Part shown: piece by piece, positions 1 to 46,020 of the stretch | Numbering within the stretch: the first letter of the stretch is position 1 | How the letters are laid out: every line of letters begins with the position of its first letter | DNA from: Candidatus Hydrogenedentota bacterium | Lineage (GTDB): Bacteria; Hydrogenedentota; Hydrogenedentia; Hydrogenedentales; SLHB01 | Reading direction: 5' to 3' | Assembly: GCA_016215105.1 (NCBI GenBank) | Contig: JACRLJ010000035.1 | Coordinates: forward strand, 11,259-57,278 | DNA: 46,020 nt | Notes under the pieces: model-generated | Told to the model about the DNA's origin: nothing | Databases searched by the model: none | What the model saw: the letters and a program-made list of their open reading frames with translations, nothing else | Translations under genes and position numbers: made by a program

Positions 1-2095
1 CCAGGCGGACTTCAAGGACCCCGCCGCCGGGCATCGCCTGGTAGGCATTGGTGCAAAGATTCATAACGATTTGGTGTATTTGCGACGGGTCGCTCAGAAT
101 CAGGGCGCAATCCGGGGCGATGCTCTCTTCAATCCTGATAGATGAAGGGATGGTTGCTTGGAGCAATTTGAGGACTTCCTTCACCACGAGATTGACCTGT
201 AGTGGTAAGTATTCCTTCTCTCGTTCACGGCTGAACGATAGGATTTGCCGGACCAAGTCTGTGGCCCGGACACCGGCGCAATGGACCTGCTCGAGGGCGT
301 TTCGGGCGGGGCTGTTTACGGGCAAGTCCTGGCGCGCCATTTCGGTGTACCCCATCACGGCGGAGAGGATATTGTTGAAGTCGTGAGCAATACCTCCGGC
401 GAGCGTGGCAATGGCTTCCATTTTCTGAGTCTGGCGAAACTGGGCCTCCAACTGTATTTCGCGCGTGATGTCCCGTTCGACACCGACATACCCCACTATC
501 TCGCCGTTGGCGCCGATCATGGGAGTTACAGTAGCCGCGACCTCGTATGGAGTCCCATCCTTTTTCTTGTTAGTAAAGCGGCCGCTCCAGGTCTCTCCTT
601 GCACAATGGTGTCCCAGAAGTGCGTGTAGACTTGGGCGCCGTGTCTGCCGCTCTTGAGTATGCGCGGGGTCTTTCCCAGGACCTCCTCCGCCGAGTAGCC
701 GGAGGTGCGTTCGAAGGCCGGGTTAACGTAGGTAATATCCCCATCAGCGTCGGTAATGATGAAGGACTCACCGGCGCGCTCGACGGCCGCGGCCAGCCGC
801 ATGCGTTCCTGGTCCGCTCGCACCCGCTCTGTGATATCGCGGATGTTGCACTGAACCACCTTGGTCGAATCCACCAGATAGACGTTGCTGACGAACTCCA
901 CCTCGACTCGCTGTCCATCCCGTGTTTCCAGCGGTAAATCCTCGTAGCGGACATATCCCTTCTCCTGTAACTCCAAGAAAGCCGCCTCCGAGGCGGCGAT
1001 GTCCCTAAACGTACCGATTTCCCAGAGTCTCTTGCCCAGGAAGTATTCATGGGTGAAACCCAACAGGTCGAGGAGGAAAGGATTTGCATCTACGATTTCG
1101 CCCGTGTCGGCGTCGAGAATCAGGATTCCTTCCTTGGCGCTCTCGAAAAGCCGCCGGTAACGCGTTTCGGAGGCCAGGATGTCATGCTCTGCCCGTTTGC
1201 GATCAGTCAGATCGAGGGCAAAAGCGATAATCTGTTCTTCCGTGCCAGGGAGTAGGGCGTCGGCCAAGAAGACCGAGACCCGTGTGCCGTCTCGCCGCAC
1301 GAATTCCTTCTCATACGGCGTGCACTTACCTCGTTCGCGCAACTCGCGGATCGCATTTTCATCCGCCGGGAGCCATTCTGGTGGAGTAATGGCCCTCCAG
1401 TCCACTCGATTTGCTTTGAGATCATCTTGTGTGAAACCGATAAGATTGAGGTAGTAGTTGTTTGCTTCAATGACATCACCTGCGGCGTTAGCGATAACCA
1501 CGCCGACGATATTGGCGTCAACAAACCGCCGCAGGTGTTCGGCAGTCAGGCGGATGGTCTCCTCCGTGCGTTTGCGCTCGGCTACCTCGCGCTCCAAGGA
1601 CGCCTTGGCCGATTCAAGCTCCACGAGCTTGTCTTCCAGTTTCCGGATGAGCGCTTGGTTGTACTCCTTGAGGTAGACCGTCTCCTCCAGCACGGGTTTG
1701 GAGGGCGGGTTGCGAGGGCCAACCTTATGCGTCTCGATGATTTCCTCGATGATGTCTACTAATGCCTGCGACTCCTGTGGCTTGCGAATGAACCGGTTTG
1801 CGCCCATGCGTAGTGCGAGTTGCTCGTCTTTAGGATCGGTATACGTGGCCGTGTAAAAGACGAAGGGGATCTTCTTCAGCTTCTCGTCGCGTTTCCATTG
1901 GCGGCATAGCGCGTACCCGTCCATTCCCGGCATGAGGATGTCGGTAATGATCATGTCAGGCGGATTCTCTCGGGCCGCCTTGAGCGCTTCGACGCCGTCG
2001 GCCGCCACCAATACGTCATACCCGTGCCTTGTCAGGAGCGTCTCAAGCAGCTGGCAGTTCTGTTGGTTGTCATCTACTACAAGCAGCCTGCTCAT
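1..2095 (-). CDS. Response-regulator-fronted PAS sensor histidine kinase (partial, C-terminus off the left edge)
   Basis: Reading the minus strand from ATG at 2095 gives 698 uninterrupted codons to the window edge. Residues 1-120 form a REC domain: the acidic pair in VVDDN, phosphoacceptor D52 in TDILMPGMDG, and K105. A charged coiled coil follows (about 138-180), then three PAS domains (about 185-300, 310-425, 435-550), each ending near a D-(L/I)-T-(D/E)-R type PAC motif. The kinase core begins with the H box LAGGIAHDFNN (H571), and the N box of the ATPase (about 677-687, MNLCTNAYQAM) is the last motif visible; the G boxes and any C-terminal receiver lie outside. No membrane segment is seen, so it is probably a cytosolic sensor receiving a phosphorelay or redox/ligand input. 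Signal and partner are unknown. All plus-strand frames here are shadows. Confidence 0.93.
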   Translation of the reverse strand, partial: MSRLLVVDDNQQNCQLLETLLTRHGYDVLVAADGVEALKAARENPPDMIITDILMPGMDGYALCRQWKRDEKLKKIPFVFYTATYTDPKDEQLALRMGANRFIRKPQESQALVDIIEEIIETHKVGPRNPPSKPVLEETVYLKEYNQALIRKLEDKLVELESAKASLEREVAERKRTEETIRLTAEHLRRFVDANIVGVVIANAAGDVIEANNYYLNLIGFTQDDLKANRVDWRAITPPEWLPADENAIRELRERGKCTPYEKEFVRRDGTRVSVFLADALLPGTEEQIIAFALDLTDRKRAEHDILASETRYRRLFESAKEGILILDADTGEIVDANPFLLDLLGFTHEYFLGKRLWEIGTFRDIAASEAAFLELQEKGYVRYEDLPLETRDGQRVEVEFVSNVYLVDSTKVVQCNIRDITERVRADQERMRLAAAVERAGESFIITDADGDITYVNPAFERTSGYSAEEVLGKTPRILKSGRHGAQVYTHFWDTIVQGETWSGRFTNKKKDGTPYEVAATVTPMIGANGEIVGYVGVERDITREIQLEAQFRQTQKMEAIATLAGGIAHDFNNILSAVMGYTEMARQDLPVNSPARNALEQVHCAGVRATDLVRQILSFSREREKEYLPLQVNLVVKEVLKLLQATIPSSIRIEESIAPDCALILSDPSQIHQIVMNLCTNAYQAMPGGGVLEVRL

Positions 2096-3161
2096 TGCCG
2101 ATGGCCTTCCTGGCGCGTGTTCCTCGCCATTTGCGCCCACACGATGTCGTTCGGAATCGAAACGACAAGGCTCTTCGTACAGGATGGATTGTCACATCGT
2201 GGCGCCTATCTCATTGCCAGAAGTTGTGCATTTATCAGGCTATACGAATAGAGGGCAGCATCCGGCTGCAGGGATCTGCTTGTGACTCCGCAATTTCGCG
2301 TGCATGTAGCTGGCCTCCCGTCTGTGGCTCGATCTCCTCAATAACCTATTACAAACATTACTTATAGTACAGCTAGTACATCACTAAGACAGGTCGTGTG
2401 GCAATCGAGATGCTTCGACTCTCGAAGGTAGTAAGGGGCTTAACCGAAATTGCACATTCAACTGTCTGACATTTTTGCCAGCGGCATCTACTCGTCCTGC
2501 AAAGAAGACGCTGACAAAGACGCCAAAAAACGGCGCACGAGAAGGCGAGTGAGCACGCCTCCCGTACACCGCTTGCAGACCGATTCCGGTCGAGCCTTCT
2601 TACTAAACGACGGGCGCTACCTCAAGTACGCTTCGTCTTGTCTGAAGCAATAGGCAGCACATGCCGTGCCAGGTGATTGCTCACGATCATAAGACCTGTC
2701 ATAGATATCGGTTACAAGCTTTTGTCTCGGGCGGCAGATTCCGGTAATGCACGAATAGTGCTCAATTTATGAACAGAGCCATGCGCAATAAGTGAGCACC
2801 TGGGGCTGTGAGTGAAGGTGGCGTGAAACCTGCTGACTCGCTCGCAAGCGCGGCGAGTCCGGATTCGGAGGCCTTCCGGCCGGGCCACCAGAGCAGGCGA
2901 TATCGCGCGGTTTTGAAACCTTCTGGGCCACAAGGGCATAATAGGGGTTGACGGCGCCCAGTGCGTTGGGCGGGTATCTCGTTGTGTCCCTGAAAGATAT
3001 GCCGACCGAGCTTCGGCAGTTCGCGTCGACAGCGGCACGCCGGAAGCAGCGCAAGCGAGAAGCACCTGTAAATCTCAATTCTATATGGATTTAGCTATTT
3101 GGTTTTGGACTGCAACAGTCGCGTTTTCCGGGTATCTCGGCTGCCCGATGAAAGGAGCCTC
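2096..3161. other. Gene-free spacer, about 1.07 kb
   Basis: This lies between the divergent starts of the PAS kinase (minus) and exbB (plus), so it should hold promoters for both. The open frames inside it are short, rich in Arg/Ser and have no recognisable domain. 2820-3060 is GC-rich with short local palindromes, and 2330-2400 is AT-richer than its surroundings. I recognise no tRNA, known riboswitch or transposon end. An unannotated small RNA is possible but not supported by anything specific. Confidence 0.5.
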
Positions 3162-3992
3162 ATGAAGTCGATTGCGCTTGTCGCCGCCGGTGTCTTCTGG
3201 ATTGCAGTGCTGGCCGCTGGGATTCCAGCGGCGGCAGAAGACGCGACACCCACAGCGCCCGCCGCAACGGCGCCATCGCCGGCGGCCCCAGCGCCGTCAC
3301 CGGCCGTTCCTGCCGCGAGCGCTGAACCCGTCAAACCCGCCGCGTTGACCGCGACGCCCAGCCACGAACGCCTGACCTTGTGGACCATGATTCAACAGGG
3401 CGGATCGATTACCTGGATTCTCATCGTGATGAGCATCGGGACCTTGGCCCTGTGCATTCACTACTTCATGACGCTGACCCCGGCCCGCGAGGCCTCACCG
3501 GCCTTTCTACGCCGGGCCTTGGCGCAGGTGCGCGCCGGCGATTTGCGAGGGGCCTACCAGATGTGCGAAGACCGGGAAGAACTCCTGCCCAACGTGATTC
3601 GAGCGGGCCTCAAGGCCGCCAGCCATGATCGCTACGTCATACAGGAGGCGATGGAGAGTGAGGGGGAACGAGGCGCCACCGCGCTGTGGCAGAAGATCTC
3701 GTACATCAATAACGTCGGGGTAATCGCGCCGTTGTTGGGCCTCTTGGGCACGGTGGTTGGCATGATCCAGGCGTTCGGCTCGATCGCGATGGACAACTCG
3801 CAGGTACGCCAAATTGAGGTGGCCTACGGCGTGGCCAAGGCGATGATCACGACCGCAGCGGGCCTGTTGCTGGCGATACCCGCGATGATTGCATATTTCT
3901 ACTTCCGTGGCCGGGTCGTCAAGATCATTTCGCAGGTCGAGGCCTACGCAACGGAGATGATTGAAGCGTTGACGCGGGAGCCGAAGGAATGA
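3162..3992 (+). CDS. exbB: MotA/TolQ/ExbB proton channel protein with periplasmic N-terminal extension
   Basis: The 276-residue product has a signal-like hydrophobic start (1-25), an Ala/Pro-rich segment (26-66), and three membrane helices (about 80-105, 181-207, 225-250). The helix 2 motif GLLGTVVGM (193-201) and the polar residues of helix 3 (AKAMITTAAGLLLAIP) are typical of ExbB/TolQ. ExbB pentamers form the stator around ExbD and use proton flow to drive a TonB-type transducer. The long Ala/Pro-rich leader resembles ExbB proteins with a cleaved signal and periplasmic extension rather than the short E. coli form. The start is ATG 3162, with AAAGGAG at 3151-3157; an in-frame upstream start at 3099 lacks a ribosome site. 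It overlaps exbD by 4 nt (ATGA), so the two are translationally coupled. Confidence 0.9.
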   Translation: MKSIALVAAGVFWIAVLAAGIPAAAEDATPTAPAATAPSPAAPAPSPAVPAASAEPVKPAALTATPSHERLTLWTMIQQGGSITWILIVMSIGTLALCIHYFMTLTPAREASPAFLRRALAQVRAGDLRGAYQMCEDREELLPNVIRAGLKAASHDRYVIQEAMESEGERGATALWQKISYINNVGVIAPLLGLLGTVVGMIQAFGSIAMDNSQVRQIEVAYGVAKAMITTAAGLLLAIPAMIAYFYFRGRVVKIISQVEAYATEMIEALTREPKE

Positions 3993-4417
3993 AGTTCGGC
4001 CGACGTCAAATCGAACAGTCGGAAGACATTCAGATGGCCCCACTGATCGACATCGTGTTCATCACGCTGGTGTTTTTTATGTCGACGGGTATCTACGCAG
4101 GAATTGAGAAAGAAATCGACGTCACGCTGCCGACCGCCAGCAATGCCGTGCCGCTCGAACGGACGCGCGGCGAGATCTACATCAACCTGCTAAAGGATGG
4201 ACGCATCGTCCTGAACAATCGCGAGATGACGCTAACGGAGTTGCAGGAGGTCTTGAATCGTGTTGCGGCCTATTTCCCGGGCGGGGCGGTAATCGTGCGA
4301 GGAGACCGCGACGCGAATCTGGGTACGGCCATCGCGATTCTCAATTGCTGCAAGAACGCCGATATTCAAAATGTGATGTTTGCGGCGACGGACGTAGACA
4401 AGGAGCCACCAAAGTAG
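3989..4417 (+). CDS. exbD: ExbD/TolR biopolymer transport protein
   Basis: This 142-residue protein has the usual ExbD layout: a short cytoplasmic N-terminus, one membrane helix (about 17-38) and a periplasmic alpha/beta domain (about 60-135). The essential membrane aspartate is present (D21 in APLIDIVFITLVFF). The periplasmic domain has the expected pattern of ITVxxDGxIxLN-like strands followed by VxxRxDxxxxxG (residues 66-75 and 99-110 region). It starts at 3989 inside the stop codon of exbB and forms the stator with it. No tonB follows directly; the next candidate transducer is the VWA protein at 8069. Confidence 0.9.
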   Translation: MKFGRRQIEQSEDIQMAPLIDIVFITLVFFMSTGIYAGIEKEIDVTLPTASNAVPLERTRGEIYINLLKDGRIVLNNREMTLTELQEVLNRVAAYFPGGAVIVRGDRDANLGTAIAILNCCKNADIQNVMFAATDVDKEPPK

Positions 4418-4505
4418 CGGCTAAGTCAGCACACCGGCAAAGCCGACGGTATGAAGATCAGCCCTAATAGGGGCCTATGTTTGCAGATGGGAGACACGAC
4501 TCCTA

Positions 4506-4624
4506 ACGTGTCATTCTGAGCGATAGCGAAGAATCTACCCCATGCACAGCGGGCGCTCTGCATAGTACGCATGGGCTATCGCACGTTGGCCGCAGATTCT
4601 TCGCTATCGCTCAGAATGACACGT
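4506..4624. repeat. 31-bp perfect inverted repeat with 57-bp spacer
   Basis: 4506-4536 and 4594-4624 are exact reverse complements over 31 bases. The spacer holds a smaller nested pair (CCCATGC near 4538, GCATGGG near 4569). It sits in the 317-bp gap between exbD and the LD-carboxypeptidase gene. A related fragment (CTCAGAATGAC followed by A) occurs at 33232-33242, so the arm sequence is dispersed in this genome. There is no T-run next to it, so it is not a normal intrinsic terminator. It could be a small non-autonomous mobile hairpin. Confidence 0.85.
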
Positions 4625-4734
4625 TTCGCGGACCTTCCAAATAGTTCGCTAGAGAGGTTGAGCCGGTTCAATTCTCACCGGCAGAGCCGGTGGAAGAGTT
4701 CTGATTTCGGTTGACACAAGGTACGGACAATCCT

Positions 4735-5721
4735 ATGGACATCATCGCGCCACCTCGACTCGCGCCCGGCGATGAGATACGCATTGTCACTCCCGCGCGC
4801 AGTCTTGCGGTCACATCGGACACCGTAAGGGATATCGCCTATTCGAGGCTGACCGGCCTCGGACTGCACGTCTCTTTCGGACAAAACGCGAACGAGATCG
4901 ACGAGAGCCGATCGTCCCCGGTCCAATCGCGGATACACGATCTGCACGAGGCGTTTGCAGACAAGTCCGTGAAAGCGGTGCTGGCGGCGGAGGGGGGGTA
5001 CAACACCAACCAGATCTTGTCGTACGTCGATTATCAACTGATTCGGAGGAACCCGAAAGTTTTTTGCGGGTTCTCGGACATTACAGCTTTGAACGATGCG
5101 ATTCTGGCCAAAGCGGGTTTGATGACCTACTACGGTCCGGTGTACTCGAGTTTCGGCGAGCGCGATCATTTCGAGTACAGCCTGGAGCACTTTAGGAAAT
5201 GTGTGTTCGACTCCGCGCCTGTTACCGTGCGTCCGTCCGAAAACTGGAGCAACGACAGGTGGCGCGCTGACCAGGATGCGCGCGCGCTCATTACGAACGA
5301 GGGGTACTGGCCGATCCACGAAGGAGAGGCGCGGGGCACGATCGTGGGCGGAAATCTTGACACCCTCAATTTGCTTCAAGGCACAGAGTTCATGCCGCGG
5401 CTTGACGGCGCAATACTCTTTGTCGAGGACGACTCGGCGACGAGTCTGCCCATCCTCGACCGTAACCTTCAGTCCATATTCCACCTGCCGGATTTCCGGC
5501 GCGTGAAAGCGCTAATCATGGGGCGCTTCGAGAAGGCCTCCAACATCGCACGGGAAGATCTCGAGCGATTGGTACGGGCTAAGAAAGAACTGGGGGCAAT
5601 CCCTGTTGTGGCGAATGTGGATTTCGGTCATAGTGAACCGCGCATTACATTTCCTATCGGCGGAACCGCTTCCCTATCCGTCACGAAGAAAGAAACGACA
5701 CTTGTCATACTCAAGCACTAA
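4735..5721 (+). CDS. ldcA: S66-family LD-carboxypeptidase (LdcA/MccF-like)
   Basis: About 328 residues, the usual length of the family. Cytosolic LdcA enzymes remove the terminal D-Ala from muropeptide tetrapeptides during peptidoglycan recycling; MccF relatives cleave microcin C-type peptides. The nucleophile elbow is CGFSDITALND (Ser about residue 114 from this start). The other two expected triad positions are visible as Glu in FVEDDSATS and His in VDFGHSEPR. The GGYNTNQIL turn before the nucleophile is also characteristic. ATG 4735 is preferred because it matches family N-termini (IIAPPRLAPGDEIRIV); a TTG at 4711 would add eight residues. It ends 16 nt before the TPR gene and probably shares its transcript. 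Its place between exbD and the TPR/VWA genes hints at an envelope-remodelling role for the cluster. Confidence 0.85.
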   Translation: MDIIAPPRLAPGDEIRIVTPARSLAVTSDTVRDIAYSRLTGLGLHVSFGQNANEIDESRSSPVQSRIHDLHEAFADKSVKAVLAAEGGYNTNQILSYVDYQLIRRNPKVFCGFSDITALNDAILAKAGLMTYYGPVYSSFGERDHFEYSLEHFRKCVFDSAPVTVRPSENWSNDRWRADQDARALITNEGYWPIHEGEARGTIVGGNLDTLNLLQGTEFMPRLDGAILFVEDDSATSLPILDRNLQSIFHLPDFRRVKALIMGRFEKASNIAREDLERLVRAKKELGAIPVVANVDFGHSEPRITFPIGGTASLSVTKKETTLVILKH

Positions 5722-5737
5722 ACGGAATCTGCGCGGA

Positions 5738-8059
5738 ATGGTCTGGGCGCTAGCGATCTTCCTGCCGGCGGCGGTGACAGCATCAGCCGCCGAAGAGAAA
5801 CCCGGTGATTCGGACTTTGACTTTGCGAACGGGCTGTTTACGCGCCAGATGTACAAGGACGCCGCGGAACAGTACCGAACGTACCTGGAGAAGAATCCTC
5901 AAGGCGAGCACGCGGCGGCGGCACAGTACCGCCTGGGCGAATCGTTGTACTCGACGCAGGACTACGAAGGCGCTCTGCAGGCGTTGGACGCGTTCCTGGC
6001 GACGAAACCGGACGGCGTCACGCTGCAGCGCGCGCAGTTGCGCCGGGGAGAAGTGCTGTACCGCATGAAACGATACGCGGACGCGCTCGCGGCTTTGGAT
6101 CCCTTGAACGGCCCGGACCACGATGCGCAGGTTCGTTTTGGGGCGTTGTACTACATGGGAATGGCGTACTCCGAAAGCGGGAAGAGCGACGAGGCGCAAA
6201 AGGCGTTCGAACGCGCGATCAAAGAGGTACCGGACAGTCCGCATCTCGCAACCGCGCGGTTTCAATTGGCGACCGCGTATGCCGCCGCGGACAAGTTGGA
6301 GAAGGCCGCAATCGAGTTTTCGGCGGTGGCCGCGTCCAAGGCCGACCCCGCGTTGCGGGCCGATTGCCGTTTTCGGGCGGGGGAGGCTTACGACAAGCTC
6401 GGATGGTACGAGGCGGCCGCCGCGGCTTACAGCCAGTTGAAACAGGAATTCCCTGATTCGGCGCACGTAGGGCAGGCGGACTACGGGTATGCATGGGCAA
6501 TGTACAACGCGGGGAAATACGCCGAAGCGACAACCGCCGCCCAATCGTTCCAAAGCGCCTACCCATCGGACCCGCGATCCGTCGGTATCCAGTATCTTCG
6601 GGCCAATTGCCTCCAACAACAGCGCAAATACGACGAAGCGCTTGCGCTCTACAAGGACCTTCGAGAGCGGCACGCCGACTCCGAGTTTGCAGCGCGCTCA
6701 CAATACAAGACGGCGTGGTGCCTATTCCTGCTTGATAAATTAGACCAAGCGGACACAGAGGTCCGGGAGTTTCTTGATAAGAATGCGGATTCAAGTCTCG
6801 CGGGCGACGCGGCGTTCCTGCGCGGCAACATATTGGCGAAGAAGGGCAATTCCGAGGAAGCGCTCCAGGAATTCCGCTTTGTCGCCGAGAAGCATCCGGA
6901 GAGTGAATTTGCGGCGGAGGCCCTGTTCAAGGCGGGCGAGTGTCTGGCGCAAATGGGACGCACCGAGGAGGCCGCAAAGGCGTTCGAGGCGTTCGCCAAG
7001 CAATATCCCGATAACGTATTGACGGAGCAGGCTATTCTTCGAGCGGGAGACGCCCAATTCTTCGCGGCGGCGTTCTCAGAGGCAATTGAACGCTATAAGA
7101 AGACGCTGGAGGCCAAACCAGGCCCCACAGTGGAGCAGGACGTGCTCTACCGCATGGGAATTACGTACCACAACATGAAGAAATTCGATGAGAGCGCGGC
7201 GGCATATAAATCGTTGTTGGACAAGTTCCCGGAAGGACCGCACGTGGCTGAAGCCCACCTGCGTATCGGCGACCACTTATTGGACGACGTGAAAGATCCG
7301 GTGAAGTCGCTTGACGAATTTCAGAAGGCTTACGATGCAGACCCCAAGGGAGTGTTCGCAGGCCTCGCACTGCGCGGGGCGGCCTTGGCGCGTTATGAGA
7401 CGAAGGACTTGGACGGCGCCGCGGAGCACTTCTACAAGGTCATTACGGAATTCGCGGATGTACATTTGAACGAGGCCACGTACGCGTGGCTTGGACAGCG
7501 CCTGGCCGACCAGAAGAAGTGGGACGAAGCGGCGGCAGTCTTCACGGCCATGTTGACGGCGAATCCGGAATACCCTAATCCGGAGCGGGTGAAGTTCAAA
7601 GTTGCCGAGTGCGCCGAGGCGTCCGGAAAGAGTGACGGGGCCATCGAGCAGTACCAAGTGGTGGTCAACGAGGCGCCGGGCAGCACTCTGGCGGTCGAAG
7701 CGCGTTACCGCATGGCGAAATTGTACGAAGCGGCGAAGCAGCCGGATAAGGCCCTGCCGCTGTACGAAGAGGCCGCCAATACCAATACCGGCGACGCGGC
7801 GGCGAAGTCTCGATTCCGAGCGGGCGAGTTGTATGAAGCAAAGGGAGACTTTGAGGCCGCTGCCAAGAGCTTCATGCGGATCGCCATTCTTTTTGTAAGT
7901 GAAGAGCTTTGCCCCGAATCGCTGTGGCGGGCGGGACAGTGCTATGAGAAGGCGTCCAAGCCGGACCAGGCCAAGAAGACTTATCAGGAATTGGTATCGG
8001 AGTATCCCAAGAGCCCGGCCGCGGCAAAGGCCAGCGAGCGGCTCGCGCAGATCCCGTAG
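5738..8059 (+). CDS. Exported tetratricopeptide-repeat protein (CpoB/YbgF/BamD-like repeats)
   Basis: A 773-residue protein. Residues 1-20 are a signal peptide ending near TASA, and the remainder is almost entirely TPR helices. Many units carry the Y-x-x-G-x-x-Y and A-x-x-x-F-x-x-x-x-x-x-x-P spacing, for example ALFKAGECLAQMGRTEEAAK and YRMGITYHNMKKFDESAAA. Such repeats are found in Tol-Pal-associated CpoB and in outer-membrane assembly scaffolds. The start is set at ATG 5738, which gives a normal signal peptide; earlier in-frame Met codons lie inside the preceding gene. The spacing to the previous stop is 16 nt, and its own stop codon is built into the ribosome site of the VWA gene (TAGGAG at 8057-8062), so the two should be made together. 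Partner and ligand are unknown; I infer a periplasmic scaffold. Confidence 0.85.
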   Translation: MVWALAIFLPAAVTASAAEEKPGDSDFDFANGLFTRQMYKDAAEQYRTYLEKNPQGEHAAAAQYRLGESLYSTQDYEGALQALDAFLATKPDGVTLQRAQLRRGEVLYRMKRYADALAALDPLNGPDHDAQVRFGALYYMGMAYSESGKSDEAQKAFERAIKEVPDSPHLATARFQLATAYAAADKLEKAAIEFSAVAASKADPALRADCRFRAGEAYDKLGWYEAAAAAYSQLKQEFPDSAHVGQADYGYAWAMYNAGKYAEATTAAQSFQSAYPSDPRSVGIQYLRANCLQQQRKYDEALALYKDLRERHADSEFAARSQYKTAWCLFLLDKLDQADTEVREFLDKNADSSLAGDAAFLRGNILAKKGNSEEALQEFRFVAEKHPESEFAAEALFKAGECLAQMGRTEEAAKAFEAFAKQYPDNVLTEQAILRAGDAQFFAAAFSEAIERYKKTLEAKPGPTVEQDVLYRMGITYHNMKKFDESAAAYKSLLDKFPEGPHVAEAHLRIGDHLLDDVKDPVKSLDEFQKAYDADPKGVFAGLALRGAALARYETKDLDGAAEHFYKVITEFADVHLNEATYAWLGQRLADQKKWDEAAAVFTAMLTANPEYPNPERVKFKVAECAEASGKSDGAIEQYQVVVNEAPGSTLAVEARYRMAKLYEAAKQPDKALPLYEEAANTNTGDAAAKSRFRAGELYEAKGDFEAAAKSFMRIAILFVSEELCPESLWRAGQCYEKASKPDQAKKTYQELVSEYPKSPAAAKASERLAQIP

Positions 8060-8068
8060 GAGCGGTCC

Positions 8069-9844
8069 ATGATCAGACGGCGACATATTCTAGCCCTGAG
8101 CATCGCCGTATCCCTGTGCCTTCACGGGACCCTACTCGCGGTGTCGCCCCGGATCGGGCTCATGGCCGCTCCGTCGCGCGTCTCTCCGGCAAAGAGCAGT
8201 TTTCGCGTCCAATTGCGCGACGACATCCCGATAAAGCTGGAAGCGCCTGGGCCTGCGGCAAAGAAGGGCAGCGGCTCGCCAGACCTGCTCACGTCGCGCC
8301 CGGAGTCGATATTGGACTTGCTCAAGCGCGAGACGGAACGATTGAAGCCGTCGAAATCCATGGTAGCGCAGCCGGGCGACGCCTCGCATGTGGTTGAACG
8401 CGCCGTGGCGGAGCCGGTACACCGCGAGCACGAACTCCAGCCCGAACCGTCGGTGAGCCAGGGCGTAGACGCGCAGATTATCGCGATATCCGAGGATGCC
8501 GCGCGCAAGGACATCGCGGCCCCTCGGCGTTTGGTGTCGCCTGTATCAACCCGAATACTCGCGGAAAACGAAACGCCCGTGATGACAGGCGGCGCGCAAC
8601 CGCTGCGTCAGGAAGTCCTGTCTATCCCTCCGCTGTGGGCGGACTCCGGGGCAACTAACGCGGATGAAGCGATGGATGTCTCAGAGCCGCCGCCATTGGT
8701 CGAGAAGCCTGCTCCGGAGTTGGAACCAATTCCGCCGACTGTTACCGCCCCGTTGGATGAGATCGCGATCGCGCCAAGCCCGGCCTTCGAAGAGGTACAG
8801 AAGGATCGTAACTACGAGTTCATGGATGATCTGCTATCCATAACGTTGGATACGTACAAGCCCTCGGGTGAGAAAGAGGCCTTCTTCCGCATCCGGATTC
8901 AGCCCAAACAAGACGGCAAAATCGAGATCCTGCCCAAAGACGTAACCTTCGTTATCGACGCATCGAGCAGCATCATCCAACGCAAGCTGGACATGACGGC
9001 GGGGGGGGTAAAGGACGCCATCAAGACGTTGCGTCCGGAGGACCGCTTCAACGTCGTGGTGTTTCGGGACACGGCCACGCTATTCCAGCCGGCCCCAGCG
9101 TTCGCGACACGCGAAAACAAGACTGCGGCGGAGGCATTTGTAACCGGCCTGAAGTCCTATGGGGAAACCGACGTATTCAAAGCACTCAGCGCGGTGCTTC
9201 AGGAGCCGACCCGGCCCGGCATCCCGGACATCGTGTTGTTGATAACAGACGGGCGGCCGACTGCCGGTATGAAAGACGGACGAACCATCATCAACACCCT
9301 TACGGAACAGAATGCGGGAGGTCACGCGATCTTTGCTTTCGGCGGCGGACCCACGGTCAACCGCTACTTGCTTGATCTATTGGCGTACCGGAATAGAGGC
9401 GAATCCGAGGCCGCGCAAAAGATCGAAAGCATGAACCGCGACCTCGTAAAGCTTTTCTCGAGTACGAGCGATCCGATTCTATCGGAATGCGCGGCTAGTT
9501 TTGCCGGCATCGGCGCGCGATCAAAGGAAATCTACCCGCGGGAAATCCCAGACTTTTACAGCGGCCGGGCGGTGACCCTGTACGGACGCTTTGATCCGTC
9601 AAAGGACAAGGAGTTCTCGGTGCGCCTGTCAGGGCTGGCGGGACCGCGCAAGAAGGAAGTGATTTTTCGGGCGGATCTCAAGAAGGCCGGCGCGGCCGAC
9701 CTGGAGTTGGCGCGGAATTGGGCGTTCAACAAGATCTACTTTCTGATCGGCGAAATGTGCCGCGTGGGGGAGAAGCCCGAACTGCTGAACGAATTACGCG
9801 AGTTGAGCCGGAAGTACAAGATCAAGACGAGCTATGACGGTTAG
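8069..9844 (+). CDS. TonB-like membrane-anchored VWA protein (candidate ExbBD-driven transducer)
   Basis: 591 residues. Basic residues (MIRRR) precede one membrane helix, IAVSLCLHGTLLAV, in which S15 and H19 reproduce the SxxxH pattern of the TonB anchor (E. coli S16/H20), the part of TonB that couples to ExbBD. Residues about 40-245 are a low-complexity spacer, Pro/Glu-rich at 205-240, comparable to TonB's periplasmic rod. Residues about 290-465 are a von Willebrand A domain with a full MIDAS: D297-x-S299-x-S301, T367 and D394 (LLITDG). A beta-rich tail (490-591) resembles C-termini of inter-alpha-trypsin-inhibitor-like VWA proteins. No TonB C-terminal domain is present. The ribosome site TAGGAG overlaps the TPR stop. 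Alternative: a Bat-type VWA protein, but those lack this anchor signature. Confidence 0.85.
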   Translation: MIRRRHILALSIAVSLCLHGTLLAVSPRIGLMAAPSRVSPAKSSFRVQLRDDIPIKLEAPGPAAKKGSGSPDLLTSRPESILDLLKRETERLKPSKSMVAQPGDASHVVERAVAEPVHREHELQPEPSVSQGVDAQIIAISEDAARKDIAAPRRLVSPVSTRILAENETPVMTGGAQPLRQEVLSIPPLWADSGATNADEAMDVSEPPPLVEKPAPELEPIPPTVTAPLDEIAIAPSPAFEEVQKDRNYEFMDDLLSITLDTYKPSGEKEAFFRIRIQPKQDGKIEILPKDVTFVIDASSSIIQRKLDMTAGGVKDAIKTLRPEDRFNVVVFRDTATLFQPAPAFATRENKTAAEAFVTGLKSYGETDVFKALSAVLQEPTRPGIPDIVLLITDGRPTAGMKDGRTIINTLTEQNAGGHAIFAFGGGPTVNRYLLDLLAYRNRGESEAAQKIESMNRDLVKLFSSTSDPILSECAASFAGIGARSKEIYPREIPDFYSGRAVTLYGRFDPSKDKEFSVRLSGLAGPRKKEVIFRADLKKAGAADLELARNWAFNKIYFLIGEMCRVGEKPELLNELRELSRKYKIKTSYDG

Positions 9845-11519
9845 GACAGCGCCCGTGCTGACAGTTGCAGACTGGCTCCAACGTCTCGATGGCCAGGATA
9901 CGGAAACCCGCAAGTCGTTGGCGCGTATGTACGGCGCAAACCAGTCCGTCGTTCAAGACCGTGTCCGGCTGACGCGTCTTGTCCTCACGCGATTTGGCGA
10001 GCGCTTCGGCGATGCTCCCGTGAGGGTGTTCCGGTCGCCGGGCCGCATAAACCTGCGCGGCATGCACGTGGATACGCACGGCGGATATATTAATCTGATG
10101 ACCCACCAACGCGAGGTCGTAATCGCCGCGGCGCCTTCCGAATATGACGAAGTGCGCATCGCCAATTGCGACGATTCATTTTCCGAAGTAACGTTCCGTA
10201 TCGGAGAATTCTCATCGCACACGGCATTTTCCGGAGAGTGGAACTCGTTCATCTTGAGCCCGGACGTTCACAATGCCGTTTGGACGCGTCGCGGACATTG
10301 GGGCAACTATCTTCAAGGCTGCGTATTAAGCGCACAACACCGTTTCCGTGATACACCCCTCCGCGGGATGCGGGCGGTGGTGGGCAGCGATCTGCCTCGA
10401 GGCGCCGCGTTGAGTTCATCCGCCGCGTTGTCGGTCGCGTTGCTGAAGGCAGTTCTCGGCCTCAACACAAGAACCCTATCAACGGACGAGGCAATTCTTG
10501 CGGTTCGGGATGCGGAATGGTACGCGGGATCTCGTATCGGTGTGAGCGATCAGGCGGCCATGCTCTTGGGGGGCAAGGACACGCTGGTAAACACGGCGTT
10601 ACTTGCCAGCCGTCTGGACACATCGTCCGCGCGGCGTATTCCGTTTCCCGACGCACTGCGCATACTGGTGGTCAATTCGTACACCGAGCGCAGTCTGAGC
10701 GGCGCCCAACTCGTGGAATACACCCGCAACCGTTTCGCGTATTCGCTGGCTCTGGACATTCTCCGCCAAGAGATGCGCGCCGATGGCCTTTCCGGAGATG
10801 CGGTCAGCGAAATGGACTGCCTGGCCGCCATCACCGCGGATGCGTTCGCGAGCCATGGCGGCGTGAGCGTTCTGTACCGCTTACTACGCCGCGTGCCACT
10901 TCACGCATCACTTTCCGAACTCAAACGGCGATACGATCTGCCCGCGTTCGACACGGCTTACGCAGATTTCTTTGGGACTGTTCCCGTCGAATCGCGACCC
11001 GAGGAAATCGATCTTCGGGGTCCGCTCATGTTCGGAATCGCAGAATCAGAACGTGCGCGGCTGTTTCCCGAGGCATTGGAACAACGCGACTTTGTGCGCG
11101 CGGGCCGTTTGATGTCGACGGGCCACAACGGGGATCGGCGAATCACGGGGGCCGGCCAGCCGTATCGCTACGATGTGAGTGACGCGGCGATGGAGCATCT
11201 CGCGGCGGAAGGCGCGCCCATCGAATGGTGTCCCGGGGTGTACGGCGCCAGCAGCCCGGTCTTGGACACGCTGGTGGATGAGGCGTTGGAAGCGGGCGCG
11301 CTGGGGGCGTGCCTGACCGGCGCGGGCATTGCAGGCGCCGTGCTTGCCCTGTGTCACGCGGAGGACGCCGAGGGCGTGGCAGAAGCGATTCGCGCGCGTA
11401 TGGCTCGGCCGGATTACGCGAAGCTCACCAATAGGGAAGCGCCCTTGACCGAGGCCGAGCTTTCCGGCGCGGTCGTGGTGAATTACGCTACGGCGGGAGC
11501 GGGGGAATTGGTACTATAG
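9834..11519 (+). CDS. GHMP sugar kinase, galactokinase-like with altered sugar-binding loop
   Basis: 561 residues, longer than GalK (about 380-400). GHMP motifs are all visible: the substrate loop SPGRINLRGMHVD (68-80), the ATP-binding LPRGAALSSSAALS (187-200), the catalytic-base region GVSDQ (D239), and the C-terminal glycine motif CLTGAGIAGAV. In GalK the loop reads GEHTD, where the Glu contacts the galactose 6-OH; here it is GMHVD, so the glutamate is methionine (M77). The C6 group is probably different, for example a carboxylate (galacturonate/glucuronate) or an N-acetyl sugar; this is inference. A segment of about 110 residues (290-400) is inserted before the last domain. The start overlaps the VWA stop by 11 nt, indicating co-translation. 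The PL22-like gene next door supports a uronate substrate. Confidence 0.8.
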   Translation: MTVRTAPVLTVADWLQRLDGQDTETRKSLARMYGANQSVVQDRVRLTRLVLTRFGERFGDAPVRVFRSPGRINLRGMHVDTHGGYINLMTHQREVVIAAAPSEYDEVRIANCDDSFSEVTFRIGEFSSHTAFSGEWNSFILSPDVHNAVWTRRGHWGNYLQGCVLSAQHRFRDTPLRGMRAVVGSDLPRGAALSSSAALSVALLKAVLGLNTRTLSTDEAILAVRDAEWYAGSRIGVSDQAAMLLGGKDTLVNTALLASRLDTSSARRIPFPDALRILVVNSYTERSLSGAQLVEYTRNRFAYSLALDILRQEMRADGLSGDAVSEMDCLAAITADAFASHGGVSVLYRLLRRVPLHASLSELKRRYDLPAFDTAYADFFGTVPVESRPEEIDLRGPLMFGIAESERARLFPEALEQRDFVRAGRLMSTGHNGDRRITGAGQPYRYDVSDAAMEHLAAEGAPIEWCPGVYGASSPVLDTLVDEALEAGALGACLTGAGIAGAVLALCHAEDAEGVAEAIRARMARPDYAKLTNREAPLTEAELSGAVVVNYATAGAGELVL

Positions 11520-11556
11520 ACGGACTCGTGGCCTGAACTATGGAGCGGGACCTCGT

Positions 11557-12726
11557 ATGAACATGAAGTCACTTTCTCGCCGCGCATTTCTCCGCGTTTC
11601 CGTTTTCGGGGGGGCCATGGCGGCGGGAAGACGAACCTACGCGCGGCACGCGCAAGGAGATCAACACGCCATGTCTTGGGAGTTTGCATCATACCGCGAC
11701 GACGTTACCGGGGCGCGCATCCAAATGCTGACGCAAGGGCCGTCGCGGGATTCCATCGTCTATCAAACCCACCCCATGTGGACTCCGGGAATGGACTACT
11801 TAATGTTCATGTCGGATAGGACGGGGTCCGCAATCTGGCCGCACGCGGTCGAGATGAAGACCGGGACAGTTCGGTGTCTGGTGGACCGGGAATGCAAGGA
11901 CTACGTGTTGGCGCGCAAAGACGACCGCCTATATTTCTTGAGCGGCCGGGACGTGATGGTCGCGGCGGTACGTGAAACGTTCCGGTCGGGTCCACAAGCC
12001 AAGAAGACGGCGGCCTTGCCGGATTGGATCGTTCAAACCGAAGGCGGCTTCTCGCTCGACGCCAAGGAGAAAGTGCTTTACGCAGGCGCAGTGTTGCAGA
12101 AGGACACGAAATGGGCATTGACGGCCCTGGACCTCGCGACCGGACAGGGGCGCAGAGTGATTGAATTGGACTTTCGCACTGGTCACGTGCAGGCCAACCG
12201 GATTACGAGCGGCGTGATCATGTTTTGCCACGAGACTGGCGGCGATGCGCCGCAACGCATGTGGGTGGTGAACGCGGACGGCTCTGGCTTGAAACCGTTC
12301 TACAAGGAGACCTATGGCGAGTGGGTGACCCACGAAGTGTGGTGGGGCGCGGACCGGGCGATATTCACGGTGTGGCCCTATGACGAGGAGCGCACACGGA
12401 AACCGCACGGAATCATCAGCGCGGATCTCGCCACGGGAGCGCCGAAGATTCACACCCAGTATAAGGCGTGGCACACGCACGGCAGTCCGGATTTGCGCTG
12501 GGCGGTCGGTGACGATTTCGACCGCAATCTATGGTTGGTGAAGGCCGCAACGAATGAAAGGCGGCTGCTGACACAGGGCCATCTTGGAAAGGGTTTCGAC
12601 ACGCATCCGCACGCGTCGTTCACACTGGACAACAAGGCCGTGGTGTTCAGTTCGAGCAAGAATGGCTCCGAGGACATCTTCTTGGTGGAACTCCCGGAGT
12701 GGGAGAGTCTGCCGAAGCCGGCGTGA
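11557..12726 (+). CDS. Tat-exported seven-bladed propeller, PL22 oligogalacturonate lyase-like
   Basis: 389 residues. The N-terminus SRRAFLRVSVFGG is a twin-arginine signal. The mature part is a WD40/TolB-like beta-propeller. It carries oligogalacturonate lyase features: TGHVQANR, then FCHETGGDAPQRMWVVN, then EWVTHEVWW, then AWHTHGSPD. In PL22 enzymes such histidines hold the catalytic metal and the sugar acid. PL22 enzymes split unsaturated di- and trigalacturonides by beta-elimination, normally in the cytosol; export of this one is unusual and suggests action on oligomers in the periplasm. It lies 37 nt after the GHMP kinase. Many uncharacterised propellers share the fold, so exact substrate is uncertain. 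Confidence 0.72.
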   Translation: MNMKSLSRRAFLRVSVFGGAMAAGRRTYARHAQGDQHAMSWEFASYRDDVTGARIQMLTQGPSRDSIVYQTHPMWTPGMDYLMFMSDRTGSAIWPHAVEMKTGTVRCLVDRECKDYVLARKDDRLYFLSGRDVMVAAVRETFRSGPQAKKTAALPDWIVQTEGGFSLDAKEKVLYAGAVLQKDTKWALTALDLATGQGRRVIELDFRTGHVQANRITSGVIMFCHETGGDAPQRMWVVNADGSGLKPFYKETYGEWVTHEVWWGADRAIFTVWPYDEERTRKPHGIISADLATGAPKIHTQYKAWHTHGSPDLRWAVGDDFDRNLWLVKAATNERRLLTQGHLGKGFDTHPHASFTLDNKAVVFSSSKNGSEDIFLVELPEWESLPKPA

Positions 12727-12776
12727 TCGACCTATCGTTTCCAGAATCTCTGAGAGAAGGACGGAACTCATCTACT

Positions 12777-13502
12777 ATGGAATATCCTTATTTGCTTCTG
12801 GACGCGGGAGGCACGCTGCTTTTCCCGGATCAGGACTTGTTGGCGCGGACCGTGGCCGCGGAAGGAAGTGTACTGGAGCCTGAGCGTGTCTACGAAGCGC
12901 ATTTCCGCCTTTTGCACCAATACGACACCCAGGTCCGCGACACGTCCGGGGTTATATCGGTCTCGTTGCGCGATTTCTTCAGGGACATGCTGGTCCGCGC
13001 CGGCGCAGCGAACGGGGTTGCGGAACGCGCGGTGGACAAACTCGTGGCGCGGCACGAGGAGACCAGTCTGTGGACTTACACAAAGCCGTGGGTCGCAGAG
13101 ACACTGGCAGCGTTGAAGCGCGACGGGATACGGATGTCGGTCATTTCGAACTCCGACGGGCGTGTGCGAAGGCAGCTTGACGCGTGTGGCGTTACGCCGT
13201 ATCTCGAGGCAGTGTTCGACAGCGGCATCGTAGGCATCGAGAAGCCCGACCCTGGATTGTTCCTACACGCGATGAGCGAACTGGGTATCACGCCGAACGA
13301 AGCCGTCTACGTGGGCGACAACTATCATATCGATGTGGTCGGCGCTAACCGGGCCGGCATCGGCGCGGTACATCTTGACCCGCTGGCATGCTACGGCGAC
13401 TGGCCTGGCCTCCACTTGCGCGACATCCGGGCCTTGCCGGAGTGGATAGCCGAGGTGCGAAGCGACCCAACGCGTTTCGATCTGTTCCCTGCCGGCGGGT
13501 AA
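12777..13502 (+). CDS. HAD-family hydrolase with DAGGT motif
   Basis: 241 residues, the size of cap-type phosphatases. Motif I is LLLDAGGTLLF; the usual DxD is D-A-G, so the nucleophile Asp is kept but the second (acid/base) Asp is Gly. Motif II is VISNSDG, motif III the Lys in GIEKPDP, and motif IV VYVGDNYHIDVVGA. This variant is common in HDHD3-like HADs, whose activity is often weak or unknown. ATG 12777 gives a family-like N-terminus (EYPYLLLDAGGTLL); a start at 12699 would lie inside the previous gene and add a non-homologous leader. Its position in a sugar cluster suggests dephosphorylation of a sugar phosphate, perhaps the product of the GHMP kinase, but this is only context. Confidence 0.82.
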   Translation: MEYPYLLLDAGGTLLFPDQDLLARTVAAEGSVLEPERVYEAHFRLLHQYDTQVRDTSGVISVSLRDFFRDMLVRAGAANGVAERAVDKLVARHEETSLWTYTKPWVAETLAALKRDGIRMSVISNSDGRVRRQLDACGVTPYLEAVFDSGIVGIEKPDPGLFLHAMSELGITPNEAVYVGDNYHIDVVGANRAGIGAVHLDPLACYGDWPGLHLRDIRALPEWIAEVRSDPTRFDLFPAGG

Positions 13503-13560
13503 TAGGGACAAGCACGGGAACCGTTCGTCGTGGTGGCAATGCGAGGAGAAGAACTGGCGC

Positions 13561-14874
13561 ATGGATAGACTCCTGGGACGGCGAACTTTTCTGAGAACCG
13601 GCGCAACCATGACAGCGGCGCTCGCGATTGGCGCAGACTCGACGAAAGGAGACACTCCTGTGAAGACGGTTCGCGTGGGCATGGTTGGCGTCGGGTCACG
13701 GGGCGCGAGCCTGACAAACACGCTGCTGCAGATTCCCGGCGTGGAAGTGACCGCCGTGTGCGATATTCGCGAGGAGCACGCCAAGGCCGCGCAGGACTTG
13801 GTGGAAAAGTCCAGCGGAAGACGCCCCGCGAGTTATACCAAGGGGGAGCGCGATTTCGAAAACCTGTGCCACCGCGATGACCTCGACGCCGTGATTACCG
13901 CGACACCATGGGAGTGGCATACGCCGGTAATGCTGTGCGCGATGCGCGCGGGAAAGTACGGCGGCACGGAGGTGCCCGCCGGGCTTACGGTGCAAGAGTG
14001 CTGGGACCTGGTGAAGACTTCGGAAGAGACTGGCGTGCCGTGCATGATGCTGGAAAACGTGAACTACTTTCAGAACGTCTTGACGGTGCTACGAATGGTG
14101 CGCGAGGGGCTCTTCGGTGAGATGCTGCATTGCGAGGCGGGGTATCAGCACGACGTGCGCTTCGTACACATCTCCGATCAGGGCGAGTTGCTGTGGCGCG
14201 GCGTGCATGCGGCGGCGAAGAATGGCAATCTGTATCCTACTCATCCGATCGGGCCGATTGCGTGGTGGATGAATATCAATCGCGGAGATCGCTTCACGTA
14301 CCTGACGAGCATGAGCGCGCCCGCGCGCGGACTGAAAGCCTACGCGGCGGCCAAGTTTGGCGCGGATCACCCCCTGGCCAGGAAGGACTATGCGCTGGGC
14401 GATATCAATACCACTCTGATTAAGACGGAACTGGGGAAGACTGTCACCCTGTATTACGACTCGTGTACGCCGCGGCCCTACGACCTGATCTTCCGCGCGC
14501 AGGGCACGAAGGGAATTTACATGGGTACGCTGGACAAGGTGTTTCTCGAGGGGGTCTCGCCCGAGCACGAGCAGTACGAGCCCTTTGCGCCGTACCAGGA
14601 GAAGTATGCGCATCCCCTATGGAAGGATCTTGAAACCGAGGCCAAGAAGAATGGAGGGCATGGCGGTTGCGACTACATCGTGATATATGAGTTCATCAAG
14701 GCGGTTCGTAACCGGACGCAGACTCCCCAAGACATGTACGACGCGGCGACGTGGAGCGTCATCGTACCCTTGACGATTGAATCGGTTGCGAAGCAGAGCG
14801 CCCCGGTTGAGTTCCCCGATTTCACGCGGGGAAAATGGAAGACCAATCCACCCGTGAGCGTCACCGGCGCGTGA
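13561..14874 (+). CDS. Tat-exported Gfo/Idh/MocA oxidoreductase of the GH109 type
   Basis: 437 residues with a twin-arginine leader (GRRTFLRTGATMTAALA), a Rossmann nucleotide site VGMVGVGSRG (about 39-48) and the GH109 hallmarks EVPAG, MMLENVNYF, AGYQHDVRF, THPIGPIAWW and NRGDRF. GH109 enzymes such as the A-zyme remove alpha-N-acetylgalactosamine by an NAD-dependent oxidation-elimination-reduction route. NAD is tightly bound and the Tat pathway exports folded protein, which fits the signal seen. Related Tat-borne members act on other glycosides, so GalNAc is not certain. A GAGGAG ribosome site lies about 15 nt upstream. It ends the sugar cluster; the next gene is convergent. Confidence 0.85.
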   Translation: MDRLLGRRTFLRTGATMTAALAIGADSTKGDTPVKTVRVGMVGVGSRGASLTNTLLQIPGVEVTAVCDIREEHAKAAQDLVEKSSGRRPASYTKGERDFENLCHRDDLDAVITATPWEWHTPVMLCAMRAGKYGGTEVPAGLTVQECWDLVKTSEETGVPCMMLENVNYFQNVLTVLRMVREGLFGEMLHCEAGYQHDVRFVHISDQGELLWRGVHAAAKNGNLYPTHPIGPIAWWMNINRGDRFTYLTSMSAPARGLKAYAAAKFGADHPLARKDYALGDINTTLIKTELGKTVTLYYDSCTPRPYDLIFRAQGTKGIYMGTLDKVFLEGVSPEHEQYEPFAPYQEKYAHPLWKDLETEAKKNGGHGGCDYIVIYEFIKAVRNRTQTPQDMYDAATWSVIVPLTIESVAKQSAPVEFPDFTRGKWKTNPPVSVTGA

Positions 14875-14890
14875 GGTCGCGCATATACAC

Positions 14891-14927
14891 AAAAAGCCAT
14901 GGCTCGGCATTAACCGGGCTCATGGCT
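14891..14927 (-). terminator. Intrinsic terminator of the RRM gene
   Basis: On the minus strand, AGCCATG pairs with CATGGCT, with further GC pairing inside (one bulge and one mismatch), followed directly by TTTTTG. It lies 31 nt past the stop of the RRM gene. Confidence 0.75.
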
Positions 14928-14957
14928 GAAACGTGTTGATATTCCTTTGGGCTGGAG

Positions 14958-15293
14958 CTAGTAGCGCGAGCGGTATCCGCCGCCGCCACCACCGCCACCG
15001 CCGTAGCTGCGACCACCGCCACCACCACCGCGAGGACGGTCGCCGCCTTCTTCTTTCGGACGGGCTTCGTTAACCTTCACCGCGCGCCCCTTGATATCCG
15101 TATTGTTGATGCCGTCAATTGCGGCCTGACCTTCAGCGGCATTCGGCATTTCCACAAACCCAAACCCCTTGGAGCGGCCCGTGGCCTTGTCCATGATGAT
15201 GCGGGCGGAGTCCACCTTGCCGAACGCGCCAAACGCCTGAGTCAAGTCGTCTTCGGTCGCGCCGTACGCCAAATTGCCCACATAGATATTCAT
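14958..15293 (-). CDS. Single-RRM RNA-binding protein with Gly-rich tail
   Basis: 111 residues. The RRM has RNP2 (IYVGNLAYGAT, residues 3-13) and RNP1 (SKGFGFVEM, about 41-49), the aromatic residues that stack on RNA. The tail (about 82-111) is mainly Gly with Arg, Ser and Tyr, as in cyanobacterial Rbp and plant glycine-rich proteins. Such proteins act as RNA chaperones and are often cold-induced. A strong AAGGAG (minus strand, about 15300-15305) precedes ATG 15293. It is transcribed alone, from the promoter at 15474-15502, with a leader of about 170 nt, and ends in the hairpin at 14891-14927. Confidence 0.93.
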   Translation of the reverse strand: MNIYVGNLAYGATEDDLTQAFGAFGKVDSARIIMDKATGRSKGFGFVEMPNAAEGQAAIDGINNTDIKGRAVKVNEARPKEEGGDRPRGGGGGGRSYGGGGGGGGGYRSRY

Positions 15294-15473
15294 TTCGTCT
15301 CCTTTGCATACTGTGTGCCCAGTGCACGGAAATATGGTTCGAGACCTTCGAGAAGCGAACGGGTACCGAGGGAGCTGATGTAGGGGGGATACGTCAGGCG
15401 GGATTCTTGGTAGACGTCGTTTTCAAATAGTCCGGAACGCGAGCGCTCACGTGAACGCCATTCTCCGTTTGGG

Positions 15474-15502
15474 TTTATAACACAACGATCTGCGAAAAAC
15501 AA
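15474..15502 (-). promoter_or_regulatory. Sigma-70-like promoter of the RRM gene with long leader
   Basis: On the minus strand, TTGTTT (15502-15497) and TATAAA (15479-15474) are separated by exactly 17 nt. The predicted transcript starts near 15467, giving a leader of about 170 nt before the start codon, a length reminiscent of cold-shock mRNAs such as cspA. The rest of the 313-bp gap up to 15606 shows no further recognisable element. Confidence 0.65.
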
Positions 15503-15606
15503 GTGTTTTCTTTCCGGCGGAGCAGGGGTCTTGACGAGGCGCCGCGGGTATGTCAGAGTAGCTGATATCGCGAATTCGCTATCATCGCACGGAGACAAGT
15601 GACGCC

Positions 15607-16569
15607 ATGATAATCGGGTTCAACTTCACCAGGGGCAGGCGGATCGCGGAGTTTGATTGCATTGGATGGAGCCTTTCGCGGAAGGATTCCACCTGCGTCG
15701 AATTCCGCCCCGGCGCCGGCTGCGTCGCCAATCGACTTGGGTTAACCCTCATGTCGCTCGTATTTAGCGTCCCGATTTTCCTCGCGTTGCCGCCGCTGGG
15801 ACAGGGCATCCCAGAGTTAGTCCCGGGATGGCGATCCCGCGAGGAATTGGCGCTCTCCGTGATTGGCTATACGATTCTTCTGTGCGGGATTCTTGCCCCG
15901 TTGAGCGCGATCTGGAATCGAACGCAGGTCCGCGTTGACGCCGGCGGTACGCTCTCCGTGAGCACGTTCTTCCTGTGGCCGCGCACTCGGTCCTGGCGCC
16001 TGACGGCTTTCGGCGGCATAGCCTATGGAACCCGCATGCGCGTGATACACCCCCGCCGTTCGAGACCGAGGACATCGTGGCAGTGGTTTGTGCGTCTGAA
16101 TCCAGCGCCGATGGACAACGAAGGCCCATCGCCATCGTTCGTCGAATTCCGGGTCCACTCGCAGACAGACCCGCCCGAGGACGACCGCCGGCCCCCCGAG
16201 ACCGTGCAAGCGCTTACCGCCTGGCTCCAACACGCCACCGGCTTGCCGGCATCCGGCCCCGAGCGTCTGGGAAGGCAAACGGGCGTGATCCGGTCTCGTT
16301 ATGTGACGCGTACCGAGTCCGTCATTACGAACAACGTGTTCACTTCGTACGAGGAATTGCCGGAGGACCTGCGCGCGGAGGTGGATCGGCTGCGCGCCGA
16401 AGCGCGGGAGAAGGGCGTCCCTGACGATCAACCCATCGTGCGCAGGGTGAATAGATTCACCATTCGAAGCGGACTAGGCCCCGCCAAGACCTACAACTCT
16501 TTGGAAGAGATGCCACCGGATGTCCGCGTGCTCTATGAGCGCATGCGCCAAAACTCGCCGGAGGAATAA
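15607..16569 (+). CDS. Membrane protein of unknown function with two C-terminal EE-(L/M)-P motifs
   Basis: 320 residues, not assigned to a named family. Two hydrophobic helices (about 45-65 and 82-103) are followed by a beta-rich stretch (about 105-210) that could be a PH-like membrane-associated domain. The C-terminus contains two similar units: FTSYEELPEDLRAEVDRL (about 239-256) and YNSLEEMPPDVRVLYERM (about 297-314), sharing Y-x-S-x-E-E-x-P-x-D-x-R. This motif occurs near the ends of other uncharacterised bacterial proteins. ATG 15607 follows GGAGACAAGTGACGCC, a plausible ribosome site. The stop codon abuts the 3' end of the convergent tRNA gene with no gap. Confidence 0.7.
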   Translation: MIIGFNFTRGRRIAEFDCIGWSLSRKDSTCVEFRPGAGCVANRLGLTLMSLVFSVPIFLALPPLGQGIPELVPGWRSREELALSVIGYTILLCGILAPLSAIWNRTQVRVDAGGTLSVSTFFLWPRTRSWRLTAFGGIAYGTRMRVIHPRRSRPRTSWQWFVRLNPAPMDNEGPSPSFVEFRVHSQTDPPEDDRRPPETVQALTAWLQHATGLPASGPERLGRQTGVIRSRYVTRTESVITNNVFTSYEELPEDLRAEVDRLRAEAREKGVPDDQPIVRRVNRFTIRSGLGPAKTYNSLEEMPPDVRVLYERMRQNSPEE

Positions 16570-16644
16570 TGGCGCCCCGAACGGGAATTGAACCCATATC
16601 TAATCCTTAGGAGGGACTTGTTCTATCCGTTGAACTATCGGGGC
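16570..16644 (-). tRNA. tRNA-Arg(CCU)
   Basis: The minus strand folds as a cloverleaf. The acceptor arms GCCCCGA and TCGGGGC pair over 7 bp, followed by discriminator G and an encoded CCA. The anticodon arm is AGTCC-CTCCTAA-GGATT, giving anticodon CCT, which reads AGG. The T arm has a 5-bp stem (ATGGG/CCCGT, one wobble) and the TTC start of the T loop. It is 75 nt long. Its CCA end lies directly against the stop codon of the gene at 15607-16569. Confidence 0.93.
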
Positions 16645-16983
16645 CTGGATGTAAGCTCGCGCTGTCGCTAGGTTAAGACGCAATACCCGCCCGTGGCTGT
16701 GGTAGTACATGGGGCATGACTTCACGAGCACTACCGGCGAAGAGTACGCAAAAGTTGGTGTCGGTTCAAGTTTGGCGTGCGTGACAGCGCCATTCGGCGA
16801 GCAGGTATCCAACGCGACAGGCGCACCTGGAGTATGCACAATCTCGCCGCCATTTGACGCAGGAGGGCTGGAGCGCGCGGGCAGTTCCACTTGATCCTTT
16901 CCCAATGGTATCTAAATTGATAGAATCGCGCTCCAGCAGTTCGGCCACAGCATCAAGCGCCATGTCCAAATGGATGGAGACTT
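16645..16983. other. Spacer between tRNA-Arg and the lyase-like gene
   Basis: There is no convincing gene; a 61-codon plus-strand frame at 16709 has no homology I can see. A possible promoter for the downstream gene is TTGATC (16891-16896), 16 nt, then TAAATT (16913-16918). Since tRNA genes are common integration sites this is a place to look for an att repeat, but I see no duplicate of the tRNA 3' end in the window. Confidence 0.4.
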
Positions 16984-18960
16984 ATGAGTTTGTCGAAATC
17001 ATCAAGCAGTCCTAGTCTGGATCCCACTTCATACCCGCCGGGACTGGCGCCGGGGGCGTTGTTTCTCTCCGCGGATCGGGCGGAACTCCTGGTTGCTGGC
17101 GGTACGCCGGAGGAACTCGGGCGCGCGGAGGAGATTCTCGGTCTCATTCTGGAATGCCAAGAACAGCGGCCCGACGCGGCGCATCGCGGCAATTTCCTCT
17201 GGAAACACGGTGACGCCGTTGTGGGCGATCTCAACGCGGTTGAATTCATTTTGAAGCACTTCATCCCGATGATGATTCGGCACGCGGACCGCCTCAGCGT
17301 TGCAATGCGAGATCGCATCCTGGAAAGCATTCGCCTCGGTCTAGACGAGATTCGCGCCAAGGACGTGGCGATCACCTATACGAACGTGGCCGCAATGGAC
17401 TGCATGAATTCGTGTCTCGGCGGCGAACTGATACGCGACACCGCGATTGCCCAACGCGGCTACGACAAGCTTAAGCGCCTGACCGATCTCACCGCGGCCA
17501 ACGGGACGATCTTTGAATTCAACAGCCCAAGCTACGTGCTGGTCACCCTCGCGGCGCTGCACCGTCTGGCTTCGCTCGTGCAACACGAGGAAACGCGGGT
17601 TCGCGCGCGCGCGATGGCTGCGCGCCTCGGCCTAAGCATGGCGTTGCACATCCACAAGACGACCGGACGCAACAGCGGTCCGCACAGCCGCGCCTACCTC
17701 GCCAACGTCGTTTGTACCGCGCCCCCCGAAGTTACCGTGGTGCGCAAGCTGATGGACGACGGGGTCATCCCTCGCTGGATCGAGCGCGTGCTCGAGGCGC
17801 CTGCGCCGACAGGACAGATTGTGGAGACCGCCATGCGGGAGTGGCGCGTCGGAAGCATCGCGTACCACACGCCCAGCTTCGCGATGGGTACCGCGTCGCG
17901 TGAAATCAGTTGGCAGACGGACTCGTTCATCGTTCACTACCGCATGCCCGGCGAAGAACGCCCCGGCGTGGTTTACAGCCGCTACCTTATCAACGACGCA
18001 TGGTTCACCGAAGATCCGAAGGCGCGAGACCGGTCCAACGTCCGGAATCTAACGGAGCACGGCAAATTCTACGGTGTGCAGGATGGACCGCGCGCGATTG
18101 GTATCTACGCGCCGCAGACCTTGGAACGTTTCGGCAGCTTCGCGCCGTGCAGCCGCGATATCTTCGACAGCGCCCGGGCGGCCATCATCTGGAGCCGCGC
18201 GGACAAGGTGGACGAAGTCTGGGCGGGAGAACGGAGGGTCATGTCGTTCCCTGCGGAGGTGGTGTCCGGCGAAACGGTCGTCGTGGCCAGCGGAGAGGTG
18301 TACGTGGCGATCCGCCCCCTAAGCCGGACCGATCTGGGTTACGGCGCGCCCATACGACTGGTTGAGGTGGAAGGGGAGTTGCTCCTCGAAATCTACAACT
18401 ATCTCGGGCCGAAGAAGTGCCACAACGCGCTGGAACGGCGCAGCCGGTTCTACCAGGGACAGCCTCAATGCGGGTTCTACGCCGAAGTGGCCGAGCGCTC
18501 TGCGTATTCCGACAGCGCCGCCTTTGGCAGGGTCGTGGCGAGTGGCGCACTGCGAGACGAGGCGGCGCCGCCGTTTACGGCCTATATGGAGCGCACTGAC
18601 CGGCCTTGGAATGTCGAGTACACGCGCGACGGCAAGACACTGGGTATCGAAGTCAATCTCATGGAATGGGAGCTCAAGCGCCGGTGGACGGAAAAAGGCG
18701 AATTGGGCTGGCCCATGCTGGAGTCCCCGCACGCGCGCCAAAACGCCGATGGCCGCGTTGCCGTTGGTGACGCTGTCCTCACCTGCGGGAAAGCGCCCGC
18801 CTGGCTCTTCGCCGATCCGCGGGGCGGATTCTGCGCGGCCGGCTATCACGGCGATCCCGCGCTGCTCACACTGGAGATAGCCGGGCATAATGTCGAGGTC
18901 CCGAGTATGGGAATTGGCACGGTCGTGTGGGAAAACGGGAAAGTGACTATCGAGCAGTGA
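16984..18960 (+). CDS. Large polysaccharide-lyase-like protein, (alpha/alpha) toroid plus beta-sandwich (function unproven)
   Basis: 658 residues, no signal peptide. Residues about 40-290 are helical, with EFNSPSYVLVTLAAL and a GPHSRAY segment. Similar asparagine- and tyrosine-containing motifs occur in incomplete-toroid proteins related to heparinase, alginate and hyaluronate lyases. Residues about 290-655 are beta-rich, fitting the sandwich domain of those enzymes. I cannot name the family and no catalytic set is certain. ATG 16984 follows GGAG at about 16975. It stands alone between the tRNA and a convergent gene. A cytosolic lyase or hydrolase of oligosaccharides is the best guess given the surrounding sugar enzymes. 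Confidence 0.6.
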   Translation: MSLSKSSSSPSLDPTSYPPGLAPGALFLSADRAELLVAGGTPEELGRAEEILGLILECQEQRPDAAHRGNFLWKHGDAVVGDLNAVEFILKHFIPMMIRHADRLSVAMRDRILESIRLGLDEIRAKDVAITYTNVAAMDCMNSCLGGELIRDTAIAQRGYDKLKRLTDLTAANGTIFEFNSPSYVLVTLAALHRLASLVQHEETRVRARAMAARLGLSMALHIHKTTGRNSGPHSRAYLANVVCTAPPEVTVVRKLMDDGVIPRWIERVLEAPAPTGQIVETAMREWRVGSIAYHTPSFAMGTASREISWQTDSFIVHYRMPGEERPGVVYSRYLINDAWFTEDPKARDRSNVRNLTEHGKFYGVQDGPRAIGIYAPQTLERFGSFAPCSRDIFDSARAAIIWSRADKVDEVWAGERRVMSFPAEVVSGETVVVASGEVYVAIRPLSRTDLGYGAPIRLVEVEGELLLEIYNYLGPKKCHNALERRSRFYQGQPQCGFYAEVAERSAYSDSAAFGRVVASGALRDEAAPPFTAYMERTDRPWNVEYTRDGKTLGIEVNLMEWELKRRWTEKGELGWPMLESPHARQNADGRVAVGDAVLTCGKAPAWLFADPRGGFCAAGYHGDPALLTLEIAGHNVEVPSMGIGTVVWENGKVTIEQ

Positions 18961-18970
18961 GGGCCTCTTA

Positions 18971-19006
18971 GTCAGACAGGTCAGACCGATCAGACCAGTC
19001 CGCTGG
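18971..19006. repeat. 9-bp direct-repeat tract
   Basis: Three nearly identical units (GTCAGACAG, GTCAGACCG, ATCAGACCA) and a partial fourth follow the stop codon of the lyase-like gene by 10 nt. It is a short minisatellite in the 91-bp convergent gap. Confidence 0.7.
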
Positions 19007-19051
19007 AGTCAACTAGCGGGACCGAGCGGAACTTTGCTCGCAGAATCCTGC

Positions 19052-19543
19052 TTACCGGCTGTTGCTCGGACGCATGTTTGTGAACGCGACGGCGCCGTCC
19101 AATCCGACTTCAGCGCGGTAAAGGTGTATCCGCACCTTCCCGTGGAACGCCGAGACGTGTTGGATCAACTCCCGCGCGTCCATTTCCTGCTGCGCGCGAA
19201 GCTCCGCGGTAGTGCGATAGGGAAGTTTGCGGCGGTAGTCAGCGCACATGGCCTCATCGGGCCCATCGGCGGCGCCGCTATGGAAAAGAAGAACGACTTG
19301 CTCGATGTCGTGCGCGTCGAGCAGGAAATTACATTCGCGGCGGTAATAGTCGGCCCGCAGATACTCGACGCCGCTGGGGCAGAGCGCGCCCGGTCCGCCG
19401 GGGACGTAAAGCCTGTCGTACTGCTCGATGTTGAGTTGTAAGGAAAGGAATTCGTCGGTCTGTTCCTGACACCGTCCGTCGGAACAGGCGATCACGAGCA
19501 CGTGTGGGCGTGCTGGATCCCACTTGATCGAATGGTGTGTCAT
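19052..19543 (-). CDS. Beta-carbonic-anhydrase-like protein lacking one zinc ligand
   Basis: 163 residues. VLVIACSDGRC (C20, D22, R24) corresponds to the C-x-D-x-R motif that holds zinc and the Asp-Arg dyad in beta-carbonic anhydrases, and VPGGPGAL matches the following loop. The second metal motif, normally H-x-x-C, reads FHSGAADG: H88 is kept but the cysteine three residues later is Ala. C100 is the nearest alternative. So it may not bind zinc normally or may do another job. Its start at 19543 is 83 nt after the end of the transporter gene on the same strand, so they may be co-transcribed. Confidence 0.7.
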   Translation of the reverse strand: MTHHSIKWDPARPHVLVIACSDGRCQEQTDEFLSLQLNIEQYDRLYVPGGPGALCPSGVEYLRADYYRRECNFLLDAHDIEQVVLLFHSGAADGPDEAMCADYRRKLPYRTTAELRAQQEMDARELIQHVSAFHGKVRIHLYRAEVGLDGAVAFTNMRPSNSR

Positions 19544-19626
19544 CGTAACCTCTGCCTTCCTGGGTCGCCCTGCGCAGAAGTATGTGCCGCGCGTCCGGCA
19601 TTGTCAACGCGGTGTCTGTCCGGAAA

Positions 19627-20883
19627 TCATTCCGATTGGCGGGTGTGGCGGGCAAGGCGGGTCACGACGCCGAGCCAGGCCGTAGCTGCGGCAAGGGCCG
19701 CGGCCGGGAAGACGGCGCCGGGAATGGTTCCGAGAACCTGACCAGCCAAGGCGATCACGCCGGCTACCGCGCCTTTCGAGGCGCGGTAGCCGAAGGCGTC
19801 GATGAGTTCCTTGGCGCGGTAGCGCGCGTCGAAGGAAAGCGGCAAATAGAGCAACTCTTTGGCGGCGCGGAACAGCGAATAGTCGACGGACTTGAAGATC
19901 AAAAACGCCGCTGCGCCCGTGGCCAGCGACGGCCACACCAGCAACGCGGCGCAGGCGGCCAAGTGGATCAGTGGAAACGCCGCGTGGAGGCGCATGACGC
20001 GCACGCGAGCGATGAGCGCGGGCGCCACAACAAATTGCAGGAACGCGGCGACGCCATTCAGATAGAACCAGAAGGCGCCGAGATATTCCGTACGCAGGTC
20101 CTTATCCGGCCGGGCGATCTCGAGCAAACCATTGAAGCGAATCTCGAGCACCGCGGCCATCACTTGGGTCAGGACAATCAGCAGGGTCAAGTAGACCAGC
20201 ACGGAATTGCGCCGAAACAGGTCAAGCGCAAGCCCGCCGCTATGCGGTTCGGTTTCGGCGGGTTCAGGGCGCGGTTCTCCACCCAAGCGAAACGCAAGCG
20301 CGGAACAAGCGGCCGCGGGAACAAGCGATACCGCAGCGAAGAGCAGCAACTTCTCCGACGTCATGGACACGGCAGTAAGGTTGACCATCTTGGCCCCGAG
20401 AATGGAGCCAAGCGAAGCAATCCCGCAGATCGGGCCATTGAACCGGCTCGCCTGAGCGGGAGTCAACGTACTGTTGATGAACGACCAATACTGCTCGATG
20501 ATGATGACCACGTAGGCCTCGCGCAGGACGTAGAGTACGCCGGTGGCGAGCCGGCTGCCTGCGCTGATAGCCAGGTAGCACGCGAAGATCGCCGCCCCGG
20601 AAAAGAGAGACGTGATCACCAGCGCGTTGCGCGGTCCAACGCGGGAGAGAATCACCGCGTAGGCGTACAAGAAGAGTAAGGTCCCGACAGGGCCCAGCGC
20701 CATGACGATAGGCACACGGTCGGCGGAATAGGCGGCAATGAACAGCGACGTGGAGACGCTGCGCACGTATTCATACCCCGCCAACAGAAAGAACGCGGCC
20801 ACGCCGGCGCAGAGCCCCGCCATGACCGGGTTTCGAGTCGCTGGCGGTGGATTCCTGGCTATGACGGCGTCGGATGCTGGCAT
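19627..20883 (-). CDS. MFS/nucleotide-translocase-like (NTT/TLC) membrane transporter
   Basis: About 418 residues with roughly twelve hydrophobic segments. The cytosolic motif LYLPLSFDARYRAKELIDAF followed by GYRASKG matches the signature of ATP/ADP antiporter-family proteins (Y-x-P-L-S-x-x-x-R-x-K-A-x-x-x-I-D), which exchange nucleotides in obligate intracellular bacteria and plastids. Free-living bacteria carry divergent members of unknown substrate, and this is probably one. The start ATG at 20883 gives a short polar N-terminus before helix 1; an upstream extension to 21132 would overlap the divergent gene and read non-membrane sequence. Only 74 bp separate it from the divergent gene at 20958. 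Confidence 0.75.
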   Translation of the reverse strand: MPASDAVIARNPPPATRNPVMAGLCAGVAAFFLLAGYEYVRSVSTSLFIAAYSADRVPIVMALGPVGTLLFLYAYAVILSRVGPRNALVITSLFSGAAIFACYLAISAGSRLATGVLYVLREAYVVIIIEQYWSFINSTLTPAQASRFNGPICGIASLGSILGAKMVNLTAVSMTSEKLLLFAAVSLVPAAACSALAFRLGGEPRPEPAETEPHSGGLALDLFRRNSVLVYLTLLIVLTQVMAAVLEIRFNGLLEIARPDKDLRTEYLGAFWFYLNGVAAFLQFVVAPALIARVRVMRLHAAFPLIHLAACAALLVWPSLATGAAAFLIFKSVDYSLFRAAKELLYLPLSFDARYRAKELIDAFGYRASKGAVAGVIALAGQVLGTIPGAVFPAAALAAATAWLGVVTRLARHTRQSE

Positions 20884-20957
20884 GATGGCAGTACTGTACT
20901 TGCAGCGCGCGGGTAAGGCAAGATAGCGCCCTGAATCCAACGCGGAGAGAACCGGCA

Positions 20958-21987
20958 ATGAACTCACGAGAACGGATGCTTGCGGCCTTCGATCGCAAAC
21001 CGGTGGACCGAATTCCCACCGACATCTGGGCCACACAAGAGGTGTGGGACAAACTGCGCGCGCATTTCGGCGAGGGCGCGGATCTTCTCGCCGAACTGCA
21101 TATTGACGGACTCCCGGGGGTTGACGCCGCATACATAGGCCCGCGGTTGCCCGAGGTGGGTCCGGGAGAATCGGTCGATTTCTGGGGCATGCGCCGGAAG
21201 CGAATCGCGCATACCGGCGGGGCTTATGATGAACAGACCTTCTACCCTCTTGCGGCAGCGGAGACGATTGCCGACCTGGACGACTATGCCTGGCCGACTA
21301 CCGCGTGGTTCGACTATTCCAAAATGAAGGCGCAGGCCCGCGCCGCGCGGGAGACTCGCGCGGTTAGCTGCGGCTATATGGCGCCGTTCTATTTCCACAA
21401 TCTGCTGCGCGGTCTGGAGCAGTCGTTGATGGACCCGCTCGTGCAGCCGGAGTTCACCCACGAAGTCATCCGGCGGATTTCGGACTTCTTCTACGACCAT
21501 CATCGGCAGATGTTCGAGGCCTGCGACGGTTTGGTCGACGTCGCGCAGGTTACCGACGATCTCGGGAGTCAGACCGGCCCGTTGCTCGGCATGGACACCT
21601 ACTTGGAGTTCTATGCGCCTCAGCACAAGCGCTTCATCGATCTGTGCCACAAGTTCGGAGTGCGCGTGTTCCATCACGACGACGGAAGCTGCCGGCCTTT
21701 CTTGCCGGTTCTCGTCGAAATGGGAATCGACATTCTGAATCCCATCCAATGGACGTGTCCCGGCATGGATATGCGCGAGCTCAAGAATACTCCCGTTTGG
21801 AACTCCGGAGGAGGTCCGAGCTCAAGTACGCGAATGCATTGATGCATTGGCTTGCGACGGCACGGGGTATGTCTTGGCGCCGTGTCACAACCTTCAGGTC
21901 GCCTCACCGGTCGAGAACATCATTGCGATGTACGACGAAGCGTGGCGCTACGGGGCGATCGCGGGCGTGAAGCGCTCATGGACATAG
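20958..21987 (+). pseudogene. Uroporphyrinogen-decarboxylase-like protein, broken by an internal deletion/frameshift
   Basis: Residues 1-276 from ATG 20958 are a good UroD-family protein (start MNSRERMLAAFDRKPVDRIP, then FHHDDGSCRPFLPVLVEMG and NPIQWTCPGMDMRELK). At about 21786 the frame goes wrong and stops at 21842. The missing end is present in another frame from about 21788 to the stop at 21985-21987: ILPFGTPEEV, CIDALACDGTGYVLAPCHN and PVENIIAMYDEAWR. The frame arithmetic requires loss of 3n+2 bases. Intact relatives usually carry roughly 17-20 residues here, including the G-G-V/I-D turn, so about 53-59 bases seem deleted. Family members in such genomes are often cobalamin-linked methyltransferases rather than haem enzymes. 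It could be a true pseudogene, a local variant or an assembly error. Confidence 0.8.
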
Positions 21988-22109
21988 ACAGAGCACGAGA
22001 ACTACAACCCAATATGGGTACGGCGGCAGAAACGGGGGAAACCGTTTCGATTAATAACAATGTGGCGGCGCCCTGCGGGTCTGATAAATGGCGGCGGTGC
22101 ATGCGCCTC

Positions 22110-22247
22110 GGGAGGGTCGGCGTCCCCGCCGACCATCGTCGCCCGTACGTCCACCGTTTGGCAAAGATCTTTCCGCGCGATCAACAGCTCTATCCCTTTG
22201 CCTGCTACCCATGCCAAGGCCGGTCGGCGAGGACTCCGACCCTCCCG
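22110..22247. repeat. Inverted pair of hairpin repeats (stem-RGGA-stem-CTCCC family)
   Basis: 22110-22134 (minus orientation) has stem GGTCGGCG/CGCCGACC with loop GGGA and tail CTCCC. 22222-22247 (plus) has stem GGTCGGCG/CTCCGACC with loop AGGA and tail CTCCCG, with one stem mismatch. They face opposite ways about 90 bp apart. The 335-bp gap 21988-22322 otherwise contains no gene. Confidence 0.75.
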
Positions 22248-22267
22248 CACGAACTTCAGCGGAACTA

Positions 22268-22303
22268 AAGAGCGGGCACGCGCGTTAACGCGTGCCCGCT
22301 CTT
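22268..22303 (-). terminator. Strong hairpin downstream of the SGNH-DUF1080 gene
   Basis: 22268-22282 and 22289-22303 are a perfect 15-bp inverted repeat with a 6-nt loop. It lies 20 nt past the stop of the minus-strand gene. The T-run after it on that strand is only three bases, so termination may be weak, or the hairpin may instead protect 3' ends of both converging transcripts. Confidence 0.6.
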
Positions 22304-22322
22304 ACTTAGTGACGATTCGAAC

Positions 22323-24347
22323 TTACTTACCTGCCGGCGCAGGAGCTGGCGCTGCCGCAGGCGCTTTCGCCGGAGCCGGCGCCGCAGCTGGCGCGGGCGG
22401 CGGAGCCGGGATGGGCTTCAGGTCGAGAATGCGAATGTTCCGGTAATCCACACGGCTCGAATGATCCTGTAGACCGATGAACCCGGCCGTGCGCTTGAGG
22501 CCGGGATGCTTCTCGAGTCCTTCGAGGTGTTCGTTCAAGTTCGCGTCGATGATCGGGAATCCGTTCAACACGACGCTCACTTTCGGGCCTTCGGCGTGAA
22601 TACGCATGGACTGCCACTCGCCCGCCGGGCGTGTCACGCGGCGCGACGGCGCGACCGTCGAGTACACGCTGCCGCAGTATTGCCAGGGCTCGAGCTTTGT
22701 GTAGTCGCTGCCGAAGTCATCCAGCACCTGGATTTCACTGCCGGCAAACGCGGGGTTGCCCTCGCGCGGCGCGCGGATGAACACACCGCTGTTGCCATTC
22801 ACGGGAACGCGGAATTCGAGTGAGAGATCGAAATCAGCGTATTCCTTCTTGGACGACAGCCAGCCACCGCCGCCGCCATCCGTGTAGAGAATACCGTCGG
22901 CTACGTGCCAGGTTTGTTTGTCTCCGCCGACCTGTTCCCAACCGGCGAGATCCTTGCCGTTGAAGAGGTCCACCCAGCCTTCGCCGCGCGGGATTTCGCG
23001 GATGTAGATGTTCTTGAACCAAAGGTGAGACCCGTGGTTCTGCAATTCGATCTGGCCCGACGCGTAGATGGGCTTGGTACTATCCCAGTAGTTCTCGAGC
23101 GCTACGTTGTCAACGACCAACTTGCCATTAAGCCAGACGTTTACTTTCTCGCCAATCATCTTGATACGGAAGCGGTTCCACTGCCCGATCGGGTTGTCGG
23201 CCTTGACGAGCGGATCGTGCGCGCCTTTCTTGTTGTTATAGAGTCCGCCAGATCCGATGCCGTTCGCAGGTTTCGACGCCGGGTCCCAGATCTGAACCTG
23301 CGGGCTGCCGCGCAGATAGATGCCGCTGTCGCCGTCCTTCTCGATCTTCCAGTCTACGGTCATTTCGAAGTCTTCGTAGTCGCGGCCAGTACACAGCGCC
23401 TCGCCCTTGCCGTCAAAGTTGAGTATGCCGTCCACAACGCTCCAATGCGCGCGCATGGACTCGTCCGCCTTGGCCTGCGCCGCGGCAAGTTCTTCAGGTT
23501 TCATCGCAGCCCGCTTCACCGGGTCCGTGACCAGGCCTTTCCAGCCAGCCAGGGTCTTGCCGTCAAATAACGGTTCAAATCCCTTAAGCGGTTTGCCTGC
23601 GGCCGTCTCGCCCAGCAGTTCGGCGACGGTCGGCTCGATCGCCGCCGCCCAGAGGACATACCCGGCTTCGTTCGGGTGCAGGGCATCCGGCATGATGGGC
23701 TTGGGAATGGTACCGTCAGAGGTCAAAAACTCCCCGCCGATATCCAGGAAGAACACATTCTTCCCGTCGGCGATCTTGGAGGCAATTTCGCTGGCCTTGG
23801 CATTCTTGGCGCGTAGTTCGCCGGGCTTTTCCTCACGGGGAAAGATCGCGAGTAACAGCACCTTGGTGTTGGGCAATTTCTGACGCAGTTTGGTTACGAC
23901 GGCGGTCACTCCGGCTCCGATCTCTTCAGCGGTATTGTCACCGGAATTGTTGGTTCCGATCATCACCACGGCAAGCTTTGGCGTAATACCGTCAATGTTG
24001 CCGTTATCCAGACGCCACAAGACGTGCTCGGTCCGGTCGCCGCCAATACCCAGGTTCACGGCGTTGCGGTCACCGTAATACTTGTCCCAGGTGTCTTTAC
24101 CGCCGCCTTCCCAGCCGTGGGTGATCGAATCGCCGATGAAGAGCAGATCAACGTTTCCTTGCTTTACGCGCGCGTTCATGGACGCATGCCGAGCCTGCCA
24201 CCAATCCTGAGTCCGCGGTACCGGCGTGGTCGGCGATGCTGGCTTCGCGGGCGCGTCAGCGGCAAACGCCGGAATCGCCGCAATGAGGAGCGCCAACGCC
24301 ACACCCAACGGGGCGGCGGCTTTCCTGAACTGACTTCGTTTCGTCAT
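22323..24347 (-). CDS. Secreted SGNH/GDSL esterase fused to two DUF1080 (LamG-like) domains
   Basis: 674 residues. A signal peptide (1-29, ending AFA) is followed by an SGNH hydrolase domain: block I FIGDSITHGW (S74), the block II Gly in NLGIGGDRTEHVLWRL, block III GTNNSGDN, and block V DALHPNEAGY (D221, H224). Such domains remove acetyl or other acyl groups from sugars. Two DUF1080/3-keto-disaccharide hydrolase-type beta-sandwiches follow, beginning FEPLFDGKTLAGWKG (about 257) and WVDLFNGKDLAGWEQ (about 462). The C-terminus is an Ala/Pro low-complexity tail. One polypeptide could therefore deacylate and bind or cleave a glycan. The tail may span to the cell envelope. It is monocistronic, with the hairpin at 22268-22303 behind it. 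Confidence 0.9.
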   Translation of the reverse strand: MTKRSQFRKAAAPLGVALALLIAAIPAFAADAPAKPASPTTPVPRTQDWWQARHASMNARVKQGNVDLLFIGDSITHGWEGGGKDTWDKYYGDRNAVNLGIGGDRTEHVLWRLDNGNIDGITPKLAVVMIGTNNSGDNTAEEIGAGVTAVVTKLRQKLPNTKVLLLAIFPREEKPGELRAKNAKASEIASKIADGKNVFFLDIGGEFLTSDGTIPKPIMPDALHPNEAGYVLWAAAIEPTVAELLGETAAGKPLKGFEPLFDGKTLAGWKGLVTDPVKRAAMKPEELAAAQAKADESMRAHWSVVDGILNFDGKGEALCTGRDYEDFEMTVDWKIEKDGDSGIYLRGSPQVQIWDPASKPANGIGSGGLYNNKKGAHDPLVKADNPIGQWNRFRIKMIGEKVNVWLNGKLVVDNVALENYWDSTKPIYASGQIELQNHGSHLWFKNIYIREIPRGEGWVDLFNGKDLAGWEQVGGDKQTWHVADGILYTDGGGGGWLSSKKEYADFDLSLEFRVPVNGNSGVFIRAPREGNPAFAGSEIQVLDDFGSDYTKLEPWQYCGSVYSTVAPSRRVTRPAGEWQSMRIHAEGPKVSVVLNGFPIIDANLNEHLEGLEKHPGLKRTAGFIGLQDHSSRVDYRNIRILDLKPIPAPPPAPAAAPAPAKAPAAAPAPAPAGK

Positions 24348-25206
24348 ATCTGAGCCTTTCTTATCAAATCAAAGTTTCCGCGCACACACGAATTGATACG
24401 TTTCGGTCCGGCCTGTCCAGCACATACAGGAGCAACCGCGCCAACGACAGGTATCACATCATAGGTGTGAAGGGCGCCGCTGTCAACGCGTGGCTGGCGC
24501 CGCCGCCCGAGTACCCGCGCGCTCGGCGAGCGCGCGCGCACTACAGTCACTTGCGCCAAACCACGTTGGCGTCCTGGGGCCGGTTTTCGCAGAACATCCC
24601 CTATTATGTATCGGCACGTTGTTTCGGCTCGGAGTGACGAAATCACCCCGGCGCCCCGCATTGCCTGCGCCTCCGGTCGCGGCCTCCAGTCCGTTCCGTC
24701 GCGTCTTGGTTGGAGGGCGGCGCAGGGCCAAGATCGGCCGCTTTTCGAAACAAGGGGTAAACGCGGATAAGTCATTGCGGTGTAAGTGGTTGTGGACGTG
24801 ATGGCGGCATGGGGCTGGATTCGTATTTTAGAAGGCTGGCGAGCGCGTCCGGTCAGCGAATCAGGGGAGCGCGGCGATGCCGGCAGGATGCCAGCGTTAC
24901 CGCTGATGGCCCGTGATGTAACGCCGCTCCATACGCAGCGACCGGCGAATGAGGACATTCGCCATCCCGGCCACGGAGTCTCAACTCGGTTTTCTTTTCG
25001 AGAACGGCCGCGTCGCGGGGCATTTGGATCAAGTACAAGGCTCAGTCCCTGTGGCGGATTCCCGAAACGGAAGAGCCTGATGAACTCTCACCAGCTTGGG
25101 TGACAGATTGGTCTGGATTCAGGTAGATACATGCGTGCGATTCCATATGGTTTTGGAGTACTCTTTTTCGCACCGCAGTCGCTACGCCTGAACGAAAGGA
25201 TTCATC
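24348..25206. other. Repeat-rich spacer, about 860 bp, between divergent genes
   Basis: No gene is convincing. It holds several hairpin repeats: 24517-24535 (GCGCGCTC-GGC-GAGCGCGC, tail ending CTAC at 24541-24544), 24879-24900 (GCCGGC-AGGAT-GCCAGC, tail GTTAC), and 24944-24969 (GGCGAATG-AGGA-CATTCGCC, tail ATCCCG). A long minus-strand frame over 24344-24958 consists mainly of translated repeat and is not credible. The last 100 bp should contain the promoter of the 25207 gene. Confidence 0.6.
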
Positions 25207-27321
25207 ATGCCCGACCCGAAAGCTGGGGCCAAGCCGCCCAAGTCTGCAACTATAGTCAGCGCGGATCATCCGTTGATCATTCTACAAACGTCACCGTATT
25301 TCGAGGAGCCGGCGGAAATGGGACGCGAGGTTGCGCGGGTTTGGAAGGAAGTCCTGCCGGACGATATACGGCTGTATTGTCAGGCACAGGTCGAGATTCG
25401 CATGTCGGACCACGAGAAACGGTACCACTCGTTTCAGCGTCTGTTCGACGAGCTGCAAAAAGCGGAGGTACCGGCCAACTTTCAGTTCGCCGACCCGCAT
25501 GACGTGTATGTGTTCGATCCGATTTATGTGGAGAAGCTGACGCAGGAATACCCGTGTATCAAGAGTTTCACCATTACCGAAATCGGGTACGAGCACTACT
25601 CGACATTCAATGTGCCGCGTTATGCGGTGTCGCAGGAAGCCCGGTACGCGATCGATCATATCGGACCACGCCATTTGCCGCGTCAGACCTCGGTCTGGGG
25701 GCATTGGATTGCTGGCGCGGTGGAACACTGGGGCGTCGAGCCGCAGTCGTGGTGGTTCGAGAACGGGCGGATGATCACACCGGGGGTATTCGGTCAGCGC
25801 GAGCCGGACAACACGCGCATCATGCCGCCGGGGCTGTACCGGGCGATGATACTCATGGGCGCGATGATGGGGGCGACGGTCTATCAATTCGAACCGTTCT
25901 GGGACTTGTTCGACTACGACAATTCGCATTGCTGGCGGGATGTGATCTATCCCACGCTGATGGAGGTCATCAACCGAAAGCTCATTCCGGCGCGCGAAAC
26001 GGTGATGGAAAAGACGAAGGTGGCGTACCAACTCAAGTCCGCGCGGGATATCAACGAGTTTCACGAGAATTTGCGCGATGTGGACCAGATCGGTAACGAG
26101 GGGTTGTTACAGCGGGCGGCGTATGGGGTCTGGGAAAAGTACTTGGAGCATGAACTGATCCCAAACAAGGGTCAGAACTATTTCATACCGCTGCTGCCGC
26201 CGAAAACGCCGGATACGGTGTTGCGGCATTTCGCGCACGTGATCAAGACGGGTGAGTGCGACAGCGTCGCAGGGTATGAGAAGCTATTGGCCAAGTACTA
26301 TCGCGGCGACGGCGAAGGCAATGCCTGCATCATGTCCATGAACGGGTATACCTATGTGATGCAGACGCACGAGAACCTGTACGAGCGTCAAGACTACGCC
26401 GTGGATCTGCCGGCGCCGGTTTGCGGGTTGTCCGGGAGTTGGACGGACAAGGGGCTGAAACTCGAATGGAGCGCCGCCCCTGGCGCCGGCGTCTATCACG
26501 TTCGGAGGCGTAACGGCGGGGAACAGGAAGACCGGCCGGCGACGTTTGCGGAGATTGCCACCAGCCGTGAGGCGCATTACGTCGACACGCACGCGGAACG
26601 CGGCAAGTCGTACACGTACACTGTCACCGCGGACACACGCACGTTAGAACGCAAGAGCGGAACGGTAAACTACCTCGATTACCTCGTGTTCAGCCAGACA
26701 GAGAGCCTGCCCGGAGAGGTAATCACCGTTTCCGGCGACGGTGTTATTCGCGCGCAGCGTGTGGTGGAGCCCGAAGACACGCGGCCCGCAAGTCAGGTGT
26801 GGTATCCGACGTTTGACGGGGCAGAAGGGGAGAACCTAATTCTGGCTAGACAGATCGTGACGCGAATAGATCAGTTCAAGCAGCATTATGACGCGATGGA
26901 TTGGCGCAAGGTCACGGAACTGTATTCGGCGCGCTACCAGGACCCGAACGGATTTCACCGGGAGTACGTGGGCCGGGCGTGGAAGTGGTGGTTCTTTCGG
27001 AACAACATCTGCTGCATGCTGCGCCAGATTCGGTGGTGGGACTTCGGCGAATACGCGAACTCGGGCGTCGTGAGGGTGAAACTGTTCAGCCTGTTCCGGG
27101 CCACGCGGCGTGATGATCAAACCTTTGGCTATCGCTATGACGGCACGGTGCGGGTTCCGCGGCATTTCGACGAGGAAGTGGTCTATTCGTGGGTGTGCGA
27201 GGACGACGGGGCGTGGCGGATCATTCATACCGATCCCGCGATACCGAACTTCGAGGAGATGCTCTGGAACAGCCGCGGCAGCGACCATAAGGGAAAACTG
27301 CGCTTCGGCGTGGATGACTAG
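25207..27321 (+). CDS. Putative GH98-like glycoside hydrolase with FN3-like and NTF2-like domains
   Basis: 704 residues. Residues about 20-300 look like a TIM-barrel glycosidase. FTITEIGYEHYSTFN, QSWWFENGRM and VYQFEPFWDLFDYDN each carry a candidate acidic residue, and the run YPTLMEVINRKLIPARE then KTKVAYQ resembles the GH98 catalytic domain (endo-beta-galactosidases of blood-group or plant glycans). Residues about 415-505 fit a fibronectin-III-like domain and 560-690 an NTF2/SnoaL-like cone (repeated Trp, HTDPAIPNF). No signal peptide is visible, which is odd for GH98; either export uses another route or the enzyme is cytosolic. ATG 25207 follows AAAGGA at 25196-25201. Family assignment is from memory of motifs and needs a profile search. 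Confidence 0.5.
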   Translation: MPDPKAGAKPPKSATIVSADHPLIILQTSPYFEEPAEMGREVARVWKEVLPDDIRLYCQAQVEIRMSDHEKRYHSFQRLFDELQKAEVPANFQFADPHDVYVFDPIYVEKLTQEYPCIKSFTITEIGYEHYSTFNVPRYAVSQEARYAIDHIGPRHLPRQTSVWGHWIAGAVEHWGVEPQSWWFENGRMITPGVFGQREPDNTRIMPPGLYRAMILMGAMMGATVYQFEPFWDLFDYDNSHCWRDVIYPTLMEVINRKLIPARETVMEKTKVAYQLKSARDINEFHENLRDVDQIGNEGLLQRAAYGVWEKYLEHELIPNKGQNYFIPLLPPKTPDTVLRHFAHVIKTGECDSVAGYEKLLAKYYRGDGEGNACIMSMNGYTYVMQTHENLYERQDYAVDLPAPVCGLSGSWTDKGLKLEWSAAPGAGVYHVRRRNGGEQEDRPATFAEIATSREAHYVDTHAERGKSYTYTVTADTRTLERKSGTVNYLDYLVFSQTESLPGEVITVSGDGVIRAQRVVEPEDTRPASQVWYPTFDGAEGENLILARQIVTRIDQFKQHYDAMDWRKVTELYSARYQDPNGFHREYVGRAWKWWFFRNNICCMLRQIRWWDFGEYANSGVVRVKLFSLFRATRRDDQTFGYRYDGTVRVPRHFDEEVVYSWVCEDDGAWRIIHTDPAIPNFEEMLWNSRGSDHKGKLRFGVDD

Positions 27322-27363
27322 CGCAAAACCAACTACAGATTCCTGGTACGCCAGTGCTCCAGA

Positions 27364-28791
27364 TCATCTGCCGTGTGTGCGGTTCCCTGCGCGCCAGACG
27401 ATGTCACCTTGCCAAAAGTTCAACTGACCGCTTTCAGTGTACCCTTGCTGCCCCCCGTCGTCCGCCAGGTCAATTCCGACACTGTAAAGCAGGAAGCTCT
27501 GTCCCGCCGGTCTGTAATGAAGCGGCTGCCCTGTATATGGGTCCAGAGGCACACGGCCGCCAAGGGTCGGCGCGATTGCGTCTAAGGTCGCTGGATAGGT
27601 TCCATGCTGTGTGTGGTACAACTCGAGCGCAAGGCCGACTTGCAGGAGCGCGATAAGCGCTTCGTCACGCGCTTGCATATCAACTGCGCGCGCGAAATTT
27701 GACAGCAGAATACCCGTAAGTAATCGGGTCCCCCTGACACCGCCGGCAATACCTTCGCCGACGATTCGCCCTATCGCAGGCTCCGCTTGGTATGTGGGAA
27801 GATCGGCCACGTCCTGTATGCGGGTCAGGGCTTCGGTGAAGACAGTTTCGTCCATATTCAACAGAGGACGCGCAATCGAAGAACCCATGACCGTTTCAAG
27901 AACTCGGAGCGCCCCAGGATCTGAAACTCCCGAAGTAGGACCAAGAAATCCCAGGAATCCCTCTGCGTTTCCGTCTCTCAATCGGTCAAAGGTATCCAGA
28001 CCACACGCACTCTCACCGGCAAGCGAATCCAAAAAACTCTGATGGGAGTCCATCTGTCCCACAGTCCGGATTACGCGCTCAGCCGATTCAGGAGAAAGCC
28101 TGTCCGCCGGTAGATCGTCCACGACGGACATGAACGCCATTGTTTCCATTTCGATTCGGACGAATTGCGACGCGAAGATGTGTTCGTCCTTGACTACCTT
28201 ACCTAGTTTGAGCTCCGCGAGAATGTCCTCGACGACCTCGCCGTAGTTTCTCTGTTGGGACTTCACCCAGGCGTCAATGCGTAGGAGCTTCGCGCAGTAT
28301 CGCAGTGGTTCAAGGTGAGGCAACTTAATCGCCGATCCTTTTGAATAATCCAGTTCCAGCGCCGGACCACCCAGTTCCGCAAGTCTCCGGATTTCGAGGA
28401 TCACGTCGCGCGACGCTTTGGCTAACTCCCTGGCTTGCGCTTGCTCTTCGGCGTTCCACTCAGTTGGAGGCCTCTTGAGGAATTTGTAGCGCTCGTCTTT
28501 GGCGAAGACCTCCACGTGCCGGAAGAGGTCGGCGAACGCGGCTGCGCTTTCGCTCGGGTCACGCGGCTCGGATTGCGGCAAGCCGGCTGGTTCCGGGCCA
28601 TTTTGCCCCGTGGACAACTGAGACGGAGGGAGATTCTTCAGTTCTTGAGTCAGAACCGCCGGTAGTTTCAATCGCGCGCGGGCCGCGCCTCGCCGCTGTT
28701 CCGTGAGCATCTGAATCACAATCGCCGCAATCACGACCATCACGAACAGACCGGCAAGCCCCATGAAGAATCGTTCGGTGGATACCTTCAT
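27364..28791 (-). CDS. Membrane-anchored protein with C-terminal pseudopilin-like domain, unknown function
   Basis: 475 residues. One N-terminal membrane helix (about 10-28, LAGLFVMVVIAAIVIQML) precedes a long helical, charged region with no recognised domain. The last 90 residues resemble the end of type II secretion G-type pseudopilins: ALELYHTQHGTYPATLDAI, then PLDPYTGQPLHYR and LLYSVGIDLADDGG. The pattern (Tyr-Pro, Asp-Pro-Tyr/Trp-x-G-x-Pro, and a Gly-rich acidic end that binds calcium in GspG) recurs in large families of planctomycete-like secreted proteins that are not pilins. ATG 28791 is chosen because the helix then begins normally; an earlier start at 28836 adds 15 residues rich in Arg/Trp. 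It stands alone, convergent with the GH98-like gene. Confidence 0.65.
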   Translation of the reverse strand: MKVSTERFFMGLAGLFVMVVIAAIVIQMLTEQRRGAARARLKLPAVLTQELKNLPPSQLSTGQNGPEPAGLPQSEPRDPSESAAAFADLFRHVEVFAKDERYKFLKRPPTEWNAEEQAQARELAKASRDVILEIRRLAELGGPALELDYSKGSAIKLPHLEPLRYCAKLLRIDAWVKSQQRNYGEVVEDILAELKLGKVVKDEHIFASQFVRIEMETMAFMSVVDDLPADRLSPESAERVIRTVGQMDSHQSFLDSLAGESACGLDTFDRLRDGNAEGFLGFLGPTSGVSDPGALRVLETVMGSSIARPLLNMDETVFTEALTRIQDVADLPTYQAEPAIGRIVGEGIAGGVRGTRLLTGILLSNFARAVDMQARDEALIALLQVGLALELYHTQHGTYPATLDAIAPTLGGRVPLDPYTGQPLHYRPAGQSFLLYSVGIDLADDGGQQGYTESGQLNFWQGDIVWRAGNRTHGR

Positions 28792-29310
28792 CGTGCGCCA
28801 ACCCCTTTTCGCTCTGCGCCACCACACCGCGCACACACATCACTCGGTGCTCCATATCACGCACAATCCGCGGTTAGCCGATTACTCGAGCGTGATATCT
28901 TGGACGCCTTTGTCAGAAGCTCTGCTACGCAGCGGCGGATGAGGACATCCGCCCTCCCGTTCGCTGTGGCGTGGAGTCCATTTGAGATTCTAACACATGA
29001 TCCCTGGGGAAATGGTAAGGCCCGCCCAGTTTGTCAGAAACGTTGCGCTTCTGCAATCTGTGCGGGCCACCGTCAATATCTTCGTTCGATTACGTTGCTT
29101 GACGTCTTCGGCGCTACCACGGGTTAGCGGTATGCGCCATGGCTCCACTGTTGCGAGGATACGTATCGTTCGCGCTCCGGCGGACGCGGCGAGACGGCGC
29201 GTCTACTTTAGTGTCAGCCTAAGACGCCTGACGAAGCGTTGCGCCGGAACTGCGGCGGCTGAGGACAGCCGCCCTCCCGTTCGCCTTGACGTAAGTCCTG
29301 CTTTGGGATC
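28792..29310. other. Spacer with three hairpin repeats
   Basis: About 520 bp between two minus-strand genes. 28934-28959: stem GGCGGATG/CATCCGCC, loop AGGA, tail CTCCCG. 29183-29206: stem GACGCG/CGCGTC with a 9-nt loop, tail TAC. 29254-29279: stem GGCGGCTG/CAGCCGCC, loop AGGA, tail CTCCCG. The last lies 31 bp beyond the superoxide dismutase stop and could act as its 3' hairpin. No coding sequence is supported. Confidence 0.7.
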
Positions 29311-30051
29311 TTAGCCCTTTGCCGCTTTGTAAAGTTCGGCGACTCTGTCCCAGTTGACGACGTTCCACCAGGCCGCGATGTAGTCCGGGCGGCGGTTTTG
29401 GTAGTGCAGGTAGTAGGCGTGTTCCCAGACGTCGAGCGCGAGAATCGGCGTTAGGCCCTGCGACAGCGGGGAGTCCTGGTTTGCCGTGCTGAGCGCGACG
29501 AGCTTCTTGTCCGCGCCGACGCACAACCACGACCAGCCGCTGCCGAAACGCGTGGCGCCGTTTGCGGAGAACTTCTCTCTGAACGATCCGAAGTCGCCGA
29601 AGGAGGCTTTAATGTCGTCCGCAAGGGCGCCTTTGGGTTCGCCGCCTTTGCCGGGTCCCATGATTTCCCAGAAGAGGGAGTGGTTGGCGTGGCCGCCGGC
29701 GTTGTTGATAAGCGCCTGGCGCTTGGCTTCGGGGGCTTTGCTGATGTTCTTGAGAAGTTCTTCGACGCTCAGAGCGGCGAGGGCGGTTTCGCCTTCGAGG
29801 GCCTTGTTGGCGTTGGTGATATAGGCCTGATGGTGTTTGGAGTGGTGAATCTCCATCGTCTTCGCGTCAATGTGCGGCTCGAGCGCGTTGTACGCGTAGG
29901 GAAGTTTGGGAAGTTCGTATGCCATTTTCGTATCTCCTTCTTTCGGGTTCGCTTTATTCTTCTGATTGGCGGCTTGCGCGAGGGCCACAGACCCGACAGC
30001 CGCGCTTGCAGCACTAACACTTACGGTTCGTAGAAAACTCCGGCGATCCAT
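29311..30051 (-). CDS. sodA: Mn/Fe superoxide dismutase with an in-frame Tat leader and an internal start
   Basis: 246 residues from ATG 30051. Residues 1-25 ([20 protein letters not shown]) form a twin-arginine signal. The enzyme proper starts at M43 ([20 protein letters not shown]), exactly where cytosolic SODs begin. The iron/manganese ligands are all present: His in [12 protein letters not shown], His in [10 protein letters not shown], and Asp and His in [16 protein letters not shown] and ANQDSPL are closer to the Mn than the Fe type. SOD converts superoxide to peroxide and oxygen. The internal ATG (29925) has its own textbook ribosome site (AGGAG at 29938-29934, 8-nt spacing), so exported and cytosolic forms may both be made from one gene. 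Confidence 0.92.
29923..29938 (-). promoter_or_regulatory. Internal ribosome binding site and alternative start in sodA
   Basis: On the minus strand AAGGAG, 8 nt, then ATG lies inside the long reading frame, at the junction of Tat leader and SOD domain. Using it yields a leaderless 204-residue SOD. Confidence 0.7.
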
Positions 30052-30526
30052 AGGTCTTCTTCATCCTTCTGGTTAGGGAACGGAGGTCCGAATCGGCCAC
30101 CTCCTACGATTCCACCCGGAATACACTCCTACGTAACACGTGTTTCGCAACATTCATTCCGGGTGGTGGTTACCGTAGTCCCTGGTCCCTAGTATATTGA
30201 GTCATGCGGACTGAGTCTTGTGCTTGGACGCGAATGCCGCGAAAAGCAGGGACAGACACGCTTTTCAAACTGCCGAAAAGCGAGTCAGTCCCCGTTTTTC
30301 GCTTGAGCTCCGTGCTCATTTTGATTCCAGGTGGTGGTCACCGTAGTCCCTCGACAAGACGCCTGCCGCGTTTGTTCGCGGGCTCAGTATAGCCCCGGAT
30401 GTGTACGTGTTCAACGCAGGATCATGCCGCATGTTTGATCCGTGCTGGCGGTGTTAGTAGACTTCTTCGCCGTGCGAAGGCGCCGGTCCCGGCCAACTGC
30501 GAAATTCAAGCCAGAAAGAGGAAACC
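30052..30526. repeat. Spacer with a direct-repeat pair and two imperfect palindromes
   Basis: 30156-30183 and 30324-30351 are direct repeats matching at 26 of 28 bases (ATTCC, GGTGGTGGT, CCGTAGTCCCT). The start of the first copy also pairs with CCACCCGGAAT at about 30112-30122. Between them, 30240-30266 and 30274-30300 form an imperfect inverted repeat of about 27 bp ending in a T-run. The unit looks like a small non-coding repeated element. No gene is present in the 475 bp. Confidence 0.6.
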
Positions 30527-30826
30527 ATGCCCGAATTGACGAAAGTAGCGCAGATAAAAGACATCCCCGTTGGCGAATCCATTGCAGTTCAGTGCGGACG
30601 CGAGCGGGTCGCAATCTTCAATATCGACGGCAACTACTACGCCGTGAGCGATATGTGCCCGCACGCGGGAGGACCGCTCTCACAAGGCTACGTGAAGGGC
30701 ACGCGGGTGAGCTGTCCGTGGCATGGGTGGCAATTTGATCTCTGTCCTGTGGACGAGAACCCGAACGACGGGGTTTGCCGTTTTCCGATCCATATCCAGG
30801 GTGAGGATATTCTGGTCGAGATTTAG
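30527..30826 (+). CDS. Small Rieske [2Fe-2S] ferredoxin-like protein
   Basis: 99 residues, a stand-alone Rieske domain. The cluster ligands are C-x-H in MCPHAGGPLSQG and C-x-x-H in SCPWHGWQFDL. Proteins of this size (NirD, BphF-like) pass electrons to a reductase or oxygenase or are small subunits. The partner is not encoded next to it; the following gene is an unrelated radical SAM enzyme. AGAGGAA about 9 nt before ATG 30527 is a good ribosome site. Confidence 0.93.
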   Translation: MPELTKVAQIKDIPVGESIAVQCGRERVAIFNIDGNYYAVSDMCPHAGGPLSQGYVKGTRVSCPWHGWQFDLCPVDENPNDGVCRFPIHIQGEDILVEI

Positions 30827-30858
30827 CTGTGATCGCGCGCGGGCAGGTCTTGGGTTTC

Positions 30859-30867
30859 TGATATAAT
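30859..30867 (+). promoter_or_regulatory. Extended -10 promoter element before amrS
   Basis: TG-A-TATAAT is a perfect extended -10, 31 nt before the amrS start codon. No good -35 is seen, which is acceptable for extended -10 promoters. It implies amrS can be transcribed apart from the Rieske gene. Confidence 0.55.
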
Positions 30868-30898
30868 TGATCAGTAGCTCAAGGCAGAGGGATGCGCG

Positions 30899-32020
30899 AT
30901 GACTACGGTAACGACTCTCAGAGAACTTCTCGCCGAACATACGATCGCGGCCGCTCCGGAACTGGTCCGTCGCGAGGACGGAGGGGTGATTCGGTGTTTG
31001 GCTTGCGGCCATCGGTGCCGGATTGGCGAGGGTAAGGCGGGCATCTGCAAGGTGCGGTTCAATTCGGGCGGCGAACTGCGAGTGCCGGGCGGGTACGTGG
31101 CCGGAGTGCAGGTCGATCCCATCGAGAAGAAGCCGTTCTTCCACGCGTTTCCGGGGCGGGAGGCGCTGTCGTTCGGGATGCTCGGCTGCGATTTCCATTG
31201 CGGATACTGCCAGAACTGGGTCAGCAGCCAGGTCCTGCGCGATGACCAAGCCGTGACGTATCCGCGCTTTTGCGACGCCGATACGCTGGTGTCGCTGGCG
31301 CTCGAACAGAACGCGCCGGTAGTGGTGAGCACGTACAACGAGCCGCTGATTACGTCGGACTGGGCGGTCAAAGTGTTCGATAGAGCCATTGCCAAGGGGT
31401 TGGTGTGCGGCTACGTGAGCAACGGTAACGGCACGCCGGAAGTCATCGAGTTCATCAAACCGTTTGTCCGCCTGTACAAGGTCGATCTGAAGAGTTTCAA
31501 CGAGAAGAACTACCACAAGCTGGGCGGGGTGCTCGGCAACGTGCTTGCGACGATTGAGCGGCTCAAAGCGATGGGGTTCTGGGTCGAAATCGTGACGCTG
31601 ACGGTGCCGGGCTTCAACGACAGTGATGAAGAGCTCGGGCAGATGGCCAGGTTCATCGCGGGCGTATCGCCGGACATCCCGTGGCACGTGACGGCGTTTC
31701 ATCCGGACTATAAGATGACCGAGCCGCCACGAACGACGGTGGAGACGCTGTTTCGTGCGTACGACATCGGCAAGGCGGCGGGGTTGCGGTACATCTATCC
31801 GGGCAATCTGCCGGGGCAGGTGGGGGATAAGGAGAACACGTACTGCTCGGGCTGCGGGGAGTTGCTGATCGAGCGCTATGGCTTCTACGTGAAACGGAAT
31901 CGCATGCGCGGGGATAATTGCCCGGAGTGCGGCGTGATTGTGCCGGGGGTTTGGGAGGAGCGTGCGCCGGTGGAGAGTATGGGGACGGGGATTCCGCGCG
32001 GGGTGCGGTTGGGGCGGTGA
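30899..32020 (+). CDS. amrS: AmmeMemoRadiSam-system radical SAM enzyme
   Basis: 373 residues. The radical SAM cluster motif is GCDFHCGYCQNW (C-x3-C-x2-C). It follows an N-terminal Cys set (RCLACGHRCRIGEGKAGIC) and the PIEKKPFFHAFPG segment typical of the PflA-like AmrS group. The C-terminus has a second Cys set (YCSGCGELL and CPECG), a zinc-ribbon-like end also seen in the family. AmrS normally works with AMMECR1 and Memo proteins, in a pathway whose chemistry I do not know to be settled; neither partner is encoded in this window. GAGGGA 5-10 nt upstream supports ATG 30899. Confidence 0.9.
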   Translation: MTTVTTLRELLAEHTIAAAPELVRREDGGVIRCLACGHRCRIGEGKAGICKVRFNSGGELRVPGGYVAGVQVDPIEKKPFFHAFPGREALSFGMLGCDFHCGYCQNWVSSQVLRDDQAVTYPRFCDADTLVSLALEQNAPVVVSTYNEPLITSDWAVKVFDRAIAKGLVCGYVSNGNGTPEVIEFIKPFVRLYKVDLKSFNEKNYHKLGGVLGNVLATIERLKAMGFWVEIVTLTVPGFNDSDEELGQMARFIAGVSPDIPWHVTAFHPDYKMTEPPRTTVETLFRAYDIGKAAGLRYIYPGNLPGQVGDKENTYCSGCGELLIERYGFYVKRNRMRGDNCPECGVIVPGVWEERAPVESMGTGIPRGVRLGR

Positions 32021-32072
32021 CGCGAGTAGGTGTAATTTGAAAGGCTGTTTAACCTAGCCAAGGGAGGCAAAC

Positions 32073-33035
32073 GTGGTCATTTCTATGTTGTTAGCAGTCG
32101 CTCTATCGGCACGGTCGACTGATCGCGCGGACCAACAGCCGCTGGTGATCGGCGTCGTGCTACACACTGGCATTTGGAAAACTGACTTTGGACTGCCCGG
32201 CGCCACTGGCGAAACGTACGAGGACTTTGTCCTGTTTCCGTTGGCAGTTAGCGAAAAGAAGACGCTGAAGCCGTTCTTCCCTTCGGGGGAATGGGACCAG
32301 AACTTGTCCAAAATGGCGGATGTCGAGGCATTTCTTTCGGACCGAACGACAAGTATCGTGAATCGAATGCTCTATGGGGTGGGTGATAAGGGACGCGTCT
32401 TCTGTCCGCAGAACCTGGTGCGGTGTTGTGGGTCGCTGGGAACGAGTGTCTACGGGTATCGCGGTAGATGGAACGACGGCGCCACTCCGAATCGGCCGAC
32501 GATAGTCAGTACCAGGCCCATACGATCCCTCGTCACAACGGGTAAGACAGATACTGGAGGAGTCTTGGCATTGTCGGCCGAGGCAATCCGAAAGATGGAA
32601 CCTGGATACAAGGACACGTACCTGGCCAAAGACTATGGGTTCGATCCCACTCTGGAAGGCGCCCCAACGCAAACGCTGTCTCAGAATCTTCGCGCTATCC
32701 GAGGGAAACGCGCAAGATGGATAGAGATCACGAAACCGTACAAGAGAAAGCCTGACGCAGAATGTACATTTAGCGCCCTGTATCAAGGCCTTTTTTGCAG
32801 GAATCGCGCCGGGTGGTCACCGTACTGGGAACAGGCCATATTGCTACAGAACGACGGACCGCTTTATGAGGAACGCTATACCCTTCTCGGGGCTTGCGAC
32901 GCAAACAACGATAACACGCCTGAGTTTGTATTCCAGACGAACACTTGCGAGTCCTCTTCGTTGGTGATCAAAGAACTTCGTGACGGAAAGCTAGTGGAGT
33001 TGGCGAGTCTGTACGGGCCGTTTTGGTGGGACTGA
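32073..33035 (+). CDS. Secreted protein of unknown function
   Basis: 320 residues. GTG 32073 has an excellent AGGGAGG ribosome site at 32061-32066; an ATG at 32085 is second choice. The N-terminus (VISMLLAVALSARS) is a short signal peptide. The rest has no family I recognise. Seven or more cysteines (for example FCPQNLVRCCG, LFCRNRAG, GACDANND, NTCESSS) could form disulfides. Near the end ACDANNDNTPEFVFQTN resembles a calcium-binding D-x-N-x-D loop of integrin-like repeats. Base composition is a little lower in GC than neighbouring genes, possibly reflecting a later arrival. It is close to amrS (52 nt) but no functional link is evident. Confidence 0.65.
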   Translation: MVISMLLAVALSARSTDRADQQPLVIGVVLHTGIWKTDFGLPGATGETYEDFVLFPLAVSEKKTLKPFFPSGEWDQNLSKMADVEAFLSDRTTSIVNRMLYGVGDKGRVFCPQNLVRCCGSLGTSVYGYRGRWNDGATPNRPTIVSTRPIRSLVTTGKTDTGGVLALSAEAIRKMEPGYKDTYLAKDYGFDPTLEGAPTQTLSQNLRAIRGKRARWIEITKPYKRKPDAECTFSALYQGLFCRNRAGWSPYWEQAILLQNDGPLYEERYTLLGACDANNDNTPEFVFQTNTCESSSLVIKELRDGKLVELASLYGPFWWD

Positions 33036-33146
33036 GGGGCTTACCTCGTCCCGATGTTGTTACGTCCGTATTCCTTCTTTCGTGAATAGTGATTCTTCAC
33101 GCCTAGACGAATCGCAGTGGAATTTCGTAGTTTATGCGCCCCGACC

Positions 33147-33172
33147 GGCGGATGAGGACATCCGCCCTCCCG
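33147..33172 (+). repeat. Hairpin repeat (stem-AGGA-stem-CTCCCG)
   Basis: Stem GGCGGATG/CATCCGCC, loop AGGA, tail CTCCCG; identical in this core to the copy at 28934-28959. Confidence 0.8.
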
Positions 33173-33302
33173 GCCATGGAGCCTCTGTATGGTGTCCTCT
33201 TTCTCAAACAGATCCGTACCGCGGTTCTCGGCTCAGAATGACAGGTTAGTAGTCGTGAGTGAAATTGTCTTGAGTCTGTATCCTGCCTTGGTGGCCTTTA
33301 TC

Positions 33303-33600
33303 GCCCCGATAAGGTGATCGTAATTGGAGACGGTACGAGCGCCCGGGCGACGCGGCGAGACGGCGCGTCTACTTTTCGGAGCAAGCTTCCCCATAGTTTC
33401 GGCGGTCTTGCGCCCCGATGAGGCGATGGTGATTGGAGACGGTACGTACTCCCGGACGGCGCGGCGAGACGGCGCGCCTACTCTTTAGAGCAAGCTTCCT
33501 CACTGTTTCGGGGGTGTTGCGCCCCGATTGGGTGGTGGTGATTGGAGACGGTAAGTGCGGCCGGGCGGCACGGCGAGGCCCCGCGCCTACATTTTCCAAT
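33303..33600. repeat. Tandem repeat, period 109 bp, about 2.7 copies
   Basis: Copies start at 33303, 33412 and 33521, each with GCCCCGAT at the start and ATTGGAGACGGTA 20 bases on, so the period is exactly 109 twice. Each unit contains a G+C hairpin followed by TAC (33349-33372, 33458-33481, 33567-33590). The first and second stems differ by a paired change (GACGCG/CGCGTC versus GGCGCG/CGCGCC). The hairpin alone also occurs at 29183-29206. The array ends 80 bp before the sulfatase start. It is not CRISPR: units adjoin without unique spacers. Confidence 0.85.
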
Positions 33601-33679
33601 CACGCTGGTGTGTCGCGGTGACATGGGACGCGGGAATCGGGTAGTCTACGTCGCTTGTAACTGCGACGGAGGCTTGAGC

Positions 33680-35164
33680 GTGTCTGACACCAAGAACGTG
33701 TTGCTTATTATAGCGGACCAATTCCGCTGGGACTGTTTGGGGGCGGCGGGGAACCGGATTATTCGGACGCCGAATCTGGATATGTTGGCGGCGGCGGGGA
33801 CGCTGTTTACGAAGGCGTTTGTGCAGACGGCGCCGTGCGGGCCGAGCCGGATGTGTATCTTCACGAGCCGGTATATGTGCTCGATGCGGGCGGTGAATAA
33901 CATGACGCCGTTGATTGACGCTGAGGATACTCTGCCGTGGTATTTGAGCAAGGCCGGGGCGGCGCCGGGGTTCATCGGCTACAACGACTATGCGGTGGAC
34001 CCGCGGATATTGCCGGAAGGGGACGCGCGGCGGACGAGTCTGAGCTATCACAACTTCCTGCCGGGGTTTGATGTGGTGCTGGACCACGAGTACGAGTCGG
34101 CGGAGTGGTTCGAGTACCTGCGTAAGAAGGGCTATCCGGAGCATTTGTTCAGTCATGAGGCCATTCACGCGCCGAACGTGCCGCCGGAAGGTCCGGGCGA
34201 GCATGTGCCGTACTGGTTTCCGGCGCACTACAAGGCTGAGGATAGCGAGGCGCAGTTCGTGACGAGCACGGCGATCGATTACATCCGGCAGCGGACGGGC
34301 TCGGGCTGGCGGCTGAGTCTGAACTACATCAAGCCTCATCCGCCGCGGATATGTCCCGATCCGTATCATCGGATGTATGACCCGGCGGACATGCCGCCGC
34401 CGAACCGGCGTCCGGAGGAGTTGGACGATACGCATCCGTACTTGCAGCGGATGCACCGCGAACCGGTATTCGTCGAGGAGCGCGAGCTTCGCGAGACACA
34501 GTCCAATTACTACGGGATGATCTCGGAGTTGGACGCGTGTTTCGGACGGCTGTTTCAGTCGCTGAAGGACTCGGGGGATTGGGACAACACCCTGATCATC
34601 TTCACGTCGGATCACGGGGAGTACTTGGGCGACCATTACTTCCGGGAAAAAGCGCATTTCTACGACGAGACGATGCGCGTGCCGTATATCGTGCGTGACC
34701 CATCGCCGGAGGCGGACGTAACACGGGGGAAGCAGCTTGACCATTTTGTGGAGGCGATTGACACGGCGCCGACGATTCTGGAGTATCTGGGATTGCCGAT
34801 TCCGGATCGGTTCCAGGGCAAGAGCGTGCTGGGGCTGGTGCGCGGACGCGCGGACGCGCAGCCGAAACGGGAGATTCATTTCGAGTTTGATTTCCGGGGC
34901 CATTCGCAGGAGTTCCCGGGCTCGGACCCGGATGAATGGGTGTTGTGGGTGTTGCGCGACGACGAGTACAAGTACGTGCAGTTCGGGGTGGAGTGGATGC
35001 CGCCGATGCTGTTTGACTTGAAGGCCGATCCGGGGGAATTCCGAAATCTTGCGCAGGAGCCTGCGTTCGCGGGGGTAGTGGCGCGGTATTGTCAGAAGAT
35101 GCTGCGGTGGCGGATGAAGTACGAGGATCAGCGAATGGAGCATTGGGCATTTCCGTTGCGATAG
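33680..35164 (+). CDS. Sulfatase / phosphonate monoester hydrolase-like enzyme of the alkaline phosphatase superfamily
   Basis: 494 residues. N-terminal metal site VLLIIADQFRWDCLG; formylglycine motif APCGPSRMCIFTSR (C53 in C-x-P-S-R), where an anaerobic or FGE-type enzyme oxidises the Cys; C-terminal metal site FTSDHGEYLGDH. The combination CGPSR then MRAVNNMTPLI then FIGYNDYAVDPR is closest to phosphonate monoester hydrolases, promiscuous enzymes that also cleave sulfate mono- and phosphate diesters. No signal peptide, so it acts in the cytosol. GTG 33680 is preceded by GGAGG at 33668-33672 with 7-nt spacing. The 46-codon upstream extension would be translated tandem repeat and is rejected. 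The stop is 28 nt before the response regulator gene. Confidence 0.85.
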   Translation: MSDTKNVLLIIADQFRWDCLGAAGNRIIRTPNLDMLAAAGTLFTKAFVQTAPCGPSRMCIFTSRYMCSMRAVNNMTPLIDAEDTLPWYLSKAGAAPGFIGYNDYAVDPRILPEGDARRTSLSYHNFLPGFDVVLDHEYESAEWFEYLRKKGYPEHLFSHEAIHAPNVPPEGPGEHVPYWFPAHYKAEDSEAQFVTSTAIDYIRQRTGSGWRLSLNYIKPHPPRICPDPYHRMYDPADMPPPNRRPEELDDTHPYLQRMHREPVFVEERELRETQSNYYGMISELDACFGRLFQSLKDSGDWDNTLIIFTSDHGEYLGDHYFREKAHFYDETMRVPYIVRDPSPEADVTRGKQLDHFVEAIDTAPTILEYLGLPIPDRFQGKSVLGLVRGRADAQPKREIHFEFDFRGHSQEFPGSDPDEWVLWVLRDDEYKYVQFGVEWMPPMLFDLKADPGEFRNLAQEPAFAGVVARYCQKMLRWRMKYEDQRMEHWAFPLR

Positions 35165-35176
35165 GGGAAGAGCAGG

Positions 35177-35204
35177 GTTTGGTGTTTGGGGTTTGGGGTT
35201 TGGG
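35177..35204 (+). repeat. TTTGGGG microsatellite spanning the response regulator start
   Basis: A G/T tract of about 28 nt made of near-perfect 7-mers (GTTTGGG repeated) lies between the sulfatase stop and the response regulator start, and supplies the TTG start codon itself. Four G-runs are present, so a G-quadruplex is possible on the non-template strand. Confidence 0.75.
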
Positions 35205-35876
35205 AACATATTGGTGGTGGAAGACGACAAGAAGATGGCGGCGTTCGTAGCCAGGGCGCTGCGGGCCGAGGGCTATGTTGTGTCGGTGTTGCACAACGGA
35301 GATGAGGCGTTGGCGGCGTTGCTGGGGACGTCGTTCGATGCGGCGGTATTGGACATCATGTTGCACGGACGGGACGGCTTAAGCGTGGTGAAGCAGGCCC
35401 GCGCGAATGGTAATCACACACCGGTCTTGTTGTGTTCGGCGCGGGGCGACGCGAACGAGCGCATTGAGGGGCTTAACGCGGGGGCGGACGATTACTTGCC
35501 GAAGCCGTTTGTGCTCGAGGAACTCGTGGCGCGCGTGCGCGCGTTGACGCGGCGCGGTGGCGAGCGGACCACCTCGGTGATGCGGCTCGCTGACTTGACG
35601 CTCGACACTACCACGCACAAGGCGGAACGCGGCGGGCGTTTGATCGAGCTGACGGCGCGTGAATACCGGCTGCTGGAGTACCTCATGCGTTCGACACCCC
35701 GTGTGTGTACACGGATGATGATTCTGGAAAAGGTTTGGGATTATCACTTTGACCCCGGGTCGAACATCATTGATGTGTACATTCGCAAGCTGCGCGATAA
35801 GATTGATGTGGAAACCGAGGTCAAACTACTTCACAGCGTGCGCGGGGCCGGTTACGTGATGAAGGAAGAATCATGA
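35193..35876 (+). CDS. OmpR/PhoB-family response regulator
   Basis: 227 residues. The receiver domain has the acidic pair in ILVVEDDKK, phosphoacceptor Asp in AAVLDIMLHGRDG (about 54), Thr/Ser in LLCSAR, and Lys in YLPKPF. The output is a winged helix of the OmpR type: LTAREYRLLEYLMR, then NIIDVYIRKLRDKI and LLHSVRGAGYVM. It should bind direct repeats with an 11-bp period. The start is uncertain: TTG 35193 inside a G/T repeat is the only start that keeps the first beta strand, and no close Shine-Dalgarno is seen. It overlaps the histidine kinase gene by 4 nt (ATGA), a standard two-component pair. CheY-like phosphorylation by that kinase is expected. Confidence 0.93.
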   Translation: MGFGNILVVEDDKKMAAFVARALRAEGYVVSVLHNGDEALAALLGTSFDAAVLDIMLHGRDGLSVVKQARANGNHTPVLLCSARGDANERIEGLNAGADDYLPKPFVLEELVARVRALTRRGGERTTSVMRLADLTLDTTTHKAERGGRLIELTAREYRLLEYLMRSTPRVCTRMMILEKVWDYHFDPGSNIIDVYIRKLRDKIDVETEVKLLHSVRGAGYVMKEES

Positions 35877-36928
35877 CGATTCGTCATCGTCTGATTCTGC
35901 GCTACGGTTCGGTAGTTGGCGGATGTCTGTTGCTGCTTGCGGGGCTGGCTCACCACGAATTCGTTGTGGAGCCTCGAGAGCGCTTGGAGATGGGAATACC
36001 AGAATTGCCGGAGACCCATTGGAATGAGTTGGCGGAAGTCTTCTTTTACGGCATGATCCCAGTTGTGCTGGGAATTGGGTGGTGGCTTATGCGGAAGACG
36101 CTGTCGCCGATCGACGAGTTCGCGCATCGGATTGAATGTGTACACACAGGGAATCTGCATGAGCCGCTGCCGTACACTGGGCGAGGGGATGAAGTCGACC
36201 GGCTCACGAAGGTTTTCAATGACATGATGCAGCGGCTGGACCACACGTTCCGGCACGCGCGGGAGTTTGCGCTGCACGCGTCGCACGAACTAAAGACCCC
36301 GTTGACGGTGATGCGGGCGGAATTTGAAAGTCTGCAGAAGGATACATCGCGCCCCGTGTCATGCCGCGAATGCGCCGCGGGCCGTCTCGACGAGATTCAG
36401 CGCATGGCGTGGATTGTAGACTCGCTCACGCTTCTCACGAAGGCCGATGTGGGCTTGATCGACATTGAGCACAAGCTGGTTATGTTGCCAGACTTGATCT
36501 GCGAGTGCTTCGAGGACACGCAGATTCTCGCGGAGCCGCACGACGTGACCGTGGTGCTTGGAGAGTGCGACACGGCCGTGGTGACGGGGGACCGCCACCG
36601 GCTGCGGCAGCTTTTGCTCAATCTCGCCGACAACGCGGTGAAATACAACCGGCCTGGGGGAACCATCACGCTTTCGCTGCGGATCGTAGGCGGATTTGCG
36701 GAGATCGCGGTTGCGAACACCGGCGCGGGAATTCCGCCGGAACTAAAGGGGCGCGTGTTCGACCGGTTTGTCCGCGGGGACGAGGCGCGTGAACGCGCCA
36801 CGGACGGGTGCGGTCTTGGGTTATCCATTTGCCAGTGGATCGCCGAAGCGCACGGGGGAACGATTGAGCTCAAGTCGGAGCCTGACGGTCTGACGGTCGT
36901 CACGACGCGGATTCCGACACACCTGTAG
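35873..36928 (+). CDS. Membrane sensor histidine kinase, partner of the response regulator
   Basis: 351 residues. Two membrane helices (about 11-27 and 57-73) bracket a short periplasmic loop of about 30 residues, too small for a folded sensor domain, so it may sense membrane or ion changes. A HAMP linker (about 74-125) follows. The H box is ASHELKTPLTVMRAE (H138). The ATPase domain has N box LNLADNAVKYN, G1 NTGAGIPPEL, F box FDRFVRG and G2 CGLGLSICQWIAEA. It has an internal copy-number story: a close relative of its kinase half is encoded 300 nt downstream (37217-38128). It is translationally coupled to the regulator. Confidence 0.95.
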   Translation: MTIRHRLILRYGSVVGGCLLLLAGLAHHEFVVEPRERLEMGIPELPETHWNELAEVFFYGMIPVVLGIGWWLMRKTLSPIDEFAHRIECVHTGNLHEPLPYTGRGDEVDRLTKVFNDMMQRLDHTFRHAREFALHASHELKTPLTVMRAEFESLQKDTSRPVSCRECAAGRLDEIQRMAWIVDSLTLLTKADVGLIDIEHKLVMLPDLICECFEDTQILAEPHDVTVVLGECDTAVVTGDRHRLRQLLLNLADNAVKYNRPGGTITLSLRIVGGFAEIAVANTGAGIPPELKGRVFDRFVRGDEARERATDGCGLGLSICQWIAEAHGGTIELKSEPDGLTVVTTRIPTHL

Positions 36929-37028
36929 CGCGCTTCACTTCTGATTCCCACCATTCTTCCATCACTACCGCTTTGTTGATCTATCTGCGGGCTTTTGTTC
37001 AAACGCGGGCCTTGCTCGGGTTTGGGAA

Positions 37029-37054
37029 GCCGCGCTCGGCGAGCGCGGCTGTAC
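37029..37054 (+). repeat. Palindromic repeat GCCGCGCTC-GGC-GAGCGCGGC
   Basis: A 9-bp perfect stem with loop GGC, tail TGTAC. It is downstream of the histidine kinase stop. The same 21-base core recurs at 38132-38152 after the duplicated kinase, and a shorter form at 24517-24535. Confidence 0.8.
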
Positions 37055-37109
37055 TCGGCGGGCCTTTCGTACCGGGGTAGGGGACCTCCCGGCGGAATAA
37101 TGAACACAA

Positions 37110-37142
37110 ATTCATTGTGTATTCACACCTGATTCATCGTTC
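37110..37142 (+). promoter_or_regulatory. Three 11-bp-spaced ATTCA(T/C) boxes (OmpR/PhoB-type operator candidate)
   Basis: ATTCAT, ATTCAC, ATTCAT start at 37110, 37121 and 37132, one DNA turn apart. The same three boxes with the same spacing lie at 38219-38251. Flanking bases are also alike (GGCGGAA before, ATGAA, ACAAATTCATT). Confidence 0.65.
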
Positions 37143-37216
37143 GCGCGTAGATTCACCATGTATCGGGAAGTGTTTACGGGTATCGCGGGCCGTCAATACC
37201 GACGGCGCGAAACAGA

Positions 37217-38128
37217 TTGTGGGTACGGGAACAGGGTCCATTGGAAACGTATAGCCCAAGATGTGTTGGTGGCTGCCCGGTTATTGGGGGCACTCAAGCC
37301 TACTGCCAAAACAATTCGGATACGGTATGCGAGGCGTACTTGCGCGGCGGTAAGGGTCATGGGCGACCTGAAGAAGCAGTCACGCCGCGTCCGACCGGAT
37401 GGAGGCGCGATGACGTTCCTGACCCGGCGCAGCGCCTCGACCGCGCGTTTCGACACGCACGCGAGTTCGCGCTGTATGCGCCGCACGAGTTGAAGACGCC
37501 TCTGACGGTAATGCGCGCGGATATCGAAACCGTTCGCGACGACACTTCACGTTCCGAGGCGTGCGGCGAATGCGCCGCGAGGCGGCTGGACGAGATTCAG
37601 CGTCTGGCGGGGATTGTGGACGCGCTTACGCTGCTTACCAAGGCAGATGTCGGTCTGGTCACCATCGAGCAAGAACTCGTATTGCTGCCCGAACTGATTT
37701 GCGAATGCTTCCAAGATACGCAAGTTCTTGCGGAGGCGCAGGACGTGAGCGTATCGCTTGGCGAATGCGACACGGTGATGGTCACCGGAGATAGGCATCG
37801 CCTGCGTCAGTTGCTGCTCAATCTCGCCGATAACGCGGTGAAATACAACAAGCCCGGCGGAACCGTCACGTTCTCTCTGCGCATCGTTGGTGAGTCCGCT
37901 GAAATTGTGGTCAGCAATACGGGACTCGGGATTCCGCCGAAACTTCTGGGACACGTGTTCGACCGCTTTGTCCGCGGGCAAGAGGCGCGCGAGCGGGACG
38001 TGGACGGGTGTGGTCTGGGACTTTCCATCTGTCAGTGGATCGTGGAAGCGCACGGGGGAAGCATCGGTATCGATTCCGAGCCTGACGGCCTGACGATTGC
38101 TACGGTCCGGCTTCCGGCGCATGTGTAA
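37217..38128 (+). CDS. Duplicated histidine kinase core without sensor; N-terminus degenerate
   Basis: From about residue 73 (QRLDRAFRHAREFALYAPHE) to the end the product is a close relative of the kinase at 35873-36928, with H90 in APHELKTPLTV, N box LNLADNAVKYN, G1 NTGLGIPPKL and G2 CGLGLSICQWIVEA all intact. Residues 1-72 match nothing and replace the two membrane helices and HAMP of the parent; patches of the parent DNA (for example CCATTGGAA at about 37238) survive out of frame. There is no good start codon in frame: TTG 37217 is only the longest option. So it is either a soluble kinase made from a weak start or a pseudogene caught with its catalytic half still unspoiled. Its own operator-like boxes lie 75 nt upstream. 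Confidence 0.6.
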   Translation: MWVREQGPLETYSPRCVGGCPVIGGTQAYCQNNSDTVCEAYLRGGKGHGRPEEAVTPRPTGWRRDDVPDPAQRLDRAFRHAREFALYAPHELKTPLTVMRADIETVRDDTSRSEACGECAARRLDEIQRLAGIVDALTLLTKADVGLVTIEQELVLLPELICECFQDTQVLAEAQDVSVSLGECDTVMVTGDRHRLRQLLLNLADNAVKYNKPGGTVTFSLRIVGESAEIVVSNTGLGIPPKLLGHVFDRFVRGQEARERDVDGCGLGLSICQWIVEAHGGSIGIDSEPDGLTIATVRLPAHV

Positions 38129-38131
38129 CAC

Positions 38132-38191
38132 GCCGCGCTCGGCGAGCGCGGCGCTACCCGGCGCGGCGATACTCCGCGCGGCGGTACTCGG
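38132..38191. repeat. Palindrome followed by three 15-bp direct repeats
   Basis: 38132-38152 repeats the palindrome at 37029. From 38147 three 15-mers follow head to tail (38147-38161, 38162-38176, 38177-38191), each CGCGGCG-N-TAC-then C/T-C-G-rich. Confidence 0.75.
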
Positions 38192-38218
38192 AAAGAGTTG
38201 GCGGAAAAATGAATACAA

Positions 38219-38251
38219 ATTCATTTTGAATTCACGGCCCATTCATGGTGG
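38219..38251 (+). promoter_or_regulatory. Second set of three 11-bp-spaced ATTCA(T/C) boxes
   Basis: ATTCAT, ATTCAC, ATTCAT start at 38219, 38230 and 38241. A possible -10 (GATAAA at 38255-38260) follows directly, the position expected when such boxes replace a -35 element. The target would be the Ig-like gene at 38336. Confidence 0.65.
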
Positions 38252-38335
38252 CCGGATAAAGTTCTAGCGTATCTGGGAGAAGAGCTGGCCACCGGTGGGC
38301 GGTGGCGACAGCGGAAGAAAGGGAGCAACGAGAAG

Positions 38336-38984
38336 ATGACTAAGATGAATCGTGTGTTACGAATGGGCGCCGGTGGCGCCTAGCGTGGTTCCGAGTTCGC
38401 TTGTCGTTCTCCCCAATCCCGCTCTCGGTGGCGACCTAGCCACGGGAACAGTGACCGTGAGCGCGCCCGCGCCGGCCGGTGGTCAGGTAGTGAGTCTGTC
38501 GTCCGGTAACGCGGCGGCGACTGTTCCCGCGTCGGTCCTTGTGGCTGCGGGTTCGACCAGCGCGACGTTTGTGATCAGCACTACCGCCGTCGCGGCGACT
38601 ACCGTGGCCAGTATTACGGCGAGCGCGAATGGCGCCTCTGCGAGCGCGTCACTGACGATCACCGCGCCGGTAGTTACGCCGCCTGCTACGACCAGCACAG
38701 GCAAAATTGAAGAACTCGAGCTTGACTCGACGATCAAGGTTGGTGAAAAGGTGAAGGGCAAGGTCACGTTGACCGCGCTGGCGCCTGCGGGAGGGACAAC
38801 CGTCCAACTCGCGAGCTCGAACGCGGCAGCGTTGGGCGTGCCCGCCTCGGTTGTGGTCCCGGCAGGAAAGAAGAGCGTTTACTTCCCGGCGACCGTAGGC
38901 AGGGTGAGCGCGCCGACGACAGTGCAGGTGACGGCTACTCTGGGCACGTCACAGAAATCCAGGACGGTAACCGTTACGCGGTAG
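38336..38984 (+). pseudogene. Ig-like repeat surface protein, frameshifted at the signal peptide
   Basis: ATG 38336 has a good ribosome site (GGGAG at 38321-38325) and begins like a signal peptide (MTKMNRVLRMGAGGA), but stops after 15 codons. In another frame from about 38370 to the stop at 38982-38984 runs about 205 residues with two bacterial Ig-like units: LVVLPNPALGGDLATGTVTV..VSLSSGNAAATVPASVLV..GSTSATF, and a second from about residue 118 (ELELDSTIKVGEKVKGKVTL..ASSNAAALGVPASVVVPAG). Relatives usually have a full hydrophobic signal and more repeats. Hence an N-terminal deletion is likely. A GTG at 38352 could start the long frame, but then the protein would lack an export signal. Downstream is a good terminator. 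Confidence 0.65.
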
Positions 38985-39007
38985 ACGGACCGTACAGAGC
39001 AGCATCT

Positions 39008-39053
39008 CCTCGGGGTGGCCACTGTGAGGGGTGGCCGCCCCGAGCTGTTTTTT
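39008..39053 (+). terminator. Intrinsic terminator
   Basis: CTCGGGG-T-GGCC pairs with GGCC-G-CCCCGAG across a 12-nt loop, followed by six T residues (39048-39053). It lies 25 nt past the Ig-like gene. Confidence 0.88.
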
Positions 39054-39106
39054 GACGCCGCATACGACGACAGAGTAGGTGGGTAATCATTCATATGCCC
39101 CGTTCG

Positions 39107-40033
39107 TTACTCGGTGTTAGTGCGGCCTTCTCTGACAAAGAGTTCGGGACGGAACTCAAAATGCATGGTGTCATAATGGCTCCACTTCCCGCCCCAGATG
39201 AATCCATGTTTTTCGAATGCTTGAACCACTTGACCAAGACGTTGATCTTCTAGGACCGCCGCCGGATAGGTTCCACTTTGAGAACTCTCTTTGCTTTCCC
39301 ATTTCCAGTAGTGCGTCAGACCTTTTGGTAGTTGGAAGTCCATCGCGATGCCAAAACTGTGCGGGCTGAGTCGTCGTGTTCCTTCGATGGTACGCCACGA
39401 GAATGTGCCGATTGGATTGGCTACATACGCCCTTGCGTCCGGGGACAGTTTGGCGATTTCAGCGCCGACACGCTCGAGAGCAGCCGCAGCCCCATTCACG
39501 CTGCTGAAAAGTACGGCGCCTTCCTTCTGGGACGTCGTCGCCCATTGAACCGCTTGTAGCCGCTTTCGTACTTCCGCTTCCGAATTGCCATACATCTTGA
39601 GAAAGAACGGACCATTCCGTATACGACCCGGATCAAAATCTTTCGATGGCGCTACAAAAGGCCAGCCCGCAGGATACTCGACGGACATTTGATCTTTGAG
39701 ACTTGCCCGGTCAAGTACATCCTGATAATCCGCCTTCGGGATTCCGTCGTCGTAAGCCGTCTCGGTACCGTCTTTCCAAACAAGTACATTGCTGCCATTC
39801 ATACGCGCCAGGAATTCGGGGTAGGCTTTCACCAAACGCGCTGCGCCGGCCAGCGGCGATTCGGGCGTCGTGGTGTCTTTGGGGCCGTTAGCTTCGGAAG
39901 GGGGCTCGATTGCTCCTGCAAGACCGTGACCAGCGATGAATAGAATCGCGAATGCCAGAAGATAAACGCGGGAGGAAACATCGTCCGCGATGCCCCGTGT
40001 GAAGTTGGTGATCCTACTATGAGTCGCGAACAA
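39107..40033 (-). CDS. Exported M15-family D,D-peptidase (VanY/endolysin-like)
   Basis: 308 residues. An N-terminal membrane/signal segment (about 22-40, VYLLAFAILFIAGHGLAG) precedes a linker and a zinc peptidase domain at the C-terminus. Its ligands follow the M15 pattern: His and Asp in LSPHSFGIAMDFQ and the last His in HYDTMHFEFRPEL. M15 enzymes trim or cleave peptidoglycan stem peptides. The start is TTG 40033; no in-frame ATG gives a complete signal segment, so a rare start is accepted. The gene is convergent with the Ig-like gene and shares the short gap with its terminator. Confidence 0.85.
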   Translation of the reverse strand: MFATHSRITNFTRGIADDVSSRVYLLAFAILFIAGHGLAGAIEPPSEANGPKDTTTPESPLAGAARLVKAYPEFLARMNGSNVLVWKDGTETAYDDGIPKADYQDVLDRASLKDQMSVEYPAGWPFVAPSKDFDPGRIRNGPFFLKMYGNSEAEVRKRLQAVQWATTSQKEGAVLFSSVNGAAAALERVGAEIAKLSPDARAYVANPIGTFSWRTIEGTRRLSPHSFGIAMDFQLPKGLTHYWKWESKESSQSGTYPAAVLEDQRLGQVVQAFEKHGFIWGGKWSHYDTMHFEFRPELFVREGRTNTE

Positions 40034-40051
40034 GACTGTCTCTCAATCGGT

Positions 40052-40115
40052 GTAGCGCCGCCGTCCCGGCGGCTTCTGGGCGTCTGCACTGAGCCGGCGA
40101 GGACGCCGGCGCTAC
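40052..40115. repeat. Inverted pair of stem-RGGA-stem-GCTAC hairpins
   Basis: 40093-40115 (plus): stem GCCGGCG/CGCCGGC, loop AGGA, tail GCTAC. 40052-40073 (minus): stem GCCGCC/GGCGGC, loop GGGA, tail GCTAC. Same layout as the CTCCCG-tailed family, but a different tail. Confidence 0.75.
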
Positions 40116-40203
40116 GGAATTACTTCGTTGCACGGTGCTCTTAGGGGCTCTGCGTTGGGATAGGTCTATAGTGTTTCTTTACCCGTACGCGTTGGCGCTG
40201 TTC

Positions 40204-40469
40204 CTATATTGTCTTCCCGCGCGCGTTGCGCGGGACCGTAACTCGAAAGAATACACAGGCCCAAACGCGACCGCTACCGGGGTTTACGCGCCGAACTCCC
40301 CGCACGTGGGCTACATCATAGCAGAGAGAGTGCGCTGCGGGTAGGGCATCTGCGCGGATGGCGAGGGCGACGGTGGTGAGTCGGGCGAAAATGATAAAGC
40401 CCGTGGTGCGGCAAAGAATCATGCGTCGACTCGTTGAGGAATGCGGTGTGTACGACGTGATGATAGCAG
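40204..40469 (-). pseudogene. Remnant of the promoter and signal peptide of a heparinase-like paralogue
   Basis: The minus-strand frame from ATG 40422 begins MILCRTTGFIIFARLTTVALAIRA (24 residues cited in two parts: MILCRTTGFIIF and ARLTTVALAIRA), closely resembling MTLRRATGFILF then LLFNAFAFNTRAAEI of the heparinase-like gene at 43780. Upstream, 40451-40469 is identical over 19 bases to 43809-43827, and in both cases the block starts exactly 29 nt before the start codon. After the signal region (about 40340) similarity is lost and only short Arg-rich residues follow to a stop at 40204. So a second copy of the gene lost its body. Confidence 0.65.
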
Positions 40470-40612
40470 CATTGACTTGTTTTGTGTGGCCGGTTTGGAG
40501 TTGGGGCGTAGACGTGGTGGTTTTGAGATGCTTGACAGAAGCGGGTAGAATCTAATTGCTACGGAAACCGCGCGGACTTTGCGACAGTGGCTTCCGGAAA
40601 GGGTTAGAGAAC

Positions 40613-40885
40613 ATGCAGGCCTACCGATTCAGTGCGACGATCCCCGAGGACCACCGAGTGACGCTTGAAATCCCTGCGGAAGTGCCTGCGGGCCAGGCGG
40701 AGATTCTCGTCTTGGTCCGTGACGCCGTGGTCGTTACGAAGGGGATATCCGGCGGCGCTGAGACACCTCCGTGGGAGGCGCTTCAATCCATCATGAGGGA
40801 GGCGCCTCACGAATACTTGGATGCGATCCCGCCCGATGCGGCGGAACAACACGATCATTACATCTACGGCACGCCCAAGAAATGA
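40613..40885 (+). CDS. Antitoxin of a VapBC-like pair
   Basis: 90 residues. The N-terminus (MQAYRFSATIPEDHRVTLEI) followed by P-x-x-x-P-x-G-x-x-E-I-L-V-L-V resembles the small DUF2281-type antitoxins found before PIN toxins. The C-terminal half is acidic and likely disordered, as expected for a toxin-wrapping segment. Start ATG 40613 gives the family-like N-terminus; earlier starts add an Arg-rich leader. It overlaps the toxin start by 4 nt (ATGA), so antitoxin and toxin are coupled. Autorepression would be usual but no operator palindrome is evident. Confidence 0.8.
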   Translation: MQAYRFSATIPEDHRVTLEIPAEVPAGQAEILVLVRDAVVVTKGISGGAETPPWEALQSIMREAPHEYLDAIPPDAAEQHDHYIYGTPKK

Positions 40886-41298
40886 GGCGGGTGTTCGCGG
40901 ACACGTTTTACTGGATTGCGTTGGCGCTGCCAAGGGACGCCTATCACGATCGCGCGATGGCCGCCAGCCGAAAGCTGGACGGTACACCTATTGTGACCAC
41001 GGACGAAGTACTCTCAGAATTCCTTACGTTTTTCGCAGCCATGCGTCCGGAATTGAGGAGCAGGGCCGTATTACTCGTTGAAAGCCTGATGAACAGCTCC
41101 GTGGTTACTGTACTTCCCCAGACTCAGGAATCCTTCCTCGCTGGCTTGACGCTTTATAGGGATCGACCGGATAAGGGGTACAGTCTAGTAGACTGCGTCT
41201 CCATGTGCGCCATGAAGCGGGAGGGTGTGGTGGAGATTCTCACAGGGGATGTCCATTTCGCGCAAGAAGGGTTCAAGGCTATCTTGCTTGATTCGTAG
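40882..41298 (+). CDS. PIN-domain toxin (VapC-like ribonuclease)
   Basis: 138 residues, the usual PIN toxin size. Acidic metal ligands are in order: D7 in VFADTFYWIAL, Glu in TTDEVLSEFLTFF, Asp in YSLVDCVSMCAMK, and Asp in LTGDVHFAQEGF. PIN toxins cut tRNA or rRNA when freed from antitoxin. ATG 40882 overlaps the antitoxin stop; a longer frame from 40771 lies inside the antitoxin gene. Its 3' end overlaps the convergent heparinase-like gene by 20 nt, so the two transcripts are antisense at their ends. Confidence 0.9.
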   Translation: MRRVFADTFYWIALALPRDAYHDRAMAASRKLDGTPIVTTDEVLSEFLTFFAAMRPELRSRAVLLVESLMNSSVVTVLPQTQESFLAGLTLYRDRPDKGYSLVDCVSMCAMKREGVVEILTGDVHFAQEGFKAILLDS

Positions 41299-43780
41299 GC
41301 CAATCGATCTTGGAGTGACCATTTGCGGTATCGAACGTCACGTCTAGCGAGGAGCCCGCGACGAAGGCAACAGTCGCCTGATAGGTAGATGGTCCGGCGC
41401 CCCTGGCAATAAGCTTTGCCGTGGGCGCTTCTCCTTGCGAGACCGGATGCAGCAGCGTGCAGAGGGTGAGTGGCAGTTTCGCCGTGACCGAATAGCTGAC
41501 GACGGGGGCGGGTTGCCGGTCGTTGTGGCCGAGGGCGTACCAGCCTTGGATGGTGGGGGTTTCTTGGCCGGTGATGATGGCGGCTTGGAGCCCGTCGTGC
41601 GGCGCGGGAGTAATGCGGAGATTGGGACCTTCGGGCATCGTCGTGCGGACGGAGAGGTCCGCGTCTTGAGTCACGGTGAGGCCGGGAGCGTAATGAAAGA
41701 GTGATTCGACTCTGTGGGTCCCTTCGCCGGCAATTTCGTCAAGGATAATCCAGAAGCCGGGGTATTTGTTGGGCTTGGGACCGACCTGGGGTTTGACGAA
41801 GACAATGGAGCGACGGTGGGTCACGGGCAGGTGATCGGGTCCGTAGCCGGAATCGTAAGTGGCGCTGGCGAAGTCGAGGGTGTCGTCGGATTGCCAGATG
41901 GGTTTGGGGTGTTCGGGAGCTTCGAGTTCGATGCCGCTGGAACGGTTTTGGCCGAGTCCGTCGATGAGGATGGTGGAATGCGCGGCAGTACTGACGAAAT
42001 ATTGGCGCCATTGGTCGTTGGTGTAGTGGTAGGGGCCAGGATCGATGAGGAAGTCACGGCCGTAGGCGGAGAGTTCGAAGGCGAGCTTGTCTTCGTGCGA
42101 GTGCGACACGCCGAGGGGGCCACCGTCGAAGAAAAGAAACAGCGCCTGCGAATCCCAGCCCGAACGCATTGCGTAGTAACCAGCGTGAGCGAGAACGTGT
42201 GACAGTCCGTCGGGAGCTTTTCCTTGCGCGCCGCTGGTGGCGATGTAACGGAAGTCGTCGCGGTTGAAGCGTTCGGCGCCGGTAGCGAGCACCTTACGAG
42301 TATCGAGCGCGCCGGAGTCGCTGGGCGTGGGGGAGAGCCCGCTGGGTTTGGCGATCCACATGAGATAGTCGTACATGGATTCGAGGCGTTGCGCGAATTC
42401 CCGCGGAAGATCGGTCTTGCTGTCTCGGGCGAGTTGGTAGGCGATATCGAAGTCGGCAAGGCATTTGTTGTGGTAGGACGGCGCGAGTTCGTATTGCGCG
42501 CCATCCGGATAGACCTGCATGCGGAGCTGGTTGGTCAGCCGTTCGTAGCCGGTCTTGCGCCATTCGTCCGCGCCGGTGAGTTCGGGCCAATAGGCGCCGA
42601 CTGCGGCAAGTCCGGTGGAATCGACGACACTCCAGTTGTTGGGCTTGCGCAGTCCAGCGGGATGTTTGAGCAGATAATCGCCGTGACTCCAGAGCGAGCC
42701 GAGCATGAGTTGAATATGCTGCGGCGTGAAGTGGGGCGAACTCAGAAAACCGTAGAAGGCGGCGGGCCAGGTTCTGGAGCACCGTCCGCCCGCTTCGAGA
42801 TTGCGCCAAGTCGCGACACGGGTGAGAGTATAGGGTGGCGCGGGATTCTCGACAATCCAGTCGGCGACTTGCGCGCCAAACTCGTCAGTGTATCTTTCGT
42901 TGCGCGTGGACAGGTAGGCGTCTAGCAGTTGGACGAAATGATGGTGGTTATTGAAATTCCAAAGCCACTCTTTGACTTCGACAGGGTGGCGGCTCCAGTG
43001 GATAACCGGGCCCATATCCACCGTGGCGCCGCCTTGTTTGAAGATGTGACGGCAAATGTCCTCGGCGACGGGGTCGGTGGCGGAGGCCGGTTTGTCCGCG
43101 GGTTTCTTGATGAGTTCGGCCGGGGTGGTCTTGCGGCGGTAGTATTCGGCGAGTTCGTAGAGGGCGAGGACGGGCTTGTGCGCGGCGTAGGCCGTCCTGA
43201 CGGGTTCGAGGCCGGTCGTGTCGAGATTGATCATGGACTCGAGGAATTGTTTCTCGAAGTGTTCCTGGCTCAGAACGAAGTATTCCGTTGAAATCAGGCT
43301 GCGGTAGACCGAGCGATCAAGATTCTCGGCAGTGTTGACTTTTTCGGAGCCGAACTTGCCATCGGGAAGGGAAAACGTAGCGCGGCATTGAATGCCTTTG
43401 TCGATATCCGAGCATTCGGCTTGGATCGCCGGGTTGTTCCCGCCGACGCCCCAGACGCGCAATTTGACCGTGGTCTTCGCCGTTTCCGGCTCGAGTTCGA
43501 ACTGAGCCCAGCCGTGGCGCGCAATGCCGTCACCGAGTTGCGCTGCGAAGGGAAGGGCCTCTTTGACTTGACAGGCTTCGATGAGCTTGCGGACTTGGTC
43601 TTGGGTGACGGATTGAGAAACGGGTTGGCCTTCTATCCCGCGTGTCGTCCGCGCGGCCCAGTCGCCGGTGACAACCCGAAGAGAGCCGGTGTCGGCGAGG
43701 ATTTCGGCGGCGCGGGTGTTGAAAGCGAAGGCGTTGAAAAGGAGAAATAGAATGAACCCTGTGGCGCGGCGTAATGTCAT
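41279..43780 (-). CDS. Secreted heparinase II/III-like polysaccharide lyase
   Basis: 833 residues from ATG 43780, which has AAGGAG 7 nt upstream and starts a clear signal peptide (MTLRRATGFILFLLFNAFAF, cleavage near TRA-AE). Residues about 200-520 form the (alpha/alpha) toroid: EWLWNFNNHHHFVQLLDAYL, KPNNWSVVDSTGLAAVGAYW and QVYPDGAQYELAPSYHN, with Asn, Tyr and His suited to lyase catalysis. Residues about 560-830 are the heparinase II/III beta-sandwich: GVSHSHEDKLAFELSAYGRD then IDPGPYHYTND. Families PL12, PL15, PL17 and PL21 share this architecture and cleave heparan, alginate or related uronate polymers; the substrate is not clear. A start at 43807 would extend through the ribosome site. 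A sequence block shared with a remnant at 40451 lies in its promoter. Confidence 0.88.
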   Translation of the reverse strand: MTLRRATGFILFLLFNAFAFNTRAAEILADTGSLRVVTGDWAARTTRGIEGQPVSQSVTQDQVRKLIEACQVKEALPFAAQLGDGIARHGWAQFELEPETAKTTVKLRVWGVGGNNPAIQAECSDIDKGIQCRATFSLPDGKFGSEKVNTAENLDRSVYRSLISTEYFVLSQEHFEKQFLESMINLDTTGLEPVRTAYAAHKPVLALYELAEYYRRKTTPAELIKKPADKPASATDPVAEDICRHIFKQGGATVDMGPVIHWSRHPVEVKEWLWNFNNHHHFVQLLDAYLSTRNERYTDEFGAQVADWIVENPAPPYTLTRVATWRNLEAGGRCSRTWPAAFYGFLSSPHFTPQHIQLMLGSLWSHGDYLLKHPAGLRKPNNWSVVDSTGLAAVGAYWPELTGADEWRKTGYERLTNQLRMQVYPDGAQYELAPSYHNKCLADFDIAYQLARDSKTDLPREFAQRLESMYDYLMWIAKPSGLSPTPSDSGALDTRKVLATGAERFNRDDFRYIATSGAQGKAPDGLSHVLAHAGYYAMRSGWDSQALFLFFDGGPLGVSHSHEDKLAFELSAYGRDFLIDPGPYHYTNDQWRQYFVSTAAHSTILIDGLGQNRSSGIELEAPEHPKPIWQSDDTLDFASATYDSGYGPDHLPVTHRRSIVFVKPQVGPKPNKYPGFWIILDEIAGEGTHRVESLFHYAPGLTVTQDADLSVRTTMPEGPNLRITPAPHDGLQAAIITGQETPTIQGWYALGHNDRQPAPVVSYSVTAKLPLTLCTLLHPVSQGEAPTAKLIARGAGPSTYQATVAFVAGSSLDVTFDTANGHSKIDWPTNQAR

Positions 43781-43939
43781 GCGGCAGCTCCTTGAGGATT
43801 GCGGCAACTACGACGTGATGATAGCAGGAGGATGGCGGGGAGCGCATGCGGCGAAGCGACGGGCGGGCGAGGGATGATTTCTTTGTCGACGCGCCCAGGA
43901 ACATCATTGCGAATGCACCAGCATAAGTGCGCCCGGACC

Positions 43940-43965
43940 GGTGATTGAGGACAATCGCCCACCCG
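43940..43965 (+). repeat. Hairpin repeat (stem-AGGA-stem-CACCCG)
   Basis: Stem GGTGATTG/CAATCGCC is fully paired (one T-G wobble), loop AGGA. Stem bases differ from other copies yet pairing is kept. It lies in the 213-bp gap between the heparinase-like and RND genes. Confidence 0.78.
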
Positions 43966-43993
43966 ATCACGATCCCTCCCAAGCGCGGCCGAG

Positions 43994-46020
43994 TTAGGCT
44001 GCAGGGGCTTTCGTTTTCCGGAAGACATTCGAGAGGTCGTCGAAGAGGGAGTAGGCGACGGGGGTGGCGATTAGGGTAAGGAGGAGGGAGAGGGTTTGTC
44101 CGCCGATGACGACGCTGCTGATGGTTTTGTTGATGGCGGCGCCGGCGCCGCTGGAGAGGAGCAGGGGGAACATGCCTGCGACGAAGGCTACGGTGGTCAT
44201 GAGGATGGGACGAAGGCGGTCGGTGTTGGCGGCGATCATGGCGTCGTAGCGGGACATGCCTGCGGCGCGGAGCCGGATGGTGTGGTCAATCTGGAGAATG
44301 GCGTTCTTCTTGACCACAGCGAATAGCACCAGCATGCCCAAGATGGAAAAGACGTTGAGCGACTGATTGAATATGAATAGGGAGATTAAGGCGAAGGGCA
44401 GGGTCAGGGGGAGCGCGAGCAGCACGGTGATGGGGTGGAGCCAGGATTCGAATTGGGCGGCGATGACCAGGTAGGCAATCACGAAGGACATGAGGAACAC
44501 CGCGAGAAACGCTTGAAGGGTACGCGCCATCTCTTTCGATTTACCGACAAGCATGGTCTTGTATTCGGGTCCCATGTTTAAGGATTTGGCTTCGTCGTCG
44601 AGCGCGTCAATGAGGGCTTGGAGCGAGGCGTTGGCGGCCATGTTGGCGCTGATGGTGACCTCGCGGGCACGGCTGAGCCGGTTGATTTGGGCGGGACCGG
44701 TCCCCTCGGTAAAGCGTACCACGTCGCGCAGGGGAACCGCTTTCCCGGTAATTGAGGGAAGGGTGACCATTTCCATTAGGTCGAGATTGTTGCGCGAGTC
44801 GGCCAGAGCGCGAACGTGGACTTCGTATTGTTCGCCGCCTTCGTTGTAGTCGGAGACCTTGTTACCCGCCAGGAGCAATCGAATCGACGTGGCGATGTCG
44901 TTCACGGATACACCGAGTTCGTCGGCCTTGTCGCGGTTGATGGTAACACCGTATTGGGGTTTTCCGGTGATGAGGCTGGAGTCTACGTCCACGGCGCCGG
45001 GGACTTTCTTGAGCCGGTCCATGAGCTTGCCGGCGTATTCTTTGAGCTTGTTCATGTCGGGTCCGCCGACCACGTATAGTCCGGGGTCAGTGCTGTTGCC
45101 CGCGATGGGGTCGATGGCCTTGATGCTCACGCGCAGGTTTTCGGCGCTGTAACGGGGCACGACGTTCTTGCGGACGAAATCGATGAGTTGAACCTGCGAG
45201 AAGGAGCGTTGGTTGATCTCGGTCATATGCACGTAGATGCTGGCGAGATTGGGGACGTGCTGCTCGGTGTCCGCGGTGGTGGCGATGGTGTAGGAGACCC
45301 CGTTGAGCTGGCGAATGTCGCGCGCGATGCGGGCGGCCAGGAGCTGCGTGGCCTCCATGGATGTTCCTTCGGGCGCGCGGACCTGCATTTGGAATTCGGA
45401 CTGGTCGTCGTCGGGCACGAAGTCTTTGGCGACGTATTTGAACTGGAGCGGCACGGAAGCGAGCAGCAATACCGCAGTCAGGACCACGAGCCAGCGGTGG
45501 GCCAGCGAGAATCGCAGCAACGCGAGGTAGCCGCTCTCGACGACGTGGTAGGCGCCGCGCTTCTTTGAGGCGGCGCGGGCGTGTTCCGCGGCAATGATTT
45601 CGGGGGACGTCTCTTCGTCGGGCGTAACGCCGTTGGCGCCGTTACCGTTTTTCGCAGCGGCTTTCTTGAGCCATCTCGAGGCCAACATGGGGGCCATAGT
45701 GAAGCTGACGAACAAGCTGAGCAGAATGGCCGAGGCCATGGTGACGCCGAAGGACTTCATAAACTGGCCGACGATTCCCTGCATGAACGCGATGGGAAGA
45801 AACACGGCGACCAGCGACATGGTAATGGTCATCACGGCGAGACCGATTTCCTTGGTGGCGGCGAACACGGCCTCGCGCGGGCTGTAGCGTTTCTCCTCGA
45901 TGAACCGGTAAATGTTTTCGAGCACTACGATGGCGTCGTCGATTACGATACCCACGGACAACGTTAGCGCGAGGAGCGTAAGCATGTTGAGGGTGTAGCC
46001 CATGAAATACACGACCGAGA
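43994..46020 (-). CDS. RND efflux transporter, inner-membrane subunit (partial, N-terminus beyond right edge)
   Basis: About 675 codons from the window edge to the stop at 43994, about two thirds of a 1,030-1,050-residue AcrB-type protein. The first visible part is transmembrane helix 4 with the proton-relay Asp pair in VGIVIDDAIVVLENIYR, then helices 5-6 (IAFMQGIVGQFMKSFGVTMA). A cytoplasmic loop, the second periplasmic porter/docking domain and helices 7-12 follow (FAVVKKNAILQIDHTIRLR, RPILMTTVAFVAGMFPLLLSSG). The pump exports drugs or other amphiphiles by proton antiport with an adaptor and outer-membrane channel that must be encoded upstream, outside the window. A loop rich in Ala and Asn (ASKKRGAYH region) is longer than in AcrB. 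Confidence 0.93.
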   Translation of the reverse strand, partial: SVVYFMGYTLNMLTLLALTLSVGIVIDDAIVVLENIYRFIEEKRYSPREAVFAATKEIGLAVMTITMSLVAVFLPIAFMQGIVGQFMKSFGVTMASAILLSLFVSFTMAPMLASRWLKKAAAKNGNGANGVTPDEETSPEIIAAEHARAASKKRGAYHVVESGYLALLRFSLAHRWLVVLTAVLLLASVPLQFKYVAKDFVPDDDQSEFQMQVRAPEGTSMEATQLLAARIARDIRQLNGVSYTIATTADTEQHVPNLASIYVHMTEINQRSFSQVQLIDFVRKNVVPRYSAENLRVSIKAIDPIAGNSTDPGLYVVGGPDMNKLKEYAGKLMDRLKKVPGAVDVDSSLITGKPQYGVTINRDKADELGVSVNDIATSIRLLLAGNKVSDYNEGGEQYEVHVRALADSRNNLDLMEMVTLPSITGKAVPLRDVVRFTEGTGPAQINRLSRAREVTISANMAANASLQALIDALDDEAKSLNMGPEYKTMLVGKSKEMARTLQAFLAVFLMSFVIAYLVIAAQFESWLHPITVLLALPLTLPFALISLFIFNQSLNVFSILGMLVLFAVVKKNAILQIDHTIRLRAAGMSRYDAMIAANTDRLRPILMTTVAFVAGMFPLLLSSGAGAAINKTISSVVIGGQTLSLLLTLIATPVAYSLFDDLSNVFRKTKAPAA

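Follow-up and report, generated by a model that had tools for sequence, protein, structure and literature searches.

A conserved exbB-exbD-TPR-VWA gene cluster that probably encodes a force transducer driven by the proton motive force

The gene cluster considered here lies within a 46,020-nucleotide stretch of DNA from a Candidatus Hydrogenedentota bacterium (the window) and raises the question of what an ExbB-ExbD motor drives when the membrane-anchored protein encoded in the same cluster ends in a VWA module. The first-pass annotation of this DNA proposed a proton-driven transducer, and the comparisons reported here make it probable that the cluster encodes a trans-envelope force transducer driven by the proton motive force, in which a TolQR-like motor would pull the VWA protein. 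The idea is not new: VWA proteins with a TonB-like anchor, TolQR-type motors and an adjacent TPR gene were proposed in 2025 by Williams-Jones et al. (PMC12204202), whose proposal of "vWA force transducers" rests on synteny and AF3 models only (PMC12204202). The features on which the present argument draws are as follows.

3162..3992, + strand: exbB, 276 aa, ExbB/TolQ-like motor subunit (Pfam MotA_ExbB, 1.5e-29)
3989..4417, + strand: exbD, 142 aa, ExbD/TolR-like motor subunit (Pfam ExbD, 5.4e-20)
4735-5721, same strand: LD-carboxypeptidase (S66) (Pfam)
5738..8059, + strand: TPR protein, 773 aa, exported, CpoB/YbgF-type repeats (Pfam TPR_6, 5e-67)
8069..9844, + strand: putative VWA transducer, 591 aa (Pfam VWA_3/VWA)
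8111..8125, + strand: SxxxH anchor motif, VWA residues S15 to H19 (alignment)
8201..8215, + strand: motor-box-like strand FRVQL, VWA residues 45-49 (homologue alignment)

Pfam bears out the identity of each of the five open reading frames. The 4-nt overlap between exbB and exbD, the TPR and VWA genes, the SLCLHG anchor and a complete MIDAS were all found where the first-pass annotation had placed them. The VWA protein comprises a transmembrane anchor, the F45-L49 strand, a disordered linker at about 50-250 and an ITIH-type VWA plus C-terminal module at 260-591. A galactokinase-like GHMP kinase (9834-11519) overlaps the end of the VWA gene; it is found 3' of the VWA gene in most loci of the window's phylum and was not detected at the Omnitrophota loci read.

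Homologues of the VWA protein are present in 55 of 60 related genomes. A profile search recovered them in 57 of 62 genomes of the window's phylum with a completeness of 80% or more, a count that includes one genome (G009) matched only via a VIT-VWA paralogue, and in 22 of 193 sampled genomes of Omnitrophota, where a few of the 22 matches are not of the anchored type. The linkage of exbBD to the TPR and VWA genes on which the original proposal depended is retained in related genomes: the order and strand of exbB-exbD-TPR-VWA are kept in 55 of 56 loci, counting anchored VWA loci with no less than 4.3 kb of upstream sequence from two little-studied phyla, Omnitrophota and that of the window. The sole exception is an Omnitrophota locus (L119) in which TPR and VWA genes are present and exbBD was not detected within about 6 kb upstream. 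Spacing is tight, with an exbB-exbD gap of no more than 30 nt in 59 of 61 loci and a TPR-VWA gap of no more than 60 nt in 54 of 61; in every complete locus the TPR gene lies downstream of exbD and upstream of the VWA gene, and each of 64 loci (64/64) encodes exactly one ExbD. The system's nearly universal occurrence across the window's phylum is suggestive of a core machine of the envelope, and the cells concerned are already equipped with Tol and Ton transducers. At two loci (L070, 10173-12169; L127, 7674-9519) the VWA gene is split over two frames, reflecting either a frameshift or an assembly error.

The anchor of the VWA protein (MIRRRHILALSIAVSLCLHG) contains S15 and H19, which are the only invariant residues among the first 70 when the window is compared with six Omnitrophota homologues of 26-29% identity. 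This agrees with the earlier description of a TonB-type SxxxH anchor; the other half of the TonB SHLS motif, L27/S31, shows no conservation in VWA anchors. The accompanying expectation that serine and histidine would be conserved across homologues holds only in part. Histidine occupies position 19 in 22 of 22 Omnitrophota, but the residue is tyrosine in 29 of 77 homologues and glutamine in 1 of 77, the tyrosine-bearing sequences forming a large clade with a matching change in ExbB. The pairs at positions 15 and 19 over the 77 readable anchors are SH (42), SY (12), AY (8), TY (8), AH (4), TH (1), GY (1) and AQ (1), such that S15 is often replaced by alanine or threonine where position 19 is tyrosine or glutamine.

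Beyond the helix, a short strand-like motif of the FRVQL type begins 26 residues past H19, an offset shared by 60 of 77 homologues, and residue 47 within it is hydrophobic (V/I/L) in 77 of 77. The ISVTMV motif of E. coli TonB starts 25 residues past H20, a near-equal distance from the histidine that is one of the likenesses to the Ton system. A "motor box" has been described for TolA and TonB in general (PMC12204202), and a crystal structure shows the TonB peptide AQPISVTMVTPADLEPPQA, which holds the motor-box motif, bound to the ExbD dimer (PMC10771500). AlphaFold2 (seven sequences) places a transmembrane helix at 2-28 and a folded part from about 247, with a mean pLDDT of 54; it models the linker at 30-246 with low confidence (pLDDT below 50) and predicts no strand at VWA 45-49. 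The linker is rich in proline (13%) and glutamate (11%), as the first-pass annotation had noted. Because the segment from D134 to P170 (window about 8468-8578) is conserved within it across the window's phylum, the linker does not appear to be a mere spacer, and the TPR protein might dock on this stretch.

The motor itself appears to be intact and of the Tol rather than the Ton type. Scored against NCBIfam models, ExbB is nearer to TolQ (102 bits for tolQ versus 52 for exbB), and ExbD scores closest to TolR. ExbD D21 corresponds to E. coli D25, the proton-carrying aspartate, and is kept in 63 of 63 homologues; ExbB T197 (E. coli T148) is retained in 61 of 62 and T231 (T181) in 62 of 62, while the position equivalent to E176 is not conserved. 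In E. coli cryo-EM structures, ExbB S34/W38 is touched by TonB S16/H20, and TolQ S28/W32 by TolA S18/H22 (PMC12215075). A TolQ profile search and three MAFFT modes agree that S91 of the window ExbB is the counterpart of E. coli ExbB S34 and TolQ S28, overruling a phmmer alignment to Serratia ExbB in which TM1 is shifted. The position equivalent to W38 is occupied by L, F, I or V, not by tryptophan.

Residue 91 of ExbB covaries with residue 19 of the VWA anchor. The observed pairs (VWA 19 with ExbB 91) are H with S in 32 cases, H with G in 4, Y with G in 24, Y with A in 1 and Q with G in 1, and Y with S in none. Among about 1,700 columns from four proteins, ExbB 91 ranks first for association with histidine versus tyrosine, and the adjacent ExbB 92, which is phenylalanine in the tyrosine species, ranks second. 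On a tree built from ExbD, the TPR protein and the VWA module, the pattern traces chiefly to a single serine-to-glycine replacement in ExbB at the root of one clade (local support 0.73), where the H-to-Y change also falls; the minimum number of changes is 6 for VWA 19 and 3 for ExbB 91, and histidine reappears on the glycine background three or four times. A claim of many-event coevolution was therefore dropped, as the tree gives about one main shift. Position and rank make the covariation strong, and the small number of independent events makes it weak; it supports, but does not prove, a contact between the VWA anchor and ExbB.

Shared ancestry of a single clade could also account for the joint S91G and H19Y changes, in which case the covariation would be silent on contact. 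The one substitution at the clade base and the small total at ExbB 91 are in keeping with such an origin, which we regard as possible rather than probable since ancestry alone would have to place the top-ranked column on the very ExbB site that touches the TonB histidine by cryo-EM (PMC12215075) and to leave tyrosine never paired with serine. It is compatible with the force-transducer explanation, from which it would remove one support. The covarying pair coincides with the motor-transducer contact and thereby constitutes independent sequence evidence for coupling in vWA force transducers, and VWA S15/H19 together with ExbB S91 offers a ready mutational test. In the tyrosine clade the motor-binding histidine is replaced, with glycine and a new phenylalanine at the ExbB site, and these species may couple without the canonical histidine, a tentative reading whose chances we place a little short of even. 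Were it true, it would argue that the histidine is a structural contact and not a proton carrier.

At the other end of the protein, the MIDAS residues D297, S299, S301, T367 and D394 are conserved among homologues, in the order DxSxS...T...D, in 78/78, 78/78, 78/78, 78/78 and 77/77 sequences, respectively. This invariance argues for metal-dependent binding by the VWA module. The closest solved relatives in a PDB profile search are the inter-alpha-inhibitor heavy chains ITIH H4 (3e-39) and ITIH H1 (1.3e-35), and the best Foldseek match is 6fpy (ITIH H1, 3.5e-19). In NCBIfam, the module also matches the latter half of the marine sortase-target VIT-VWA model (TIGR03788), below the cut-off, and E. 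coli YfbK can be aligned over the VWA core only. In common with ITIH heavy chains, VIT-VWA proteins and TIGR03788, the VWA domain is followed by a beta module and C-terminal helices; unlike them, the protein has no VIT domain and instead carries a membrane anchor and linker. A Pfam search found no TonB_C or TonB_2 domain (PF03544/PF13103) in the VWA protein, as the first-pass annotation had reported. A separate protein of the VIT-VWA type is encoded elsewhere in the window's genome, at locus L104 (contig C160, about 79615-80577), and its VWA half is distantly related to that of the transducer.

The TPR protein scores 279 bits against the NCBIfam tol_pal_ybgF model (cut-off 90). It begins with a hydrophobic stretch for export, which inspection by eye predicts to be a Sec signal peptide, and only 2 of 70 TPR proteins have a lipobox-like N-terminus.

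Bat loci typically pair VWA proteins with TPR neighbours. The VWA protein could on these grounds be a Bat-type, MoxR-associated stress-tolerance protein, or else a static periplasmic adhesin, that merely resides in the operon of a motor, and the TPR protein does match the BatC model weakly, at 70 bits, far under its cut-off of 175. Such a reading is unlikely, as it does not explain why the VWA gene is so strictly linked to exbBD, nor the SxxxH anchor, the motor-box-like strand and the covariation at ExbB 91, and it sits poorly with the ITIH-like VWA module and with a four-gene unit that contains no MoxR gene. Pfam found none of the Bat operon genes (BatA/BatB, MoxR ATPase, BatC-E) among the genes of the window's cluster, and a Bat operon was ruled out.

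The Tol-like character of the motor and of the TPR repeats, which score as CpoB/YbgF, could equally mean that the VWA protein functionally replaces TolA or TonB in this lineage, and a published Tichowtungia case lacks a recognisable TolA/TonB (PMC12204202). The window's genome, however, encodes a TolA-like protein (TonB_2) adjoining TolB on contig C46 and two more TonB-type proteins adjoining exbB genes on contigs C21 and C98, each with its own His-bearing anchor. With both kinds of transducer present elsewhere in the genome, replacement is disfavoured and we consider it very unlikely; the VWA system comes on top of them as a further transducer. The same genome also contains, near a DnaK gene (L103, 8326-9974), an ExbB gene followed by two different ExbD genes with no adjacent VWA gene.

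Set beside the known systems, the cluster fits the published vWA force transducers in their described features. Shared features are a transmembrane helix with TonB-type Ser/His, a disordered linker with a motor box, a VWA C-terminal domain and adjacent TPR and tolQ/tolR-like genes. The cluster differs in encoding a single ExbD where the published system has two, in the length of its linker (about 200 residues against about 100), in a VWA and C-terminal module resembling an inter-alpha-inhibitor heavy chain, and in a tyrosine variant of the anchor; it is found in the window's phylum and in Omnitrophota, the latter a phylum not named in PMC12204202. Unlike the Tichowtungia case, the window's genome also has TolA/TonB. 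With the Ton system (ExbB-ExbD-TonB) the cluster shares 5:2-type motor genes and the S/H anchor, whereas a VWA tip replaces the TonB C-terminal domain, a TPR partner gene is present and ExbB W38 is not conserved. The resemblance to Tol-Pal (TolQ-TolR-TolA-CpoB) lies in the subunit and TPR scores; a Pfam search of the window cluster turned up neither TolB nor Pal nor a TolA domain, and the TolA-TolB pair sits elsewhere in the genome.

The force-transducer reading thus draws on gene linkage, the anchor, the motor-box-like strand, intact motor residues, the covariation, the MIDAS and published precedent, and it is weakened by the variability of H19, the roughly single main covariation shift, the absence of the Trp38 equivalent and the lack of conservation of L27/S31. 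In the mechanism that we propose, ExbB and ExbD would form a TolQR-like inner-membrane motor, and the N-terminal helix of the VWA protein would dock on TM1 of ExbB via S15/H19, as occurs with TonB and TolA. The ExbD dimer would then grip the short FRVQL strand after the helix, and its rotation would pull on the flexible linker. Force would pass through the ITIH-type VWA module, which may hold its partner by the MIDAS metal, and the exported CpoB-type TPR protein, an obligate neighbour, would be the most likely partner or adaptor. As to the role in the cell, envelope or peptidoglycan maintenance would be our guess.

The LD-carboxypeptidase gene, which the first-pass annotation had counted in the cluster, does not belong to the conserved unit. 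It occupies this position in the window only and is missing there from every other locus read, and it was ruled out as a component of the system. The interval between exbD and the LD-carboxypeptidase gene contains a perfect 32-bp inverted repeat whose arms are separated by a 57-nt spacer (window 4505-4625). Given its restriction to the window and the repeat element upstream, the LD-carboxypeptidase gene looks like a local insertion. The element, about 140 bp in length, is REP/MITE-like, and the genome contains dozens of copies of it, full-length or partial.
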